Shown in pieces: positions 1 to 64,000 of a stretch of DNA of 64,000 bases (its first letter is position 1; each line of letters starts with the position of its first letter). The notes below the pieces were generated by a model that worked only from the letters and a program-made list of their open reading frames with translations, was not told where the DNA came from and did no database searches. Origin of the DNA: Gloeobacter kilaueensis JS1 (lineage in GTDB: Bacteria > Cyanobacteriota > Cyanobacteriia > Gloeobacterales > Gloeobacteraceae); the NCBI RefSeq assembly GCF_000484535.1, contig NC_022600.1, forward strand, positions 2,914,001-2,978,000, read 5' to 3'. The position numbers and the translations under genes are program-made.

Positions 1-832
1 GATTCTCAAAGTCCACGCGCGCGGCAAGACCCTGGGCAAGGACATCGACCTCGAGAAGATTGCCCGTCGCACCCCCGGCTTTACCGGCGCGGATCTGGCG
101 AACCTGCTCAACGAGGCCGCCATCCTCGCCGCCCGCCGCAACCTCTCCGAGATCTCGATGGACGAGGTCAACGACGCCGTCGATCGCGTCCTGGTCGGCC
201 CCGAAAAGAAAAATCGTCTGATGACCGAAAAGCGCAAGCGGCTGGTAGCCTACCACGAGGTCGGTCACGCCCTGGTCGGTGCGCTTTTGCCCGAGTACGA
301 TCCGGTCCAGAAGATTTCGATCATCCCCCGTGGCATGGCCGGTGGCCTCACCTGGTTTGTGCCCGACGAAGAGCGCGCTGATTCCGGCCTTTATAGCCGC
401 TCCTACATGATCAACATGATGGCGGTCGCCCTCGGTGGCCGAATCGCCGAGGAGTTGATCTACGGCGAGGCGGAGGTGACGACCGGAGCCTCCAACGACC
501 TCCAGCAGGTGGCCCAGGTCGCCCGCAACATGGTCACCCGCTACGGCATGAGCGACAAGCTCGGTCCTGTGGCCCTGGGCCGCCAGGGCGGCAGCATGTT
601 CCTGGGCCGCGACATCATGACCGAGCGCGACTTCTCCGAAAAGACAGCCGCTGTGATCGACAAAGAAGTGCGCGACCTCATCGACCAGGCTTACGACCTG
701 GCGCGGAGCATCCTGCAGCGCAACCGCGAGCTGATGGACCGGGTGACCGAGGTGCTCGTTCAAAAAGAGACGGTCGACGCCGAAGAACTCGAGCAGTTGA
801 TCGAGGCCAGCCTCAGCAAGGCCACCGCCTGA
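1..832 (+). CDS. ftsH: ATP-dependent zinc metalloprotease FtsH, 3' part
   Basis: This is the C-terminal part of FtsH, the membrane-anchored AAA+ protease that degrades damaged membrane proteins (in cyanobacteria including photosystem II D1). The reading frame is open from base 2, so the gene starts outside the window. The first visible residues belong to the end of the AAA domain (sensor-2 helix region with GFTGADLANLLNEAA). The zinc-protease motif HEVGH lies at bases 254-268, and the downstream GASNDLQQ segment supplies the usual third, acidic zinc ligand. A C-terminal helical tail rich in Glu follows. The stop is TGA at 830-832, followed by a strong hairpin terminator. Identification is secure; which FtsH paralogue it is cannot be told. 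Confidence 0.97.
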   Translation, partial: ILKVHARGKTLGKDIDLEKIARRTPGFTGADLANLLNEAAILAARRNLSEISMDEVNDAVDRVLVGPEKKNRLMTEKRKRLVAYHEVGHALVGALLPEYDPVQKISIIPRGMAGGLTWFVPDEERADSGLYSRSYMINMMAVALGGRIAEELIYGEAEVTTGASNDLQQVAQVARNMVTRYGMSDKLGPVALGRQGGSMFLGRDIMTERDFSEKTAAVIDKEVRDLIDQAYDLARSILQRNRELMDRVTEVLVQKETVDAEELEQLIEASLSKATA

Positions 833-857
833 TCGGCAACTAAAAAGTCACACCCAG

Positions 858-893
858 AGCACCCGGAAAGTAAATCCATCCGGGTGCTTTTTT
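858..893 (+). terminator. Rho-independent terminator after ftsH
   Basis: A 10-bp perfect stem (AGCACCCGGA / TCCGGGTGCT) with an 11-nt loop is followed by six T. It sits between convergent genes and may serve both strands, although the T tract favours the plus strand. Confidence 0.85.
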
Positions 894-900
894 ACTGGCT

Positions 901-2598
901 TTAGAGACTGCCTACGGCCCGCTGGATGGCGACCAGAGCCCGGTTGTAGCCGATTACCGCCGTGAGCTGGTTGACCCGCGCCTGGGTGAGGTCACGATCG
1001 GCGGTGATCACATCCGTCTGGGTGCCCACGCCCGATTCAAAGCGGCGGCGGGCCAGCCGCAGTGCTTCGGTGGCGCTCACCACCGCGTCGTTGGCGGTCT
1101 GGATCTGCTGTCTTGCGGTCTCAAGCGTCGAGATCGAAGTCTCGACGCTGTAGCGCACGGTGTTGTAGGTGTCGCGGTAGTTGACCTCGGCGATGCGGGC
1201 AGTGGCGACGAACTGGGCAGCGTTGGCGTAGGCAGCACCGCCGTCAAACAGTTGCCACTGGATCTGGGCACCGACGCTGTAGCCGGTGTAGATGCCGACC
1301 ACCTGATCGAGCATATTGTCGTAGAAAGCACCGGTGGCGAACAAACTCACCTGCGGACCGTACTGGGCGTAGTTGACAGCCTCGTTGGCCTTGGCCTGGC
1401 GGCGCAGGGTGTCCTGGTAGGCCAGCTCGGTGCGCTGGGTGAGAGCCCGCTGGATCGATTCGTTGAGGCCCAGCTTCCAGTCACCCACCTGCTCGATGGG
1501 TTCATTCGCCTTGATCTCCGTCGGATCGTCGTAGTTGAGCAATCGGGCCAGGTTGCGCTCGTTGACCACGCGCTGGTTGAGGGCGTTGAGATTTTGTTGG
1601 ACGGAGTTGGCCAGTTGCACCTGGGCCTGGAGCACGGCGAAGTGGGTGCCGGTACCGGCCCGCTCTTGAGCCTGGGCGTCGCGGAGGCTGGCCTGGGCGC
1701 TCTTGACGGAGGCGGTGCCGATTTCGACGTTGCCGTCGGCGGTCTGCAGGTCGTAGTAGGAGCCGATCACCGTGTTGATCACGTTCTGGCGGGTGGTCTC
1801 GTAATTGAGCGTCGCCGCCTTCAGGTTCTCCTCGGCAGCGAGGATCGCACTGCCGACCTGACCGCTCGAATAGACGACCCAGTTGACGTTGATCGAGCCC
1901 TGGACCACTGAACTTTCCGATAGAAAGAGCGATCCGATATTTGAACTGGAGGTTGCCGTCGTAAAGGCGGTGGCAAGGGCCTGGGCCTGGGCATTGTTGA
2001 AGGCGGGCACCTGGCCGGAGCTGACAGTTGCGACGGCGCTGCCGGCAGGAACGGCTCCCGTGAGCGCGAGGGATAAGGGGTTGCTGCCGGGGGTTGCCGT
2101 CACGATGGCGTTGCCGGTGGTCACACCGAGCGAGGAGAAGACACTGCCGGTTCCTGTCTGCTGGAACTGGCTCGGATTGAACGTCGGGGTGTTCGCGGTG
2201 CTCTGGTTGATGAGCACCCGCTGGATCGTGTTCTGTGGCAGCTGGCTGTAGGTGTAGCTGGTGTTGAGGTTGATCGTCGGGTACAGCCCCGCCTGGGCCT
2301 GAAATTTACCCGCCAGAGCCTGCTCGACGGCGTAGCGGGCGGCCAGCAGTTGGGTACTGTTGGCGAGGGCGATGTTGATCGCGTCGCGCAGCCTGAGCGA
2401 TACGGTGTTCTGAACCCGCAGTTCGACGGGGTTGGCCGGGATCGGCGGCCTCTGCACCTGAGCCGGGGGACCAGCGAGGTCGGCTGCTCCGCTGCCCGTG
2501 GGTGTCGCGTCTGGGCCGGTGGGCGCATTCTGGGCATGGGCTGCCCAGGCCGTGCTGAGGCTTACCGCCAACAGCAGCGCAGCGCTGCGAATTCTCAT
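901..2598 (-). CDS. TolC family outer-membrane efflux protein
   Basis: A 565-residue outer-membrane channel of the TolC/OEP family, the exit duct for type I secretion or RND/MFS efflux. It begins with a signal peptide of about 22 residues (MRIRSAALLLAVSLSTAWA...), followed by a Pro-rich linker. Then come two copies of the OEP fold, each with long helices rich in Ala, Gln, Asn and Arg, such as the NYETTRQNVINTVIGSYYDLQ segment and the matching second-half NYRDTYNTVRYSVETSISTLE segment. An extra insertion rich in Thr/Ser/Gln sits at roughly residues 130-220. The ATG has the Shine-Dalgarno GAGGAGTG a few bases upstream. It stands alone with no inner-membrane or periplasmic partner next to it. 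The family call is solid; the substrate is unknown. Confidence 0.93.
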   Translation of the reverse strand: MRIRSAALLLAVSLSTAWAAHAQNAPTGPDATPTGSGAADLAGPPAQVQRPPIPANPVELRVQNTVSLRLRDAINIALANSTQLLAARYAVEQALAGKFQAQAGLYPTINLNTSYTYSQLPQNTIQRVLINQSTANTPTFNPSQFQQTGTGSVFSSLGVTTGNAIVTATPGSNPLSLALTGAVPAGSAVATVSSGQVPAFNNAQAQALATAFTTATSSSNIGSLFLSESSVVQGSINVNWVVYSSGQVGSAILAAEENLKAATLNYETTRQNVINTVIGSYYDLQTADGNVEIGTASVKSAQASLRDAQAQERAGTGTHFAVLQAQVQLANSVQQNLNALNQRVVNERNLARLLNYDDPTEIKANEPIEQVGDWKLGLNESIQRALTQRTELAYQDTLRRQAKANEAVNYAQYGPQVSLFATGAFYDNMLDQVVGIYTGYSVGAQIQWQLFDGGAAYANAAQFVATARIAEVNYRDTYNTVRYSVETSISTLETARQQIQTANDAVVSATEALRLARRRFESGVGTQTDVITADRDLTQARVNQLTAVIGYNRALVAIQRAVGSL

Positions 2599-2606
2599 CG
2601 AAGGAC

Positions 2607-2614
2607 ACTCCTCA
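2607..2614 (-). promoter_or_regulatory. Ribosome binding site of the TolC-like gene, Yfr1-motif complementary
   Basis: The minus-strand leader reads TGAGGAGT just ahead of the start codon. It is a strong Shine-Dalgarno and is also exactly complementary to eight bases (ACUCCUCA) of the conserved loop of the cyanobacterial small RNA Yfr1. The second role is inference. Confidence 0.4.
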
Positions 2615-2862
2615 AGAAGCTATCGGGGGCTTGGGTGAGCAGATGGACTCACCGCCGGGGCTCACCGCGCAAAATTACGATCAACGCCGACGATTTAGAC
2701 GATATAGGCGAATGCCCGGATCTGCAGTGTTTAGTTTATGAAGTTCCAGGGAATGAACTCAATAGCGTCGGGTTAATAACGAAAAGATTCAAGGAAGGTT
2801 GACAAAGGGCAGCGCGGCAACCGGTGATAATAAAGGACAATCCAGCCGGTGCAGTGAGAAAG

Positions 2863-3267
2863 ATGACGAGAACCGCAGGCATACGGGTGTTTCTGGCCGC
2901 CGCGAGCGCAGGTAGCTGCCTGTCGGGCCTGCCCCTGCTCGCTCAGACCAGTCAGACGACGATCAATATTCCCAACACCAGCACGTTCGTCACGATACCG
3001 GGCACCTCCACCACCGGTCGCAGCGCCGTACCCGCCACGCCCACACCCACGACCGTACCGGTCTACGCCGGGCCGGTGCTGCCGGGGGGCACCTACAGCG
3101 GTCCTATCTCCGGCGGCACCTTCGTCAACGGTCTGCTCGTCACCCCAAACGGCAGCTACTCCAACACCGGCATCTACCAGGGGCTGCCGGCACCGGTGGT
3201 CAACTTCAACGCCGTCAACAACAACAACGGCACCTCGCCGACCCTCAGCCCCAGCAGTGGTCCTTAA
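2863..3267 (+). CDS. Small secreted Thr/Pro/Gly-rich protein
   Basis: A 134-residue protein with an N-terminal signal peptide (MTRTAGIRVFLAAASAGSCL followed by a hydrophobic stretch ending near LLAQ). The mature part has low complexity, is rich in Thr, Pro, Gly and Asn, and contains no Cys or recognisable domain. The frame is open further upstream to GTG at 2824 or 2854; ATG at 2863 was chosen because it puts the basic n-region right before the hydrophobic core. The gene runs alone on the plus strand between two minus-strand genes. I do not recognise a family. Composition suggests a periplasmic or surface protein. Confidence 0.6.
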   Translation: MTRTAGIRVFLAAASAGSCLSGLPLLAQTSQTTINIPNTSTFVTIPGTSTTGRSAVPATPTPTTVPVYAGPVLPGGTYSGPISGGTFVNGLLVTPNGSYSNTGIYQGLPAPVVNFNAVNNNNGTSPTLSPSSGP

Positions 3268-3304
3268 ATCCGTTTGGAAGCTCTCTGCGCGCCTGCCCTG
3301 AGCC

Positions 3305-4045
3305 TCAGTAGCTGATCTGGAGGGTAACATCCGCTTCGACCTGGGCGGTGCCGCCCTCGATCGGCGTCGAAGCGTCGGCGGAGAGCGTTTTGGCCAGGGC
3401 GAACGGTCGGGGCGGGCGACTGGTGTCGCCTACCTGAATCGAACGCACCTGTCTGGCGGTGAGGTTGAGGCTTTTGAGCACGGCATCCGCCTGGGCCTGG
3501 GCGTCGGCGACGGCCCGGCTGAGGGCGACGCTGCGCGCCGCATCGAGTTGGGCGTCGGGGGCACTGAAGCTCAGGTTCTGCACGACGTTCGCACCGCTGC
3601 CGACGGCGGAATCGAGAATTTTGCCCGCCTGGGCGATCGGCACCTGAAAGCTCAGGTTGCTGCTGGCCGTAAAGCCGATCACCTTCGCCGGTTCGCGGTT
3701 GACGGGGTTGTTATAGCGCGGATAGAGCTGTACGTTTGTCGTCCGCAGCTTCTGGACCTGCAACTGCTTGAGGCGATCGACCAGGGGGTTGAGCTGGGTG
3801 CGCAACTGCGCCTGGGCTTCGGCGGCGGTGGAACCGTCGGCCTGCACGCCGAGGTTGAAGATCGCATCGGTGTACGGAACGCTCTCGCTTCCGTGTCCTG
3901 TCACCGTCAGGGTGCGCTCGGGCGGCGTTGCCTCCTGGGCCTGGGCAGGGAGAAATGTCATAAGGGTAACGATGCAACTGAGAGCGACGACGAGAAGACG
4001 CCTTGGCATAGAGGGATGGGGGTAATGTCTCCACGAACCTAGCAT
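3305..4045 (-). CDS. SIMPL (DUF541) domain periplasmic protein
   Basis: A 246-residue protein of the SIMPL/DUF541 family (YggE-like), periplasmic proteins reported in some bacteria to help against oxidative stress, with no known enzymatic activity. A signal peptide (MPRRLLVVALSCIVTLMTFL...AQAQ) begins 12 residues after the chosen start. The family hallmarks are RTLTVTGHGSESVPYTDAIFNLGVQ near the start, the central TTNVQLYPRYN segment, and a C-terminal region rich in short beta strands. ATG at 4045 is preceded by GAAGAGGAT and avoids overlap with the upstream gene. ATG at 4009, directly before the signal peptide, is an alternative. The frame also extends to 4120 but would overlap the neighbour. 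Confidence 0.88.
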   Translation of the reverse strand: MLGSWRHYPHPSMPRRLLVVALSCIVTLMTFLPAQAQEATPPERTLTVTGHGSESVPYTDAIFNLGVQADGSTAAEAQAQLRTQLNPLVDRLKQLQVQKLRTTNVQLYPRYNNPVNREPAKVIGFTASSNLSFQVPIAQAGKILDSAVGSGANVVQNLSFSAPDAQLDAARSVALSRAVADAQAQADAVLKSLNLTARQVRSIQVGDTSRPPRPFALAKTLSADASTPIEGGTAQVEADVTLQISY

Positions 4046-4055
4046 TTCATCCTCT

Positions 4056-4529
4056 TCATTCGGGCGCAACAACCGATAGACACGAGCGCAAAAAAGTGTG
4101 AGCCCGCTCGTAGATATCAAGACGGCTGCTCAGGCGCGGCCCGGCGACGTTGAGAACTTTGATCGCCTGCCGGGCGAGCCAGTCGCTCACCTGATGCGGG
4201 TCTGGAGTGTCCGATAGATCGATCACCAGGCAGGGTCTACCCAACTCGGTGCAGAGGCGGCGGGTAAGGGCAGTGCCGCCGGTGAGCGCGCCGATTGTCA
4301 AGATCAGCGTGCCGTCCGAGTCGCGGACGTTCCAGGCGGTGCGCTGGGCCGGATCGGTGCTCGGCGTCTCCCTGAGGGGATATTCGTCAGCGATCGGACC
4401 GTCTTCTGCCCAGTGGCCAGCCGGACACCACCCTCCGATCGCAATACCTTGTTCGCGGGCCGCATCGAGGGCCGCGCGATCGACGCCGCTCTGGCCGCCG
4501 CTCACGATCTGCTTGAGGCTCAGGCCCAT
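4056..4529 (-). CDS. Rossmann-fold protein, YpsA / putative molybdenum-carrier type
   Basis: A 157-residue protein with the N-terminal signature IVSGGQSGVDRAALDAA, followed by GGWCPAGHWAEDG and later LTGGTALTRR. These are typical of the small proteins annotated as putative molybdenum carriers, related to the lysine-decarboxylase/LOG and YpsA Rossmann group that bind nucleotides. The start is ATG at 4529; its ATG overlaps the TGA stop of the upstream oxygenase-like gene (TGATG), which implies translational coupling. It is the last gene of the minus-strand cluster that begins with the ECF sigma factor. Function in that cluster is unknown; nucleotide or sugar-nucleotide binding is the cautious guess. 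Confidence 0.8.
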   Translation of the reverse strand: MGLSLKQIVSGGQSGVDRAALDAAREQGIAIGGWCPAGHWAEDGPIADEYPLRETPSTDPAQRTAWNVRDSDGTLILTIGALTGGTALTRRLCTELGRPCLVIDLSDTPDPHQVSDWLARQAIKVLNVAGPRLSSRLDIYERAHTFLRSCLSVVAPE

Positions 4530-5527
4530 CAATCGAGAGGTCCGGCAAAGTCCGAATCGACGTAGTGAAACAGAATCGATGTCGAGGTGCAGTGCTGGGG
4601 CAGGCGCTTGCGGAAGTGAGAAATCGCCCGGCCCCGAAAAAGCAGTGCGTCCCCCAGAGCCTGATAGACCGTCACCAGTTCCCTCTCGGTTCGCAGATGC
4701 AGCGGCCAACCGGTGGCCAGTTCCGGCTCCGGTGCAAAGTCAAGGCAGAGAGCAAGGGTGTACTCGCACTGCTCGCGGTCACAATGCTCGGGCAACTCGA
4801 CGCCCCCCGGATAGCAGAGGCTGAACACGTAGGAAGGCTTGAGGGGACGCCCGGCGACGGCACTCACGACTGCAGTGAGTTGATGGTGAAAGAAGTGAAC
4901 GACCGGCTCGTTGTGAAGACTATAGAAGCGATAGTCGCCATCAACTCTCGGTTGCAGTCTGTCCTTGCGGTGCAGGTAGCGGTAGTACCGGCGCAATGCC
5001 CCCAGGTAGAAAGGATGGAGCAGACCCGCCAGGGGCACCCAGCCTTCCTTGAATTGTTCACCAGCCAGCCCAAGCTTTTGCTCCCAGACTCGACGCCCGA
5101 TTGCCACATCCTCTTTAGCCCGCAGCACTCCTGCCCATCGCAGGAGCGAGCGCATAGAAGGTGTGAGACCTGCTGGTTCCTCTGCACCGGGTTGTAACTG
5201 CGAGAAGACCGCAGCAAGCCTGGAGCCATACCAGAACGGCATCTGGACCTGCGTAGCCGGATCGTTCAGCCAGACCGTCGGCCAGGTGTCAAGGAAAGCC
5301 GGTGGAATACTCGCGATCTGCTCGGGCCATTGACCGGCTGGTAGAAATTGGCAGGACGGGTTGACCACCAGTGAAACAGTCTCAGTTGCATCGACTGGCA
5401 CGAATCTGGCAGGCACCAGGAAGTCTGGCTGCTCATCGAGCAGGCAATAAAAACGATCCGGCGCGGGTCTTTTGGCTGGGGCAGCCTGCAGCGCGCCGGT
5501 GAGCCAACTAAAGGTGAGGGTGCTCAT
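4529..5527 (-). CDS. 2OG-Fe(II) oxygenase-like protein
   Basis: A 332-residue protein. The C-terminal third looks like a double-stranded beta-helix dioxygenase: an H-x-D pair at H248/D250 (in PEHCDRE), strands YTLALCLDF and WPLHL, then GDALLFRGRAISHFRKRLP with the distal His at about 304, and a closing STSILFHYV strand. The N-terminal 200 residues match nothing I recognise and are rich in Trp, Pro and aromatic residues. It overlaps the upstream oxygenase by four bases (ATG within the stop region at 5524-5527) and overlaps the next gene by TGATG, so the three genes are tightly coupled. Iron and 2-oxoglutarate dependence is inferred from the His/Asp/His pattern only. Confidence 0.7.
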   Translation of the reverse strand: MSTLTFSWLTGALQAAPAKRPAPDRFYCLLDEQPDFLVPARFVPVDATETVSLVVNPSCQFLPAGQWPEQIASIPPAFLDTWPTVWLNDPATQVQMPFWYGSRLAAVFSQLQPGAEEPAGLTPSMRSLLRWAGVLRAKEDVAIGRRVWEQKLGLAGEQFKEGWVPLAGLLHPFYLGALRRYYRYLHRKDRLQPRVDGDYRFYSLHNEPVVHFFHHQLTAVVSAVAGRPLKPSYVFSLCYPGGVELPEHCDREQCEYTLALCLDFAPEPELATGWPLHLRTERELVTVYQALGDALLFRGRAISHFRKRLPQHCTSTSILFHYVDSDFAGPLD

Positions 5528-6612
5528 CGATGCAACCAGCCGTTGATGGTGAAGCGGCTATCGGCAAACGCCTTCGAGGGGCAATGCACCGGCAGGATCT
5601 CGTGTACCAGTCGGCCTGGGAAAAAGACAATCTGGTTTTGTTGGGGGATGATGCCCTTAAAGGAGCTGGCTCCAGAACACCCGTTCTCGAAGGACGTGTC
5701 GTAGATTCGCAGCTCTCCACCAGTGAAAGCAACCGGTTCGCGGTGGAAGAAATAGATAAAGGTGATCTCCCTGGTGCGGCTCAACTCGTGGGTTGAATCG
5801 GTGTGCTTGCCAAAAAAATCGCCATCGTTGCTCGCCGTCATCTGCGGCTCGACTTCTGCGATTTCAAATGGTGTATATTCGAGCTTCTCAGCAATTCTCG
5901 GCCAATAAGAAAGAATGCGCTGAGTAAAAAGCGTGGAGTACCTTTCTAGATCGAAGAAGACGCGGGAGCGCCGCTGGCTAAAATCGAGGTTGTTCGTACC
6001 GCTGCCTGGCACGAGTACCCGGCTGGCTTGAAAGTGAGCCTCGTGAGCGAGGGCAAATTCGATCAGCCCAGTCAACTCCTCCTTGGATAAAAACTCTTCA
6101 AAGACTGCAACCTGCGTACCCCGTATGGTTGCACTGTTAACAGAACGCTGACCGTTGGGAGTCTGTTGGCCAATGAGCGGTTCTCTGCTTTTTCGAGTAC
6201 TTGTCGTATCGGGTGGATGAATGCGCATCGGCACACCAGGAAGAGCATCGGGTGGATGAATGCGCATCGGCACACCAGGAAGAGCATCGGGTGGATGAAT
6301 GCGCATCGGCACGCCGGGAAGACCAGGTTCTTGTGCATCGACACGGGCTGCTTGAGTGTTCATCTGGGTATCCACAAGACGACGCACCACCGCATCGCCA
6401 AACACTCTAGCCATACGCTGGCCGATAACATTCCCCACAGCACCGGCAAGTCTTTCGGCAATCGCCGCTTCTAATTCTGCAGAAGGTGTTTCATGGGATT
6501 TTATGTGCTGAAAAATACTGGCCAATAGCTGCCGTTCCTGGTCTGTGATCACTCGCTCATCTTTTATCAGAGCATCACAAAGCATGTCGATGGTTAGAGA
6601 TTGTGTTTCCAC
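5524..6612 (-). CDS. 2OG-Fe(II) oxygenase (prolyl 4-hydroxylase-like) with a tandem proline-rich repeat
   Basis: A 362-residue protein. Residues 1-97 form a helical, acidic N-terminal region. Residues 98-136 are three near-perfect 13-residue repeats (LPGVPMRIHPPDA), then comes a Ser/Thr/Gln linker. From about 168 to the end lies a dioxygenase domain of the prolyl 4-hydroxylase/PKHD type. Its iron ligands are H270 and D272 (KHTDS) and H337 (GRLVHEI), with R353 placed to hold 2-oxoglutarate. GTG at 6612 was chosen because AAGGAG lies nine bases upstream and it follows the kinase stop by 13 bases; the frame extends to ATG at 6681 inside the kinase gene. It is co-directional with the sigma factor and kinase. 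The fusion of repeats to a hydroxylase is unusual. Confidence 0.85.
   Translation of the reverse strand: METQSLTIDMLCDALIKDERVITDQERQLLASIFQHIKSHETPSAELEAAIAERLAGAVGNVIGQRMARVFGDAVVRRLVDTQMNTQAARVDAQEPGLPGVPMRIHPPDALPGVPMRIHPPDALPGVPMRIHPPDTTSTRKSREPLIGQQTPNGQRSVNSATIRGTQVAVFEEFLSKEELTGLIEFALAHEAHFQASRVLVPGSGTNNLDFSQRRSRVFFDLERYSTLFTQRILSYWPRIAEKLEYTPFEIAEVEPQMTASNDGDFFGKHTDSTHELSRTREITFIYFFHREPVAFTGGELRIYDTSFENGCSGASSFKGIIPQQNQIVFFPGRLVHEILPVHCPSKAFADSRFTINGWLHR
6209..6325 (-). repeat. Three tandem 39-bp in-frame repeats
   Basis: Units at 6209-6247, 6248-6286 and 6287-6325. The first two are identical and the third differs at a few bases. Each encodes 13 residues (LPGVPMRIHPPDA) of the oxygenase gene, so the array is coding and not a CRISPR or spacer array. 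Near-identity at DNA level suggests recent duplication. Confidence 0.95.
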
Positions 6613-6625
6613 CCGTGAGCACTCC

Positions 6626-9517
6626 TTACTGAAAACGAGAACTTTCCTTGTCTTCCCGCATGACTTGCAAGCGCATGGCATTGACCTGAGCCTTGAGAGT
6701 AGCCACTATAGCTTGAGACTCAGGATCTTTGAGTACATCTTTGAAGATCGGCTCTTTCGTCAACCAGCGGTAGTTGCGAAAGCCAGAGTGAATCGCTGCA
6801 TCGAGCCAGTATTGCGCCTTTGCCTTTTCTCTTTTGATGGCATAAATAGCGGCAAGATCAAGACGAATTTTAAAGTTCTCGTCGCCAGCGGCAATCCGCT
6901 GCTCGTCGAGTCGAAGGCTGCGCCCTAATAGCTCTCTAGAACGTAACTGCTGTCCCTGCTGAAGTGCAATGTAGCTCAGCTGAGTTGTTGGTTGCAACTG
7001 AGAGATAAAAAAGGGTAATTGGGGATCGATATCGTCGATAAGCTTTTTCAAGTACCCATCAGCCTGCGGCCAGTGCCCCTGGATGTATTCGATGTACCCG
7101 GCACTGTCTAATGCCATTGGTTCTCGTGAATTTGACTCCAGCAAGCTATTCACCATCTGTTGCGCCTGCTTGTTTTCTCCCTGCAACAAGTACAGGACGC
7201 TCAGTGTATACAAAGAATAGCTGTAATCAGGCTGAAAGCTGAGGGCCTTGTTCAGCCATTGCTTCGCTTTTTCATCTTCTCCAAGGAGCCAGTAGACAAA
7301 GCCAATGTCATCGTAGGCATCGGCGGTAGCAGGATTGATCGAGAGTCTCTTTTTGTACAGGTGCATTGCAGAGTCAAGGTGGCCTGTGTCCCGCTCTACA
7401 CCGGCGAGGTTACCGATCGCAGGATAATAATTTGGATTCGATGCGATGATACGCCGATACTCGGCTGCTGCCCGATGCAGTTGTCCTTTGGCATCGTAGG
7501 CTTCGCCCAGGGAATTACGAGCATGGGGGGAGTCAGGATCGAGGTTGAGCGCTTTGCGACTGACGGCAATCGCCGTATTCAGCCACGCTGGAGAGTCACC
7601 GAAAGCCTGTGTTTTTTGAACATAGGCGGCAGCGAGGCCATCGTAGGCACGGGCGTACTCAGGATCTCTTTGCAGGGCGCGCTTGTAGAGATCGATGGCC
7701 AGCTCAGTATATTTTCTGGTATTGCGACGGCGATAGGCGTTGCCTTGCAGGAAGTAGTTATAGGCAGTCAGGTCATCAGGTGGTATCTGCCCGAGGCGCG
7801 AGCGCTCCTGAGGAGACAGTTTTACTTGCAGAGTACTTGCGATCTGGCTCGCGATGTCCGCCTGGATCGTGAAGATATCGCTGAATTTGCGGTCGTAGTG
7901 CTCTGCCCAGAGCTGCGCCTCGGTTTGGGGATTGATCAGCTGAGCGACGATGTGAACCCGCCCACCTTCAAGGCGGGCATCGCCGGTGACGATCGCACTG
8001 ACTCCCAGTTCCTGGGCGATCTCGCGCAGGCTCTTGTTGCTGTTTTTGTAGTACTGGGCGACATTGCTGGAGATGACGGTCAGCTCGGCGATCTTGCCCA
8101 GTTCGGTGGTGATGTCGGTGGCGATGCCATCGCTGAAGTAGCGATTATTTGGATCGCTGCCGGTATTCTCAAAAGGCAGGACAGCGACGGATTTGCCTGA
8201 GAGGGTTTGAAATGGTGCTGTCGGGGAAAAGCTGTGCTGATAGACCCAGACGCCCGCTGTGAGCATAGCGGCCAGCGCTGCCACACTCAGCGATTCGCGG
8301 TAGCGGCGCAATAACTTGGAGCTGCGATACAGCAGCGAATCCTTGCGGGCCAGCACCGGCAGACCGTCGAGGTGCCGCCGGATATCCTGGGCAAACTCGG
8401 CAACTGAGCTGTAGCGGCGATCGGGTTCCTTGCGCAGAGCTTTGAGCAAGATTGTGTCAAGATCGCCCGCCAACAGGGCACTACGCCGACGCAATTCGGC
8501 AGTGAGCGTCTGACTGCTCTCCGCCGGGGCTATTGCCTGAATCTGCAGCACGGCTTTGCTCGGCAACTCCGGCTGGGTCTCGCAGACGAGCCGCTCCAGC
8601 GCCTGGAGCGAAGAATTTTTGATCTCGAAGGGGCGCTGGCCAGTCAACAGCTCGTAGAGGACGACCCCCAGCATGTAGACGTCGCTCGCGGTAGTGACCG
8701 CTTCGCCGCGAATCTGCTCGGGACTCGCGTAGTTGGGCGTCAGCACCCGCATCGCAGTCTGGGTGAGGTCGGCGGCTTTTGGATCGGGGGTGAGGATTTT
8801 GGCGATGCCGAAGTCGAGCAACTTGGGCACCCCCTGCTCGGTGACAAGGATGTTGCTCGGCTTGATGTCGCGGTGGATGACGTGGTGGCTGTGGGCGTAC
8901 TGCACAGCCGAACAGACGCCCAAAAAAAGTTCCAGCCGTTCACGAATGCCGAGTTGGGCGCGGCTGCAGTACTGATCGATGGGCAACCCCCGGATGTAAT
9001 CCATGATGAGGTAGGGGCGACCGTCGGCAGTCGTGCCGCCGTCTAAGAGCCGGGCGATATTCGGGTGGTCGAGGTCGGCGAGGATCTGCCGCTCGATATA
9101 GAAGCGGCGGGTGAGCAGATCGCTGTTCAGTTCTTTTGCGATCAGTTTGACCGCTACCTGTCTTTGAAATTGCTGGTCGGAGCGCTCGGCCAGATAGACC
9201 GTCCCCATGCCTCCCTGGCCGATCGTGCGGAGCAGGCGATAGGAACCTATCGCACCGTCGATGGACTCCGTCTTTGAAATCACGATCTCCCCGGCATTTT
9301 CGGGTGCATCCAGATAGCTCTCGATTTGAAGGGGCAGGATAGGAGCATCGAGAAAGCCGTCTTCCTGCTCGTAGAGGTGAAGCGCTGCCTGGACGGCCTG
9401 CTGCAGTTGCTCGTCGCCCGCGCACGCCGAGACGACAAAAGCAGTGCGATCGCTCCGGGCACACTGGAGGGCGGCCTCGAAGACGACTTCGACCTTTTGC
9501 CACTGCCTTTGATCCAC
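6626..9517 (-). CDS. Ser/Thr protein kinase with TolB-like and TPR regions
   Basis: A 963-residue membrane kinase. Residues 1-90 are a short helical head. The kinase domain spans about 93-385 with glycine loop GQGGMGTVY (100-108), K124 in VAVKL, catalytic HRDIKPSN (215-222), DFG (235-237) and an APE-like SPE segment. One transmembrane helix lies at roughly 410-430. Residues 440-570 resemble the TolB/FlgO-like domain often fused to adenylate cyclases and kinases (SVAVLPFENTGSDPNNRYFSDGI). The rest is a series of TPR units ending near 930. All catalytic residues are present. It starts three bases after the sigma-factor stop, a pairing common for ECF-type sigma factors in planctomycetes, acidobacteria and Gloeobacter-like genomes. 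The signal sensed is unknown. Confidence 0.95.
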   Translation of the reverse strand: MDQRQWQKVEVVFEAALQCARSDRTAFVVSACAGDEQLQQAVQAALHLYEQEDGFLDAPILPLQIESYLDAPENAGEIVISKTESIDGAIGSYRLLRTIGQGGMGTVYLAERSDQQFQRQVAVKLIAKELNSDLLTRRFYIERQILADLDHPNIARLLDGGTTADGRPYLIMDYIRGLPIDQYCSRAQLGIRERLELFLGVCSAVQYAHSHHVIHRDIKPSNILVTEQGVPKLLDFGIAKILTPDPKAADLTQTAMRVLTPNYASPEQIRGEAVTTASDVYMLGVVLYELLTGQRPFEIKNSSLQALERLVCETQPELPSKAVLQIQAIAPAESSQTLTAELRRRSALLAGDLDTILLKALRKEPDRRYSSVAEFAQDIRRHLDGLPVLARKDSLLYRSSKLLRRYRESLSVAALAAMLTAGVWVYQHSFSPTAPFQTLSGKSVAVLPFENTGSDPNNRYFSDGIATDITTELGKIAELTVISSNVAQYYKNSNKSLREIAQELGVSAIVTGDARLEGGRVHIVAQLINPQTEAQLWAEHYDRKFSDIFTIQADIASQIASTLQVKLSPQERSRLGQIPPDDLTAYNYFLQGNAYRRRNTRKYTELAIDLYKRALQRDPEYARAYDGLAAAYVQKTQAFGDSPAWLNTAIAVSRKALNLDPDSPHARNSLGEAYDAKGQLHRAAAEYRRIIASNPNYYPAIGNLAGVERDTGHLDSAMHLYKKRLSINPATADAYDDIGFVYWLLGEDEKAKQWLNKALSFQPDYSYSLYTLSVLYLLQGENKQAQQMVNSLLESNSREPMALDSAGYIEYIQGHWPQADGYLKKLIDDIDPQLPFFISQLQPTTQLSYIALQQGQQLRSRELLGRSLRLDEQRIAAGDENFKIRLDLAAIYAIKREKAKAQYWLDAAIHSGFRNYRWLTKEPIFKDVLKDPESQAIVATLKAQVNAMRLQVMREDKESSRFQ

Positions 9518-9520
9518 AGC

Positions 9521-10084
9521 TCAAGCCCCCATCTGCGCCCTTAAGAACAGGCGAGCAAGAGTCCACTGGCGCTTGATCGTCGCCGGTGAACTACCGAGGG
9601 CGGCAGCGGTCTGCTCGATCGTCATCCCGCCAAAATAGCGCATCTCGACGATGCGAGCCTGGACCGCGCTCAGCTCCGCCAGCCGAATCAGCGCCTCGTC
9701 GAGGGCGAGCAGTTGCTCATCTTGCTCACCGGCAGGAAGACTGCCCAGGCGATCGAGCGAGACTTTGATCGCCTGACCGCCGCGCTTGAGAGCGTGGCGG
9801 GAGCGAGCGTGATCGACGAGGATGCAGCGCATCGTCCGGGCCGCCACCGCCAGAAAGTGAGCCCGGTTCTGCCAGGTGGGCACCTGCCTGGGGGCGACCA
9901 GTTTCAGATAGGCTTCGTTGACCAGGGCCGTTGGCTGCAGGGTGTGGCCGGCAGCCTGGGAGCGCAGATAGCGGGCTGCCAGAGTGTGCAGTTCCCGGTA
10001 GACAAGCGGGGTCAGCGCTGCTAGCGCCTCCTGGTCGCCGTCGCTCCACTGGTTGAGAAGCACCGTTACATCGTGGGTATTCAT
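9521..10084 (-). CDS. ECF-family RNA polymerase sigma factor
   Basis: A 187-residue sigma factor of the ECF-like group that accompanies Ser/Thr kinases. Region 2 is VLLNQWSDGDQEALAALTPLVYRELHTLAARYLR with the following LQPTALVNEAYLKL. Region 4 is ELSAVQARIVEMRYFGGMTIEQTAAALGSSPATIKRQWTLARLFL, with a clear helix-turn-helix. ATG at 10084 follows GAGGT and starts the conserved domain directly; the frame extends to 10270 but the added 62 residues look non-coding. It is the first gene of the minus-strand cluster 4056-10084 and probably helps express it, perhaps controlled by the kinase encoded next to it (inference). Confidence 0.93.
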   Translation of the reverse strand: MNTHDVTVLLNQWSDGDQEALAALTPLVYRELHTLAARYLRSQAAGHTLQPTALVNEAYLKLVAPRQVPTWQNRAHFLAVAARTMRCILVDHARSRHALKRGGQAIKVSLDRLGSLPAGEQDEQLLALDEALIRLAELSAVQARIVEMRYFGGMTIEQTAAALGSSPATIKRQWTLARLFLRAQMGA

Positions 10085-10516
10085 CTGCAGGCGGACCTCA
10101 TCACCCATTGCAGCTTGAATTACGCAGGCACTGGTACCGAACAGCAAGCAATACGCGAGATCAACAGCCAATTGCGGCCAGATAGCCGTGATAAGTATGT
10201 CAGGACCGAAAGTCGAAAGGGTACCCATCATCATACATGCAATCGCTCTACGGCCCTGCCGCAAATACAATCACGCCTGCTCGCGGACGAGAAGAATCAC
10301 TGGATTCCTGTCATTGTTGTGAAGATTTCTTTCGAGTTGTCCTAACAAGCCTATCGCCACTTCTGGCAGCAATGTGTCTGAACACAGTAGTGTCATTTTC
10401 ATGCGAGACGCGAAAAAAGCGATTTCAAGTAGATAGAGGGCGACGGTATAGCAGGCTGGGGGGAAAGAAGCGGTCGCCCTCAATAAAGAAAACGAAATTG
10501 GGCAAACGATCGGCTC
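10085..10516. other. Intergenic region between divergent sigma-factor and folC genes
   Basis: About 430 bases without a convincing gene on either strand. It must hold the promoters of both flanking genes. A short hairpin TGTGT-CTGA-ACACA lies at 10373-10386, and a weak TTTCAA with TATAGC 18 bases further sits in front of folC. I see no terminator, repeat or RNA gene. Confidence 0.5.
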
Positions 10517-11851
10517 ATGGCTGGGGTATTTTCTTTTGACCCGGCGGCGGTTTGTCGGTGCGCTCAGGACGCAGCCTTTAGATTGGAAGAAGACCGCCCC
10601 TGCCTGGTACCGACCGTGATCGACCAGCCCTACCTCGATAGTCTGCAGATTTTTGGCATTCACCTGGGTCTGGAGCGCATCCGGGCGCTGCTGGACGCGC
10701 TCGGCAATCCCCAGAATGCCTTTGAGGTGATCCACGTCGCGGGTACGAACGGCAAGGGGTCGGTCTGCGCCTACTTGAGCGCGATTTTGCAGGCGGCGGG
10801 TCTCCGCACAGGACGCTACACCTCGCCCCATTTGGTGCGCTGGAACGAGCGCATCTGGCTCGATGGCCACTGGATCGAAGATGGACCACTGGATGCCTGC
10901 CTGAGCGAAGTTCAAGCAGCCACCGCTCTGCTGGCGGACGCGCTCGGCCCGCCAACCCAGTTTGAAGTGATGACGGCGGCAGCCCTGCTGCACTTTGCGC
11001 GCGCGAAGGTCCAGGTGGCGGTTGTCGAGGTGGGGCTCGGAGGACGCCTCGATGCCACCAACGTCTTCGATCGACCGCTGGTGAGCGTCATCACTGGCAT
11101 TGGCCTCGATCACTGTGCCCAACTGGGCGATACCGCCGCTGCCATTGCTGCCGAAAAAGCCGGAATCCTGCGGCCAGGGGTGCCGCTGGTCTGCGCACCG
11201 GTGGAACCGGAGGCCGAACGGGTGATCTGCGAACGCGCGGCAGCCCTCGCTGTGCCCGTCACCGTCGCCCATCCGGCGCAGGAGGCGGCACCGGGCGAGG
11301 CGGTGTGGGAGGGCTTTCGCTATCGGCTACCTCTTGCCGGGGCCGTGCAGCTCCAAAATAGCGCCACCGCCCTGGCCGTCTGCCGGGTTTTAACCCAGCG
11401 CGGCCTGGCGATCGGCGAGCAAGCCCTGCGGCAGGGTCTGGCCCGCACCCACTGGCCTGGCCGTTACCAGTGGCAGCAAGAGCAGCTGTTACTCGACGGT
11501 GCCCATAATCCCCAGGCAGCCGTTCACCTGCGCCACTACCTCGATGCCATCCGCCCCGGTGAACCGGTCCGCTGGATCGTCGGCATTCTAAAAAGCAAGG
11601 ACGCCCGCTCGATGCTCACCGCCCTTCTGCGTCCCGGTGATCGTCTGCTCGCAGTGCCTGTTCCCGATAGCGACAGTTATCCGCCTGCAGAACTGGTCGC
11701 TATGGCCCGTTCGCTGGGCATCGAGGCCAGAGAAGCGAGCAATACCGGCGAAGCGCTCACAGGCCCGTGGGAATACCTGAGCGTGATCGCCGGATCGCTC
11801 TATCTGATCGGTGCCCACCTTGGGGCGGGCGCACCACAGACAAGTAATTAA
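10517..11851 (+). CDS. folC: Bifunctional folylpolyglutamate synthase / dihydrofolate synthase
   Basis: A 444-residue Mur-ligase-type enzyme that adds glutamate to dihydropteroate and to folates in the cytoplasm. The conserved YLDSLQIFGIHLGLERI opening begins at about residue 39. The ATP loop GTNGKGS is at 76-82, followed by YTSPHLVRWNERI, the GIGLDHCAQLGDT segment and the C-terminal domain with LLLDGAHNPQA. The first 38 residues have no counterpart that I recall in the family, so GTG at 10616 could be the true start. Length from there would still fit the family. It runs alone on the plus strand. Confidence 0.92.
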   Translation: MAGVFSFDPAAVCRCAQDAAFRLEEDRPCLVPTVIDQPYLDSLQIFGIHLGLERIRALLDALGNPQNAFEVIHVAGTNGKGSVCAYLSAILQAAGLRTGRYTSPHLVRWNERIWLDGHWIEDGPLDACLSEVQAATALLADALGPPTQFEVMTAAALLHFARAKVQVAVVEVGLGGRLDATNVFDRPLVSVITGIGLDHCAQLGDTAAAIAAEKAGILRPGVPLVCAPVEPEAERVICERAAALAVPVTVAHPAQEAAPGEAVWEGFRYRLPLAGAVQLQNSATALAVCRVLTQRGLAIGEQALRQGLARTHWPGRYQWQQEQLLLDGAHNPQAAVHLRHYLDAIRPGEPVRWIVGILKSKDARSMLTALLRPGDRLLAVPVPDSDSYPPAELVAMARSLGIEAREASNTGEALTGPWEYLSVIAGSLYLIGAHLGAGAPQTSN

Positions 11852-11859
11852 AAAATTAG

Positions 11860-11889
11860 TTGACAGGAGTGGAGCCCTGGCGCTAGGCT
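11860..11889 (+). promoter_or_regulatory. Candidate promoter for the LolD-type ATPase gene
   Basis: TTGACA at 11860-11865 and TAGGCT at 11884-11889, 18 bases apart. A very AT-rich stretch follows at 11895-11920 (TATAGT and TAATTAATAATTTAATAG) that stands out in this GC-rich sequence and could be an operator. Inference from sequence only. Confidence 0.4.
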
Positions 11890-11969
11890 GGTCCTATAGT
11901 AATTAATAATTTAATAGTCAGAAGGTTTCCGCCGCCATCCTCTGTGTCGAGTGCGAAGGTGAGACTGCG

Positions 11970-12668
11970 ATGCAACCGTTGATTCAGCTAAAAAATGTCT
12001 CAAAGGTCTTCATCAGCGATGCGGTCGAGACCCACGCCCTTGCCGGGGTCGATCTAGAGATCCAATCGGGCGAGTACGTGGCGATTTCCGGTCCTTCCGG
12101 CTGCGGCAAATCATCGCTACTTGCCATCCTCGGCCTGCTCGATACGGCTACCAGTGGGGAATACTGGCTCGACGGCAAGCCAGTGGCACAGCTTACGGCC
12201 CTTGAGCGCTCGCGGCTGCGCAACCGCCAGATCGGCTTTATCTTCCAGGCATTCAATCTGATTGGCGATCTGACGGTTGCCGAAAATGTCGTTCTTCCCC
12301 TCACCTATCGGGGTCTACCGGCCTGCGAGCGCGAAAAGCGGGTCGAGGAGGCGCTTGAGCGCGTCGGTCTTTTTCATCGCCGCAGGCACTACCCGGCCCA
12401 ACTCTCGGGCGGCCAGCAGCAGCGGGTGGCGGTGGCACGGGCGCTGGCGGGACGACCGGCGATTTTATTGGCGGACGAACCGACGGGCAACCTCGATTCG
12501 GGGATGGGCGAGTCGGTGATGGGCCTATTAGATGAGCTGCACGCAGGCGGTGCCACGATCTGTATGGTCACCCACGATCCGCGCTATGCAGAGCGAGCCG
12601 GCCGTACCGTCCAATTGCTCGATGGCCAGATAGTCGAGCAATTGGCGGGCAAGCCTGCAAGTTTTTGA
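11970..12668 (+). CDS. ABC transporter ATP-binding protein, LolD/MacB type
   Basis: A 232-residue ATPase of the LolD/MacB/FtsE class, which powers lipoprotein release, peptide or antibiotic export by MacB-type permeases. Walker A is GPSGCGKSS (41-49), Q-loop Q93 in IFQAFNL, signature LSGGQ (145-149), Walker B ILLADE (165-170), and the switch His is in MVTHD. The length fits the family. No permease gene lies beside it: the next gene downstream is hfq on the other strand, so its partner must be encoded elsewhere. An AT-rich promoter region precedes it. Confidence 0.93.
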   Translation: MQPLIQLKNVSKVFISDAVETHALAGVDLEIQSGEYVAISGPSGCGKSSLLAILGLLDTATSGEYWLDGKPVAQLTALERSRLRNRQIGFIFQAFNLIGDLTVAENVVLPLTYRGLPACEREKRVEEALERVGLFHRRRHYPAQLSGGQQQRVAVARALAGRPAILLADEPTGNLDSGMGESVMGLLDELHAGGATICMVTHDPRYAERAGRTVQLLDGQIVEQLAGKPASF

Positions 12669-12679
12669 GCAACCGCCAA

Positions 12680-12892
12680 TTACGCGATCCGGGGCCGGAC
12701 GGTAGCGACGGCGCTGCGCCAGAGCAGGATCTCCCCATCGCCACAGGCAAGGCACAGGCATTCGCCGTCCTGCCAGCGCAGGCGGCCATTCAAGTTCTCG
12801 CCCGTCAGGGTCGTAAGCTGCACCGGCACCTGATCGCGGATGAGGGTTTGCAGGTAGCGGGTGCTGGGGAGGCTCAGATCGAGAGGAGACAT
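12680..12892 (-). CDS. hfq: Cyanobacterial-type Hfq RNA-binding protein
   Basis: A 70-residue Sm-like protein. It has the cyanobacterial Hfq form: LPSTRYLQTLIRDQVPVQLTTLTGENLNGRLRWQD followed by a weaker Sm2 part ending in ATVRPRI. In cyanobacteria this protein keeps the Sm fold but binds RNA poorly, and in Synechocystis it has been linked to type IV pili. ATG at 12892 lies 11 bases after the lpdA stop and is preceded by GGTGA. The frame extends upstream into lpdA, which would give a false 128-residue product. The gene converges with the ATPase gene, ending 11 bases from it. Recognition rests on family memory of the QxLIxDQxPVxxxxLTG pattern. Confidence 0.88.
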   Translation of the reverse strand: MSPLDLSLPSTRYLQTLIRDQVPVQLTTLTGENLNGRLRWQDGECLCLACGDGEILLWRSAVATVRPRIA

Positions 12893-12903
12893 GGATTCAC
12901 CGG

Positions 12904-14277
12904 CTAGAAGAGCGCCGCTGCCCGCTTGTAGCCCTCGTCGAGGATTTCGCTGAGGGTCGGGTGGGTGTGAACGAGGTGGGCCAGTCGCTCGACGCTCTCG
13001 CGGTGGGCGATTGCCTGGGCGGCTTCGGCCACCAGAAGTGATGCCTCCGGGCCGAAGATGTGACAACCGAGCAGTTCACCGCTCGCGCTGTCGTAGACGA
13101 GTTTGGCCATGCCCTCGGTCTCACCCTGGGCGATAGCTTTAGAGTTCCCGCCAAAGTAGGTGCGCACGACACCAACTTTGTAGCCCTGTTCTCTGGCGAC
13201 AGGCTCGGTAAAGCCGACGAAGCCGATTTCGGGGTGGGTAAAGACCGCCGCCGGGATCGCCCGATAATCGATGCGCCGCTCGTGGCCCAGCATATTTTCG
13301 ACGGCGACGACGCCCTGGGCAGCGGCGGCGTGGGCGAGCATCATCTTGCCGGTGGCATCGCCAATCGCCCAGAGGTGCGGCACGCTCGTCGCCATCCGAT
13401 CGTCTACCGGGATAAAGCCCCGGTGGGTCTCGACGCCCACAGCTTCGAGGCCCAGGTTTCTGGTATCGGGCACGCGACCGGTGGCCACCAGCACCGCATC
13501 GAACTCGAGCACCTCGCCACTGGCCAGTTCCACCGTGGCCGGGGTGCCGGGGGTGACCTTTTTGGCGAGCACGCCCACTTTTGTATCGATGTTGCGCGCT
13601 TTAATCAGCACCTTTGTCGCCAGCCGGGCGATATCTGGATCGAAGCCCGGCATCAGGCGATCGAGCGCTTCGATCATCGTTACTCTGGCCCCGAGGGCGG
13701 TGTAGACGTCCGAAAATTCGAGACCGATGTAGCCGGAACCGATGATACAGACGCGCTCAGGAACGCGATCCAGCCGCACCCCCTCGTCGCTTGTATAGAC
13801 AGTAACGCCGTCGGTGACGATCCCCGGCGGTACGAAGGGGCTGGAGCCGGTGGCGATGAGTACGTCGCGGGCGGTGACAGTCTGCACCTCGCCGGTGGGC
13901 GCTTTGATTTCGACTTGCTGGGGGGCGAGCAGTTGGGCCCGGCCAGGGAGGATCGTCGCTCCCAGCTTTTGCAGGCTGCGGGTGAGGTCGGTGCGGATCT
14001 TATCGACCACCCCGGCGGCGTGGGCAGCGATCTTCTCGCGCTCGAAGCGCACCTCGCCCACGTAGATGCCCAGATGTTCGCTCTCGCGCAGTGAGCGCAA
14101 CCGACCGGAGGCGGCGAGCAAGGCTTTAGAAGGGATGCAGCCACGGTTGATGCAGGTGCCGCCCATCTCGCGTGCCTCGACAACGGCCACCTTTAACTTG
14201 TGGGCGACCGCGTGCAGGGCCGCTCCGTGGCCACCGACGCCGCAGCCGACAATCAACAGATCATAGTCAAATCCCAC
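12904..14277 (-). CDS. lpdA: Dihydrolipoamide dehydrogenase (E3)
   Basis: A 457-residue FAD flavoprotein that reoxidises dihydrolipoamide in pyruvate dehydrogenase and glycine cleavage complexes. FAD-binding GCGVGGHGAALHA is at the N-terminus, the redox-active disulfide in GGTCINRGCIPSKALL (Cys pair about residues 42 and 47), the NAD-binding GSGYIGLEFSDVY in the middle, and the second FAD motif ATGRVPDTRNL and LWAIGDATG. The C-terminal HTHPTLSEI holds the catalytic His-Glu. Length is standard. hfq follows 11 bases downstream, so the two may share an mRNA. Confidence 0.96.
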   Translation of the reverse strand: MGFDYDLLIVGCGVGGHGAALHAVAHKLKVAVVEAREMGGTCINRGCIPSKALLAASGRLRSLRESEHLGIYVGEVRFEREKIAAHAAGVVDKIRTDLTRSLQKLGATILPGRAQLLAPQQVEIKAPTGEVQTVTARDVLIATGSSPFVPPGIVTDGVTVYTSDEGVRLDRVPERVCIIGSGYIGLEFSDVYTALGARVTMIEALDRLMPGFDPDIARLATKVLIKARNIDTKVGVLAKKVTPGTPATVELASGEVLEFDAVLVATGRVPDTRNLGLEAVGVETHRGFIPVDDRMATSVPHLWAIGDATGKMMLAHAAAAQGVVAVENMLGHERRIDYRAIPAAVFTHPEIGFVGFTEPVAREQGYKVGVVRTYFGGNSKAIAQGETEGMAKLVYDSASGELLGCHIFGPEASLLVAEAAQAIAHRESVERLAHLVHTHPTLSEILDEGYKRAAALF

Positions 14278-14316
14278 GCCCTTACCCTCGTGCCGTCATT
14301 CTCATCCTATCGGCGA

Positions 14317-16401
14317 TCAAGGCTGCATTGCGCGGTCGATGAAGGTCTGCTGACAGCTCACCTCCGGCTCACCGGCTGCAGGCTGGCGGCGGGTGTAGGC
14401 TCCGTTGGTCTGCAACTCCCAGCTCTGGCGGTTATCGGCCAGGACCAGTTCTAAAAAGGCAATCAGTTCGTCGCGCAGCCGGGGCTCCTCGACGGGCACT
14501 ATCGCCTCCACCCGGCGATCGAGGTTGCGGGGCATCCAGTCGGCTGAGCCGATAAACACCTGGGGACTGCCGCCGTTGCCGAAGTAGAAGACCCGCGAGT
14601 GCTCAAGCAACCGGCCAATGACGCTGATGACCCGGATATTTTCGCTGATCTCCGGATAGCCGGGCCGCAGGCAACAGATGCCGCGCACGACGAGGTCGAT
14701 CTTGACGCCCGCCTGGGAGGCGCGGTAGAGCGCCCGGATGAGGGCCGGATCGACCAGAGCGTTCATCTTGGCAATGATCCGACCGGGCTGATCGCTGCTA
14801 TGCAACTCGATTTCGCGCTCGATGAGGCTCAAGAACTGATCGCGCATCCGGGCCGGAGCCACCAGCAAGCGCCGGTAGTGGCTCTGGCGGGAGTAGCCCG
14901 TCAAAAAATTGAACAAATCGGTCAGATCCGCTCCCAGCTCCGGACGGCAGCTAAACAGACCGAAGTCGGTGTAGAGCCTGGCCGTTTTAGAATTGTAGTT
15001 ACCTGTACCAATATGGACGTAGCGGCGGATCTTGCCTTTCTCGCGGCGAACGACCAGGATGCCCTTCATGTGGGTTTTAAGTCCCACCAGGCCGTAGACG
15101 ACGTGGACGCCCGCCCGCTCCAGTGCCCGCGCCCAGTTGATGTTGTTTTTTTCATCGAAGCGCGCCTTCAGTTCGACCAGCACCGCCACCTGCTTGCCGT
15201 TTTCTGCCGCCCGGATCAAAGCGTGGACGATGGGCGAGTCGCCGGAGGTGCGGTACAGGGTCTGTTTGATGGTCAGTACGTTGGGATCGTCGGCGGCAGC
15301 GGCGATGAACCGCTCGACGGTGGCTTCGAAGGCGTCGTAGGGGTGATGAACCAGCCGGTCGCCGTGGCGAATCAGGGCAAAGATATCCCCATGGGAGGCA
15401 AATTCGGGCGGCACGCGGGGAGCAAAGGGCCGCTCCTTCAAATCTGGCCGATCGAGGCTGACCAGTTGCCAGAGGCAGGTGAGATCTAAGAGGCCGTCGA
15501 TCTCATAGACGTCCTGCTCCTCCAGTTCGAGTTCTTCGAGCAGACGGGTGCGCACGTGGGCGGGCATCTGGGGCGTAATTTCAAGGCGCACCGCCTGGCC
15601 GAGTCGCCGCCGCCTGAGCGATTCTTCGATCGTAAGCAGCAGATCTTCCGCCTCCTCCTCGGCCAGCTCCAGATCGCTGTTGCGGGTCAGGCGAAACGGG
15701 TGCCAACTCAGCACCTCCATGCCGGGGAACAACTGATCGAGGTGGGCACCGATCACCTCCTCGATGGCGATGAAGTGGTTGGGCACCCCCAGGGGCACCA
15801 GCCTCGGCAGGGGCGGCACCTTGAGGCGGGCAAAAAGTTCCTTGCCGCTGGTGGGGTTGCGCACGAGCACGGCAAGCGAGAGGCTGAGGTTGGAGATGTA
15901 CGGAAAAGGATGGCCCGGATCGACTGCCAGCGGTGTCAATACCGGAAAGACTTCTTCTTCGAAGTAGCGCTGCAGCCGCTCCTGCTGGCGGGGAAGCGCC
16001 TCGACCTGCTCGTAGCGGCAAAGGTGAATGCCCTCCTCGGCCAGACGCGGCAGGATCTGCTCGCGCAGGCCGAGCATCTGGGCTTCGATGAGGGGCCGAA
16101 TGCGGTGGGAGATGGCATCGAGCTGGGCCTGGGGCCTTAAACCGTCCAGTGCCCGTCCCGGCAGGCCCAGTTCCAGCTGCTGCTTGAGGCCGGAGACGCG
16201 CACCATAAAAAATTCATCGAGGTTGCTGCTGAAGATCGCCAGAAACTTCAAGCGCTCAAGCAGGAGGTTGCGCTCGTCGAGCGCCTCGGCCAGGACGCGG
16301 GCATTAAACTCCAGCCAGCTCAGCTCCCGATTGATGACAAGCGAAGGATCACCAAGATCGAGCTTGATATTCGCGCTTTCTGGTAAAGAGGTTTCCGCCA
16401 T
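14317..16401 (-). CDS. ppk: Polyphosphate kinase 1
   Basis: A 694-residue enzyme that reversibly makes polyphosphate from ATP. The N-terminal domain begins with INRELSWLEFNARVLAEA and contains the IFSSNLDEFFMVRVSGLKQQ helix. The catalytic core includes LVELKARFDEKNNINWARALERAGVHVVYG and HIGTGNYNSKTARLYTDFGLFSC with the phospho-accepting His. The last domain carries SADWMPRNLDRRVE. Full length for the family (about 690-730). It is transcribed alone toward lpdA with a 39-base gap. Confidence 0.97.
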   Translation of the reverse strand: MAETSLPESANIKLDLGDPSLVINRELSWLEFNARVLAEALDERNLLLERLKFLAIFSSNLDEFFMVRVSGLKQQLELGLPGRALDGLRPQAQLDAISHRIRPLIEAQMLGLREQILPRLAEEGIHLCRYEQVEALPRQQERLQRYFEEEVFPVLTPLAVDPGHPFPYISNLSLSLAVLVRNPTSGKELFARLKVPPLPRLVPLGVPNHFIAIEEVIGAHLDQLFPGMEVLSWHPFRLTRNSDLELAEEEAEDLLLTIEESLRRRRLGQAVRLEITPQMPAHVRTRLLEELELEEQDVYEIDGLLDLTCLWQLVSLDRPDLKERPFAPRVPPEFASHGDIFALIRHGDRLVHHPYDAFEATVERFIAAAADDPNVLTIKQTLYRTSGDSPIVHALIRAAENGKQVAVLVELKARFDEKNNINWARALERAGVHVVYGLVGLKTHMKGILVVRREKGKIRRYVHIGTGNYNSKTARLYTDFGLFSCRPELGADLTDLFNFLTGYSRQSHYRRLLVAPARMRDQFLSLIEREIELHSSDQPGRIIAKMNALVDPALIRALYRASQAGVKIDLVVRGICCLRPGYPEISENIRVISVIGRLLEHSRVFYFGNGGSPQVFIGSADWMPRNLDRRVEAIVPVEEPRLRDELIAFLELVLADNRQSWELQTNGAYTRRQPAAGEPEVSCQQTFIDRAMQP

Positions 16402-16588
16402 GCAGGAATTCTCTGATTTTTCCTATGATGACACTCCTTCAGGCCAAAGGCGGTATTGCCGGCTGCACGAACCAGCAGCTCTACTGTCCATTGCTTGAGC
16501 CGCTACGACTCAATTCAAATGACATATTGCTGGAATTTGATCTATAATAAGAAGTATGAAGAGTAATTTGCAGCAAGGAGCAACCTCC

Positions 16589-17719
16589 ATGCAAGAGTCT
16601 GTCCAGCGAAAAGGGGCTTTGCGGGTCGGCAGCCTGTTTGGCATTCCCTTCTTCGTGGATGCTTCCTGGTTTTTGATCCTGGCCCTTGTCACCTGGTCTT
16701 ACGGGTCAAGCCTGGCCGCACAGCATCCCGAGTGGGAGGCGCTGACGCCCTGGATCACCGGCTTTGTCTCGGCCCTGTTCCTGTTCGGCTCGGTCGTGTT
16801 GCACGAGTTGGGCCATAGCCTGACGGCGATGGCCCAGGGCATTCGGGTGCAGTCGATCAGCCTGTTTTTGTTCGGCGGTGTAGCGCAGATCGAGCGCGAG
16901 TCCCGTTCGCCCTGGGGCGCGCTGGCCGTTGCCCTCGCCGGCCCCCTGGTAAGCCTTGCCCTGTTCGGCGTATTTTTTGGCCTGGGACAGGTGCTGCCGC
17001 TCGATGGCCCGATCGCGGCAGTGGTGAGCCTGCTTGCCTCAGTCAACCTGGCTCTGGCGGTCTTTAACCTGCTGCCGGGCCTGCCCCTCGACGGCGGCAA
17101 CGTCCTCAAGGCGATCGTCTGGGGTGTGACCGGCAACCAGTACAAGGGCGTGCGCGTCGCCGGGCTCACAGGCCAGGTGGTCGGCGTGCTGATGATCCTG
17201 GCGGGTCTTCTTGCCTTCGGCAACTTCAGCGGCCTCTGGTTTGCGGTCATCGGCTGGTTCGTCTTCAGCAACGCCCGCCGCTACAGCGACTACGCCCGTG
17301 TCCAGGAACGATTGAGCGCCTTTACCGCAGCTCAGGCGGCGGTCTACTCCGAGCCTGTCCCGGCAGGCACAACCCTGCGCACCTTCGCGGACCTGTACGC
17401 TGTCTCAAGCCAGCAGCGCAGCTTCCTCGTCACCGACTTTAGCGGTCGCCTCGTAGGCCATGTCGATCGCAGCGTGCTGCTGGCGCACCCGGTCGAGCAG
17501 TGGCCCTATATCCCGGTGGCAAGCGTCCTGCAGCCCATCGACGCGAGCGAGACAGTCGCCAGTTCTGAGCCGCTCGATGCGGTGCTGGTGCGCCTTGAGC
17601 AAAAGCGCCTATCCCGCCTCGCCGTGCTCCAGGCCAACGGCCTGCTCGTCGGCCAGGTGCGCATCGAGGACATCCGGCGGCTCTTCGATCACCCCCAGCG
17701 CTGGCGGCTGGCCGGTTAA
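16589..17719 (+). CDS. Site-2 protease family (M50) membrane metalloprotease with CBS region
   Basis: A 376-residue intramembrane zinc protease of the SpoIVFB/Rip3 type. It opens with KGALRVGSLFGIPFFVDASWFLIL and then carries the HELGH zinc site at residues 72-76 inside a membrane helix. LFLFGGVAQIE is the family loop, and NLLPGLPLDGGNV holds the third ligand Asp. Several further helices follow. The C-terminal 130 residues form a CBS-type regulatory region (LVTDFSGRLVGHVDRS, ASSEPLDAVLVRLEQK). ATG at 16589 was chosen because AAGGAG lies eight bases upstream; the frame also opens at 16556. A strong terminator follows. Confidence 0.93.
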   Translation: MQESVQRKGALRVGSLFGIPFFVDASWFLILALVTWSYGSSLAAQHPEWEALTPWITGFVSALFLFGSVVLHELGHSLTAMAQGIRVQSISLFLFGGVAQIERESRSPWGALAVALAGPLVSLALFGVFFGLGQVLPLDGPIAAVVSLLASVNLALAVFNLLPGLPLDGGNVLKAIVWGVTGNQYKGVRVAGLTGQVVGVLMILAGLLAFGNFSGLWFAVIGWFVFSNARRYSDYARVQERLSAFTAAQAAVYSEPVPAGTTLRTFADLYAVSSQQRSFLVTDFSGRLVGHVDRSVLLAHPVEQWPYIPVASVLQPIDASETVASSEPLDAVLVRLEQKRLSRLAVLQANGLLVGQVRIEDIRRLFDHPQRWRLAG

Positions 17720-17753
17720 GCCGCCATCCAACTGTTGCGGTCAACCTGTTTCT

Positions 17754-17784
17754 ACCCTCCCCACCGGGAGGGTTTTTCTTTTTC
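17754..17784 (+). terminator. Rho-independent terminator after the site-2 protease gene
   Basis: Perfect 8-bp stem ACCCTCCC / GGGAGGGT with a four-base loop, followed by a run of T interrupted by a single C (17773-17784). Confidence 0.85.
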
Positions 17785-17801
17785 ACTGCCCAGCTCAGCT
17801 A

Positions 17802-17831
17802 TTGACATTAACTCTCAAGAAGTCTTATCCT
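17802..17831 (+). promoter_or_regulatory. Candidate promoter for a small RNA
   Basis: Perfect -35 TTGACA at 17802-17807 and TATCCT at 17826-17831, 18 bases apart. No gene follows, but a long hairpin with a T tract begins about 40 bases downstream. Confidence 0.45.
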
Positions 17832-17837
17832 GCGAGA

Positions 17838-17924
17838 CATCGGTTAATCCTCTCTTGCTTGTAAGCCACAGGCAGGCTGGCGGTGGATCTTCTCTCCATA
17901 TCCGCTCTCAGCCTGTCTTTTTTT
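17838..17924 (+). ncRNA. Candidate small RNA of about 87 nt
   Basis: Starts seven bases after the candidate -10 and ends in its own terminator. The 3' half is a long imperfect hairpin: CAGGCTG (17873-17879), GCGG and TGGA on the left arm pair with TCCA, CCGC and CAGCCTG (17909-17915) on the right arm, followed by TC and seven T at 17918-17924. The preceding protease gene has its own terminator, so this hairpin is not needed for it. No open reading frame of note lies inside. Function is unknown. Confidence 0.45.
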
Positions 17925-17934
17925 GTGACCCCAT

Positions 17935-18118
17935 CCCCGGCTCCTCACCCCTCACCCCCAGCCCCTCTCCCACAAGGGGAGAGGGAAGTAAGACAAATCT
18001 GCAACTAACTTCACTTAGCCCCTCTGCAGCCCAGTTACAATGAACCCCCTTCTTCTCTCCTTCCCCGGCGGGGGAAGGAGAGAAGGAAGGGGGCAGGGGG
18101 GTATGGGGAGGTGGGGGA
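17935..18118 (+). repeat. Palindromic intergenic repeat, copy 1
   Basis: Two hairpins joined by a short linker. The first is CCCCTCTCC-CACAA-GGGGAGAGG (17960-17984). The second, at about 18050-18100, has C-rich and G-rich arms around CCCGGCGGGG. The linker contains CCTCTGCAGCCCAGTTAC. The same arrangement recurs reversed at about 37531-37705 and, split by an IS110 element, at about 52981-54390. It resembles REP-like palindromic elements common in cyanobacteria. The gene-free stretch 17720-18365 holds this repeat and the small RNA; nothing else was seen. Confidence 0.8.
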
Positions 18119-18365
18119 CATTTCCAGCAAGCACTCAAAAAGCAAAAAAACGACTAACCCCAAAAACTCTTCTTCTCCCACCCCAGCCCAAAACCCTATG
18201 CTTTTCGAGCCTCGTCTACTTAATCCTTTGCCTGCGCCTACTCGTTGGGGTTTGTTCCTGCAGCCGCCAGATTTTTATTGAGATTGAATTTAGATAAGCT
18301 ACGAAGCCGCTCACCCTAGAAGCGTTGCCTGATGTATACTTTTGTAAAGTGCGCAGGGATTACAG

Positions 18366-18818
18366 ATGATCGAGCGGTCAATCGAGGTAGAAGTGGCAGC
18401 GCCCCTGGCAGCGGTCTACGCGATCTGGGCCGATCTCGAAAATCTGCCGCGCTGGATGCGCTTTGTCAAATCGGTCCGGATTCTACCAGGGACAGAAGAT
18501 CTCTCGCGCTGGCAGTTCGGTCTCGCAGCGCCGCTTGTCGTGGAGTGGACTTCGCGGATCACCCGCCGCATTCCCCTCCGGCTCATCGCCTGGGAGTCCG
18601 TTTCTGGCCTCACCAATCGCGGTTCAGCCGAATTTTTTCCGACCGAGCGCGGCTGTCGCCTCAAGCTGACCCTCAGCTTTGATAGCCCGAGTGGACTCGC
18701 GGGTGAATTTTTGCAGCGGCTGGGCGTCGAGCGCTGGGTGGACGAAAACCTGATCGACGATCTCAGGCGCTTTCAGTCCCTGGTCGAGCAGGACACCCCC
18801 CGCCAGCCCGTAGCTTAG
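18366..18818 (+). CDS. SRPBCC family cyclase/dehydrase-like protein
   Basis: A 150-residue protein with the START-like fold of the polyketide cyclase/dehydrase family. The opening IERSIEVEVAAPLAAVYAIWADLENLPRWM is characteristic (first strand, then helix with WADLENLPRW), and it ends with the long C-terminal helix WVDENLIDDLRRFQSLVEQ. Such proteins bind hydrophobic ligands; no catalytic residues can be read. It is not linked to a biosynthetic gene here. Family confident, function unknown. Confidence 0.85.
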   Translation: MIERSIEVEVAAPLAAVYAIWADLENLPRWMRFVKSVRILPGTEDLSRWQFGLAAPLVVEWTSRITRRIPLRLIAWESVSGLTNRGSAEFFPTERGCRLKLTLSFDSPSGLAGEFLQRLGVERWVDENLIDDLRRFQSLVEQDTPRQPVA

Positions 18819-19313
18819 TTACTGCACGCCCAACAGCTCGACATCGAACAGCAGCGTCGAGTTGGGTGGAATCGGCCCGATGCCGCGAGCACCATAGCCG
18901 AGGCTGGGCGGGATCACCAGTTTGCGCTTGCCGCCCACTTTCATCGTCGCTACCCCCTCGTCCCAGCCCTTGATCACCTGGCCGACGCCGAGGACGAACG
19001 AAAACGGCTGGCCCCGATCGCGGGAGGAGTCGAACTTGCGGCCATCTTCGAGGGTACCGGTGTAGTGGACGGTCACCTTCTGACCTGTCTTGGGCGTCGC
19101 CCCGGTACCGACCACTTCGTCGAGATACTTAAGACCGTCGGGAGTGGTCGCGTACTGCTGAGACATGCTGTTTTTTCCTTTGGTAGTGGTGCTGGGTGTA
19201 CTGGGAGCGGCGCTTGTGGGTGCAGGCGATTGGAGGCAAACCGCCAGGGTGCTGGCGGCAGCCAGAAGCAGCCCGGCGCAGAATTGGGAAGCAAATAATC
19301 GTCGGTTGTCCAT
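18819..19313 (-). CDS. FKBP-type peptidyl-prolyl isomerase, exported
   Basis: A 164-residue isomerase. The N-terminus is a signal peptide or lipid-attachment type leader ([27 protein letters not shown]), followed by a Pro/Ser/Thr linker. The FKBP domain spans about 60-164 with [45 protein letters not shown] and [28 protein letters not shown]. Active-site residues (Tyr of VHYTG, Asp of FDSS, Trp of GWDEG, Tyr of LGYG) are present. ATG at 19313 was chosen because it starts the leader directly; the frame extends to 19358. It likely folds periplasmic proteins. Confidence 0.93.
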
Positions 19314-19408
19314 GCCCTGTCGTATGGTTGGGTTGCCCCTCACTCGTTTAACACACAAATTTTCAGACAGGAAGACCTCCTGTCCTCCACCTCACACGTT
19401 GGACGCCC

Positions 19409-19876
19409 ATGGACAGGCGCTTTGAGCAGCAGATCGAGATTGCCGCCGATCTGGCCACGGTCGATCGCTGCATCACCGAACCAGTTCTCATGAGGCAGTG
19501 GCTCAATCCACTTTTGGGCTGCGAGAGTGTCGGCGAGTGGTCCACAAAACCAGGCGGGCGCTTTCGTTTCACGCTCCATCTGCCACTGCTGTCACCTGCC
19601 CTCGACTGTGAGGTGATCGAAAGAGCCTTGGGACTGGTGGTCTGGCGCTTTACGGGCTTCTTCGAGGGCACCGACCACTGGGAGGGCCAGCCACACCCGT
19701 TCGGCGTACGGCTCGTCAACCGTTTTTGCTTTACGATCCCGAACCCTCTTGTGCGCACAGGCTTCGATCTTTTTGCCAGCAACTTGACCCGCTCGGACAT
19801 GCAGGCGCAACTGCACCGTCTGAAGGTCGTGGCCGAGCAACAGCAGAGCAGGTATCCTGATAGCAACGGTTCTTAA
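19409..19876 (+). CDS. SRPBCC domain protein
   Basis: A 155-residue protein of the same broad fold as the one at 18366: FEQQIEIAADLATVDRCITEPVLMRQWLNPLL opens with strand, helix and the Trp of the typical xxMxxWL segment. A middle region with antiparallel strands (PGGRFRFTLHLP, VVWRFTGFF) and a C-terminal helix (RSDMQAQLHRLKVVAEQQ) complete the fold. Ligand unknown. It lies nine bases ahead of the peroxiredoxin-like gene on the same strand and may be co-transcribed with it. Confidence 0.8.
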   Translation: MDRRFEQQIEIAADLATVDRCITEPVLMRQWLNPLLGCESVGEWSTKPGGRFRFTLHLPLLSPALDCEVIERALGLVVWRFTGFFEGTDHWEGQPHPFGVRLVNRFCFTIPNPLVRTGFDLFASNLTRSDMQAQLHRLKVVAEQQQSRYPDSNGS

Positions 19877-19885
19877 CAAAAGGAA

Positions 19886-20437
19886 ATGACTGCGAATAGC
19901 GGACTTTTTAACCGGCGCTTTGCCAGGAACTTTGTGCCCCTGCCCGGTTTTCGTGTCCCGGAAGTGGGTCAGAATGCCCCGGATTTTACGCTCCCCCGCG
20001 TCGGGGGTGAGCCCGTGCGTCTTTCAGCCCTGCGCGGTCAGCCAGTGGTACTTGCCTTTACGCGCATCTTTACAGAAAAGCTCTTCTGCCCCTTCTGTTA
20101 TCCGCACATCCAGGATCTCAAGCAGCGCTACGGCGAGATCAAAAAGGTCGGGGCAGAACTGTTGATGGTGAGCAGCACCGACGCCCGCCAGAGCGCTCAG
20201 GTCGTAGCCGATCTGGAGCTACCGTACCCGTTTCTTTACGACCCTGACTGCCGGATCTTCCGGCTCTACGGGGCCGGTCAGGCTCTCGGCGCACCGCTAC
20301 CGGCACAGTACATCGTCGATGCCAAGGGCCGCATCCTCTACCGCCACCTGTTTTCGTTCATCGACAGCAACGCTTCTACCGACGAGGTGCTCGGGGTACT
20401 GGCAGAGGCGGAGCGGCTGCAGCAACGCTCCTACTAA
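19886..20437 (+). CDS. Peroxiredoxin-like (AhpC/TSA family) protein
   Basis: A 183-residue thioredoxin-fold protein. [41 protein letters not shown] is the family N-terminus, and CPFC occupies the position of the active-site Cys motif ([17 protein letters not shown]). [26 protein letters not shown] and [19 protein letters not shown] follow. The two-Cys CPFC pattern is typical of the peroxiredoxin-like DUF899/AhpC side branch and suggests thiol redox activity. The stop region overlaps that of the convergent moaD-like gene by four bases. Confidence 0.87.
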
Positions 20438-20709
20438 CCGCCCGCAATTGCCGGGACGATACTTACCTCGTCGCCGTCTTTGAGGGGGGTGTCGCGGCCC
20501 TGCAAAAAGCGAATGTCTTCGCTGTTGACGTAGAAGTTGACGAAGCGGCGCAACTCGCCGTTCTCGGCGCACAGGCGGGCCTTGATCCCCGGACAGTGGC
20601 CCTCCAGCGAGTCGAGTATTTCGGAGACGCTGTTGCCGCTGCACTGGACGGTCGAGCGCTCGTTGGTGAGCTTGCGCAGCGGGGTCGGAATCAAAACGGT
20701 GACGGACAT
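20434..20709 (-). CDS. MoaD/ThiS-like sulfur carrier protein
   Basis: A 91-residue ubiquitin-like protein ending in GG, the C-terminus that is adenylated and turned into a thiocarboxylate in sulfur transfer. Visible features are [20 protein letters not shown], the helix [57 protein letters not shown]. It lies 44 bases downstream of thrC on the same strand. Close relatives include CysO, which feeds sulfur to a PLP-dependent cysteine synthase, and MoaD. The neighbour being a PLP enzyme of the same fold type as CysM makes a CysO-like role worth testing. Confidence 0.9.
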
Positions 20710-20753
20710 AGCGGTCGATCTCCCTGAATTTTCAAAAACTGGACAATTCGTGC

Positions 20754-22046
20754 TCAGACGAGCGTCTGCTGCCAGTCGAGCCGATCGAGGGTGCGGGCCC
20801 GCTCAAGGGCGCGCTCGAAGCTCGCGAGGCTGGGCTCGATCTGCAGCGGCTCACCGGCGTAGGGAGCGATCGCTTCCTGGGTCTTGAGGCCGTTGCCGGT
20901 GATGTAGACCACCGTCGTCTCCTCCGGGTCGATCTGCCCGGCTTCGACCAGTTTTTTGAGGACGGCCACGGTCGTGCCACCGGCGGTCTCGGTGAAGATG
21001 CCCTCGGTCTGGGCCAAGAGCTTGATCCCTTCGATGATCTCGCTGTCGGAGACATCTGCAATCGAGCCGCCGCTCTTGCGGGCGATGTCGAGGGCGTAGA
21101 TGCCGTCCGCCGGGTTGCCGATCGCGATCGACTTGGCGATCGTGGCGGGTTTGACCGGCGTGACAAAATCCTGGCCCCCTCTGAACGCTTCGGCGACGGG
21201 CGAGCAACCGCTGGCCTGGGCACCGCTCATGCGCACCGGCTTATCGGCCACCAGCCCGGTTTTGATCAGTTCTTGAAAACCCTTGTAGATCTTGGTGTAG
21301 AGCGAGCCCGAGGCGATCGGGGCAACGACGTGGTCGGGCAATTGCCAGTCCAGTTGCTCGGCCACCTCGAAGGCGAGCGTCTTTGAACCTTCGGAGTAGT
21401 AGGGGCGGAGGTTGATGTTGACAAAGCCCCAGCCGTGGCGATCGGCGACTTCCGAACAGAGGCGGTTGACCTGATCGTAGTTGCCATCGACGGCGAGCAC
21501 CTGCGGGCCGTAGATGAGGGTGCCCAGCACCTTGCCCGCCTCCAGATCCGCCGGAATAAAGATGTAGCATTCGAGCCCGGCGTGGGCGGCGATGGCGGCG
21601 GTGGCGTTGGCGAGGTTGCCGGTCGAAGCGCACGATACGGTCGTAAAGCCCAGTTCCCGCGCCCGCGTCAGGGCGACCGAGACGACGCGGTCTTTGAAGC
21701 TCAGACTCGGTACATTGACCGCGTCGTTTTTGAGGTAGAGCGCCTTCAGCCCGAGCCGCCTTGCCAGCCGCTCGGAGCGAATCAAAGGCGTCAGGCCCGT
21801 GCCCAGATCGATAAGCCGCTCGCCACTCACCGGCAAGAAAGGCCGATAGCGCCAGATCGAGCGCGGTCCGGCGGCGATGCTCTGGTGGCTCACCCGCGAG
21901 CGGATCGCCTCGTAGTCGTAGGCGGCTTCGAGGGGACCAAAGCACCACTCGCAGACGTGGCGGGCTTCTGCGGCGTACTCCGCACCGCACTCGCGGCAGC
22001 GCAGTCCGCGCAGGGTGCTGGTAGAACGAATCGGTGTCTGGGTCAT
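20754..22046 (-). CDS. thrC: Threonine synthase
   Basis: A 430-residue PLP enzyme (fold type II) that converts O-phosphohomoserine to threonine. An N-terminal zinc-ribbon-like region has two Cys pairs (CRECG about residues 17-20, CEWC about 33-36). The PLP lysine sits in [15 protein letters not shown], and the phosphate-binding loop is [35 protein letters not shown] and [20 protein letters not shown] follow. The motif set agrees with threonine synthase; related cysteate or cysteine synthases share the fold, which matters because a MoaD-like carrier is encoded next to it. Confidence 0.93.
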
Positions 22047-22173
22047 ATAGCTTCAATTCAACAACAGTGGGCGCATCCTATCACGGCCTGTCAAACCTCA
22101 CAAAATAAACCCGACTAATTTAGTCGTGTATTGTTTTATCAGGTTGCTCCCGGCGGGCCGTTAGGCTGAGAAG

Positions 22174-22683
22174 ATGGAGCCAGGATATTTACAGGCGGTA
22201 GATCCTGCGGACGAGGAGAGCTTTGCGGTGCTGTCTCGATTGCTGGCGGTGGCCCTGCCGGGCCACTGGACAGAGACGATGCTGCGCTCGGACATCGTTC
22301 AGCCTGCGAGCCACTACTACCTGGCCTGGGCAAAAACGGGCGAGGCGGTGGGTTTCGGCGGATTCTGGCTCATCGAGGACGAGGCGCATCTGGTAGTGCT
22401 GGCTGTCGAGCCGGCCTGTCGGCAACGGGGCGTGGGTACGGCCCTGCTCTGGGGGCTGTTGCAGTGGGCCCGCGAGCAGGGGGCGCGGCGGATGACCCTC
22501 GAAGTGCGGGCGGACAACGAGGCGGCCCTGGCCCTTTATCGGCGCTTTGGCTTTGTGGAGCTGGGGCGGCGACCGGGGTACTACGGCGAGGTCGATGGCC
22601 TGGTGCTGTGGACACCGCGCATCGACGGACCAGATTACGCCGGGCAGCTGCAGCAGTGGGCGGCGGGCTGGCGGCGGCCCTGA
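22174..22683 (+). CDS. rimI: Ribosomal protein S18 alanine N-acetyltransferase-like GNAT
   Basis: A 169-residue GNAT acetyltransferase. The acetyl-CoA loop VEPACRQRGVGTALLWGLLQWA fits R/Q-x-x-G-x-G/A. ARRMTLEVRADNEAALALYRRFGFVELGRRPGYYG is diagnostic of RimI, which acetylates the N-terminus of ribosomal protein S18. Somewhat longer than E. coli RimI with an added C-terminal tail. Transcribed divergently from thrC. Confidence 0.88.
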   Translation: MEPGYLQAVDPADEESFAVLSRLLAVALPGHWTETMLRSDIVQPASHYYLAWAKTGEAVGFGGFWLIEDEAHLVVLAVEPACRQRGVGTALLWGLLQWAREQGARRMTLEVRADNEAALALYRRFGFVELGRRPGYYGEVDGLVLWTPRIDGPDYAGQLQQWAAGWRRP

Positions 22684-22971
22684 GTAGGGCGATCCCTACC
22701 TGAAAGGGCAGGTTACAAAACCGACGGAGATGGTAAAAATTTAGTTACGATGGGGAGGAGTCCACCGAGCGGGGAGAGCCCACTTCATTCGTTTCAACTA
22801 TCCGACTTATATACAAGAAGCGTCGCCCTCGTCGAGGGCTTTTGCAGGTGTGGGGCGGCAATGTCAAGACTCTCAGAGTGAGGCCAGGAGCGGTTTTATC
22901 CAGATCCGGGCCGCTACTCGTGTTAGGATGAATCAACCCTCAAGGGGCGCTGCAGGTGAAGGGACATAGCC

Positions 22972-25437
22972 ATGTTTGAAAGATTTACCGAAAAAGCGAT
23001 CAAGGTCATCATGCTGGCCCAGGAAGAAGCCCGGCGCCTGGGCCACAACTTTGTGGGCACCGAGCAAATTCTGCTCGGGCTCATCGGTGAGGGTACGGGC
23101 GTCGCCGCCAAAGTGCTCAAGTCGATGGGCGTCAACCTCAAAGATGCCCGCATCGAGGTCGAGAAAATTATTGGCCGTGGCTCCGGGTTCGTGGCGGTCG
23201 AAATTCCATTTACACCCCGCGCCAAGCGCGTGCTCGAGCTTTCCTTAGAAGAAGCGAGACAGTTGGGGCACAACTACATTGGCACCGAGCATTTGCTCTT
23301 GGGCCTCATCCGCGAGGGTGAGGGGGTGGCCGCCCGCGTCCTCGAAAATCTTGGCGTCGATCTGACCAAAGTGCGCACCCAGGTCATCCGGATGCTGGGC
23401 GAAACTGCCGAAGTTTCCGCCGGTGGCAACCCTGGTCGTACCAAGACGCCGACCCTCGACGAATTTGGCTCCAACCTCACCCAGATGGCTTCCGAGGGCA
23501 AGCTCGATCCGGTAGTGGGCCGCGAAAAAGAGATCGAGCGGGTGATCCAGATTCTCGGTCGGCGCACCAAAAACAATCCCGTGCTCATCGGTGAACCCGG
23601 CGTGGGCAAGACGGCGATCGCCGAGGGTCTCGCCCAGCGCATCTCCAACAACGACGTGCCGGACATTCTCACCGAAAAGCGCGTCGTCACCCTCGACATC
23701 GGCCTGCTCGTTGCCGGTACCAAGTACCGGGGCGAATTCGAGGAGCGCCTCAAAAAGATCATGGACGAGATCCGCGCTGCCGGTAACGTCGTGCTCGTCA
23801 TCGACGAGGTTCACACGCTCATCGGTGCCGGTGCTGCCGAAGGGGCGATCGACGCCGCCAACATTCTCAAGCCTGCCCTCGCGCGCGGCGAACTGCAGTG
23901 CATCGGGGCCACTACCCTCGACGAATACCGCAAGCACATCGAGCGCGACGCCGCCCTCGAACGGCGCTTCCAGCCGGTGATGGTGGGCGAGCCGTCCGTA
24001 GACGAGACGATCGAGATTCTGCGGGGCCTGCGCGAGCGCTACGAGCAGCACCACAAGCTCAAGATCACCGACGAAGCGCTCATCGCCGCCGCTCAGCTCT
24101 CCGATCGCTACATCAGCGACCGCTACCTGCCCGACAAGGCGATCGACCTCATCGACGAGGCCGGTTCCCGCGTCCGGCTGCTGTCCTCCCAGTTGCCTCC
24201 GGCGGCCAAAGAACTCGACAAAGAGTTGCGCCAGATCCTCAAAGACAAGGACGACGCCGTGCGCGGCCAGGACTATGAGCGGGCGGGTGAGTTGCGCGAC
24301 AAAGAAATGGAAATCAAAGGCCAGATCCGCGCCATCGCCCAGGCCCGCAAGTCCGAGACCACCAGCGAGGAGTCGCCGATGGTCACCGAGGAAGACATCG
24401 CCTACATCGTCGCAAGCTGGACCGGTGTGCCCGTAAGCAAGCTCACCGAGTCTGAGACCGAAAAGCTCCTGCACATGGAGGACGTGCTCCACCAGCGGCT
24501 GATTGGTCAGGAAGAGGCGGTCAGGGCAATCTCCAGGGCGATCCGGCGCGCCCGCGTCGGCCTCAAAAACCCGAAGCGGCCCATCGCCAGCTTTATCTTC
24601 AGCGGCCCCACCGGTGTCGGTAAGACTGAATTGGCCAAGTCCCTCGCCACCTACTTCTTCGGCTCCGAGGACGCGATGATCCGCCTCGACATGTCCGAGT
24701 ACATGGAGCGGCACACGGTGAGCAAGCTCATCGGCTCGCCTCCTGGCTACGTCGGCTACAACGAGGGCGGCCAGCTCACCGAGGCAGTGCGGCGGCGTCC
24801 CTACACGGTGATCCTCTTCGATGAAATCGAAAAGGCCCACCCGGATGTCTTCAACGTGCTCCTGCAGATTCTCGAAGATGGCCGCCTCACCGACGCCAAG
24901 GGCCGCACGGTCGATTTCAAGAACACCTTGATGATCATGACCAGCAACGTCGGCTCCAAGGTCATCGAAAAGGGCGGCGGCGGCCTCGGCTTCAACACCA
25001 CCGGCTCCGAAGAAGAACAGCGCTACAACCGGATCAGCGAACTGGTCAAAGAAGAACTCAAGCAGTACTTCCGGCCAGAGTTCCTCAACCGCCTCGATGA
25101 GATCATCGTCTTCCATCCGCTCACCCGCGAGGAAGTCAAGCAGATCGCCGTGATCATGCTGCGCGAGGTGTTCGCTCGCCTCGAAGAGCAGAACATCAAG
25201 CTCGAGATCACCGACGCCTTCAACCAGAAGCTCATCGAAGAAGGCTACTCCGCCACCTACGGTGCCCGTCCCCTGCGCCGCGCCATCCAGCGCCTGCTCG
25301 AGGACCAGCTGGCCGAAGAGATCCTCTCAGGCCGCCTCAAAGAAGGCGACACCGTGCAGGTCGATGTCGATAGCGACGGCAAGCCGGCCTTTCTCGTCAA
25401 AGAAAGAACCCTGGCTACCGCCGAGGGCACGGTCTAG
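22972..25437 (+). CDS. clpC: Clp protease ATP-binding subunit ClpC
   Basis: An 821-residue Hsp100 unfoldase that feeds proteins to ClpP. The N-terminal double repeat ([26 protein letters not shown]... and [19 protein letters not shown]) binds adaptors. The first AAA module has [15 protein letters not shown] and [23 protein letters not shown] segment ([19 protein letters not shown]) marks ClpC rather than ClpA or ClpB. The second AAA module has [15 protein letters not shown] and a C-terminal domain ending soon after [26 protein letters not shown]. It starts at ATG 22972 and ends in a very strong terminator. The 288 bases before it hold no other gene. Confidence 0.98.
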
Positions 25438-25453
25438 CGGCCACTCGTCAGCA

Positions 25454-25485
25454 AAAGCCCCCGGACCTCTCGGTCCGGGGGCTTT
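25454..25485 (+). terminator. Terminator after clpC
   Basis: Perfect 14-bp stem AAAGCCCCCGGACC / GGTCCGGGGGCTTT with loop TCTC. The short T run (three T) is partly within the stem. It likely serves the convergent gene at 25512 as well. Confidence 0.85.
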
Positions 25486-25511
25486 ATCGTGAGTTCATTT
25501 TTGGCCTCCGC

Positions 25512-25751
25512 CTAATCGCGGATAACGCGGCTACCGGCAAACAGCAGCACCGCACCGGCCAGGGCCAGCAGCACCCAGGACCAGACGCCGACTCCGAAAC
25601 CATCGAGGGACAGGCCCGCAAAACCAAGGGCGACGCCAAGACCGAACAGGCGGCCCGTCTTGCTGCAGGCAGGGAAGAGTTCACAGGCAGGATGCTCGAA
25701 CGCCCGTACCGCGCTGTCCTCGTAGAATTCTCTCGATAAAGGTGTGAGCAT
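25512..25751 (-). CDS. Small membrane protein of unknown function
   Basis: A 79-residue protein with an N-terminal cytoplasmic-looking part (MLTPLSREFYEDSAVRAFEHPACELFPACSKTG) containing two Cys, followed by two membrane helices (LFGLGVALGFAGLSLDGF and WSWVLLALAGAVLLFAG). ATG at 25751 is preceded by AAGGGGT seven bases upstream, which makes it the better start than the one at 25823. I do not recognise a family. It converges on clpC through a shared terminator. Confidence 0.65.
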   Translation of the reverse strand: MLTPLSREFYEDSAVRAFEHPACELFPACSKTGRLFGLGVALGFAGLSLDGFGVGVWSWVLLALAGAVLLFAGSRVIRD

Positions 25752-25953
25752 GTAGACCCCTTGCAATCGTCCGTACTCAACAGAGTAGTGTCCCAAGCCC
25801 CAGATCGGTACACCGAAGGGCAAAAAATTAATGAACGTTTACAGACATCTCCATGAGTGCTTCTTCAGTCAGTATTAATACCTATTTCGCTTGGGAGATA
25901 GGCAGCAGGGCAAAGACGGCGATCGAGGGGTGGCGGTGGCAGTTTGATCAGGA

Positions 25954-25962
25954 TGGTATACT
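25954..25962 (+). promoter_or_regulatory. Extended -10 promoter of the 38-residue membrane protein gene
   Basis: TGG followed by TATACT at 25957-25962 fits an extended -10 element. No good -35 is seen, as expected for this class. The GTG start lies 25 bases further on. Confidence 0.45.
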
Positions 25963-25986
25963 TTTCGTGATAGGCAGGAAGCGACG

Positions 25987-26103
25987 GTGAACTGGTTAAA
26001 TGTGGCGATGGCGATCGTTGCCGCCGGGATCGTGCTCGGGGGTCTGTGGATGGTTTTTGCCGGCGCAAAGGCGATGGGAGACGACGAACCGCGCCGCCGC
26101 TGA
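25987..26103 (+). CDS. Putative 38-residue single-pass membrane protein
   Basis: A short open frame starting GTG, with AGGAAG five bases upstream and an extended -10 promoter just before that. The product has one hydrophobic helix (AMAIVAAGIVLGGLWMVFAG) and a charged tail MGDDEPRRR. It ends three bases before the stop of the convergent DUF202 gene. Many small cyanobacterial photosynthetic subunits have this size and layout, but I do not recognise this one. Coding status is inferred from signals and hydropathy only. Confidence 0.5.
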   Translation: MNWLNVAMAIVAAGIVLGGLWMVFAGAKAMGDDEPRRR

Positions 26104-26105
26104 GG

Positions 26106-26567
26106 CTAGAGATCGGGGTGGGGGAGGAGCCTGCCCTTGCTTTCGGGCGCTGGATGTTCGCCCACGGTCGGAACCGAGGAGAAGATAAACGGCAGCAGCA
26201 GCACCCCCAGAACGATGAGCCCGAAGGTAAAGATCCAGGCCCACCGGCGGCCTGGCCGATAATCTCCAGCCTCGATCTGCAAAAAAGCGCGGTCATAGCG
26301 CCAGGTACCGATCAAAAGACAGCTGATCCCGGCTACCAGAAGCAACGCCCCCTCGGTCTGGGAGTTGAGCCAGCCCGGAACGGCGATCCGCCCCTCCCCC
26401 AGCATCAGGCCCAGGGAGCGCAAAAAAAGACCGAAGCGGGCGATCACAAAGCCAAAGCTAATCAGCGTGATCGACGTGCGCACCCAGGCGAGGAAGGTGC
26501 GCTCGTTGGCCTGGTGTTCGCGCTGACGGTCGATGCCTTTACTTACGGGCAGCTCAGGGGCGCTCAT
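26106..26567 (-). CDS. DUF202 family membrane protein
   Basis: A 153-residue integral membrane protein of the YidH/DUF202 family. The diagnostic opening is RQREHQANERTFLAWVRTSITLISFGFVIARFG, followed by two more helices (LLLVAGISCLLIGTWRYDRAF and WAWIFTFGLIVLGVLLLPFIF). No biochemical role is established for the family. It overlaps the last 14 bases of glgB and is probably translated from the same mRNA. Confidence 0.88.
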   Translation of the reverse strand: MSAPELPVSKGIDRQREHQANERTFLAWVRTSITLISFGFVIARFGLFLRSLGLMLGEGRIAVPGWLNSQTEGALLLVAGISCLLIGTWRYDRAFLQIEAGDYRPGRRWAWIFTFGLIVLGVLLLPFIFSSVPTVGEHPAPESKGRLLPHPDL

Positions 26568-28764
26568 TGGCCTCAGCCCGGCGTTTGAAGATAAGACAGC
26601 CCAGGGGGGGCAACCGCAGAGCGAGGGAGTAAGGCTGGCCCTGCACCGCCCAGTCCTCGCTCGCTATACCGCCCTGGTTGCCCTGGTTGCCGCCGCCGTA
26701 GAGGCTGGCGTCGCTGTTGAAGATCTCCTGCCAGAAACCGGCCTGGGGCACTCCGACCCGGTAGTGGGTGTGGTAGCTCGGCGTGAAGTTGCAGACGAAC
26801 AATAGCCGCTCGTCGGGGTCTTTGCCCTGGCGGACGAAGGAAAAGACGCTGTTGGTGTAGTCGTGGCAATCGATCCAGAAAAAGCCGCTGGGGCTGGTGT
26901 CCTCCTCGTAGAGGGCCGCCTCGCCGGTGTAGAGGTGGTTGAGGTCGCTGAAGAACCGCTGCATCTGCTGGTGCTGGGGGTAATCGAGCAGGTGCCAGTC
27001 GAGGGATTGCCAGACATTCCACTCGCGCCCCTGGGCAAATTCCATGCCCATGAAGATCGTCTTTTTGCCCGGATGCCCGTACATAAACGTGTAGAGGGCG
27101 CGCAGGTTGGCAAATTTTTGCCAGCTGTCGCCGGGCATCTTGCCGATCATCGAGCCTTTCATGTGTACGACCTCGTCGTGGGAGAGGGCGAGCACGAAGT
27201 TCTCGAAGAACGTATAGGTGATCGAGAAGGTGATGTCGTTGTGCTGGTAGCGCCGGAAGAACGGGTCGGTCTTGAAGTAGCGCAGCGTGTCGTGCATCCA
27301 GCCCATGTTCCACTTCAAGTTAAAACCCAGCCCGCCCAGGTAGGTAGGGCGGGAGACCAGGGGCCAGGCGGTCGATTCTTCGGCGATCGAGAGCGCACCG
27401 GGAAAATACTTGAAGATCAGTTCGTTGAGCTGGCGCAAAAAGCTGATCGCTTCGAGATTTTCTTGACCGCCGTAGTCATTGGCCACCCACTCGCCGTCCT
27501 TGCGCCCGTAGTTGAGGTAGAGCATCGAGGCCACCGCATCGACCCGGATGCCGTCGATGTGATAGCGCTCGAACCAGAACAGGGCGTTCGCTGTCAGGAA
27601 GTTGCGCACTTCGTTGCGCGAGTAGTTGAAGACGAGCGTCCCCCACTCCTTGTGTTCGCCCTTGCGCGGATCGGCGTGCTCGTAGAGGTGGGTGCCGTCG
27701 AAGAGGGCAAGGCCGTGGCCGTCCTTGGGAAAGTGGGCGGGAACCCAGTCGAGGATCACACCGATGCCCGCGCGATGGCAGCGATCGACGAAGGCCATGA
27801 ACTCGGTCGGTGTCCCGTAGCGGGAGGTAGGGGCGTAGTACCCCAGCACCTGGTAGCCCCAGCTGCCGTCGAAGGGATGTTCGGCGATGGGCAACAGTTC
27901 GATATGGGTAAAGCCCATCTGCTGGACGTAGGGAATGAGCCGCTCCGCCAGTTCGCCGTAGCTCAAAAAGCGGTTCTCCTCCTCGGGCACGCGCATCCAG
28001 GAGCCGAGGTGAACCTCGTAGATGGCAAGCGGTGCCCTGAGCGGGTCGGTGTGGGCGCGGCGGGTGAGCCAGTCCGCGTCGTGCCATTCGTAGCCGTCCA
28101 GGTCCGCTACTACCGAGCCACTTTTGGGCCGTACTTCCATCTGGAAGGCGTAGGGGTCAGACTTTTCGTAGATGTGGCCAAAGCCATTTTTGATCTCGAA
28201 CTTATAGACCGTTCCCACCGTCAGGCCGGGAATAAACAGATCCCAGATCCCCGAGTCGCCCAGCCGCCGCATCTGGTGAATGCGGCCATCCCAACGGTTA
28301 AAATCCCCCAGCAAACTGACGTTGCGGGCATTTGGTGCCCAGACCGCAAAATGAACGCCCGCCACACCGTCGTATTCGGCCCTGTGGGCTCCCAGCTTTT
28401 CGTAGATCCGGTTATGGTTGCCCTCAGAAAATAGATGAATATCCAGCTCGCTCAAGGCTGCTACCCGAAAGCGATAGGGATCGTCTATGATCCGCTCCTC
28501 TCCCCAGCTTTCGACAATCCGCAACCGATAAGCGCCCGGCGGCCCGGCAAGCACCGCCTCGAAGAGGTCAGGATGGACGGCATTTGCCATCGCCACCTCG
28601 CCCCCCTCAGATACAAGGCGGACCGAGTGTGCTCCCGGCTGAAAGGTGCGCACTACCCACTGCCCGTCGTTTACCAGTGCGTGCGGACCGAGGATCGCGA
28701 ACGGGTCGCTGTGCAAGTTCGCAGCGAGGGCTTCGATCGCCTGCCTTTCAAGAGTAGAATACAT
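26554..28764 (-). CDS. glgB: 1,4-alpha-glucan branching enzyme
   Basis: A 736-residue GH13 enzyme that introduces alpha-1,6 branches into glycogen. Residues 1-110 form the GlgB N-domain, then a CBM48 (DGVAGVHFAVWAPNARNVSLLGDFNRWDGR). The catalytic barrel has DWVPAHFPKDGHGLALFDGTHLYEH, GIRVDAVASMLYLNYG with the nucleophile Asp, AEESTAW with the acid Glu, and LSHDEVVH. ATG at 28764 starts the conserved domain; a TTG further upstream would add 14 residues. The upstream region was invaded by the TnpB element, so its promoter may have changed. Confidence 0.96.
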   Translation of the reverse strand: MYSTLERQAIEALAANLHSDPFAILGPHALVNDGQWVVRTFQPGAHSVRLVSEGGEVAMANAVHPDLFEAVLAGPPGAYRLRIVESWGEERIIDDPYRFRVAALSELDIHLFSEGNHNRIYEKLGAHRAEYDGVAGVHFAVWAPNARNVSLLGDFNRWDGRIHQMRRLGDSGIWDLFIPGLTVGTVYKFEIKNGFGHIYEKSDPYAFQMEVRPKSGSVVADLDGYEWHDADWLTRRAHTDPLRAPLAIYEVHLGSWMRVPEEENRFLSYGELAERLIPYVQQMGFTHIELLPIAEHPFDGSWGYQVLGYYAPTSRYGTPTEFMAFVDRCHRAGIGVILDWVPAHFPKDGHGLALFDGTHLYEHADPRKGEHKEWGTLVFNYSRNEVRNFLTANALFWFERYHIDGIRVDAVASMLYLNYGRKDGEWVANDYGGQENLEAISFLRQLNELIFKYFPGALSIAEESTAWPLVSRPTYLGGLGFNLKWNMGWMHDTLRYFKTDPFFRRYQHNDITFSITYTFFENFVLALSHDEVVHMKGSMIGKMPGDSWQKFANLRALYTFMYGHPGKKTIFMGMEFAQGREWNVWQSLDWHLLDYPQHQQMQRFFSDLNHLYTGEAALYEEDTSPSGFFWIDCHDYTNSVFSFVRQGKDPDERLLFVCNFTPSYHTHYRVGVPQAGFWQEIFNSDASLYGGGNQGNQGGIASEDWAVQGQPYSLALRLPPLGCLIFKRRAEANERP

Positions 28765-28891
28765 GCAAATTTGACCAGATTGAACTTGCCGGTTGCCACC
28801 GGACAACCGTTTCCCTTTAGCTATCTTTATCGTACCTTCCGAGAAACCCTATGCGTACAGATAGGAAAGGAGTCCCTCTTGGGACCATCCA

Positions 28892-28915
28892 CCCATTCGG
28901 GGGCAGGAGCAGGAG
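28892..28915 (+). repeat. Fragment of the palindromic repeat at the TnpB left end
   Basis: CCCATTCGGGGGCAGGAG followed by CAGGAG is nearly identical to part of the repeat copy at about 54326-54351 (one substitution, one G fewer). It may be a degenerate repeat copy into which the TnpB element inserted or which it carries. Confidence 0.4.
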
Positions 28916-28984
28916 TGTTCGGCGAGGGGGCTCGATGTTCTCTGAGCGAACTAACTTTACAGAATCTGTGCTAAAATGTAAAGT

Positions 28985-30196
28985 ATGGAACGTGCTTACA
29001 GGTACCGCTTTTACCCAACACCAGAGCAAGAGCAGCTTCTGCGTCGAACCCTTGGCTGTGTGCGCTTGGTCTTCAACAAAGCGCTCGCATTCAGAACCGA
29101 TGCCTGGTACCAGCGCAAAGAGAAAGTAGACTATCTGGCTACTTCTAGCTTGCTCACGACCTGGAAGCAACAGGAAGATCTGTTTTTTCTGAACGCGGTG
29201 AGCAGCGTTCCCCTTCAACAGTGTCTGAGGCACCTGCAAAAGGCGTTCAGCAATTTTTGGGCGGGGCGTGCCCGTTACCCCAACTTCAAGAAGAAACGCC
29301 ACGGCGGGGCAGCCGAATTCACCCGCTCGGCTTTCCGCTACAAAGACGGGCAACTGTTCCTTGCCAAGTGCGATGCGCCTTTGGCCATCGTCTGGAGCCG
29401 TCCCCTGCCTGAAGCGGTCCAACCCTCGACGGTGACGGTGAAACTGGATGCGGCGGGTCGTTGGCATGTGTCGCTTTTGGTAGACGACCAGACGGTTGAA
29501 CCCTTGGAGCCGAACCAGAAGGCTATTGGACTAGATGTGGGCATTACTGCCCTGGTGACTACCAGCACAGGTGAGAAAGTCACTAACCCAAGGCATTACG
29601 AGCATTACTACAAGCGGTTGCGCAAGGCGCAGAGGGATTTGGCTCGCAAGTCCTCTCGAGAACCAGGACAAAAGAGTAGTCGCAATCGCGAGAAAGCTCG
29701 TCGCAAGGTTGCTCGTATTCAAGCCAGGATTGCCGACAGCCGCAGAGACTTCCTGCACAAGCTCACTACCGCTATCGTCCGTGAAAATCAAACGGTCGTG
29801 GTGGAGGATTTGGCTGTGCGGAACATGGTGCGCAACCGCCATCTCGCCCACTCCATCTCGGATGCGGGATGGGGGGAGTTGGTGCGTCAGTTGGAGTACA
29901 AGTGCCAGTGGTACGGTCGGACGCTGGTGAAGGTGGACCGCTTTTTCCCGAGCAGCAAGCGCTGTTCGAGTTGCGGTTACATCTTGTCTGTAATGCCGCT
30001 GAGTGTCAGGGGGTGGATCTGTCCTGGGTGTGGGACAGTCCACGACCGGGACATCAACGCGGCGAAGAACTTGCTGGCCTGCGGGTTGGCAAGTGCTGCC
30101 GTGGGACACACGGTGGAAGCCTGTGGAGCGAACATAAGACCTGGAGGACATCGTGCTGAAGGGCAGTTGCATCGAAGCAGGAACTCCAAATCGTGA
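28985..30196 (+). CDS. tnpB: RNA-guided nuclease TnpB
   Basis: A 403-residue TnpB. The N-terminal wedge domain starts AYRYRFYPTPEQEQLLRRTLGCVRLVFNKAL. The RuvC residues are D184 (GLDVGITAL), E274 (VVVEDLAVRNM) and an Asp in HDRDINAAKN (354 or 356). The zinc finger is CSSC at 327-330 with CPGC at 346-349. Nothing is missing, so the nuclease should be active. In this family TnpB uses an RNA made from the element's right end to cut DNA at the site the element left. No tnpA is present. ATG at 28985 follows an AT-rich leader with TAAAATGTAAAGT. Confidence 0.95.
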   Translation: MERAYRYRFYPTPEQEQLLRRTLGCVRLVFNKALAFRTDAWYQRKEKVDYLATSSLLTTWKQQEDLFFLNAVSSVPLQQCLRHLQKAFSNFWAGRARYPNFKKKRHGGAAEFTRSAFRYKDGQLFLAKCDAPLAIVWSRPLPEAVQPSTVTVKLDAAGRWHVSLLVDDQTVEPLEPNQKAIGLDVGITALVTTSTGEKVTNPRHYEHYYKRLRKAQRDLARKSSREPGQKSSRNREKARRKVARIQARIADSRRDFLHKLTTAIVRENQTVVVEDLAVRNMVRNRHLAHSISDAGWGELVRQLEYKCQWYGRTLVKVDRFFPSSKRCSSCGYILSVMPLSVRGWICPGCGTVHDRDINAAKNLLACGLASAAVGHTVEACGANIRPGGHRAEGQLHRSRNSKS

Positions 30197-30240
30197 GGTT
30201 AGGAGTCCCCACCTTCAGCGAAGCGAGGTGGGGAGGATGT
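30090..30240 (+). ncRNA. Candidate omega RNA (reRNA) at the TnpB right end
   Basis: By analogy with characterised TnpB elements, the scaffold would overlap the 3' end of tnpB and end in the hairpin CCCCACCT...AGGTGGGG (30207-30233), the flanking DNA after about 30240 forming the guide. Boundaries are approximate and the claim is inference from family knowledge plus the hairpin. Confidence 0.45.
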
Positions 30241-31571
30241 CAATTAAGTACATCTTTAGTAAAAAGGGCAGGATTGTGGCCCGTCTGACGGACAAACACC
30301 CGCACCGCCTTGGCACCGTAGCTCGTGCTCCAGTGGTGCGGTGCGTAGACGAGCTGAAAGCCCGGCGGTATCTGGCCTGCGGCTAGAGCTGGAAAACGTT
30401 TCAGCAGCGGGTAGACCTGGCGATACCGGCGATCGGTGATCGCGGCGATATAGCTATTCTTGTCCGGCGGGTAGAAGCCCCCGCGAATGCGCTCGGGGGG
30501 CCAGTGGCTGTAAAAGGCAACCACGGGACTATCGGTGATGAGCAGCCGGGCGGGATCGACCCGGCGGGCCAACCATTCGCCCGCCAGTTCGGAGGGCCGG
30601 CCCAGCACGACCCAGCGCGGCCACAGTTGCAGGTAATCGAAGCTGAAGACCAGCAGGAGGGCTGCCGCAGCGAACGGGAGCACACTCAGTTTGCGGTGAG
30701 TCGGGCAGAGGGCGGCAAGCAGAGCTACGAGTACCAAGTAGTAGCGGCTGCTGCCCGTCAGCTCGCCCCCCGCTACCAGCGCACCCAGGACGACAAGGTA
30801 GCCCCCGGCCAGCAAAGCGAGTCCCGCTTGCTTTTTGGAATTTACCAGCACCCCCAGCGCTGCCAGGGCCAGGGGCAGGGCCAGGGGCCGGACGGAAAAA
30901 GCGGCCAGTTGAGCGAATTTTTGAGAGAGCCCTGGCAGTTGCTGCTGATCGACACTCGCCCAGAGCAGGGTCCGCTCCGATTCCTGGTGGGTGAGCCAGA
31001 GCCCAATCGCGAGGGCGACGACTGGCAACAGCGTCCAGAGATATTGCACCCTGGGGTGTTCCCGATATTGCCAGGCTTGCCAGCCAACCGCGAGCAGCAC
31101 CAGCGGCCAGCTTCCCCGGTCCGCAAGGGCGGCAAGGCTCCAGAAAAAGCTGCCGCAAAGCAAACGCTCCTTTTGCCAGGCCAGCGCCCCCGCCAGCACG
31201 AGCAGGGTGGAGAGCGGTTCGACGATGCTCAAACTGCCGTTCAAGACAGTGATCGGGTTGAACAGAAAAATTACCGCCGCCCCCAGACCGGCGTGGCGCA
31301 CAAGCAGAGCCGCGCTCCCCAGGGTCAGCAGGGCGCTGAGCGTTGCCAGGGCTCCGAGATTGTGCCAGCCAAAAGTGGCGAGCCAACCGGCAGCGAGCCA
31401 GTGGTAGAGCGGTAGCCAGCCGTTGCTGGTGCCGGTGAGCGGATCGAGAGCGACACCGGTGCGGGCGATCTGGGCGGCGATGAGCCAGTGGTGGTAGCTA
31501 TCTTCCCAGGCAATGCCCAGAGCCTGCCGCTGCAACTGCAGCCACAACCAGAAGGCAACAGCAACCCCCAA
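30240..31571 (-). CDS. Polytopic membrane protein, probable GT-C-type glycosyltransferase
   Basis: A protein of about 443 residues with roughly ten hydrophobic helices and a soluble C-terminal region. The first loop has WEDSYHHWLIAAQIARTG and NGWLPLYHWLAAGW, the layout of GT-C glycosyltransferases (dolichol- or undecaprenyl-phosphate-sugar dependent), where an acidic residue in the first loop is catalytic. Later SPVVAFYSHWPPERIRGG is also typical of this class. The chosen start is TTG at 31571, which has no good Shine-Dalgarno; no better start was found. The TnpB element ends exactly at its stop codon, so the last residues may have been altered by the insertion. Confidence 0.7.
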   Translation of the reverse strand: MGVAVAFWLWLQLQRQALGIAWEDSYHHWLIAAQIARTGVALDPLTGTSNGWLPLYHWLAAGWLATFGWHNLGALATLSALLTLGSAALLVRHAGLGAAVIFLFNPITVLNGSLSIVEPLSTLLVLAGALAWQKERLLCGSFFWSLAALADRGSWPLVLLAVGWQAWQYREHPRVQYLWTLLPVVALAIGLWLTHQESERTLLWASVDQQQLPGLSQKFAQLAAFSVRPLALPLALAALGVLVNSKKQAGLALLAGGYLVVLGALVAGGELTGSSRYYLVLVALLAALCPTHRKLSVLPFAAAALLLVFSFDYLQLWPRWVVLGRPSELAGEWLARRVDPARLLITDSPVVAFYSHWPPERIRGGFYPPDKNSYIAAITDRRYRQVYPLLKRFPALAAGQIPPGFQLVYAPHHWSTSYGAKAVRVFVRQTGHNPALFTKDVLN

Positions 31572-31744
31572 GGCTGCTGTTTGCAGCCAGAGACCGCCGC
31601 GCTGTTTGAAGATGTCCGTGTACTTGCTGGAACGGCAACCCCCCCAGTATCGCGCCCGGTGAGCAACGATTGGGCAGCCACTGGTCTGGTGAGCGGCGAC
31701 GCTTCGCGAGATGATACCAGAGTCTGAGTCTTGAACGACAGCCG

Positions 31745-32935
31745 ATGGTGCTCTCTGTTGTCCTGCTATTGCTGGCTGCCGCTGGTCTGGGGCTCAGCCT
31801 CTGGATTGTATTGCCCGCTCCGGTCTTTGCCCTGCTCACCCTCAGCATCGGTGCGGCGGAGGTGAGCCCCTGGCTGATGCTCTGGAATCTTGTGGTGCTC
31901 GGGCTTGCAGTCCTGGGCTTTCAGCACTCCCGGCCGCATCAGGTCGCGCTGGTGCTGGCCTGTGGGGGTCTTGCCCTGAGTGCCCTGCCGCTATTACAAC
32001 TGCCAGCCGCCCAGAAGCAGTTTTCAGCGGCGATGGCGGCAGCTTTTGGGCCAGATTACGAAGCCCGGATTGCGCCGCAGGTCCGAGCCCGGATGCGCTC
32101 CGCTCCCTTCTCGCTCATCGACAGCTTCAGAGGCATAGCCGACCTGCCGGTGCCGGTGACGAGCGTCCAGCTTGCGCGCACGCCTGTTCCCCTGCGCGTC
32201 GATATCTACCGTCCGCCCGCCCCAGGACCGCACCCGGCGCTGGTGGTTATCTACGGCGGTGCCTGGCAGCGGGGCGATCCCGGCCAGGATGCGCAGTTGA
32301 GCCGCTACCTGGCTTCGCGCGGCTGGGCGGTCTTTGCCATCGACTACCGCCACGCTCCGGCCTGGCGCTTTCCGGCCCAGATCGAGGACGTGCGGGCGGC
32401 CCTGGCCTTTATCCGGCAGCGGGGAGCTGAGTACGGAGCGGATCTGGGACGGGTTGCTCTATTGGGCCGCTCGGCGGGGGCGCAACTGGCGATGCTCGCC
32501 GCTTACACACCGGGTCTGCTGCCGGTGCGGGCGGTGGTGAGCTACTACGGCCCGATCTACCTGGCCGACGGCTACGCCGATCCGCCCCGCCCCGATCCGA
32601 TCGATACGCGCTCGGTGCTGGAAGCTTATCTTGGAGGGCCGCCGGCAGCGCAGAGCGAGCGCTACCGCCTCGCCTCACCGGGCAGCTACACCGACCGTCC
32701 CCAGCCGCCGACCCTGCTGGTCTACGGCGAGCGCGACAACATCGTAGAGGCAAAATTTGCCCGCAGATTGGCGCAAAGCCTGCGCGCCTCCGGCACCCAG
32801 GTGGCGCTACTTGTCATTCCCTGGGCTGGCCACAGCTTCGATGCGGTCTTCTCAGGACCGAGCAACCAGCTTGCGCTCTACTACACCGAGCGTTTTCTTG
32901 CCTGGGCCGTCGCCGAGACTAAGAACCGCTCGTAG
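31745..32935 (+). CDS. Alpha/beta hydrolase (esterase/lipase-like) with N-terminal membrane region
   Basis: A 396-residue protein. The first 90 residues contain about three membrane helices. The hydrolase domain follows, with the oxyanion segment VVIYGGAWQRGD, the nucleophile elbow GRSAG (Ser about residue 243), the acid in YGERDNIVE and the His in PWAGHSFD. The arrangement is that of the BD-FAE/acetyl-esterase group. It is a membrane-anchored carboxylesterase of unknown substrate. Its 3' end overlaps the convergent GHL10 gene by 17 bases. Confidence 0.88.
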   Translation: MVLSVVLLLLAAAGLGLSLWIVLPAPVFALLTLSIGAAEVSPWLMLWNLVVLGLAVLGFQHSRPHQVALVLACGGLALSALPLLQLPAAQKQFSAAMAAAFGPDYEARIAPQVRARMRSAPFSLIDSFRGIADLPVPVTSVQLARTPVPLRVDIYRPPAPGPHPALVVIYGGAWQRGDPGQDAQLSRYLASRGWAVFAIDYRHAPAWRFPAQIEDVRAALAFIRQRGAEYGADLGRVALLGRSAGAQLAMLAAYTPGLLPVRAVVSYYGPIYLADGYADPPRPDPIDTRSVLEAYLGGPPAAQSERYRLASPGSYTDRPQPPTLLVYGERDNIVEAKFARRLAQSLRASGTQVALLVIPWAGHSFDAVFSGPSNQLALYYTERFLAWAVAETKNRS

Positions 32936-35312
32936 TCGAGGCGGAGCGCATCTGACGCTCCAGGCGCGCTTCGGCGTAGCGCAACAGCGTATCGAGCGAG
33001 TCGAGCCGGTTCTGCCAGGTCTGGACGCGGTAGGGACGCAGGGTTTTTTCGTAGCCCAGCCAGTTATTTAAGCCGTCGCGGGTGCGGGCAACCTGCTCGC
33101 GGGCGGTGCGCAACCAGCCGGTGGTCGGTTGTCTGGTGAGCACATCGAGGGCGGCCTGGGTGCGGCTTACCTGGGCACGCCAGTCGGCGAGGGTGTAGTC
33201 GCCGACCCAGATCTGCTTTTGTTCGACTAAAAAGTCCCACTCTTTTTTGAGCGCCCCAAAGCGCTCGATCGCCGTCGAGATCGGGTCGCGAAACGGAATG
33301 AGCTGGGAAGCGGAGGAGGAGTTGGCGAGCATCTCCTGCTGGTTGTCTTCGAGGTGGGCGGCAGCAAAGAGCGAGTAACCGCCGGAGGGCAGGTCGCGCA
33401 CCGCCTGGAGCTGGTCGCGCAACTGGACCTGGGGCAGCGACATCAAGTTGAGGCTGGGCAGGATGAGCACCGGTGCCTGCTTCAGTTCGGTGACGGCGGG
33501 TTCGACCAGTTGCTGGAGGCGGCGGGTGTTGAGGGCGTAGGTCATCGGTACCAGCAGGTCGATCGTCCCCTGGGTGGACCAGCTTTCCCAGTCCTGCTGC
33601 AGTTGGCGCAACCGTTCGCCGGGGGGCTGGGGAAAAACCGCCGCTGAGAGGATGATCTGGGGCTTGAGGCGGCGCAGCGATTCGGAAGCCTGGGCGACAA
33701 AGTTGCTCACCTGCTCGGTCTTGAAGCGCTGCCAGAGCGACCAGAGCGAGCTTTCTTCGGGACTGATCTCGATCGGATCGACGCCCACCAGTTGGGTAAA
33801 CTGGCTGCGCGCCGCCCGCCCGTAGCCAAAGAACTGGCCCGCCGTGCGCTGCAGGGGATAGCGGATGTAGTCGAACTGGACGCCATCCACGTCGTAGCGG
33901 GTCACGATCTCCTGCAAAAGGCTGATCAAGTAGGCGCGCACTTCCGGGTTGGCCGGATCGAGCCAGTACTCGGGCTGGCTTGCCGGGCGAAGGCTACCTT
34001 TGCGGTTGGTCTGGGCCCAATCGGGGTGGGCGGCCAATACCGGACCGGGATAGTCCTGGGGCCGGTTGATGAGCACGTTGTGGCGGGTGTTGCCGGTAGC
34101 AAAAGTCCAGATCCAGGCGTGCAGTTCGAGTTTGCGCTCGTGGGCGAGCTTGACGGCGGCGGCCAGCGGATCCCAGCCCAGGGTGAGTGGGTTCTGGGCC
34201 GGGGCAATGCTGCTCGGGTAGATCGTAAAACCGGCGTTGACCGTCTCGAAGAAGACAGTGTTGACCCCCGATTGGGCGAGGCGGTCAAAGATCTTTTTGA
34301 GACCCTCCTCGGAACCCGCCCGCACGATCGTGCCGCGATCGAGCCAGATCGCCCGCACCTCCGGCAGAGCCGCTTTTTGTGAGGTCGGATAGTGCGACCA
34401 GAGATCTTCGATCGCATCTTCCCAGAGTGAGCGCGCCTGGCTGTCCTGGCCGTCGCGCAGAAGGGCCGGCAGATCTTTTAGCGTCTGCTCGGCGCGGGCA
34501 ATCGCCACCCGGTAGGCCGCTGGAAATTGTTCTGCGCCCTTGGAGCGGGCGTCACTGGTAAGCAGAGCACTTTCGACGCGGCCTAAAACCCCTTCGAGTT
34601 CTTTGGTCATCGCCGTCACCTCGACCGGGGCCAGCTTGAAGCCCTTGCCAATGCTGCCGGGTAAAAAGCGCTCGACCGCCGCCGCCAACCAGTCGCGATC
34701 AAAAGTTGGCGAAGTGAGCCCCCACTGCCAGCCCAGGTAGGTGGTTTCGTCGGTGATCAATACTGCCGGGGCACCGCTGCTGTCGTCCCAGTTGGCGGCG
34801 ACGCTGGCGGGGCTATCCTCGCTTCGGATAAGCACGCCCCCCTGCACAGTGCTCACGGTATTGCCCAGTTTGGCCCAGGGCTGGCTCAATTGCACCTGGG
34901 TATGGGCGGGTGCGGCAAGGGGTTGCAACCAGTAAGACCCGAGCAATTGCTTGAGCGCGTCGCGCACCTCCGGGGGCGAGTCGGCCCCGACAGGCCCACT
35001 CACAATCAGCCGCCCACCTGCTTCTACCCACTGCTGGAGGCCCGTCACCTGCTCGATCGTGAGCGTTGTCAGGTTCGGCAAAAACACAACCTTTGCCTCA
35101 CCCAGGTTGTCCGGCTTGAGATCGTCGAGGGACAGAACGCGATAGCGCAGGTTAAGCCGCTCGATGCGGCCCTTCAGCGTGTCCCACATGCCTGGATCTG
35201 GGGGCTTGACGACGACCAGCGGCGTCGCCTGGGCGGCAAACGCCAGGGGGGCCGACGACCACCACAGCCAGAGCGCCAGGAGAAATCCCTTCCAACGGCT
35301 CACTCCGCACAC
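32919..35312 (-). CDS. GHL10 family glycosyl hydrolase-like protein, exported
   Basis: A 797-residue secreted protein. Signal peptide MCGVSRWKGFLLALWLWWSS...AFA. Residues 30-250 look like a glutamine-amidotransferase-like fold domain (VVFLPNLTTLTIEQVTGLQQWVEAGGRLIVSG). The GHL10 (former DUF187) barrel follows: EVRAIWLDRGTIVRAG, GVNTVFFETVNAG, LELHAWIWTFATGN, and YDVDGVQFDYIRYP with the Asp/Tyr of the family. The C-terminal 170 residues are helical. The family acts on polysaccharides, possibly peptidoglycan, but is poorly characterised. Confidence 0.9.
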   Translation of the reverse strand: MCGVSRWKGFLLALWLWWSSAPLAFAAQATPLVVVKPPDPGMWDTLKGRIERLNLRYRVLSLDDLKPDNLGEAKVVFLPNLTTLTIEQVTGLQQWVEAGGRLIVSGPVGADSPPEVRDALKQLLGSYWLQPLAAPAHTQVQLSQPWAKLGNTVSTVQGGVLIRSEDSPASVAANWDDSSGAPAVLITDETTYLGWQWGLTSPTFDRDWLAAAVERFLPGSIGKGFKLAPVEVTAMTKELEGVLGRVESALLTSDARSKGAEQFPAAYRVAIARAEQTLKDLPALLRDGQDSQARSLWEDAIEDLWSHYPTSQKAALPEVRAIWLDRGTIVRAGSEEGLKKIFDRLAQSGVNTVFFETVNAGFTIYPSSIAPAQNPLTLGWDPLAAAVKLAHERKLELHAWIWTFATGNTRHNVLINRPQDYPGPVLAAHPDWAQTNRKGSLRPASQPEYWLDPANPEVRAYLISLLQEIVTRYDVDGVQFDYIRYPLQRTAGQFFGYGRAARSQFTQLVGVDPIEISPEESSLWSLWQRFKTEQVSNFVAQASESLRRLKPQIILSAAVFPQPPGERLRQLQQDWESWSTQGTIDLLVPMTYALNTRRLQQLVEPAVTELKQAPVLILPSLNLMSLPQVQLRDQLQAVRDLPSGGYSLFAAAHLEDNQQEMLANSSSASQLIPFRDPISTAIERFGALKKEWDFLVEQKQIWVGDYTLADWRAQVSRTQAALDVLTRQPTTGWLRTAREQVARTRDGLNNWLGYEKTLRPYRVQTWQNRLDSLDTLLRYAEARLERQMRSASTTSGS

Positions 35313-35398
35313 CCTTTGTCAGGTTTACTCTTGAGGAAGTTTAACAAAATATCAAGCAGATCTTGCGATCGCCGCTGCCAATTGAGAATTTGGTCCCC

Positions 35399-37420
35399 TC
35401 AAAAACCCAGTTGCAGTCCGAGACCGACCGACACGGCGTTGTCGGCGCGCACCCTGAGGCTCTGGTAGGGCGACAGTCCGAGGGCGTTGGTGGCAAACAG
35501 ATCGAACGACAGCCCGCCGAGGCCCGGCGCAAAGCGCACCCCCGCCTGCCAGGGCATCAGTTGGGCCAGGCTGTCGCCCACAAAAGCGTTCTCGCCGCGA
35601 AAGACAGGCGTCACCTGGGCGATGAGATCAAGGCCAGGAAAGACGCGCAGCGAACCGCCGAAGCTGGCCCCAATCAGGGGAGAGCGGTCGCCGCCGCGCT
35701 GGAGGTAGACGACTTTTGGGTTCACCCAGAGGCTGTGACCGGCAGGCAACGTGTACTGGGTCGGAAAAGAAAGGGAGATGACAAACAGTTCACCGATATT
35801 TTCGGTGGCAAGACCGATCAAGTTGGGCGGAATCGGCCCCCGGTCTCCGGCGGGGGTCTGCCCAGGGACCGGCGGGCAGAGCGTCGGTTGTCCGTTGATC
35901 GCCTGCTCCAATCCGTTGCGGGTGCCGTTGATGAAGTTACAGGCGCGGCTGGAGGTGCGCCCGATCGTAAAGACGCCGCTTAAAGTAAACGGATCGCCGC
36001 TCGGCTGGTGCAAAAAACGAATCTTGGTACTGAGGCCGCCGTCGGACTCGTCCGGGCCCGCCGGGGCAAAATCGCCATAAAAACCCGCTTCAAAGTCGTT
36101 GAGGGTTCCGGCGCGAAAGGCGGCAGCGAAGGTACCGGTGCTTGCCACCAATCGAACCTGGTTGGTGCCCTGGCTCACGGTGCTGCCGTCGAGCAGATCG
36201 AAGCTCGCCGGAATATAGAGGCGGCGCACCTCCGGCGGCACCCCCGGCTCGAAGGTGTCGGCAAACTGGCGGTTGACGGGCAGATCTAAGAAGTACAGCA
36301 GCCGGTCCTGGGTAAAGGTGAGGCCGACGCCGATCGCCGTGTAACTATCGATGGCGGTGAACGACGGCGCGCCGGAGTTGGCGTAGGCGTTGCTCGCGAA
36401 GATATCGATGGCCAGGCGCGGGTTGACCAGATAGCGCAATCCGGCGTTGTAGACGAGCTTTTTGGTGGGCAGGCCGCTGTTGCGATCGACGGTGTTGTAA
36501 CCTGCCAGGATGAAGGTCGCATCGCCACGAATCTGGAAGCGCGGCGAGATCCGAAAGGCACCGCCAAAGCCGATACCGGCGGTGAGACCAAAGCGGGTGC
36601 TGACACCGGGATTGACGGGGGTGTAGATCGCACTTTCGCCTGGAAAATACGCGAGCCGAGGCGAGATCGTAAAGGCGTAGCGATCGTCGTAAGCCTTGTA
36701 GGTGATCGGCAGTTCAAGAGAAGGAATCAGTTGAATCGCATCTTGAGGACGGCCAATCGTGGGCAGGTTCGTCCCCGGCAGACCGGTGAAGGTAAAGGAC
36801 GGTCGGCTGAAGGTGAGGCCGACGACGACGCTCGATTTGCCTCCCAACAGATCGCCAAGCCGAAACTTGCCGAGGGCGGTGATGTCCTGAAAGATGTTGC
36901 CATTGTTGATGCCAAAGCGGCGCTGGACGACGTAGGGCCCCTGCACGCCGGGCACCGAACCGTTCGCCCCCTGCAGGTCGAGCGTCAGTTCGATGTCGTT
37001 ATTCAGTCCCCAGACGTACTCGGTGGACTGGTTGGTGATTAGATCGTCGTTGACCGCCTTTTCGGGCCGATAGATGCGCACCAGTTGCGTCTGCATCAAT
37101 TCGCCGTCGCGCAGGTGGGCAGCGGTAACAAGACCGTAGGTGCGCTGATCGATCGCTTCGATGGGCGAGCGCACAAAGATCTGGGCTTTTTCGACCTTGC
37201 GCTGCAGCAGTTGCTCCAGGCTCTGGTTGCTGTTGTCGTTGAGCAGCAGCGAACTGTCGGTGCTCTGCTTTTGCAGGCCCTTGAGATCCTGGGCGGTGCC
37301 GGTCGGCTCGTCGGTGAGAACCTGCGAGCCGCTGCGGGCAAGCTGTGCCCAGCCCGGCTGGGCCAATCCGACGAGCAGAGTCAGAGCCGTACCCCAGAGC
37401 AACCGGTTCAAGGGTTTCAC
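35399..37420 (-). CDS. Predicted outer-membrane beta-barrel protein
   Basis: A 673-residue exported protein with signal peptide MKPLNRLLWGTALTLLVGLAQPGWA. After a Gln/Ser-rich helical stretch (LKGLQKQSTDSSLLLNDNSNQSLEQLLQRKVEKA), it consists of alternating amphipathic strands with periodic aromatic residues (VVVGLTFSRPSFTFTGLPG, GLTAGIGFGGAFRISPRFQIRGDATF), ending SVGLGLQLGF with a C-terminal Phe, typical of outer-membrane barrels. I do not recognise the family or a substrate. Co-directional with the TonB receptor upstream but separated from it by a palindromic repeat. Confidence 0.75.
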   Translation of the reverse strand: MKPLNRLLWGTALTLLVGLAQPGWAQLARSGSQVLTDEPTGTAQDLKGLQKQSTDSSLLLNDNSNQSLEQLLQRKVEKAQIFVRSPIEAIDQRTYGLVTAAHLRDGELMQTQLVRIYRPEKAVNDDLITNQSTEYVWGLNNDIELTLDLQGANGSVPGVQGPYVVQRRFGINNGNIFQDITALGKFRLGDLLGGKSSVVVGLTFSRPSFTFTGLPGTNLPTIGRPQDAIQLIPSLELPITYKAYDDRYAFTISPRLAYFPGESAIYTPVNPGVSTRFGLTAGIGFGGAFRISPRFQIRGDATFILAGYNTVDRNSGLPTKKLVYNAGLRYLVNPRLAIDIFASNAYANSGAPSFTAIDSYTAIGVGLTFTQDRLLYFLDLPVNRQFADTFEPGVPPEVRRLYIPASFDLLDGSTVSQGTNQVRLVASTGTFAAAFRAGTLNDFEAGFYGDFAPAGPDESDGGLSTKIRFLHQPSGDPFTLSGVFTIGRTSSRACNFINGTRNGLEQAINGQPTLCPPVPGQTPAGDRGPIPPNLIGLATENIGELFVISLSFPTQYTLPAGHSLWVNPKVVYLQRGGDRSPLIGASFGGSLRVFPGLDLIAQVTPVFRGENAFVGDSLAQLMPWQAGVRFAPGLGGLSFDLFATNALGLSPYQSLRVRADNAVSVGLGLQLGF

Positions 37421-37530
37421 CTGTAAGGGAAGTCTCGGGAATTATAGCGTGGTCTGGCAGGAGCGCTGTTGTCCTCCTGCGGTGCTGGTCATTTGCTGGT
37501 TGATTTGTTTGGGTATTTGCTAAAACCGTT

Positions 37531-37705
37531 CCCCACCCCTCCTCACCCCCCCTGCCCCCCGCTCTCCTCCCCTGCCCCGCCGGGCAGAGGAGGAGAGGGG
37601 GGGTTCACTGTAACTGGGCTGCAGAGGGGTTAAGTGAAGTCAGTTGCAGACTTGTCATCGTCCCCTCTCCCCTTGTGGGAGAGGGGCTGGGGGTGAGGGA
37701 TGAGG
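37531..37705 (-). repeat. Palindromic intergenic repeat, copy 2 (intact)
   Basis: The reverse-strand copy of the element seen at 17935-18118. On the minus strand it reads the first hairpin CCCCTCTCC-CACAA-GGGGAGAGG, the linker with CCTCTGCAGCCCAGTTAC, then seven C and the second long hairpin around CCCGGCGGGG. It is the cleanest copy and shows what the IS110 target at 53007 looked like before insertion. The 298-base gap 37421-37718 holds this repeat and nothing else. Confidence 0.85.
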
Positions 37706-37718
37706 GGGCCAGGTCCAT

Positions 37719-40481
37719 TTAGCCGCCCAGTTCAACCCGTGCGCCGACGCGGAAGGTGGTGCCGGGGGCCGGGTTGCCGGGGAAGAACTCGTACTGGGTG
37801 TCGGTGATGTTGAAGACGTTGCCCAGGATCGTGAAGTTGGGGGTAACTGGCAACTCCACCGCCAGATCGAGCGTTCCCCAGGCACCGACGAAGGTATCGG
37901 TGCCGGGACGGCGCTTGCCGCTGTCGTAGCGGCCCACCAGCGAGACGAGCAGGCCCTTGTTGAGGTAGGTCAAAGTCGCAACGAGGTTGTTGAAGGGAAT
38001 GCTCGGATCTTGATACTGGTAGAAGAAGCTGCCGTTGACGATCGAATCGTTGAGGCCGAAGTTGCGGGCGTCGGTGTTGGTGTAGGCGACCCGCAGGCGC
38101 AATTGGTCGTTAATTTGCCAGTTGCCTTCGACCTCGATGCCCGAAGCGCGGCGACCGGCGATGTTCTGGATCTGCTGGACGATGCCCGATTGGAACGTCG
38201 GCGAATCGGGGTTGTTGACGTCCGGATTGACGAAGGTAATCGCCGTGAAGGTGTTGTTGAGGTAGGTGTTGAAGTAGGTCACCTTAAAGCCGAGATTGGG
38301 AGCCGGGGTAAAGTCAGCGCCAAAGTCGTAGGTGATGCCGGTCTCGGGCCGCAGGTTCGGGTTGTCGATAAAGATGCCTGAAATCACGTACAGGTCGGCG
38401 ATGTTGGGCGCGTTAAAGACCTGCGACCAGTTGCCGCGAAACGACAGCCACGGAAAAGGCGTCACCCGCAGGCCCGCGCCTGGAGTGACCACCTCGCCGA
38501 ACTGGGAGCTGCTCGTGTAGCGCAGGCCCACGTTCGCTTTGACCAGATCGCTGAAGCTGATGTCATCGACCAGAAACAGCGACGTGCGGGCGATGGCCCG
38601 ATCGAAGAACGATCGGCCCCGGCCCTGCTGCTGGTAGACCCGGTCCTCGATGAAGTTGACGCCAAAAGATAGCGTCTGTCCTGGCGAGAGCTGGGTGTTG
38701 ATCGCCGTCTGGGCCTCGAACTTGTTGCCGTCGGAGTAGGGCTGGGTCGTGCCTGCAAAGGCAATTTCGCCGATGCCGCTCGCCGTCGGACCGTTGACCG
38801 CCAGACCACCCAGGAGGTTGGTGTTGTAGAAATAGGGCGTCGGGCGCGAGGTCTGGAAGACCTGGCGGTTGAAGGCGACGTAGCTGTTGAGGCTGGTGGT
38901 GGGCGTCAGGTCGGCGTCCCAGTTGAGCGTGACCTCGACGTTGCTGGTCGAGCGGCGGGTAAAGAACAGAATATTCGCCAGCGCTCCTTCGGCTGCCGGG
39001 TACGGGTTGCCCGTGGGAAAGACCGTCTTGCCGTTGTAGCTGGTGTTGAAGGCGAAGGGCAGGCCGAACTGAAACTGGGTGGTGGCGGTGCCGATAGCGA
39101 GCAGGCCCGGACAGCTTGTCTCCCGCCCGTTGCGGTCGAGGGGAAAGAAGCGGTCCCCGGCGGTGGTGCCGTTGCCGTCGGGGGCGGCGGTTGCCCCGGC
39201 AATGCAGAGGTTGAAGTAGTTGGCCCCCGGTCCCTGATCGTCGAAGCGGTTGTTGCGGGCGTTGGCTCTCAGGGTGATCTTGTTGATCGGGTCCGGTTTC
39301 CAGGTAAATTTGCCGGTGTAGCTGTCGGCGGCGTTGTAGGCCGAATCCTGGATGCCCTGGACGGTAACAGGCGGCCCGACGGTGGGCTTCAAGTAGCCGT
39401 AGAGGTCGATGGGGCCAGTGTTGTCCGGGTCGTTGTTGCCGGGCCCGGCGATGTTGTTGGAGTTGCCGGAAAGAAAAGCGCCGGTGTTGGGATCGAACTG
39501 GGCGTTCGGATAGACGCCCGGTGTCGTCGTACCCGGCAGCGTACCGGCGTCGATCGCGTTCTGGGGCGGTTTGGAGTTGGCATTAGAAGACGGTCCGTAG
39601 AACTGGGTGGTGTTTGGGACAGTGATCTTGAAAGGGTAGTTGTTGAAGGCGACGACGCTGGAGAAGACCAGGTTGTAGCTAAACGTGTCGTCGCCGCCGC
39701 CGTACTTGCCCAGGTAACGGGTAAAGCCGTAGCTGCCCGCCTGGTATTCGAGGAGAAATTTGGGTGGTCCCTTGGGTGTTTCGGTGATCAAGTTGATGAC
39801 GCCACCCACCGAGCCCGCGCCGTAGCGCAGCGTCGCCCCGCCGGTCACGACCTCGATGCGCTCGAGATCATCGACGGAAATTTGGGAGAGAGCACTGCGG
39901 CCATTCTGGGGATAGGTGATGTTAAAGCCGTCTCTCAGTACCTGGAAGCGCTGGTCATCGAAGCCGCGCAAAAAGTTACCGCCGGCGTTGCGCACCCCGC
40001 CCAGCGAGGGCTGGCCGACAAAACCCGGAATCAACTGCAGCGCATCGGTGGCGGTCACTGCGCCCTGGGCCTTAAAGTCTTCTTTTTTGACGGCGTAGGT
40101 GGTGGCGGTCGTATCGCGCTGGCGGGTCGGGCGGCGGGTCGCCGTCACCGACACTTCATCGAGAATGTCCCCTTCTTCGCCGGGCTCCGCCGCCGTGGTC
40201 GGAGCGGGTTGGGCTGCCGGTTGGGCTGCCGGAGCGGCCTGGCTGACCTGCTGAGCAGTTACCGGCTTACTCCAGTTCCAGAGCGGCGGGGGGGGCACCA
40301 GATCTTCTGCCCGGCCCCGGTCGCGCTGGAGCAATTCCTTTGCACTCTCCAGCGGCAGTGTCTGGCTGTTGGCGGCGGCGAGGGTGCCTGTCGGTTTTGC
40401 CAGTGCTGCCGGGTGAGCGACAAGCGCCGGTACGAGCATGGCCCCGCAGAGGGCTCCACACAGTGGAATCGGTTGTCTCAT
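37719..40481 (-). CDS. TonB-dependent outer-membrane receptor
   Basis: A 920-residue receptor for siderophores or other large nutrients. Signal peptide MRQPIPLCGALCGAMLVPALVAHPAALA; then a linker and the TonB box-like EVSVTATRR. The plug domain is QGAVTATDALQLIPGF ... NAGGNFLRGFDDQRFQVLRDGF ... ERIEVVTGGATLRYGAGSVGGVINLIT. A 22-strand barrel ends near GTTFRVGARVELGG. ATG at 40481 follows AAGGAGTG nine bases upstream; the frame extends to 40643 but the extra residues are not signal-like. It shares an unusual N-terminal layout (leader, then ELLQRDRG-like segment before the plug) with the receptor at 61215. Confidence 0.93.
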   Translation of the reverse strand: MRQPIPLCGALCGAMLVPALVAHPAALAKPTGTLAAANSQTLPLESAKELLQRDRGRAEDLVPPPPLWNWSKPVTAQQVSQAAPAAQPAAQPAPTTAAEPGEEGDILDEVSVTATRRPTRQRDTTATTYAVKKEDFKAQGAVTATDALQLIPGFVGQPSLGGVRNAGGNFLRGFDDQRFQVLRDGFNITYPQNGRSALSQISVDDLERIEVVTGGATLRYGAGSVGGVINLITETPKGPPKFLLEYQAGSYGFTRYLGKYGGGDDTFSYNLVFSSVVAFNNYPFKITVPNTTQFYGPSSNANSKPPQNAIDAGTLPGTTTPGVYPNAQFDPNTGAFLSGNSNNIAGPGNNDPDNTGPIDLYGYLKPTVGPPVTVQGIQDSAYNAADSYTGKFTWKPDPINKITLRANARNNRFDDQGPGANYFNLCIAGATAAPDGNGTTAGDRFFPLDRNGRETSCPGLLAIGTATTQFQFGLPFAFNTSYNGKTVFPTGNPYPAAEGALANILFFTRRSTSNVEVTLNWDADLTPTTSLNSYVAFNRQVFQTSRPTPYFYNTNLLGGLAVNGPTASGIGEIAFAGTTQPYSDGNKFEAQTAINTQLSPGQTLSFGVNFIEDRVYQQQGRGRSFFDRAIARTSLFLVDDISFSDLVKANVGLRYTSSSQFGEVVTPGAGLRVTPFPWLSFRGNWSQVFNAPNIADLYVISGIFIDNPNLRPETGITYDFGADFTPAPNLGFKVTYFNTYLNNTFTAITFVNPDVNNPDSPTFQSGIVQQIQNIAGRRASGIEVEGNWQINDQLRLRVAYTNTDARNFGLNDSIVNGSFFYQYQDPSIPFNNLVATLTYLNKGLLVSLVGRYDSGKRRPGTDTFVGAWGTLDLAVELPVTPNFTILGNVFNITDTQYEFFPGNPAPGTTFRVGARVELGG

Positions 40482-40632
40482 GGTCCGTTCACTCCTTTGA
40501 TCACACTGTAGAGAGCAGGTCGCCTCCCCTGTTTTGGGGGTGAAAATGGCGATGCAATCTCTACTGTTCCCCATAGAGTACCAGCCGTCTGCGCACTGGA
40601 AGTATCGGACCGATCCTTTTCTAGAATTGAGA

Positions 40633-41247
40633 ATGTTTCGCACATCACCGGGAGGACCACATCTGCGCTACATCTGCTTCTACAAGCCCTACGGCGTTCT
40701 CACCCAGTTCAGCGACAGCCAGGGACGTCCGACGCTCAAGCACTTCATCGATGTCCCAGATGTCTACCCGGTGGGCCGTCTCGACCGCGACAGCGAAGGC
40801 TTGCTGTTGCTGAGCGACGACGGTGCTTTTGCCCACCGCCTCACCGACCCGCGCTACGGCCATCCGCGCACCTACTGGGCACAGGTGGAGGGCGTTCCGG
40901 AGGCGGCAGCCCTTGAGCGGCTGAGGATCGGTGTCGAGCTAGATCGGGTGCGCACCCGCCCGGCCCAGGTCGATGGGATCGCTCCACCTTCTTTGCCGGA
41001 GCGATCCGTTGCGATCCGCTACCGGGCCCATATTCCGACAAGCTGGCTGAGCCTCACCCTCACCGAGGGCCGCAACCGGCAGGTGCGGCGGATGACAGCG
41101 GCAGTGGGCCATCCGACCTTGCGCCTGGTGCGCGTCGCCGTCGGTCAGTTGTTTCTAGGCGACCTCGTTCCTGGCCAGTGGCGCGATTTGACGGCTCAGG
41201 AGTTGCGGTTGTCGATGCTCAAGCTTGCTTACAAACCAACCCGATAG
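40633..41247 (+). CDS. RluE/RsuA-family pseudouridine synthase
   Basis: A 204-residue RNA pseudouridine synthase lacking an S4 domain, like RluE. Markers are [16 protein letters not shown], the catalytic motif [21 protein letters not shown] with its Asp, [11 protein letters not shown], and [29 protein letters not shown]. The target is probably a 23S rRNA uridine. ATG at 40633 starts just before the conserved region; GTG/ATG codons upstream from 40534 are possible but lack family similarity. Confidence 0.9.
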
Positions 41248-41255
41248 CTCCAGGT

Positions 41256-43406
41256 ATGGCGCACGACAGGCGGAGTGCCGGTCGGCCCGCTAAGATCCAG
41301 CCGTCCGGATTAAAAGATCCTGTGTCCGCCGTCGAAACCTACCAGGCCGCCCTGCAGCACCACCAGGCCGGGCAACTGCCCCAGGCAATTGCTCTGTATC
41401 GACAACTGCTCGCCCAGCTTCCGGATCACGCCGACGGTCTTTTTGCCCTTGGTCTGGCGCTGTACGAATCGGGCGAGGCCGCCCCCGGTTTTGAGGCGGT
41501 TCATCGGGCGATCGCCCTTAACCCTACTGCCGCCAGCTATCACTACACCCACGCCCTGCTGTTAAAAGACCAGAGTCGCTCCCTCGAAGCCCTCGACGCC
41601 GCCGATCGCGCCTTCTCGCTCGCCGCAACCGATTTTGAGACCCTTGCCAGTCTCGAAAGTCTGTATCTCGAACTGAGCGGCGACCTGCAGGCGCAGGGGC
41701 ATTTGTCCGAGGCAGCGCGCGGCTGCGAACAGGCACTTGCGGTCAATCCCCAGTCCGCCGAGGCCCACAACAACCTGGGCAACCTGCGCGCCCAGCAGGG
41801 CAAAGCGGCGGAGGCAGTCGAACACTATCAGCGCGCCCTTGCCCTTGCCCCCCGTCTGATGGAAGCGGTCTACAACCTGGGCAACGCCTTCAAGGCGCTG
41901 GGCCGCCTCCAGATGGCCGTGCTCTATTACCGCCAGGCCCTTGTTCTGCAGCCGGATCTCCCCCAGGCCCATTACCAGTTGGGCAGTGTTCTTATCGAGT
42001 TGCAGGACTGGCCGGGGGCAGAGGCGAGTCTGGGCCGGGCGATCGCTCTGTCTCCTACCTGGGCGGAGCCGCACTTTCAGCTGGGATGGGTGCTCGATCA
42101 AAAAAATCAGCGCCCGGAGGCGATCGCGAGCTACCGGCGCTCGCTCGCTTTAGATCCGAATCTGGCCGAAGCCTGCAACAACCTCGCCATTCTGCTCGAA
42201 GCCGATCTAACGGTGGATCTAGAAGACATTGCGGCCCTGTTTCGGCGGGCGATCGCCTGCAAGCCCGACTGGGCGGACCCACACTACAACCTGGGCCGAA
42301 TCCTGGTCTTTCAAAGCCGCTTCGCCGAGGCGGAAGCGAGCTATGGGCGGGCGCTTGCCCTGCGGCCCGACTGGTCAACGGCCCATGTCGGCCTGGCCAG
42401 TTGCCTTTTAGAGCAGGGGCAGTTGCCTGTGGCGATCGCCTCCTATCGGCAGGCAATCGCCTGCAATCCGGAAGATGCCCAGGCCCACGCCCTGCTCGGC
42501 TGCGCGCTGCTATTGGGCGGTGACTGGCAGGCGGGCTGGCCGGAATACCAGTGGTACCGCCGTTCTGCGGGCCTGGTGGGTGAGATTCCCGTCTTCGATC
42601 GGCCCCGCTGGGACGGTTCTGCGCTCGCAGGCCGGACGATTTTGCTTTTTTGCGAGCAGGGTATCGGAGATGCGATCCAGTTCGTCCGCTACGCCCAACT
42701 GCTCAAGGCAATGCAGGCCAGCGTTGTCGTCCAGTGCGCCGCTGCCTTGAAGCGCCTCCTTGCGCCCTGCCCGGCCATCGATGTCCTCGTCGGCTACGGC
42801 GAGGCGCTGCCGCCCTTCGATGTCCACGTTCTGCAGTTCGATCTGCCGCTGCTACTCGATACTCGGATCGATGGGGTTCCCGTCCAGCAGCCTTATCTCA
42901 CTCCTCCTGTCCAGAACGATCTGCCGGATGCCCTGCAGGAGACGCTGGCGGCAGTTGAAGCTGCCAGGATAGGCATCGTCTGGTCGCCCAAGTCCCAGTT
43001 TCGCGGCGATCAAAAGCGCTACTGCCCGCTCGCCCACTTCGAGCCGCTCCTTGCCCTGCCGGGTTTCCGGTTCTTCTCGCTTTATAAAGGCGAGCGGTTG
43101 GGTGAACTGGAGCCTTATCGCGAACGCATCGTGGATCTGGGCTCGCACTTTCGCGACTTCGCCGACACCGCCTGGGCGATCGATCAGCTTGATTTGGTCA
43201 TTGCGGTCGATACGGCGGTCGCCCATCTGGCTGGGGCAATGGGCAAACCCGTCTGGATCCTGCTGCCGTACCTGCCGGACTGGCGCTGGCAGCTCGGGCG
43301 CGAGGACAGCCCCTGGTATCCCACGGCTCGCCTGTTTCGCCAGCCCGTCCCCGGCGACTGGCCCGCTTTAATCGATCAGGTGGTAGGCCGCCTGAAAAAT
43401 CGCTAG
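41256..43406 (+). CDS. TPR protein with C-terminal glycosyltransferase family 9-like domain
   Basis: A 716-residue protein. Residues 20-420 are about ten TPR repeats (for example AEAHNNLGNLRAQQGKAAEAVEHYQRALALAP). The remainder resembles the ADP-heptose:LPS glycosyltransferase fold found in bacterial SPINDLY-type TPR proteins: LFCEQGIGDAIQFVRYAQLLKAM, IGIVWSPKSQFRGDQKR and DLVIAVDTAVAHLAGAMGKPVWILLPYLPDWRW. ATG at 41256 is eight bases after the upstream stop; the frame extends to 41178 inside the upstream gene. It is followed at once by another glycosyltransferase gene. Likely role: glycan or protein glycosylation. Confidence 0.87.
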   Translation: MAHDRRSAGRPAKIQPSGLKDPVSAVETYQAALQHHQAGQLPQAIALYRQLLAQLPDHADGLFALGLALYESGEAAPGFEAVHRAIALNPTAASYHYTHALLLKDQSRSLEALDAADRAFSLAATDFETLASLESLYLELSGDLQAQGHLSEAARGCEQALAVNPQSAEAHNNLGNLRAQQGKAAEAVEHYQRALALAPRLMEAVYNLGNAFKALGRLQMAVLYYRQALVLQPDLPQAHYQLGSVLIELQDWPGAEASLGRAIALSPTWAEPHFQLGWVLDQKNQRPEAIASYRRSLALDPNLAEACNNLAILLEADLTVDLEDIAALFRRAIACKPDWADPHYNLGRILVFQSRFAEAEASYGRALALRPDWSTAHVGLASCLLEQGQLPVAIASYRQAIACNPEDAQAHALLGCALLLGGDWQAGWPEYQWYRRSAGLVGEIPVFDRPRWDGSALAGRTILLFCEQGIGDAIQFVRYAQLLKAMQASVVVQCAAALKRLLAPCPAIDVLVGYGEALPPFDVHVLQFDLPLLLDTRIDGVPVQQPYLTPPVQNDLPDALQETLAAVEAARIGIVWSPKSQFRGDQKRYCPLAHFEPLLALPGFRFFSLYKGERLGELEPYRERIVDLGSHFRDFADTAWAIDQLDLVIAVDTAVAHLAGAMGKPVWILLPYLPDWRWQLGREDSPWYPTARLFRQPVPGDWPALIDQVVGRLKNR

Positions 43407-44432
43407 ATGCTCAAGATCTACTTCTACTGCTGTGAAGCCGGCCCGCCGGAGCGCACCGCCTATCAGCACGGCCTGGTTTGCCTGGCAGAAGGGCTACAAG
43501 AACTGGGCCAGCCTTTTTATGCCAACATCGACTGCTGGCCGCTGACCCCTGGGCGCGAAGCGTACCTGTTCCGCCACGACCCGCACATCGAGCCGGAGGA
43601 CTGCGATGTGGTCGTGCTCGATCACAGTTGGACCGTTTACGGTCGGACCCTGCCCCCGGCAGTGCTCCAGCCCCGCCGCCGCTTTGCGGTCGTCTACGTC
43701 GATCACGCCGATGGCGTCTATACACCCGCCTGGCAGCCGCCCATCTGCGACTTCGACTGGATCTTGCGCCCCCACAGCAACGAGCGCTTTGCCTACCCGG
43801 CCCGCTTCGTCCCCTGGGCATTCGGGCTTTCCAGCCGGATCTTGCAGGCGCTGCCCGGCCTGCCACAGTTTGAGACCAGAAAGCGATCCGTCCTCAGCAA
43901 CTACCGCAGCACCCACCCGCTCCGGCAACTGGCAAACAGCCTGTTTTTGCCGCGCCTCCGCTCGCTACTCACTATCGACGCCACGGTAGAAGCGCTCGCA
44001 CCACCCGAAGCGTCAGCCGACCACCGCCTGCAGTGGGAGCAGACCGGCAGACGGCACGACCCGCGCTACTACGCCCGCCTGCTGGGCTCGACAGCCTGCG
44101 CCTGCTTTGGCGGCTTGTTGCAGCCACCCCTGATTGGCAACACGCCCCTGTTGCACTGGTGGGACAGCTGGCGATTCTGGGAAGCGCTCGCCGCCGGTAG
44201 TGTCGCCTTCCACGCCGATTTTGAAAAGTACGGCGCGGCGCTGCCGGTCATGCCCCAAAACTGGCAGCACTACATCGGCATCGACTTTGACAACCTGCAA
44301 CCGGCGATCGAGCGGCTGATGGACGAGCCGGAGATTCTCGAAACGATTTCCAATCAGGGCCGCCAGTGGGCGATCGCGCACTACGCGCCCCTGCCTGTTG
44401 CCCGGCGGTTGCTCGCACTGCTTGAAAGTTGA
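43407..44432 (+). CDS. Glycosyltransferase-like protein
   Basis: A 341-residue protein whose ATG touches the stop of the TPR-glycosyltransferase (TAG then ATG), showing tight coupling. MLKIYFYCCEAGPPERTAYQHGLVCLAEGLQELG resembles the N-domain of GT-B enzymes. The C-terminal part has NTPLLHWWDSWRFWEALAAGSVAFHADFEKYG, the place where GT-B enzymes bind nucleotide sugar (E-A-L-A-A-G), and the ending helix TISNQGRQWAIAHYAPLPVARRLL. Family assignment is by general fold pattern only. Confidence 0.6.
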   Translation: MLKIYFYCCEAGPPERTAYQHGLVCLAEGLQELGQPFYANIDCWPLTPGREAYLFRHDPHIEPEDCDVVVLDHSWTVYGRTLPPAVLQPRRRFAVVYVDHADGVYTPAWQPPICDFDWILRPHSNERFAYPARFVPWAFGLSSRILQALPGLPQFETRKRSVLSNYRSTHPLRQLANSLFLPRLRSLLTIDATVEALAPPEASADHRLQWEQTGRRHDPRYYARLLGSTACACFGGLLQPPLIGNTPLLHWWDSWRFWEALAAGSVAFHADFEKYGAALPVMPQNWQHYIGIDFDNLQPAIERLMDEPEILETISNQGRQWAIAHYAPLPVARRLLALLES

Positions 44433-44518
44433 ATCGCCGGAGGTAGGACAGAATACCGGCTCCCGGCCCCCGCTTGCCCTAAGATTGCTCAGACCAACTG
44501 CACTCTGCCGCTCAGACT

Positions 44519-45295
44519 ATGCGATTTGACATCCTGGTGCGCACCTGTGCGCGGGTCGAAGCCTTCACAGGCCGCCCCCGCTTTATCGCAGTGCCCAAGC
44601 AGGAACTCCTCCTGCGCTGCCTCCACTCGCTCATCCTCTCGATCAACGCCTGCCTGCAGGCGTACAGAGCTTTTGAGATCAGCCTCACGGTGCTCGACGA
44701 TCACTCCGACCCGCAGACGGTGCGGCGCGTCCGCTCCCTGCTCGGCACGGCCCAGGTGCCGACCCGCTTTTTGACCCTCGCCGGGACTGGCAATGGCCAG
44801 TCGCTTCTTGAAAATTATGAGTACGCCCGCAACCACTGCCCGGACTTGATTTACTTCTGTGAGGACGACTACCTGCACGACCGGATCGCAATCACCGAGA
44901 TGCTGCAGACCTATGACCTGTTGCAGCCGTCCTTTCCCAACGGACTGGCCCTGCACCCCTGCGACTACCCGGACCGCTACCTCGCTCCCTATCCGTCCTA
45001 CATCTACCTGGGCAGCACCCGCTTCTGGCGGACGATCCTGCACACCACCGGCACCTTTGCAATCACCAACGCCGTCCTGCGCCGCTACTACGAGCACTAC
45101 CTGGCCTTCACCCGCTACGGCATCGACCCCACGATCAGCGAGGACAACTCGATCAACCGGGTCTACCGGGAGGTGCCCTGCATCTCGCCGCTACCCAGCC
45201 TGGCGATTCACCTGCAGTACGTCCACACCCTCTCGCCCTTTGTCGATTGGCAGGCGTGGTGGGAGGCGGCCCAGGTTCCCGAGCCGGTGCAATAA
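44519..45295 (+). CDS. GT2-like glycosyltransferase
   Basis: A 258-residue protein. MRFDILVRTCARVEAF opens like a GT-A enzyme, ISLTVLDDHSDPQTVRRV gives the nucleotide-binding DDxS, and LIYFCEDDYLHDRIAITEMLQTY gives the DxD-like acidic motif (EDD). IYLGSTRFWRTILHTTGTFAITNAVLRR and the late SEDNSINRVY fit an acceptor region. No membrane helix. It is the third glycosyltransferase in the plus-strand run from 41256, so the three probably build one glycan. Confidence 0.75.
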   Translation: MRFDILVRTCARVEAFTGRPRFIAVPKQELLLRCLHSLILSINACLQAYRAFEISLTVLDDHSDPQTVRRVRSLLGTAQVPTRFLTLAGTGNGQSLLENYEYARNHCPDLIYFCEDDYLHDRIAITEMLQTYDLLQPSFPNGLALHPCDYPDRYLAPYPSYIYLGSTRFWRTILHTTGTFAITNAVLRRYYEHYLAFTRYGIDPTISEDNSINRVYREVPCISPLPSLAIHLQYVHTLSPFVDWQAWWEAAQVPEPVQ

Positions 45296-45310
45296 CGGGC
45301 GTTTGCGGTA

Positions 45311-47314
45311 GTGGCCTTCTCTGGGCGAGGATACCAGGAGTACCTGGATCGCCTGACTGTGGGAATCAAACACTGGCTTGGACCGGCTGCACTTTTTTTG
45401 CTCGTTACTTTGGGGGCACCGCTGCTGGCGGCGGGCGAGATTGCCCCGAACGAAAATCTCTTCGTAGACGGCATCCCGCCGCTGCCGGCCAGTCTCGCTG
45501 AGGCGGTAAGCCGCTACACCGAATTTCGCACAGCGACGTTGACGAGCTGGCATCCGTCCCGGCGCGAGATCTTGATTCTGACCCGCTTTGCTGACACCAA
45601 TCAGGTCCACCGCGTCCAGATGCCGGGCGGAGCGAGAAGCCAGCTCACCTTCTACCCGGACCGCGTCCAGGCCGCCTCCTACCCGCCCCGTCCCAGGGGC
45701 AATTACTTTGTCTTCTCAAAAGACACCGGCGGCAACGAATTTAGCCAGAATTACCGCTACGACCTGGACACGGGCAGGGTGACGTTGCTGACGGATGGCC
45801 GCTCGCGCAATTCGCCCGGCGTCTGGTCCACCGCAGGCGATCGGGTTGCCTACACTTCGACCCGGCGCAACGGCAAGGACACCGACCTTTACATCGAAGA
45901 CCCCCGCGAGCCGCGCAGCGACCGCAAGCTGACCGACCTCGAAGGCGGCGGCTGGCAGCCGCTCGACTGGTCGCCCGACGACCGTCGGCTGCTGGCGCTC
46001 GAAGAAATCTCAATTAACGAAAGTTATCTCTGGCTCTTCGATGCGGCGAGCGGGGAACGGACGCTACTTACCCCCAGAGGCTTACCTGAGAAGATTGCCT
46101 ACGGCGATGCGCGCTTCAGCGGCGATGGCCGGGGGCTGTATCTCACGAGCGACCGGGGCTCCGAATTTTTGCAACTGCAGTATCTCGACTTAAACACCAG
46201 GCGCTACCGGTCCCTGAGCGCTGCTATCCCCTGGGATGTCGAGAGTTTCGAGCTGTCGCAGGACGGCAGGCACCTGGCCTTTGTCACCAACGAGGCCGGG
46301 ATCAGCAGGCTGCACCTGCTCGACACGGCTACAGGCCGGACGCGAGCGGTGCCAAAGTTGCCCGTCGGGCTCATCGCCAACCTCGATTGGCGCGCCAACA
46401 ACCAGGAGCTGGCCTTCAATCTCTCTACCGCCCGCTCGCCCGCCGATGTCTACTCCTGGAACATCGCCACCGACCGCATCGAGCGCTGGACCACCAGCGA
46501 GCTGGGTGGGCTCAACCCGGCCAGTCTCGCTGAGCCGCAGCTGGTGAACTGGCCGAGCTTCGATAAGCGGACGATCTCTGGCTTTCTCTACCGGCCACCG
46601 GCAAAATTTACCGGCAGGCGGCCTGTCATCATCAACATCCACGGCGGGCCGGAGTCGCAGTACCGGCCAGGGTTTCTGGGCCGCAACAATTACTTGATCG
46701 ACGAACTGGGCGTGGCCATCGTCTTTCCGAACGTGCGCGGCTCCTCCGGCTACGGCAAGACCTTCGTGCAGCTCGACAACGGCTTCAAGCGCGAGGATTC
46801 GGTCAAAGACATCGGAGCCCTGCTCGACTGGATCGCAACCCAGCCGGACCTCGATCCGGAGCGGGTGATGGTTACAGGCGGCAGCTACGGCGGCTATATG
46901 ACCCTCGCCGTCGCCACCCGCTACAACGATCGCATCCGCTGCAGCCTCGATGTCGTGGGGATCTCCAACTTTGTGAGCTTTCTTGAGCGCACCGAAAGTT
47001 ATCGCCGCGACCTGCGCCGCGTCGAGTACGGCGACGAGCGCGACCCCAAGATGCGCGAATTTCTGCTCGCCATCTCCCCGGCCAACAACGCCGCCAGGAT
47101 CACCAGGCCCCTCTTCGTCGTCCAGGGCAAGAACGACCCCCGCGTGCCCCTCAAAGAATCCGAGCAGATGGTCGAGACCGTCAAGCAAGGCGGTAGCCCG
47201 GTCTGGTATCTGATGGCCACAGACGAGGGCCACGGCTTTGCCAAAAAGAAGAACGCCGACTTTCAGTTCTACTCCACCGTTGCCTTTATCCAGCGCTACC
47301 TGCTCAACCAGTGA
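45311..47314 (+). CDS. S9 family peptidase (prolyl oligopeptidase family), exported
   Basis: A 667-residue serine peptidase. A hydrophobic segment at about residues 22-40 (HWLGPAALFLLVTLGAPLLAA) is a signal peptide or anchor. Residues 60-400 form a beta-propeller with WSPDDRRLL-type blades. The hydrolase domain has NIHGGPESQYRPG, nucleophile GGSYGG (Ser about 523), Asp in GKNDPRV and His in DEGHGF. Start is GTG at 45311, 15 bases after the glycosyltransferase stop. Periplasmic peptide degradation is the likely role. Confidence 0.93.
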   Translation: MAFSGRGYQEYLDRLTVGIKHWLGPAALFLLVTLGAPLLAAGEIAPNENLFVDGIPPLPASLAEAVSRYTEFRTATLTSWHPSRREILILTRFADTNQVHRVQMPGGARSQLTFYPDRVQAASYPPRPRGNYFVFSKDTGGNEFSQNYRYDLDTGRVTLLTDGRSRNSPGVWSTAGDRVAYTSTRRNGKDTDLYIEDPREPRSDRKLTDLEGGGWQPLDWSPDDRRLLALEEISINESYLWLFDAASGERTLLTPRGLPEKIAYGDARFSGDGRGLYLTSDRGSEFLQLQYLDLNTRRYRSLSAAIPWDVESFELSQDGRHLAFVTNEAGISRLHLLDTATGRTRAVPKLPVGLIANLDWRANNQELAFNLSTARSPADVYSWNIATDRIERWTTSELGGLNPASLAEPQLVNWPSFDKRTISGFLYRPPAKFTGRRPVIINIHGGPESQYRPGFLGRNNYLIDELGVAIVFPNVRGSSGYGKTFVQLDNGFKREDSVKDIGALLDWIATQPDLDPERVMVTGGSYGGYMTLAVATRYNDRIRCSLDVVGISNFVSFLERTESYRRDLRRVEYGDERDPKMREFLLAISPANNAARITRPLFVVQGKNDPRVPLKESEQMVETVKQGGSPVWYLMATDEGHGFAKKKNADFQFYSTVAFIQRYLLNQ

Positions 47315-47537
47315 GTCTGCCCGTTCTTCCAAGTGGGTCTGCGAAGCCCTCGAAGCGCTCTGGCAGGTGCGCAATCTCAGCAAGACCCACTGACTGTGCC
47401 CAGGGCAACGGTAAGTGTAATCACTCATGTATCGGTATCGATTGACCCGGTTTTTTCGATTGCCTTTAAGCAGCCCCTATGCTGAACGTGGGGCACTTAT
47501 CCTGTTCGCTCATCTGCAGAAGCTGCAGTCTTTAACT

Positions 47538-47939
47538 ATGCCTGAACTGCTCGGCAGAGCCATGCTGGGAGGGCGTTCGTCCCAAGTCGTCTATCTGGCC
47601 TCTCACCGGGGCTGGCCTGTGAGCGTGGGTGCGACGGCGCAGATCCTCCCCTGTGCGGGCATTGCCATTGCCCGGACCGATTCCTGGGCACTGGCTCTAT
47701 GGCTCATCGACGCCATCAACGCCATTCTCGACAACAAAGAGTACGCCTCGCGCCGCCCGCCCGGCAAGATCGAGCGCAGCGGCCACTTCGAGGTCGTCGA
47801 GGGCAACCTGTTCGCCTGGGGGTGGCCCTGGAGCTGGAGCAGCAGTGGTATCCAGATCGCCCGCACCGTCTCGGGCGAACTTTGTGAGCGCCTCAATAGT
47901 CTCTGCGCTGCCGACTCCGAGCAGACCCATCAACTGTAG
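47538..47939 (+). CDS. Hypothetical protein
   Basis: A protein of 133 residues if it starts at ATG 47538, or 170 residues from ATG 47427; neither has a convincing Shine-Dalgarno. The conserved-looking part is GWPVSVGATAQILPCAGIAIARTDSWALALWLIDAINAILDNKEYASRRPPGKIERSGHFEVVEGNLFAWGWPWSWSS, mildly hydrophobic and Trp-rich. I recognise no domain. Ends in a weak hairpin shared with the HLIP gene. Confidence 0.5.
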   Translation: MPELLGRAMLGGRSSQVVYLASHRGWPVSVGATAQILPCAGIAIARTDSWALALWLIDAINAILDNKEYASRRPPGKIERSGHFEVVEGNLFAWGWPWSWSSSGIQIARTVSGELCERLNSLCAADSEQTHQL

Positions 47940-47967
47940 TTGCTGCCGGAGTGGGCAACCCAAAAAT

Positions 47968-47996
47968 AAAGCCGATCACTTCGTCTGACCGGCTTT
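47968..47996. terminator. Bidirectional hairpin between convergent genes
   Basis: AAAGCCGATCA pairs with TGACCGGCTTT (11 bp, one A-C mismatch) around a 7-base loop. The flanking A and T tracts are short, so termination strength is uncertain. Confidence 0.5.
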
Positions 47997-48017
47997 GATC
48001 TGGAGTTATTGATTGGG

Positions 48018-48242
48018 TTAGCGGGGAAAACCGCTGCCGGCGACGATGTTGAGCACATCGCGCACGACGCTGTAACCGGCCAGATCCCACAGCAGATAGG
48101 CGATAAATCCGATCATGGCCAGACGGCCATTCCAGATTTCAGCCTGGGGAGTAAAGCCAAAGCGAAACGCATTGCGGTCATGGGCCGGATCCAGCGGATC
48201 CGCTACGATCGTCTTGCCCTCTTTGTCCTGTCCAGAAATCAT
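48018..48242 (-). CDS. High-light-inducible (HLIP/SCP) chlorophyll-binding protein
   Basis: A 74-residue one-helix protein of the chlorophyll a/b-binding family. The signature AEIWNGRLAMIGFIAYLLWDL holds the Glu, Asn and Arg that bind chlorophyll, and FRFGFTPQAE precedes it as usual. These proteins protect photosystems and chlorophyll synthesis and are induced by strong light. ATG at 48242 has GAGGT four bases upstream and gives normal family length; in-frame starts at 48305 and 48380 would give longer forms. Confidence 0.9.
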   Translation of the reverse strand: MISGQDKEGKTIVADPLDPAHDRNAFRFGFTPQAEIWNGRLAMIGFIAYLLWDLAGYSVVRDVLNIVAGSGFPR

Positions 48243-48432
48243 TTTTACCTCGATGTAGCTTGCTTTAGTTACAGCGTAGGTGCTCGGTGCCTGCGAGTTA
48301 TCCATCCAAAGTGCATGATTGCTGTCTGTCCAACTGGAGAGAATGGGCAGATATTGCCCCCACCTGCCGTCCATTGACACTTTCTATCTCCCTGCTGACG
48401 TCCTCAGTGCACCTCGGTGGTTACAACTGCGG

Positions 48433-48669
48433 CTAAGCGGATTCGGCAAGGGGTGCCTGTCCGGCACTGGGCAACAGTTGCCACCCCTCCCGCAAAAGTT
48501 CCTGGAAGGTGGCCATTCCCGCCGAGCCCTCAGGAATGTCGTAGTCCGGGAGCATAAATTCGAGGCACTGATGATAGGGCCGCCACGGCAGGGTGGGATG
48601 GGTGCGCAGGTGCAGAATTTTGCGATGCGCACTGCCAATAGGAGCGAGCCAGCACATTTGTCCGGTCAT
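48433..48669 (-). CDS. Hypothetical small protein
   Basis: A 78-residue protein with a strong ribosome site (AGGAGGACATC before ATG). The C-terminal half DYDIPEGSAGMATFQELLREGWQLLPS looks like a folded helix segment; the N-terminal half has several Pro, Trp and His. A different overlapping frame on the same strand (48384-48638) lacks such a start and is rejected. No family recognised. Confidence 0.65.
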   Translation of the reverse strand: MTGQMCWLAPIGSAHRKILHLRTHPTLPWRPYHQCLEFMLPDYDIPEGSAGMATFQELLREGWQLLPSAGQAPLAESA

Positions 48670-49066
48670 GATGTCCTCCTGATTCAGGAAGTTTATATAA
48701 ATAGAAGTTCTGCAGATACTAGATGTCAGTTAAGGAAAAGAGCAGAAGCCTGTCAAACAGCTTGAGGTTTGCCTCAGATCTAGGCTCAAAGCACTTATTG
48801 AGCTGGGCAGTCACAAACGGAGAGCCCAACAGCGAACTTCGTTATCTTCACGGTATTCAGCGGCACTATCGTAGCTGTCAGTCTTTGGGGTGAAGTTCCC
48901 AGATAAAAAGACAGATAACCGGAAATTTTTCAATAAGCGCTCCAGCTATGCAACTGGATCCCCAGACGGTCAACTCTATCAAAATAGGGATACTGCTGCT
49001 GCAAGGGTGATCTAAGCTTGCCGCAGGCCAAACAGGCTTTCATTGCGCCGTCGGGAAGGGACACAC
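48670..49066. other. Intergenic region between divergent genes
   Basis: About 400 bases. The part next to 48669 is AT-rich (TTTATATAAATAG on the plus strand) and may carry the promoter of the 78-residue protein. A 20-codon open frame from about 48957 is too weak to call. Nothing else seen. Confidence 0.4.
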
Positions 49067-49588
49067 ATGGGAAGACATCCAAACATCCCGCCAATCGTCG
49101 AGAGTCGAGAAAGCGATTATCGCGATTCGGGAGTCGAAAGCAGCGTAGCGATCGCCGGTCATCCGCTTCATCCAGCCATCGTCACCTTTCCCATCGCTTT
49201 TCTGGTCGCCGCCTTTGGCAGCGATCTGGGCTATTATCTGACGCGCGATCCGTTCTGGGCCCGCGCCTCGCTGTGGTTGCTCGGAGCAGGTCTCATCACC
49301 GGTCTGATAGCGGCTCTGACCGGTATGAGCGATTTTTTGCGCGTCAAGCGGGTACAGGCGCGCACCGCCGGTTGGCTGCACATGAGCCTCAACGTCGTCG
49401 CCCTCGGGCTCACGGTCGTCAATTTCTGGGCGAGGCTGGGCGATTCAGCCGCCGCCGTGCTGCCTTTTGGCATCGTCGCCTCGGCGATCGTCGCCGCCTT
49501 GCTCGGTGCTTCCGGGTGGTTCGGGGGCGAGCTGAGCTTTCGCCACAAGATCGGCGTGATCGGCGATCACGACGAACGGGTGCCCTGA
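49067..49588 (+). CDS. DUF2231 family membrane protein
   Basis: A 173-residue protein with four membrane helices. IAGHPLHPAIVTFPIAFLVAAFGSDLGYYLTRDPFWARASLWLLGAGL is the DUF2231 signature (HPLHP followed by helices), and the WLHMSLNVVALGLTVVNFWAR helix follows. ATG at 49067 is preceded by GAAGGGA; a start at 49043 lacks one. The following SDR gene lies 35 bases downstream on the same strand. Function of the family is unknown; a His-rich GHPLHP motif hints at metal or heme binding (inference). Confidence 0.87.
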   Translation: MGRHPNIPPIVESRESDYRDSGVESSVAIAGHPLHPAIVTFPIAFLVAAFGSDLGYYLTRDPFWARASLWLLGAGLITGLIAALTGMSDFLRVKRVQARTAGWLHMSLNVVALGLTVVNFWARLGDSAAAVLPFGIVASAIVAALLGASGWFGGELSFRHKIGVIGDHDERVP

Positions 49589-49623
49589 ACCACGTCCACC
49601 GGCAACAGCGAAAGAAGGAAAAA

Positions 49624-50643
49624 ATGCAGCAGATACGGTTAAAGCCGCTTGCCCAGCAGGTGGTCGTTGTCTTCGGCGCTTCGAGCGGCATCGGACGCGA
49701 GACTGCCCTGCGCCTTGCCCAAAAAGACGCAAAGCTGGTGGTCGCCGCCCGCACCGAGTCGGCCCTCGTCTCCCTGGTCGAGACAATCCGCGCCCAGGGC
49801 GGTCAGGCCGTCTACCAGCTCGCCGACGCCGCTCGGATCGATGAGGTCCAGGCGGTGGCGGAGCGGGCAATCGTCGAGTACGGCAGGCTCGACACCTGGG
49901 TACAGGTCGCCGGTACGGCGGTGATTGGGCCTTTTCTTGAAACGACGGCGGCGGAATTCGAGCGGGTGGTGCAGGTCAATTTGCTCGGTCAGGTCTACGG
50001 AGCGATGGCGGCCCTGCCCCACCTCAAGCGCCAGGGCGGAGCGCTCATCCACATCTCTTCGGTCGAAGCGCGGCGATCGATGCCGCTGCAGAGTGCCTAC
50101 GCCGCCTCCAAACACGGCATCGAGGGCTTTCTTGATTCGCTGCGACTTGAACTGGAGCACGATCGCCTCCTGGTGAGCGTCACCAACATCCTGCCGGGGG
50201 TGATCAACACGCCCTTCTACAACAAGGCGCTCACCAAACTGGGGGTCAAGCCCAGTTCGGTGCCGCCCTTCTACCAGCCCGGCCTTGTCGCCGATGCGAT
50301 CCTCTTTGCCGCCGAGCATCCCGTGCGCGAATTGATCGTGGGCGATGCGGGACGAGTGCTCGATTATCTGCAGCGCCTCTCACCTGCCCTCACCGACCGC
50401 CTGCTGCAACTGGTCGGCTTCAAGTTCCAGTACACAGACCAGATCGAGGGCGAATCGGCCCCCAACAATCTTTTCGAGCCGATCGAAGGGGACAACCGCA
50501 CCGAAGGCGACTACCGCCAGCTCACCATCCCCAGCTTCTTTGACTGGCTCGATCGCTACCCAGGAGCAAAGTGGGCTCTGGGGGGAGCGGCGGTGGCAGC
50601 GGTGGCCCTGCTGGCTGCCGGACAGTCCCGTCGTGGCGAGTAG
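49624..50643 (+). CDS. Short-chain dehydrogenase/reductase with C-terminal membrane anchor
   Basis: A 339-residue SDR. Cofactor loop VFGASSGIGRETA near residues 17-29, VQVAGTAV in place of the NNAG motif, and active-site Ser (HISSVEAR) with YAASK. An extension of about 90 residues ends in a single hydrophobic helix (WALGGAAVAAVALLAAG). The sequence resembles SDRs annotated as SDR family oxidoreductase that sit with DUF2231 genes. ATG at 49624 follows AAGAAGGA. The frame stays open upstream through the DUF2231 gene in another frame, which is a shadow. Confidence 0.9.
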   Translation: MQQIRLKPLAQQVVVVFGASSGIGRETALRLAQKDAKLVVAARTESALVSLVETIRAQGGQAVYQLADAARIDEVQAVAERAIVEYGRLDTWVQVAGTAVIGPFLETTAAEFERVVQVNLLGQVYGAMAALPHLKRQGGALIHISSVEARRSMPLQSAYAASKHGIEGFLDSLRLELEHDRLLVSVTNILPGVINTPFYNKALTKLGVKPSSVPPFYQPGLVADAILFAAEHPVRELIVGDAGRVLDYLQRLSPALTDRLLQLVGFKFQYTDQIEGESAPNNLFEPIEGDNRTEGDYRQLTIPSFFDWLDRYPGAKWALGGAAVAAVALLAAGQSRRGE

Positions 50644-50710
50644 CCTGCCGCCCCAGGTGCCTCTCGTCCAGTCGCCTGTTTATCATGGCAGCAGGCTGTG
50701 GAGCATCGCG

Positions 50711-51094
50711 ATGGAAGCAAAAGCGGTTCAGGCCATCGTCGAGAGGGCAGCAACGGCCTGGATGACGGGTGATGCGGCTGCCTTTGCATCGCTATTTACA
50801 GCCGACGGCGAATGCATCGTGCCGGGCAACCGCTGGGTCGGGCAAAAAGCGATCGCTGCTGCCCTCGCCGAATTTGCTGCCGGTCACACCAACGTCAAGA
50901 TCAGCGTCCGCCAGATCGTCGCCGACGGCGACCATGCCGTAGTCGAGTGGTCCTGGGAGGACACCGAGACGGCCACAGGTAAGCGCACCGTCGCCGACGA
51001 CGCCATCGCCGTCGATTTTGTCCGGGGCCAGATCCGCCGCTGGCGCGAATATATCGATGCCCAGACGCCCAGTCGTGCCAATGGGAGCAACTGA
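50711..51094 (+). CDS. SnoaL-like / nuclear transport factor 2 fold protein
   Basis: A 127-residue NTF2-like protein: VQAIVERAATAWMTGDAAAFASLFTADGECIVPGNRWVGQKAIAAALAEF is the alpha-cone N-terminus, and the beta sheet follows with VRQIVADGDHAVVEWSWEDTET and AVDFVRGQIRRWREYID. The fold serves isomerases and hydrolases as well as non-catalytic subunits. Its 3' end overlaps the acetyltransferase start by 14 bases, so the two are co-expressed. Confidence 0.85.
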   Translation: MEAKAVQAIVERAATAWMTGDAAAFASLFTADGECIVPGNRWVGQKAIAAALAEFAAGHTNVKISVRQIVADGDHAVVEWSWEDTETATGKRTVADDAIAVDFVRGQIRRWREYIDAQTPSRANGSN

Positions 51095-51653
51095 GCGCGA
51101 AAAGATGCTCGCAGGCGAGCTGTACCGGGCGAGCGACCGGCAACTGGTGGCGCTGCGCGAGCGCGCCAGAGCCCTGTTTGGGCTCTACAACGCCACCGGA
51201 GCCGATGAGACCGCTCGTCGTCAGGCTCTGCTCGGCGAACTGTTCGGCAAAGTTGGCCCTACCGCCGAGATCGAGCCGCCCTTTTTTTGCGATTACGGCA
51301 GCCAGATCGAGGCTGGGGACCGGTTGTACCTCAATACCGGCTGCGTGATCCTCGATTGCTGTCCGGTCCGCTTGGGCGAGAACGTCCTCTGCGGACCGAA
51401 CGTACATATCTATACCGCCACCCATCCCACCGATCCGCGCCTGCGCTGGGAAGGGTACGAGTGTGCCCTGCCGGTCGAGATCGGCGATAACGTCTGGCTG
51501 GGCGGCGGGGCAATTGTCTGTCCGGGGGTGACGATCGGCAGCAACGCCGTGATCGGAGCCGGTAGCGTCGTCGTCAAAAATATCCCAGCGAATGTCGTGG
51601 CCGTGGGCAACCCCTGCCGGGTAGTGCGTCAACTGGATTCGGAGCCGCCTTGA
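51081..51653 (+). CDS. maa: Maltose O-acetyltransferase-like hexapeptide acetyltransferase
   Basis: A 190-residue left-handed beta-helix enzyme. The N-terminal EREKMLAGELYRASDRQLVALRERARALFGLYN is the Maa/LacA maltose-transacetylase domain. PPFFCDYGSQIEAGDRLYLNTGCVILDCCPVRLGENVLCGPNVHIYTATHPTDP follows with the catalytic His, then hexapeptide repeats. It may acetylate a sugar. It overlaps the upstream NTF2-like gene, and its stop overlaps the start of the frameshifted glycosyltransferase (ATGA-like overlap at 51650). Confidence 0.9.
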   Translation: MGATEREKMLAGELYRASDRQLVALRERARALFGLYNATGADETARRQALLGELFGKVGPTAEIEPPFFCDYGSQIEAGDRLYLNTGCVILDCCPVRLGENVLCGPNVHIYTATHPTDPRLRWEGYECALPVEIGDNVWLGGGAIVCPGVTIGSNAVIGAGSVVVKNIPANVVAVGNPCRVVRQLDSEPP

Positions 51654-53141
51654 AATACCGCATCGTACTCGTTACTTACGGATCGCTCGGCGACCTGCAC
51701 TCGTATCTGGCGGTGGCAATCGGCCTGCGCGAGCGCGGGCACGACGTGCTCCTTGCCACTTCCGCCAACTACCGCTTAAAAGTCGAGGGCGAGGGCGTGG
51801 CCTTTCATCCCCTGCCGCCGGACATAAGAAGTGCTGGGGCAGGATCCGGAGGTACGGCGGCGATCGATGGATCTGCGGGGCGGCACTGAGTACGTCGTGC
51901 GCTCGATCTTCCTGCCCCACCTGGAGCAAAATTACGAGCAATTGCTCACCGTCTCTCAGGGCGCGGATCTGATCGTCTCCCACACCCTCGCCTACGCCGT
52001 TCCCCTCGTGGCTGAGAAACTGGGCCTGCCCTGGCTCTCTGTCTACCTGCAGCCTGCGGGCATCTTCTCAAGTTACGATCCACCTGCTCTTCCTGCCGCG
52101 CCAGTGCTCACCGCCGCACGCGGCTTTGGTCGCTGGCCTTACCGGGCGATTTTGGCTCTGGGCAAGCTGGCCTCGCGTTCCTGGATTGTCCCGATCGAGG
52201 CTCTGCGCTCGCGGCTGGGCCTGCCGCCTTCGCCCCGCCACCCGATGGTCGAACCGTATTCGCCCTACGGCTCGCTGGCCTGGTTTTCTCGCCTGCTGGC
52301 GGTTCCACAACCCGACTGGCCGCCCCGGACGACAATTACAGGCTTCCCTTTCTATGACAAACAGACAGCCGAACAAGCCGGGCTGGACCCAGCTTTGGAG
52401 GCTTTTCTCGCTCGCGGTGAGCCGCCGGTGGTCTTCACCCTCGGCTCTGCCGCCGTGTTCGATCCGGGCACGTTTTATGAGCAGAGCCTGATCGCTGTGC
52501 GGCGAACGGGGCTGCGGGCGGTGCTCCTGGTAGGAGAAGAGGGAATGTCTGCGCTCTCGAAGACTACAACCGAGCGGATCTACGTCGGTGCCTACGCGCC
52601 CTACTCGGCTCTGATGCCCCGCGCCCTGCTCAACGTTCATCAAGGGGGCATCGGCACCACCGCCCAGGCACTGCGCTCCGGGCGACCGATGCTCGTAGTG
52701 CCCTTCAGCCACGACCAGCCGGACAACGCCGAGCGCGTTACAAAACTGGGGGTAGCAAGGATGATTCCGCGCAGCGCCTACACCGCCCAAAAAGCGGAGG
52801 CGGCCCTGCAGTCCCTGAGCACAGACCAGCGGTTTGCCCAGCGCGCCCAATCGGTTGCTGCCCAACTGCGCTCAGAAGATGGCGTCACTGCCGCCTGCAG
52901 GGCAATTGAATCTGTCTGCCTGACTCCACCCATCCCGCCTGCCGCTGCTCCTGCCAGACTCCCCGATTGTCCCCGCTTATCCCCCCTGCAGCCCAGTTAC
53001 AGTGAACCCCCCCTCGTATATTGCTATTGGTTCCAAGGTAGCGGTGAGGACTGTGCCCCCCCTTGCGGCTTTGACCGCGTGGAAGAGATTGTCCCCCGCT
53101 ATCAAGGACCGGCAAAGCTGAACCGTATCGAGTGGCACTGA
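51650..53141 (+). pseudogene. Glycosyltransferase (GT1/UGT-like), frameshifted and extended into a repeat
   Basis: The N-terminal part starts at 51650 (MKYRIVLVTYGSLGDLHSYLAVAIGLRERGHDVLLATS...HPLPPDI). The C-terminal part lies in another frame from 51831 (EVLGQDPEVRRRSMDL...GTEYVVRSIF... with VFTLGSAAVFDP, GAYAPYSALMPRALLNVHQGGIGTTAQALRSGRPMLVVPFSHDQPDNAERV). Removing one A near 51826 in ATAAGAAG joins them as PPDIEVLGQ. The normal end would be near AACRAIESV (about 52915). The frame now runs through the split palindromic repeat (LQPSYSEPP) and into the IS110 left end, stopping at 53139-53141. It may be inactive unless the frameshift is a sequencing error. Confidence 0.8.
52981..53014 (+). 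repeat. Palindromic repeat copy 3, left part (split by IS110)
   Basis: Contains CCTGCAGCCCAGTTAC, AGTGAA and seven C, as in copies 1 and 2. The element then jumps into the IS110 left end. The first hairpin of the repeat is not recognisable here, so this copy is partial or diverged on its left side. Confidence 0.8.
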
Positions 53142-53170
53142 CCACGTATCACGAGGCTAGACTTTTGCCG
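53025..53170 (+). ncRNA. Predicted IS110 bridge RNA
   Basis: Two internal loops each made of guide, hairpin, guide. Target loop: CCCCCCCT (53056-53063) equals the left target plus core (53007-53014); hairpin GCGG-CTTTGA-CCGC (53065-53078); GAAGAG (53082-53087) is the reverse complement of the core plus right target CTCTTC (54298-54303). Donor loop: ACCGTATC (53122-53129) equals the right end of the element plus first core base (54291-54298); hairpin GTGG-CACTGA-CCAC (53132-53145); ACGAG (53151-53155) is the reverse complement of core plus left end CTCGT (53013-53017). Ends of the RNA are estimates. Confidence 0.8.
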
Positions 53171-53218
53171 TCCTGCGGAACTTGCCTACCTCCTCTGAAG
53201 CTTCAACTGGAGACACTC

Positions 53219-54247
53219 ATGCAGCGAGACGGTTCACAAAACGACTATCAGCTATTTGTCGGTATTGATGTGGCGGCACTCACTGTCACTGCCGCCTGGC
53301 TGCTCACCCACGCAAAGCCTACCGCTGCCATCACACTGCCCCAAACCCCCGAAGGACACTGCCAATTGGCCGAACGCTTACTCGCCGTCTGTCCCACCGC
53401 CGCTGAGGTGTTAGTGGTCATCGAAGCCACAGGCTCCTACTGGATGCGACTGGCCACATTTCTGGCGCTCAAAGGTTTTGCCGTCAGTGTGGTCAACCCC
53501 GCTCAGTCTCATTACTTTGCCAGGGCACTGCTCAAGCGTTCCAAAAGCGATGCGCTTGATGCCCAGACGCTTGCCCAACTCGCTGCCGCCCTGCAACCTG
53601 GTCTTTGGCAGCCGCCGCCTGAGATTTATTACCAACTCCAACAGCGCCTGCAGCATCGCGATGCCTTGCTGCAGCAACGCCAACAACTGCACAACCAGTT
53701 GCACGCTCTGCGGCAATTTCCGTTGGTGGTGGCGGCGGTACAAGCGAGTCTGGAGCAGTTGAGCCACACCTTCGATGAGCAGATTGCGCAGATGGAAGCT
53801 CAGCTAGAAGCGCTGCTCGCCCAAGACTCGCTTTGGCATCAAGCTGCAACCAAGCTGCGCACTATCAAAGGCATTGGGTCTGTCACCGCTGGGTGGGTGT
53901 TGGTGAGTACCCTCAACTTCGGCTGCTGTGCAACGGTGGAAGCGGCGGTGGCCTACGCGGGTCTCGCTCCCCGCTCCCACCGTAGCGGCACCAGCCTTCA
54001 TAGACCAGAGCGCATCGGCCATGCAGGCAATGCCCGCTTACGCACGGCGCTGTATATGGCGAGCTTGAGTGCGATCCGCTGCAATCAGCAGATTAAAAGC
54101 TTTTACCAGCGGCTACGAGCAGCCGGTAAACCGGCAAAGGTAGCGCTTTGCGCTGCGGCTCGCAAACTCTTACACATTGCCTGGGCGGTTGTGAAAACAG
54201 ACACGCCTTTCGATGCAGAGCACGGCAGGTTGGTTTGCTTGCAGTAG
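53219..54247 (+). CDS. IS110 family RNA-guided recombinase
   Basis: A 342-residue recombinase. The N-terminal RuvC-like domain carries the DEDD acids: VGIDVAALTV, VVIEATGSYW, and KSDALDAQTLAQ. A coiled-coil stretch follows (QLQQRLQHRDALLQQRQQLHNQLHALRQ). The C-terminal transposase_20 domain has LRTIKGIGSVTAGWVLVSTL and AAVAYAGLAPRSHRSGTS with the catalytic Ser. It looks intact. ATG at 53219 follows GGAGACACTC; an upstream in-frame GTG at 53132 would place coding sequence inside the bridge RNA and is unlikely. Confidence 0.93.
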   Translation: MQRDGSQNDYQLFVGIDVAALTVTAAWLLTHAKPTAAITLPQTPEGHCQLAERLLAVCPTAAEVLVVIEATGSYWMRLATFLALKGFAVSVVNPAQSHYFARALLKRSKSDALDAQTLAQLAAALQPGLWQPPPEIYYQLQQRLQHRDALLQQRQQLHNQLHALRQFPLVVAAVQASLEQLSHTFDEQIAQMEAQLEALLAQDSLWHQAATKLRTIKGIGSVTAGWVLVSTLNFGCCATVEAAVAYAGLAPRSHRSGTSLHRPERIGHAGNARLRTALYMASLSAIRCNQQIKSFYQRLRAAGKPAKVALCAAARKLLHIAWAVVKTDTPFDAEHGRLVCLQ

Positions 54248-54297
54248 GGCGGAGGAAGAGAAGAAAGGAGGAGGCTGCTTGACTCTCAATACCGTAT

Positions 54298-54400
54298 CTC
54301 TTCTCCTCTGCCCGGCGGGGCAGCCCCCCATTCGGGGGGCAGGAGGAGGAGAGTGGGGGGCAGGGGGGGTGTGGAGGGGTGGGGGAAAGGCTCCCTTAAA
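54298..54400 (+). repeat. Palindromic repeat copy 3, right part
   Basis: Resumes with CTTCTCCTCTGCCCGG, then contains an extra hairpin CCCCCC-ATTC-GGGGGG absent from copy 2, and ends in the G-rich tail. The 288 bases before eno hold this and no gene. Confidence 0.8.
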
Positions 54401-54566
54401 CTCCCAGCCACCTACAAACCCACATCAAATTCAGAACTGCTCAGGTATCGAATGTATTGATATGACGTATGAGACTTTTACCAAAAGGCGTTTACTGCGG
54501 CCAGGCGTTCTTCTGTAGCAATGCTTACGGCCCTCTGCTCCCCAGCTGTCAGGCACTATGATGTAG

Positions 54567-55856
<1,290 letters not shown>

Positions 55857-55900
55857 CTCCCTTCTTTTTCCCCCTCCCCTACAGGCGAGGAGCAGAGATC

Positions 55901-56338
55901 CTAACTCGTCTGCAGCTTCTGGGCGGCAGGTTCGGCCAGGTGCGGAGGCAGATGCTGCTGCAACAGACCTGCAAAAGTCGGCAAGAACTGGCCAATCGTC
56001 TCGGGGGAGAGGCCCACCTGATTGAGTTGGGCCAGCAATTGGGCCGTCGAGCCGAGGTTGCCTCCGAGGCTGCCTGCCACCTGGCCTAAAAGCCCCGCCA
56101 GCGGATTGGTGGCCTGGGCCTGCTGTTCGCCCTGGACGGCCTGCCCAAGCCAGGTGCGGGCAAGGGGGATGTGATCGAGAATTTCGTTGAAGGTGCCCGC
56201 CTCCAGCTGGCGGCTTAAAAACTGCAGGGCGACGCCGGCGGCGGCTGCCGCCAGATCGTGGGGAATACCGAGGCGCTCCGCCAACTGGGCAATCAGTTGC
56301 GCACCGGGCGAGGAAGCGTTGCCGGTACCAGAAACCAT
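55901..56338 (-). CDS. DUF2780-like small protein
   Basis: A 145-residue protein. LIAQLAERLGIPHDLAAAAAGVALQFLSRQLEAGTFNEILDHIPLARTWL resembles the DUF2780/VcgC-VcgE family of unknown function, as does the second helix-rich half LAQLNQVGLSPETIGQFLPTFAGLLQQHLPPHLAE. ATG at 56338 follows GGAGGTGTCC, a strong site; the frame extends to 56488 without support. Family call is tentative. Confidence 0.65.
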   Translation of the reverse strand: MVSGTGNASSPGAQLIAQLAERLGIPHDLAAAAAGVALQFLSRQLEAGTFNEILDHIPLARTWLGQAVQGEQQAQATNPLAGLLGQVAGSLGGNLGSTAQLLAQLNQVGLSPETIGQFLPTFAGLLQQHLPPHLAEPAAQKLQTS

Positions 56339-56438
56339 TGGACACCTCCAGGGAGACTGCCCGCCGATTCTACCAGCCTGACCGGACGAGCGGTCCGGTT
56401 GGAGGGTACGATAAAGAGCGTCCGCCGGGAGAACCGCG

Positions 56439-56738
56439 ATGGCCGAAGTTTTTACGCCTGAAGTGAGCGAGCGCATCTGCCAGCACATGAACGCCGACCA
56501 CGCCGATGCGGTCGCCCTTTACGCCCGCGCCTTTGCTTTAGAGGACAGCAGGCCGATCGAGGCGGCCCGGATGCTCGCGATCGACCCGCTGGGGATGGAT
56601 CTGCTCGTCACCTTGAGGGACGCCCACCTGCCTGTGCGCATTCCCTTTGACCCGCCCCTCAAGGACGCCGAAGATGCTCACCACACCCTGATCGATATGG
56701 TGAAGACGGCCCGCGCCCGACTGGCAAAAACCCCGTAG
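56439..56738 (+). CDS. DUF2470 family protein (heme-utilisation related)
   Basis: A 99-residue protein. VSERICQHMNADHADAVALYARAF is the DUF2470 hallmark (HMNxDH), found as the C-terminal domain of HugZ-type heme oxygenases and as a stand-alone protein in cyanobacteria and plastids. IDPLGMDLLVTLRDAHLPVRIPFDPPLKDAEDAHHTLIDMVKTAR completes the fold. Stand-alone function unknown. The neighbour 13 bases downstream is co-directional. Confidence 0.87.
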   Translation: MAEVFTPEVSERICQHMNADHADAVALYARAFALEDSRPIEAARMLAIDPLGMDLLVTLRDAHLPVRIPFDPPLKDAEDAHHTLIDMVKTARARLAKTP

Positions 56739-56751
56739 TGCTCTTAAAACA

Positions 56752-57135
56752 ATGGCCATGAGTTCACCGGAAGAGCAAGTCGCCCGCAGGGCGCTCGCGA
56801 TCCGCATCAAGCAACAGCTGACGGATCTTTCAAAAGAGATGCAAAAGTGGCAGGGCTACGCCGATCTGGCCCACAAGCAAAACCGGCCCGACATGGTGGC
56901 TGCCGCCGAGCAGCGGCTCGCCGAACTCACCGAGCGGGCCAGAGTCCTCTGGAAACAGCGCGACGAATTGCTGAGCGAAGAGCGCTTTGCTGAGCTAGAA
57001 ATCGACGACGAACTGGCCGCTCTCAAGCAAAAGCTCAAGGGCAGCACTGACATCAAAGATGCTGAATTTGAAGTGATCGACGACGAACTGGCCGCCCTCA
57101 AGCGCCAGGTACAGCCGCCGCTAAAAGAGGACTGA
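56752..57135 (+). CDS. Coiled-coil protein of unknown function
   Basis: A 127-residue, Glu/Lys/Ala-rich, predicted coiled coil. The segment IDDELAALKQKLKG recurs as IDDELAALKRQVQ 20-some residues later, so the C-terminal part has an internal duplication. No signal peptide or membrane helix. It follows the DUF2470 gene by 13 bases and is probably cotranscribed. Confidence 0.75.
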   Translation: MAMSSPEEQVARRALAIRIKQQLTDLSKEMQKWQGYADLAHKQNRPDMVAAAEQRLAELTERARVLWKQRDELLSEERFAELEIDDELAALKQKLKGSTDIKDAEFEVIDDELAALKRQVQPPLKED

Positions 57136-57189
57136 TCCCCTTTGGGCGTCACACTGTAACATTCTATTAAGGCAGTGTGAGAATTGACG

Positions 57190-58158
57190 ATGAAGATCCT
57201 GGTGGTGGGTGCGACGGGCAACCTAGGCCGACAGATCGTGCGGCGGGCGATCGACGAGGGCCATACTGTCCGCTGCCTGGTGCGCAACCGCGAAAAGGCG
57301 CAATTTCTTGAGCAGTGGGGCGCGCAACTTTTTGGCGGCGACCTGCGGGAGCCGGAGAGCTTTGGGCCGTTGCTCGCTGAGGTGGAGGCGGTGATCTTAG
57401 CAGCGAGTGCGCTCGCCAACCGCGACGCCCGCGACAAGACCAACAACATCGAGAACGTCGATGATCGGGGGATGCGTGCGTTTATCGATGCGATGCAGGG
57501 GCTACCCATCGAGCGGGTGGTGTACACGTCGCTGTTGCGGGCGGACGAATTTGCCGGCATCAAGATGATGGCGATCAAGCGGGCGGTCGAAGCCCACCTG
57601 GAGCGCTCGGGCCTGCCCTATACCATCCTGCGCCTGGCTCCCTTCATGCAGGGACTGATCCCGGAGTACGCCCTGCCGATTCTCGAAAAAAAGCCCGTGC
57701 GCGTGCCGAGGACGCCCTCGCCCATCGCTTATCTGAGCACCCTCGACGCCGCCGCCTTCGCCGTCGCTGCCTGCACGGCGGGGGGAGCAAAAAACGCCAC
57801 TGTCGAAGTGAGTGGCCCCGAACTGTGGCAGACCGACGCCATCATCAAGCTCTGCGACGATCTGGCCAACCACAAGCAGGTGCCGAAGGTCAGCCTTCTC
57901 TCCGACGGCCAGAAGCGCCTCAACGCGTTTCTCGCCAGAATGCTCAACCCCAATTTGATCGACCTGCTGCAATTTAGCGAAGCCTTTGCCACGGGCAAAC
58001 CTTATGCCGCTGACATGGAAGCCGCCGGAGCGATTTTTGACATTCCGGCCACTGCCCTCACCAGGGTCGATCCGTTCTTGCGCGAATACTTTGCAATCAT
58101 CAAGCGCCGCCTGCGGGAGAAGAACTACCAGGAACCCAAGATCAAACTGCCCTTTTAG
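57190..58158 (+). CDS. ycf39: Ycf39-like NAD(P)-binding protein
   Basis: A 322-residue atypical short-chain dehydrogenase of the NmrA/Ycf39 group. MKILVVGATGNLGRQIVRRAIDEGHTVRCLVRNREKAQFL is the nucleotide-binding N-terminus typical of Ycf39, a factor that with HLIPs delivers chlorophyll to photosystem II assembly in cyanobacteria. IERVVYTSLLRADEF and GLPYTILRLAPFMQGL follow. An HLIP gene occurs in this window about 9 kb away, though not linked. ATG at 57190 was preferred to TTG at 57184. Assignment to Ycf39 rather than another NmrA-like protein is probable. Confidence 0.8.
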   Translation: MKILVVGATGNLGRQIVRRAIDEGHTVRCLVRNREKAQFLEQWGAQLFGGDLREPESFGPLLAEVEAVILAASALANRDARDKTNNIENVDDRGMRAFIDAMQGLPIERVVYTSLLRADEFAGIKMMAIKRAVEAHLERSGLPYTILRLAPFMQGLIPEYALPILEKKPVRVPRTPSPIAYLSTLDAAAFAVAACTAGGAKNATVEVSGPELWQTDAIIKLCDDLANHKQVPKVSLLSDGQKRLNAFLARMLNPNLIDLLQFSEAFATGKPYAADMEAAGAIFDIPATALTRVDPFLREYFAIIKRRLREKNYQEPKIKLPF

Positions 58159-58167
58159 CACCGGTCT

Positions 58168-58211
58168 TTGACAGGTTGTCTTTTGACAGGCCGGGCCCAC
58201 TCCTCTACAGT
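58168..58211 (+). promoter_or_regulatory. Promoter of the TonB receptor gene with duplicated -35 motif
   Basis: TTGACA at 58183-58188 and TACAGT at 58206-58211 are separated by exactly 17 bases. A second TTGACAGG lies 15 bases upstream at 58168, which could be a regulator site or alternative -35. Confidence 0.6.
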
Positions 58212-58242
58212 TCGATGCTGCAGGAGCAGTTGAGGGGCGGAC

Positions 58243-60507
58243 TTGAGCAGACAGATGCGGTGGGTTGCAGTGGTTTTTTTGCTGCTTGCGATCGAGGGTG
58301 AGGCAGTCCTGGCAGAACCGGGCCTCGTCCTGACGCGCCGGGCGCTGGCAAAGCAGGAGGCGGACATCCAGACGGTCGCCCAGGCCCTGGAACCAGGCAA
58401 TCCGACGAGTCCCGCCGGTGGCATCAGCCTCGACGAGGTGGTCGTCACCGCCAACCGCCGACCAACCGCGATCAAAGAGACGACCAGCACGGTCTACGTC
58501 GTAGACCGCAAGGAAATCGAACGCAAGGATGCCGTCAACGTGGGCGAGGCGATCCGGGGGGTGCCGGGGGTGCAGGCGAACGTCTTTGGAGCGGGGGCGG
58601 ACGTTCACAACAACTTTTTTGTGCGCGGTCTGCCGAATCTGGGCGTGGGCGTGCTGGTGGATGGGCGACTGATCACCAGCATCAACCAGGAACACTTCGA
58701 CCTGGCGGATCTGCCGGTCTACAACGTCGAGCGCATCGAGGTTTTAACTGGCAGCGGCACGACGCTCTACGGCTCCAACGCCGCCGGGGGCATCATCAAC
58801 GTCATCACCCGCAAGCCCACCGGGCCGCTCGAAGGTGACATCAAAGTCGAGTTCGGCTCCTACGGCTTCAGCAACTACATCCTCAACTACGGCGGCAAGC
58901 TCGATAAGTTTGGCTTTCATCTTGGTTACCGCCAGTTCGACGCGAGCAACGACTATTACTATCAGGTGCAGCGCCCGACGGGCCTTTTTACGGGCTTTCG
59001 GCCCAACGGCGACGTCCATCAAAAGTTTTACGATCTCAACTTGAGCTACGACTTCGACGATCGCAACCGGTTGCGCTTCGACGGTTACCTGCGCGGCGGC
59101 GACCGGGGTTTAGCTCCCTTCTCGATCATCGATCCTTCCCGCCCACTGGTGAACGACGAGGGCGAACCGCAGTTCGAGCTGACCCGCCTCAATACCCAGT
59201 CCCACGGCCTCGCCCTCACCTACGACGCGGACCTTGGCCAGGGCAACGACTCCCACCTGCAGGTGACAGCGGCCATCGACCGCAATCTGGTGGTCGAGCG
59301 CGAAACGTTCGACCCGACGGACCTGGGCGAGTACACCGACGTTTCGATCTTCAACTTTTCGATTCGCCACGACTGGCAGTTCAACCCGAGCAACAACCTC
59401 ACCTACGGCTTCGACTACATCCGCGAATTTGGCCGCTCCGGCGAGAACGCCGCCGGTGGACTGTTTAACTTTGACACCGGTGCGAGCCGCCCTGCCCTGT
59501 TTGCCCTCTACACCTGGAAAGTAGCCAGCAACTTGATCATGACTGTCGGGGCGCGCGAGACGATCCCGGACAACCTCCAGGCGAAGGGCCTGAACCGCGC
59601 CCTCACCAGTTCCTTCGACCCGAGCGCCGGTATCCGCTGGCAGATCACGCCTACCCTCGCGCTCAGGGCCAACTACGCCCGCATCTACCGCATCCCCAAC
59701 TTCAACGACCTGTTCGGTCGGACCACCCACATCGGCAATCCCTTCTTAGAACCGGAAACCGGCAACTCCTACGACGTGGGCCTCGACTGGCAGACCGGCA
59801 ATACGAGCCTTTTGCGCCTTACCTACTTTCGCCAGGAGGTCGATAACCTCACCGACTATCTGCTGGTGCGCAACGCCTGCAACCTCAACGGCAATGCTCC
59901 TGACTGCAACGACGATCCGGCAAGCAACGCCGAGCGCTTTCGAGTCAACTATCCGCGCATCGATGTCTCCGGTTGGGAGCTGGCCTACAACTGGCAAATT
60001 TCACCGGTCCTGAACGTCTTTGCCACCGGCACCGTCACCGACTCGCGCATCATTCAGGCTCCCAACCCGGCCACCATCGACGCCCAGTTGCAGCAGTTGG
60101 GCATCATCAACAACTCCGACGAGGGCACCTTCCGGGTGGACGTGGCCGAGCGCAACGCCCTGGTGCAGACGCAGTACCCGCTAGTGCCGTTTCTTACTAC
60201 CCGCTTTGGCCTCAACTACGAATCGCCCACAGGTTTTGCTGCCAGTCTGTTTGTTAACCTCTCCGGCGGCAGGTCCGTCGATGTCAACCACGTCGGTCCC
60301 TTCGACACCACCCACCCGGCCCGCCTGCCCCCCGGTTCGCTCTTGCCCGGCTACACGACCCTCGATCTCTCCCTCAGGGTGCCGATCGCCCGGACGATCG
60401 TGCTCAACGCCTTTATCGACAACTTGCTCGGCACCTACTACGAGCGCTCCTACGGCAACGCCGCCCCCGGCTTTAACTTCCGAGTGGGCCTGAGCACGAG
60501 TTTCTAG
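58243..60507 (+). CDS. TonB-dependent outer-membrane receptor
   Basis: A 754-residue receptor. Leader RWVAVVFLLLAIEGEAVLA, then DEVVVTANRRPTAIKETTSTVYVVDRKEIERKDAVNVGEAIRGVPGVQANVFGAGADVHNNFFVRGLPNLGVGVLVDGRLI (TonB box and plug), GSGTTLYGSNAAGGIINVITRKP, and a barrel ending FNFRVGLSTSF with terminal Phe. Closer to siderophore/vitamin receptors in its compact plug than the two 915-920 residue receptors here. The start could be TTG at 58243, which has GAGGGGCGG upstream, or ATG at 58255. Confidence 0.92.
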   Translation: MSRQMRWVAVVFLLLAIEGEAVLAEPGLVLTRRALAKQEADIQTVAQALEPGNPTSPAGGISLDEVVVTANRRPTAIKETTSTVYVVDRKEIERKDAVNVGEAIRGVPGVQANVFGAGADVHNNFFVRGLPNLGVGVLVDGRLITSINQEHFDLADLPVYNVERIEVLTGSGTTLYGSNAAGGIINVITRKPTGPLEGDIKVEFGSYGFSNYILNYGGKLDKFGFHLGYRQFDASNDYYYQVQRPTGLFTGFRPNGDVHQKFYDLNLSYDFDDRNRLRFDGYLRGGDRGLAPFSIIDPSRPLVNDEGEPQFELTRLNTQSHGLALTYDADLGQGNDSHLQVTAAIDRNLVVERETFDPTDLGEYTDVSIFNFSIRHDWQFNPSNNLTYGFDYIREFGRSGENAAGGLFNFDTGASRPALFALYTWKVASNLIMTVGARETIPDNLQAKGLNRALTSSFDPSAGIRWQITPTLALRANYARIYRIPNFNDLFGRTTHIGNPFLEPETGNSYDVGLDWQTGNTSLLRLTYFRQEVDNLTDYLLVRNACNLNGNAPDCNDDPASNAERFRVNYPRIDVSGWELAYNWQISPVLNVFATGTVTDSRIIQAPNPATIDAQLQQLGIINNSDEGTFRVDVAERNALVQTQYPLVPFLTTRFGLNYESPTGFAASLFVNLSGGRSVDVNHVGPFDTTHPARLPPGSLLPGYTTLDLSLRVPIARTIVLNAFIDNLLGTYYERSYGNAAPGFNFRVGLSTSF

Positions 60508-60526
60508 CCTCATCCTCGGTTGCGGC

Positions 60527-60573
60527 TTGACGAGAATTTCTCTTTCTGCTACTAACAGATATTATTAGTTAGT
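60527..60573 (+). promoter_or_regulatory. parDE promoter overlapping an operator palindrome
   Basis: TTGACG (60527-60532) and TACTAA (60550-60555) are 17 bases apart. The -10 runs into the inverted repeat ACTAAC (60551-60556) ... GTTAGT (60568-60573), a likely ParD binding site for autoregulation. Confidence 0.55.
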
Positions 60574-60585
60574 GGAACCTGTTCT

Positions 60586-60852
60586 ATGCCCACCAGCGTG
60601 GCCCTTGGGGAACACTTCGAGGCTTTTATCAAAGCTCAGCTCGCTTCAGGACGTTACAACAATGCCAGCGAAGTTGTCCGTGCTGGACTACGGCTGCTTG
60701 AAGAACAGGAAAAGCTGGAAGAACTCCGCCGCGCCGAACTGAGGGCAGCAGTCCAGGAAGGTATAGATAGTGGTCCTGGTCGTTCGGTCGAGGCTGTTAT
60801 TGCTGAGCTGCGTGCCAGGCGCTCTGCTCAGCGCGATCAACGCCAGGTCTGA
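60586..60852 (+). CDS. parD: ParD-type antitoxin
   Basis: An 88-residue ribbon-helix-helix antitoxin: MPTSVALGEHFEAFIKAQLASGRYNNASEVVRAGLRLLEEQE is the DNA-binding part, followed by a Glu/Arg-rich helix that would wrap the toxin. It overlaps parE by TGATG, the usual coupling, and lies behind a palindromic operator. Function is type II antitoxin and autorepressor by family. Confidence 0.93.
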   Translation: MPTSVALGEHFEAFIKAQLASGRYNNASEVVRAGLRLLEEQEKLEELRRAELRAAVQEGIDSGPGRSVEAVIAELRARRSAQRDQRQV

Positions 60853-61141
60853 TGCAGGTTGTTCTCTCAAAGCGCGCCGAGCTTGACCTCGAAGAGATCA
60901 CCAGTTTCATCGCCCTAGACGATCCAGCCGCTGCAGAACGCTTTGAAGATAAATTGCTGGAACACACCCGTGCTATCGGTCTGGCCCCGCTCGCATACAG
61001 GGCACGACCGGATTTGGGAGCCAATATCCGCTCGTGCGCTCATGGTCGTTACCTTATTTTTTCTCCGTTGATCCAAGCTCGGTAACGATCCTGCGCATTC
61101 TGCACGGCGCACGGGATATCGAGAACATCTTCAACTCCTGA
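60852..61141 (+). pseudogene. parE: ParE-type toxin, frameshifted in a T run
   Basis: The first 70 residues (MQVVLSKRAELDLEEITSFIALDDPAAAERFEDKLLEH...) are a normal ParE/RelE-superfamily toxin. After HGRYLIF the frame is lost at six T (61057-61062) and stops at 61083-61085. One more T restores FSVDPSSVTILRILHGARDIENIF and a stop at 61139-61141, the usual ParE ending. The toxin tail that contacts the target is missing in the printed frame. A real mutation, phase variation or a sequencing error are all possible. Confidence 0.85.
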
Positions 61142-61214
61142 ATGCGCCATCACATACAGAGTAAGAGCATCAGTGGTGGGTCGGGTTCTTGCAATGGAAG
61201 TGCTTGCAAAAGAG

Positions 61215-63962
61215 TTAGCCACCGAGCGTAAAGCGGCCTCCGAGGCGGAAGGTGGTGCCTGGTGCCGGGTTGGCGTCGAGGTACTCGTACTGGGTGTCGG
61301 TGATGTTGAAGACGCTCGCTGTCATAGTAAAGGCGGTGGTAATCGGAATCTCGAGGTTGAGATCGAGGGTGAGCCAGGAGGGCACCCGCGAGGAGTTGTC
61401 GCCCCGAAAGCGATATTTGCCGTCGTCATAGCGACCGAGCAAGGTAGCGCTCAGGCCCTTGTTGGTATAGGTGAGGGCGGCAATCACGCTGTTGAAGGGC
61501 AGGTTGTAGTCCTGGAACTCCTTGTAGTTGGGGTAGGTAACGCTGTCGATGTCGTCGCTGTAGTTGCCGTAGGGGCGCGCATCGACGTTCGTCCAGACCA
61601 CCCGCAGACGCCACTGATCGGCGAACTGCCAGTCGCCAGAAAATTCGATGCCGCTGCCTCTGTAGCTGCCGAGGTTGATCGTCTGGGAGATGGTGACCGG
61701 TTCGCCGTTACCCGGTGCAAAATTCGGGTTAAAGAAGGTCTGGTTGTTGAACTTGTTATCGACGTAGGTGTCGAAGTAGGTGAGCTTGAAGGCGAGGTTG
61801 CGCGCCGGGCTCCAGTCCACGCCGATGTCGTAGGTGATGCCGGTTTCCGGTTTGAGGCTGGGGTTGGGCAAGCCCGTGTTCTGACCGTAGGTGCCGGTAG
61901 TGACGTAGAGGTTGAGCAGGCTGGCGGAGTTGAAGACCTGGGAGTAGTTGCCCCGCAGCGACAGGTTGTCAGAAAGGTTGACCCGCACACCGGCTGCCGG
62001 GGTGAGAATCGAACCGAACTGGTCGCTGTTGGTGTAGCGCAGGCCGACGTTGGTGGTCAACAACTTGCTGAAGATGATGTCATCGACCACAAAGACCGAG
62101 AGGCGGCTGGTCGAAAAACCTTTGTTGAAGTAGCTCAACAGTTCGTTGTTGTCGCCGCGCACGTTCTCCTGGTAGTCGAGCTTGTCCTGGACGTAGTTGA
62201 CCCCGGCGCTGAGGATCTGGCCGGGGGAAAGCTGAACGTTGTAGCTGCTCTGGACTTCGTAGCGCTGGCCGACGACGTAGGGCCGCAGCAGATTTGCGCC
62301 GATCAATAGCTCACCGGCTCCACTGGCGGTACTACCGTTAGCAGCAATACCTCCCAGCAGGTCAGAGTTATAGAAGTAAAGCGGGTCGCGATAAAAGTGC
62401 AGTGCCTGGCGGTAGTACAGAAAGTACGTGTTGAGCGACTGGGAAGAATTGATGTCCCAGTCCCAACTGAAGGTAAATTCTGATTCGCTCGATGAGCGCT
62501 GGCGAAAAAAGGCGTCCTCGCCCTGGGCCTGCTCAGCCGACGGGTAGCTAAAGCCCGGTTTGAAGCTGATCCGGCCATTGTAGCTGTTGCTGTAGGAGTA
62601 AGGCAGCGCCAGGGTCGAGGAGGCGGTGACGGGCAGGTAGGTCTGCAGCGGACAGCGCTGCTCGCGACCAGAAATATCGACGGGCAAAAAGCGATCGAAG
62701 TTGTAGGTGCCGTTTTTGGTGGCGGTTGGTCCGGCGATGATCCCGCAGGCGTTGTAGTCGAAGTAGCCGGGACTGCGATCGTCGATGAGCAGGTTGTGCT
62801 GGTTGAAGCGGAAGCTCAGCTTGTTGTTGGTGGTCGGCTTGTAGATGAGCTTGGCCATGTAATTGTCGTTGCCGACGTGGGATTCGTTGTTGATCCCCTG
62901 GACTTTGAGAGGCGGGCCGACCTCCGGCTTCAAGTAACCGTACAGCGAGGTGCCATCTGGAAAGCCGCCGTTGAGGCAGGTGCCGAAAGCGTCAAAATCT
63001 GCAGCGTTGTCGGAGTTGCAGCCGGGGTTTCTAGCCACGTCGTTGGGGCCATAAAACTGGGGCGTGCGCGGCAGGGTAAAGCCAAAGGGGTAGTTGTTTT
63101 GAGCAGCGATGCCGGTGAAGATCAAGTTGTAGGCAAAGATGTCGTCGCCGCCGGAGAACTTGGCCACTGTCCGATTGAACGAATAGCTGCCGTACTCATA
63201 GCTGACGGTGAGCCTGGGCCGGCCCTTGGGCGTCTCGGTGATCAAGTTGATCACACCGCCCACCGAACCGGAACCGTAGCGCAGCGTCGAACCGCCCGTG
63301 ATCACCTCGATGCGCTCCAGATCGTCAAGAACGATCGCCGAAACGTCCGAGCGGCCATTGAAGGGCGAGCCGAGGCGCACACCGTCTCTGAGCACGACGT
63401 ACTCGGTGTCCGGGAAGCCTCTTAAAAAGTTGGCGCTCAAGTTGGACTGGCCACCCAGAGCCGGGGTGGAGTTGTTGAAGCCAGGAATCAGCAGCAGAGC
63501 GTCGGAGACGGTGACCGCTCCCTGGGCCTGAAAGTCCTCGCGCTTGACGATGTTGACCGATTGGGTGGAGTCGCGGGCGCGGGTGGGACGGCGGGTGGCG
63601 GTGACGGATACTTCGTCGAGAAAATTACTTTGATCTTCGTCCGGCCCAGCGGCGGTGGCCGCCGGCGGCTCCGGGAGGTCAGCAGGGCGCTTCTGGCTCA
63701 GTTTGGGCTCCAGCGGCTGTGTCCACTGCCAGGCGGACGGAATGTTCTGCAGATCGGCGGCACCGGTGCCTGAGGCTTCGCGCAGCAGATCGCGGAGGTG
63801 GGGTGTTGCCTCCTCACTGCTGCGCGCAAGACGATAGCCGTCGGGAACCACCGGCTCCGCCAGCGCCCGCCCCGCGCCCACAAGGGACAGCGAACCGGCC
63901 AGCAAGACCGCCACCGCCAGCACAGAGCCGGGACAGCTCATCAACTGTATATTTTTAGACAT
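61215..63962 (-). CDS. TonB-dependent outer-membrane receptor
   Basis: A 915-residue receptor. Leader with basic n-region MSKNIQLMSCPG then VLAVAVLLAGSLSLVGAGRALA; linker ending DEVSVTATRRPTRARDSTQSVNIVKREDF; plug QGAVTVSDALLLIPGF...SANFLRGFPDTEYVVLRDGVRLGSP...ERIEVITGGSTLRYGSGSVGGVINLIT; long barrel ending GTTFRLGGRFTLGG. It is a clear paralogue of the receptor at 37719. ATG at 63962 was taken over an adjacent TTG. Its leader is complementary to the Yfr1 core motif. Confidence 0.93.
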   Translation of the reverse strand: MSKNIQLMSCPGSVLAVAVLLAGSLSLVGAGRALAEPVVPDGYRLARSSEEATPHLRDLLREASGTGAADLQNIPSAWQWTQPLEPKLSQKRPADLPEPPAATAAGPDEDQSNFLDEVSVTATRRPTRARDSTQSVNIVKREDFQAQGAVTVSDALLLIPGFNNSTPALGGQSNLSANFLRGFPDTEYVVLRDGVRLGSPFNGRSDVSAIVLDDLERIEVITGGSTLRYGSGSVGGVINLITETPKGRPRLTVSYEYGSYSFNRTVAKFSGGDDIFAYNLIFTGIAAQNNYPFGFTLPRTPQFYGPNDVARNPGCNSDNAADFDAFGTCLNGGFPDGTSLYGYLKPEVGPPLKVQGINNESHVGNDNYMAKLIYKPTTNNKLSFRFNQHNLLIDDRSPGYFDYNACGIIAGPTATKNGTYNFDRFLPVDISGREQRCPLQTYLPVTASSTLALPYSYSNSYNGRISFKPGFSYPSAEQAQGEDAFFRQRSSSESEFTFSWDWDINSSQSLNTYFLYYRQALHFYRDPLYFYNSDLLGGIAANGSTASGAGELLIGANLLRPYVVGQRYEVQSSYNVQLSPGQILSAGVNYVQDKLDYQENVRGDNNELLSYFNKGFSTSRLSVFVVDDIIFSKLLTTNVGLRYTNSDQFGSILTPAAGVRVNLSDNLSLRGNYSQVFNSASLLNLYVTTGTYGQNTGLPNPSLKPETGITYDIGVDWSPARNLAFKLTYFDTYVDNKFNNQTFFNPNFAPGNGEPVTISQTINLGSYRGSGIEFSGDWQFADQWRLRVVWTNVDARPYGNYSDDIDSVTYPNYKEFQDYNLPFNSVIAALTYTNKGLSATLLGRYDDGKYRFRGDNSSRVPSWLTLDLNLEIPITTAFTMTASVFNITDTQYEYLDANPAPGTTFRLGGRFTLGG

Positions 63963-63967
63963 CAATT

Positions 63968-63978
63968 ACTCCTCACAC
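63968..63978 (-). promoter_or_regulatory. Ribosome site of the TonB receptor gene complementary to the Yfr1 core
   Basis: The minus strand reads GTGTGAGGAGT five bases before ATG. It contains the Shine-Dalgarno GAGGAG and is the exact 11-base complement of ACUCCUCACAC, the unpaired core I recall for the cyanobacterial small RNA Yfr1. Binding there would block translation (inference). Confidence 0.5.
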
Positions 63979-64000
63979 AGCAGGGGGCTCGATGCGCAAT

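Follow-up and report, generated by a model that had tools for sequence, protein, structure and literature searches.

The window, the whole stretch of 64,000 nucleotides analyzed here, comes from Gloeobacter kilaueensis JS1, whose genome is a single contig of 4,724,791 bp. On its minus strand, a string of genes runs from an ECF sigma factor through a Ser/Thr kinase with TPRs to a fusion protein and a second oxygenase. The first gene of this putative operon (9521-10270) encodes an ECF43-type sigma factor (PF07638, E=4.5e-52) and is followed after 3 bp by a gene for a Hanks-type Ser/Thr kinase with a TPR region (6626-9517; PF00069, E=6.4e-48), which ends 13 bp before the start of the fusion gene. 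The fusion gene (5524-6612) encodes a 362-residue protein in which a helical head precedes three proline-rich repeats and a 2OG/Fe(II) oxygenase of the prolyl-hydroxylase type. Its start codon is GTG, which lines up with the starts of the acidobacterial homologues described below; the same frame is open as far as an ATG at 6681. The stop codon of the fusion gene is overlapped by 4 bp by the ATG of the gene for the second oxygenase-fold protein (4529-5527, 332 residues). The next same-strand open reading frame downstream (4056-4709) resembles, by motif, what we take to be a putative molybdenum-cofactor carrier. We found no paralogue of the fusion within the G. kilaueensis genome and no match to it in three other Gloeobacter genomes.

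Architecture and fold of the fusion protein

Structure prediction places four helices (residues 2-17, 24-39, 45-71, and 73-92) in the head (6337-6609, residues 2-92), with pLDDT values of about 70, followed by a region predicted to be disordered (residues 92-164) and a C-terminal beta-fold domain that is modeled with confidence over most of its length. A sequence-only reading of this locus had described a leader-like helical N-terminus, in agreement with this model, and three near-identical 13-residue repeats, which are real. The repeats lie at residues 98-136 (LPGVPMRIHPPDA/A/T), encoded by three tandem 39-bp units (6205-6321; LPGVPMRIHPPD(A/A/T)) that show 2, 2, and 4 mismatches over 39 positions in their three pairwise comparisons and are therefore 90-95% identical. 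Tandem Repeats Finder reports a period of 39, 2.9 copies, 97% matches, and a score of 216, far past chance expectation. The near-identity of the units in DNA indicates that the expansion in the window is recent.

The catalytic double-stranded beta-helix domain (5527-6120, residues 165-362) matches Pfam family PF13640 (E=1e-15). The H270, D272, and H337 residues named in the earlier reading are intact, and together with R353 they are invariant across 24 aligned family members; from its position, R353 is likely the 2OG-binding residue. The beta-helix fold, HxD...H triad, and basic residue place the domain in the prolyl-hydroxylase-like part of the 2OG/Fe(II) oxygenase superfamily. In structural comparison the predicted model scores highest against the Pseudomonas putida prolyl-4-hydroxylase 4j25 (Z 16.3, 164 aligned residues, 3.0 Å), with Trichoplax PHD (Z 15.7, 163 residues, 3.1 Å), PHD2 (Z 15.6, 172 residues, 3.5 Å), the P. 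putida enzyme with EF-Tu (4iw3; Z 15.4, 166 residues, 3.1 Å), and Tpa1 also among the best neighbors, and with the oxygenases 3dkq (Z 15.7, 149 residues, 2.7 Å) and PiuC (9qn4; Z 15.6, 155 residues, 3.1 Å) so near to them that the gaps in Z are too small for ranking. The best neighbors of the model from structural comparison and Foldseek are mostly prolyl hydroxylases, and a sequence-profile search against the PDB returned Dictyostelium PHD (6t8m) at the top and Tpa1 next. Likeness of fold is no proof of prolyl hydroxylation.

A distant standalone relative of the enzyme (27.5% identity) occurs in an Azospirillum cluster of the lasso-peptide type, which makes peptide substrates plausible for the enzyme family. 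In this cluster, on Azospirillum oryzae plasmid NZ_CP054615.1 (192512-205129), the gene for the relative overlaps an asparagine-synthetase-type gene and adjoins lasso B2 and PqqD-like genes, and the oxygenase is possibly a lasso peptide tailoring enzyme.

Homologues and selection on the repeats

The sequence-only reading would have been undone had homologues elsewhere lacked the repeats. We found about 40 full-length homologues in soil Acidobacteria, a total made up of first matches and additions from genome searches, each with the order head, proline-rich region, and enzyme. The proline-rich region is at the same position in every full-length homologue that shares the head, and most contain tandem repeats; self-repetition of the linker exceeds all of six codon shuffles in 35 of 38 homologues. 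The repeats are wholly unlike between lineages in sequence and always rich in proline: units include LPGVPMRIHPPDA, PQPPSGP, GPGPK (locus L028), KEPDPPGVRAPTKPLREAPLPPSP, and SFAPRPPSPGPPSPGVSRDLADTSAQ in seven copies. Unit lengths vary too, with a 24-residue unit in four copies (L037), the 11-residue unit SGPRPPQPTTA (L073/L085), and a 26-residue unit in seven copies (L076/L088). Both number and sequence differ among related acidobacterial species, while the head and enzyme are conserved. Relatives of the enzyme from cyanobacteria match the catalytic domain only, with unrelated N-termini that lack the richness in proline repeats (median of 11% Pro upstream of the catalytic domain, versus 26% in the head-bearing family). 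Among these cyanobacterial relatives (L002-L020), at least three distinct N-terminal regions precede the same catalytic domain.

A conserved head and hypervariable repeats on a single gene product would suit the leader-plus-core arrangement of RiPPs, but the head has no match to a Pfam or NCBIfam family or to known families of RiPP leader. In the 22 genomes first checked the head was seen only in fused form, with one copy frameshifted, and no stand-alone precursor gene with the same head was found in them. The sole short open reading frame with head and repeats, found in a wider sample with full flanks (L085, 7262-8236, with repeats of the SGPRPPQPTTA type), is a remnant of a locus that suffered a deletion.

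For each homologue, we aligned the linker DNA with itself, allowing any lag, and took the best match. The best lag is a multiple of three in all 20 proteins with a clear repeat, and 252 of the 313 mismatches between their units fall in the third codon position (165 of 210 in a stricter subset), a share above one third in every one of the 20. Codon differences between units are 115 synonymous to 4 nonsynonymous at proline, 24 to 7 at glycine, and 82 to 42 at other residues, and the Nei-Gojobori dN/dS between units is 0.012 for proline versus 0.122 for the remaining residues; unit pairs inside one protein are not independent, and the significance of these counts is to be read as an indication. 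This excess of third-position and silent proline-codon changes means that the repeat peptide is under purifying selection, its prolines most of all. Between species, dN/dS is 0.20 in the linker versus 0.09 in the head and 0.11 in the enzyme. The two sets of rates together describe a peptide that is maintained within each protein, proline foremost, and whose remaining residues drift from one species to another. The window's own three units are too similar to reveal selection taken alone.

These data bear on two other accounts of the repeats. A linker without meaning, expanded by chance slippage in one strain, would fit the 90-95% identity of the window units, but about 40 homologues in another phylum have an equivalent region, with unit divergence biased to the third codon position. 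We consider it highly implausible that slippage accounts for the repeats as a whole, and reject a strain-specific artefact on the strength of the equivalent repeats in homologues. The second account, the main rival of self-hydroxylation, is possible, if doubtful: the repeats would form a polyproline-II spacer or docking arm that sets the enzyme's reach toward a separate cellular protein, which it would hydroxylate much as the P. putida prolyl hydroxylase does EF-Tu, with the head binding the target or a partner. The predicted disorder of residues 92-164 is consistent with such an arm, the region diverges quickly between species in both sequence and length as linkers do, and the EF-Tu-bound prolyl hydroxylase is among the closest structural matches. 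Further, we found no consistent linkage of a transporter, protease, or other classical RiPP gene, which leaves a secreted RiPP as just one of the possible products. Proline-rich interdomain linkers likewise retain their prolines, and the earlier proposal that the repeats may be the enzyme's own substrate is supported in part. However, the non-proline residues of the repeats are also constrained within each protein (dN/dS of 0.12), the units stay alike despite silent divergence, beyond the likely need of a spacer, and the leaderless cyanobacterial relatives manage without an arm. The proline constraint within proteins, the prolyl-hydroxylase-like fold, and the shared architecture of the homologues lead us to favor the self-substrate reading.

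Gene neighborhood and origin

The sequence-only reading took in neither the acidobacterial family nor the genes on either side of the fusion, namely the translationally coupled second oxygenase and the kinase and sigma factor genes. The second oxygenase gene directly follows the fusion gene in every intact acidobacterial locus with enough flanking sequence. Its product retains an invariant HxD motif (H248/D250) and H304, and its model has a 2OG oxygenase fold, the nearest structures being of the BesD/HalB type, the SnoN type, and prolyl hydroxylases, with amino-acid and small-molecule oxygenases at the head of the list. Halogenases of the BesD/HalB type have HxG in place of HxD. Because the second oxygenase keeps HxD, we disfavor its identification as a halogenase despite these neighbors. 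The gene has been lost in both decayed loci that were open to checking: at L038, where the fusion carries a frameshift, neither the second oxygenase gene nor the kinase gene was found, and L085 lacks the enzyme domain and the second oxygenase gene and retains a truncated kinase. Proteins related to the second oxygenase are also encoded in some genomes from another class of Acidobacteria that lack the fusion gene, and the protein is therefore not confined to the fusion system. Genomes of one such family (f48; L114-L121) have one or two copies each, in one case as a tandem pair, and lipoprotein-like genes are often close by.

Where the flanking sequence leaves room, an acidobacterial locus nearly always has a convergent Ser/Thr kinase gene beside it, and this holds also for two loci (L028 and L084) in which the usual purQ/yebC neighbors were not seen. 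In the window, the kinase and sigma factor correspond to an ECF43 pair, in which a PF07638 sigma factor lies beside a Hanks-type kinase. The ECF43 consensus has a phosphorylatable threonine in a QTTA-like motif in sigma2.2 (PMC13147305), and the window sigma factor has QPTA at this position, a QTTA-like motif by sequence. The G. kilaueensis genome contains five strong PF07638 sigma genes of this type (L122-L125), and those paired with kinases elsewhere in the genome adjoin unrelated genes, for a phosphatase-like open reading frame, a FecR-like open reading frame, and a TPR protein. Such neighbors give the kinase-sigma pair the look of a switch for general use and suggest that it is exchangeable.

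The kinases raise a further alternative, a special case of self-hydroxylation whose probability is counted within that of the broader reading, in which the fusion is a tethered sensor of oxygen, 2-oxoglutarate, or iron: the fused domain would hydroxylate the repeats, their state would be read by some partner, for instance the linked kinase, and the product would stay on the protein and be no natural product. HIF offers a parallel, being read once PHD has acted on it. The kinase beside the acidobacterial loci, the sigma factor and kinase that open the window operon, and the animal and Dictyostelium PHDs among the best fold matches all suit a sensor. Yet the window kinase is no full-length counterpart of the acidobacterial one, the identity of about 32-39% being limited to the kinase part, the ECF43-kinase pairs elsewhere in the genome sit beside unrelated genes, and hypervariable repeats are ill-suited to a reader domain unless only hydroxyproline-rich helices are recognized. 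We think a sensor role unlikely.

In a tree of catalytic domains, the window enzyme, on a long branch, groups with the acidobacterial clade (100/99) and not with the cyanobacterial one, and on this placement we reject its descent from the cyanobacterial proteins that lack the head. In a sample of 292 genomes of cyanobacteria, the head was seen in the window's own genome only, a frequency that, like others from our genome samples, is a lower bound because only part of the first-look candidates was scored. The tree and the lone cyanobacterial head make horizontal transfer between the Gloeobacter and acidobacterial lineages likely. A phage source was rejected, with no viral contig encoding the head, as was a plasmid source, since plasmids gave nothing nearer than distant relatives, and these of the catalytic domain. 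PADLOC hits were to generic 2OG and kinase domains, and a defense-system reading was dropped; the PHROG labels 'DNA endonuclease V' and 'ferrochelatase' were set aside as being at odds with the fold evidence.

Proposed mechanism and related systems

In the self-substrate reading, one polypeptide would combine substrate with enzyme. Its helical head could serve as a built-in leader or an oligomerization domain, the disordered proline-rich repeats would be the substrate, and the C-terminal 2OG/Fe(II) domain would hydroxylate their prolines, either in cis or from one protomer to another. The product of the overlapping downstream gene, the second oxygenase, might oxidize the same repeats further or act as partner of the first. 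In Gloeobacter, the ECF43-type sigma factor encoded upstream, under control of its kinase, is probably the switch for expression, and the convergent kinase of Acidobacteria may have a regulatory or read-out role. We judge the evidence evenly poised on whether the fusion enzyme hydroxylates its own repeat prolines, or those of a partner, with help from the second oxygenase. More tentatively, the system may be a new class of self-modifying fused precursor, in which the two oxygenases multiply hydroxylate the fusion's own hypervariable repeats to give a bacterial hydroxyproline-rich protein or peptide. If so, it would point to production of hydroxyproline-rich proteins by some bacteria, and the diverse repeats would provide a natural library of cis substrates for studying the specificity of prolyl hydroxylases. 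The two-gene core of fusion and second oxygenase is small and directly testable in Escherichia coli. In the open-licence literature, we found no description of a prolyl hydroxylase fused to bacterial proline-rich repeats or of a hydroxyproline RiPP of this kind.

The regulatory genes have known counterparts in the ECF43 sigma factor and Hanks-type kinase pairs EcfP-PknT and EcfK-PknS (PMC13147305), which share with the window pair the PF07638 sigma domain, the kinase partner, and the phosphosite position, QTTA in the consensus and QPTA here. The likeness extends to the regulatory module only, with its tie to the fusion operon seen in the window alone. The P. putida prolyl-4-hydroxylase that acts on EF-Tu, PHD2/EGLN1, Dictyostelium PHD, and Tpa1 have the same catalytic fold and iron ligands as the fusion, but act on separate proteins, unlike the self-acting fusion proposed here. 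To our knowledge, none of these enzymes combines a leader-like head with proline-rich repeats in tandem.

Fused precursors that modify themselves are already known with a methyltransferase, in borosins, and with a copper oxidase, in burpitides. In the fused borosins (OphMA, types I-III), one polypeptide comprises a helical leader or clasp, the enzyme, and a repeatedly modified core (PMC8429565), and the comparison with borosins drawn in the sequence-only reading is sound in its logic, with leader, enzyme, and core in one chain as proposed for the fusion. The order of parts differs, since borosins have an alpha-N-methyltransferase and a C-terminal core, whereas the fusion has a 2OG/Fe(II) oxygenase, its only detected catalytic domain, and a presumed core of tandem repeats between head and enzyme. 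The closest layout is that of the fused burpitide cyclases of plants, BURP-domain precursors whose core repeats are N-terminal to an autocatalytic oxidative domain, such as SkrBURP with four VLFYPSY repeats (PMC11253845). In burpitides, a copper-dependent BURP domain macrocyclizes side chains, in contrast to the iron/2OG fold and probable hydroxylation of the bacterial fusion, in which a Pfam scan gave no BURP match. The enzyme domain therefore places the fusion outside both borosins and burpitides, and a bacterial version based on a 2OG oxygenase would add a major class of protein hydroxylases to the enzymes known from self-modifying fused precursors.
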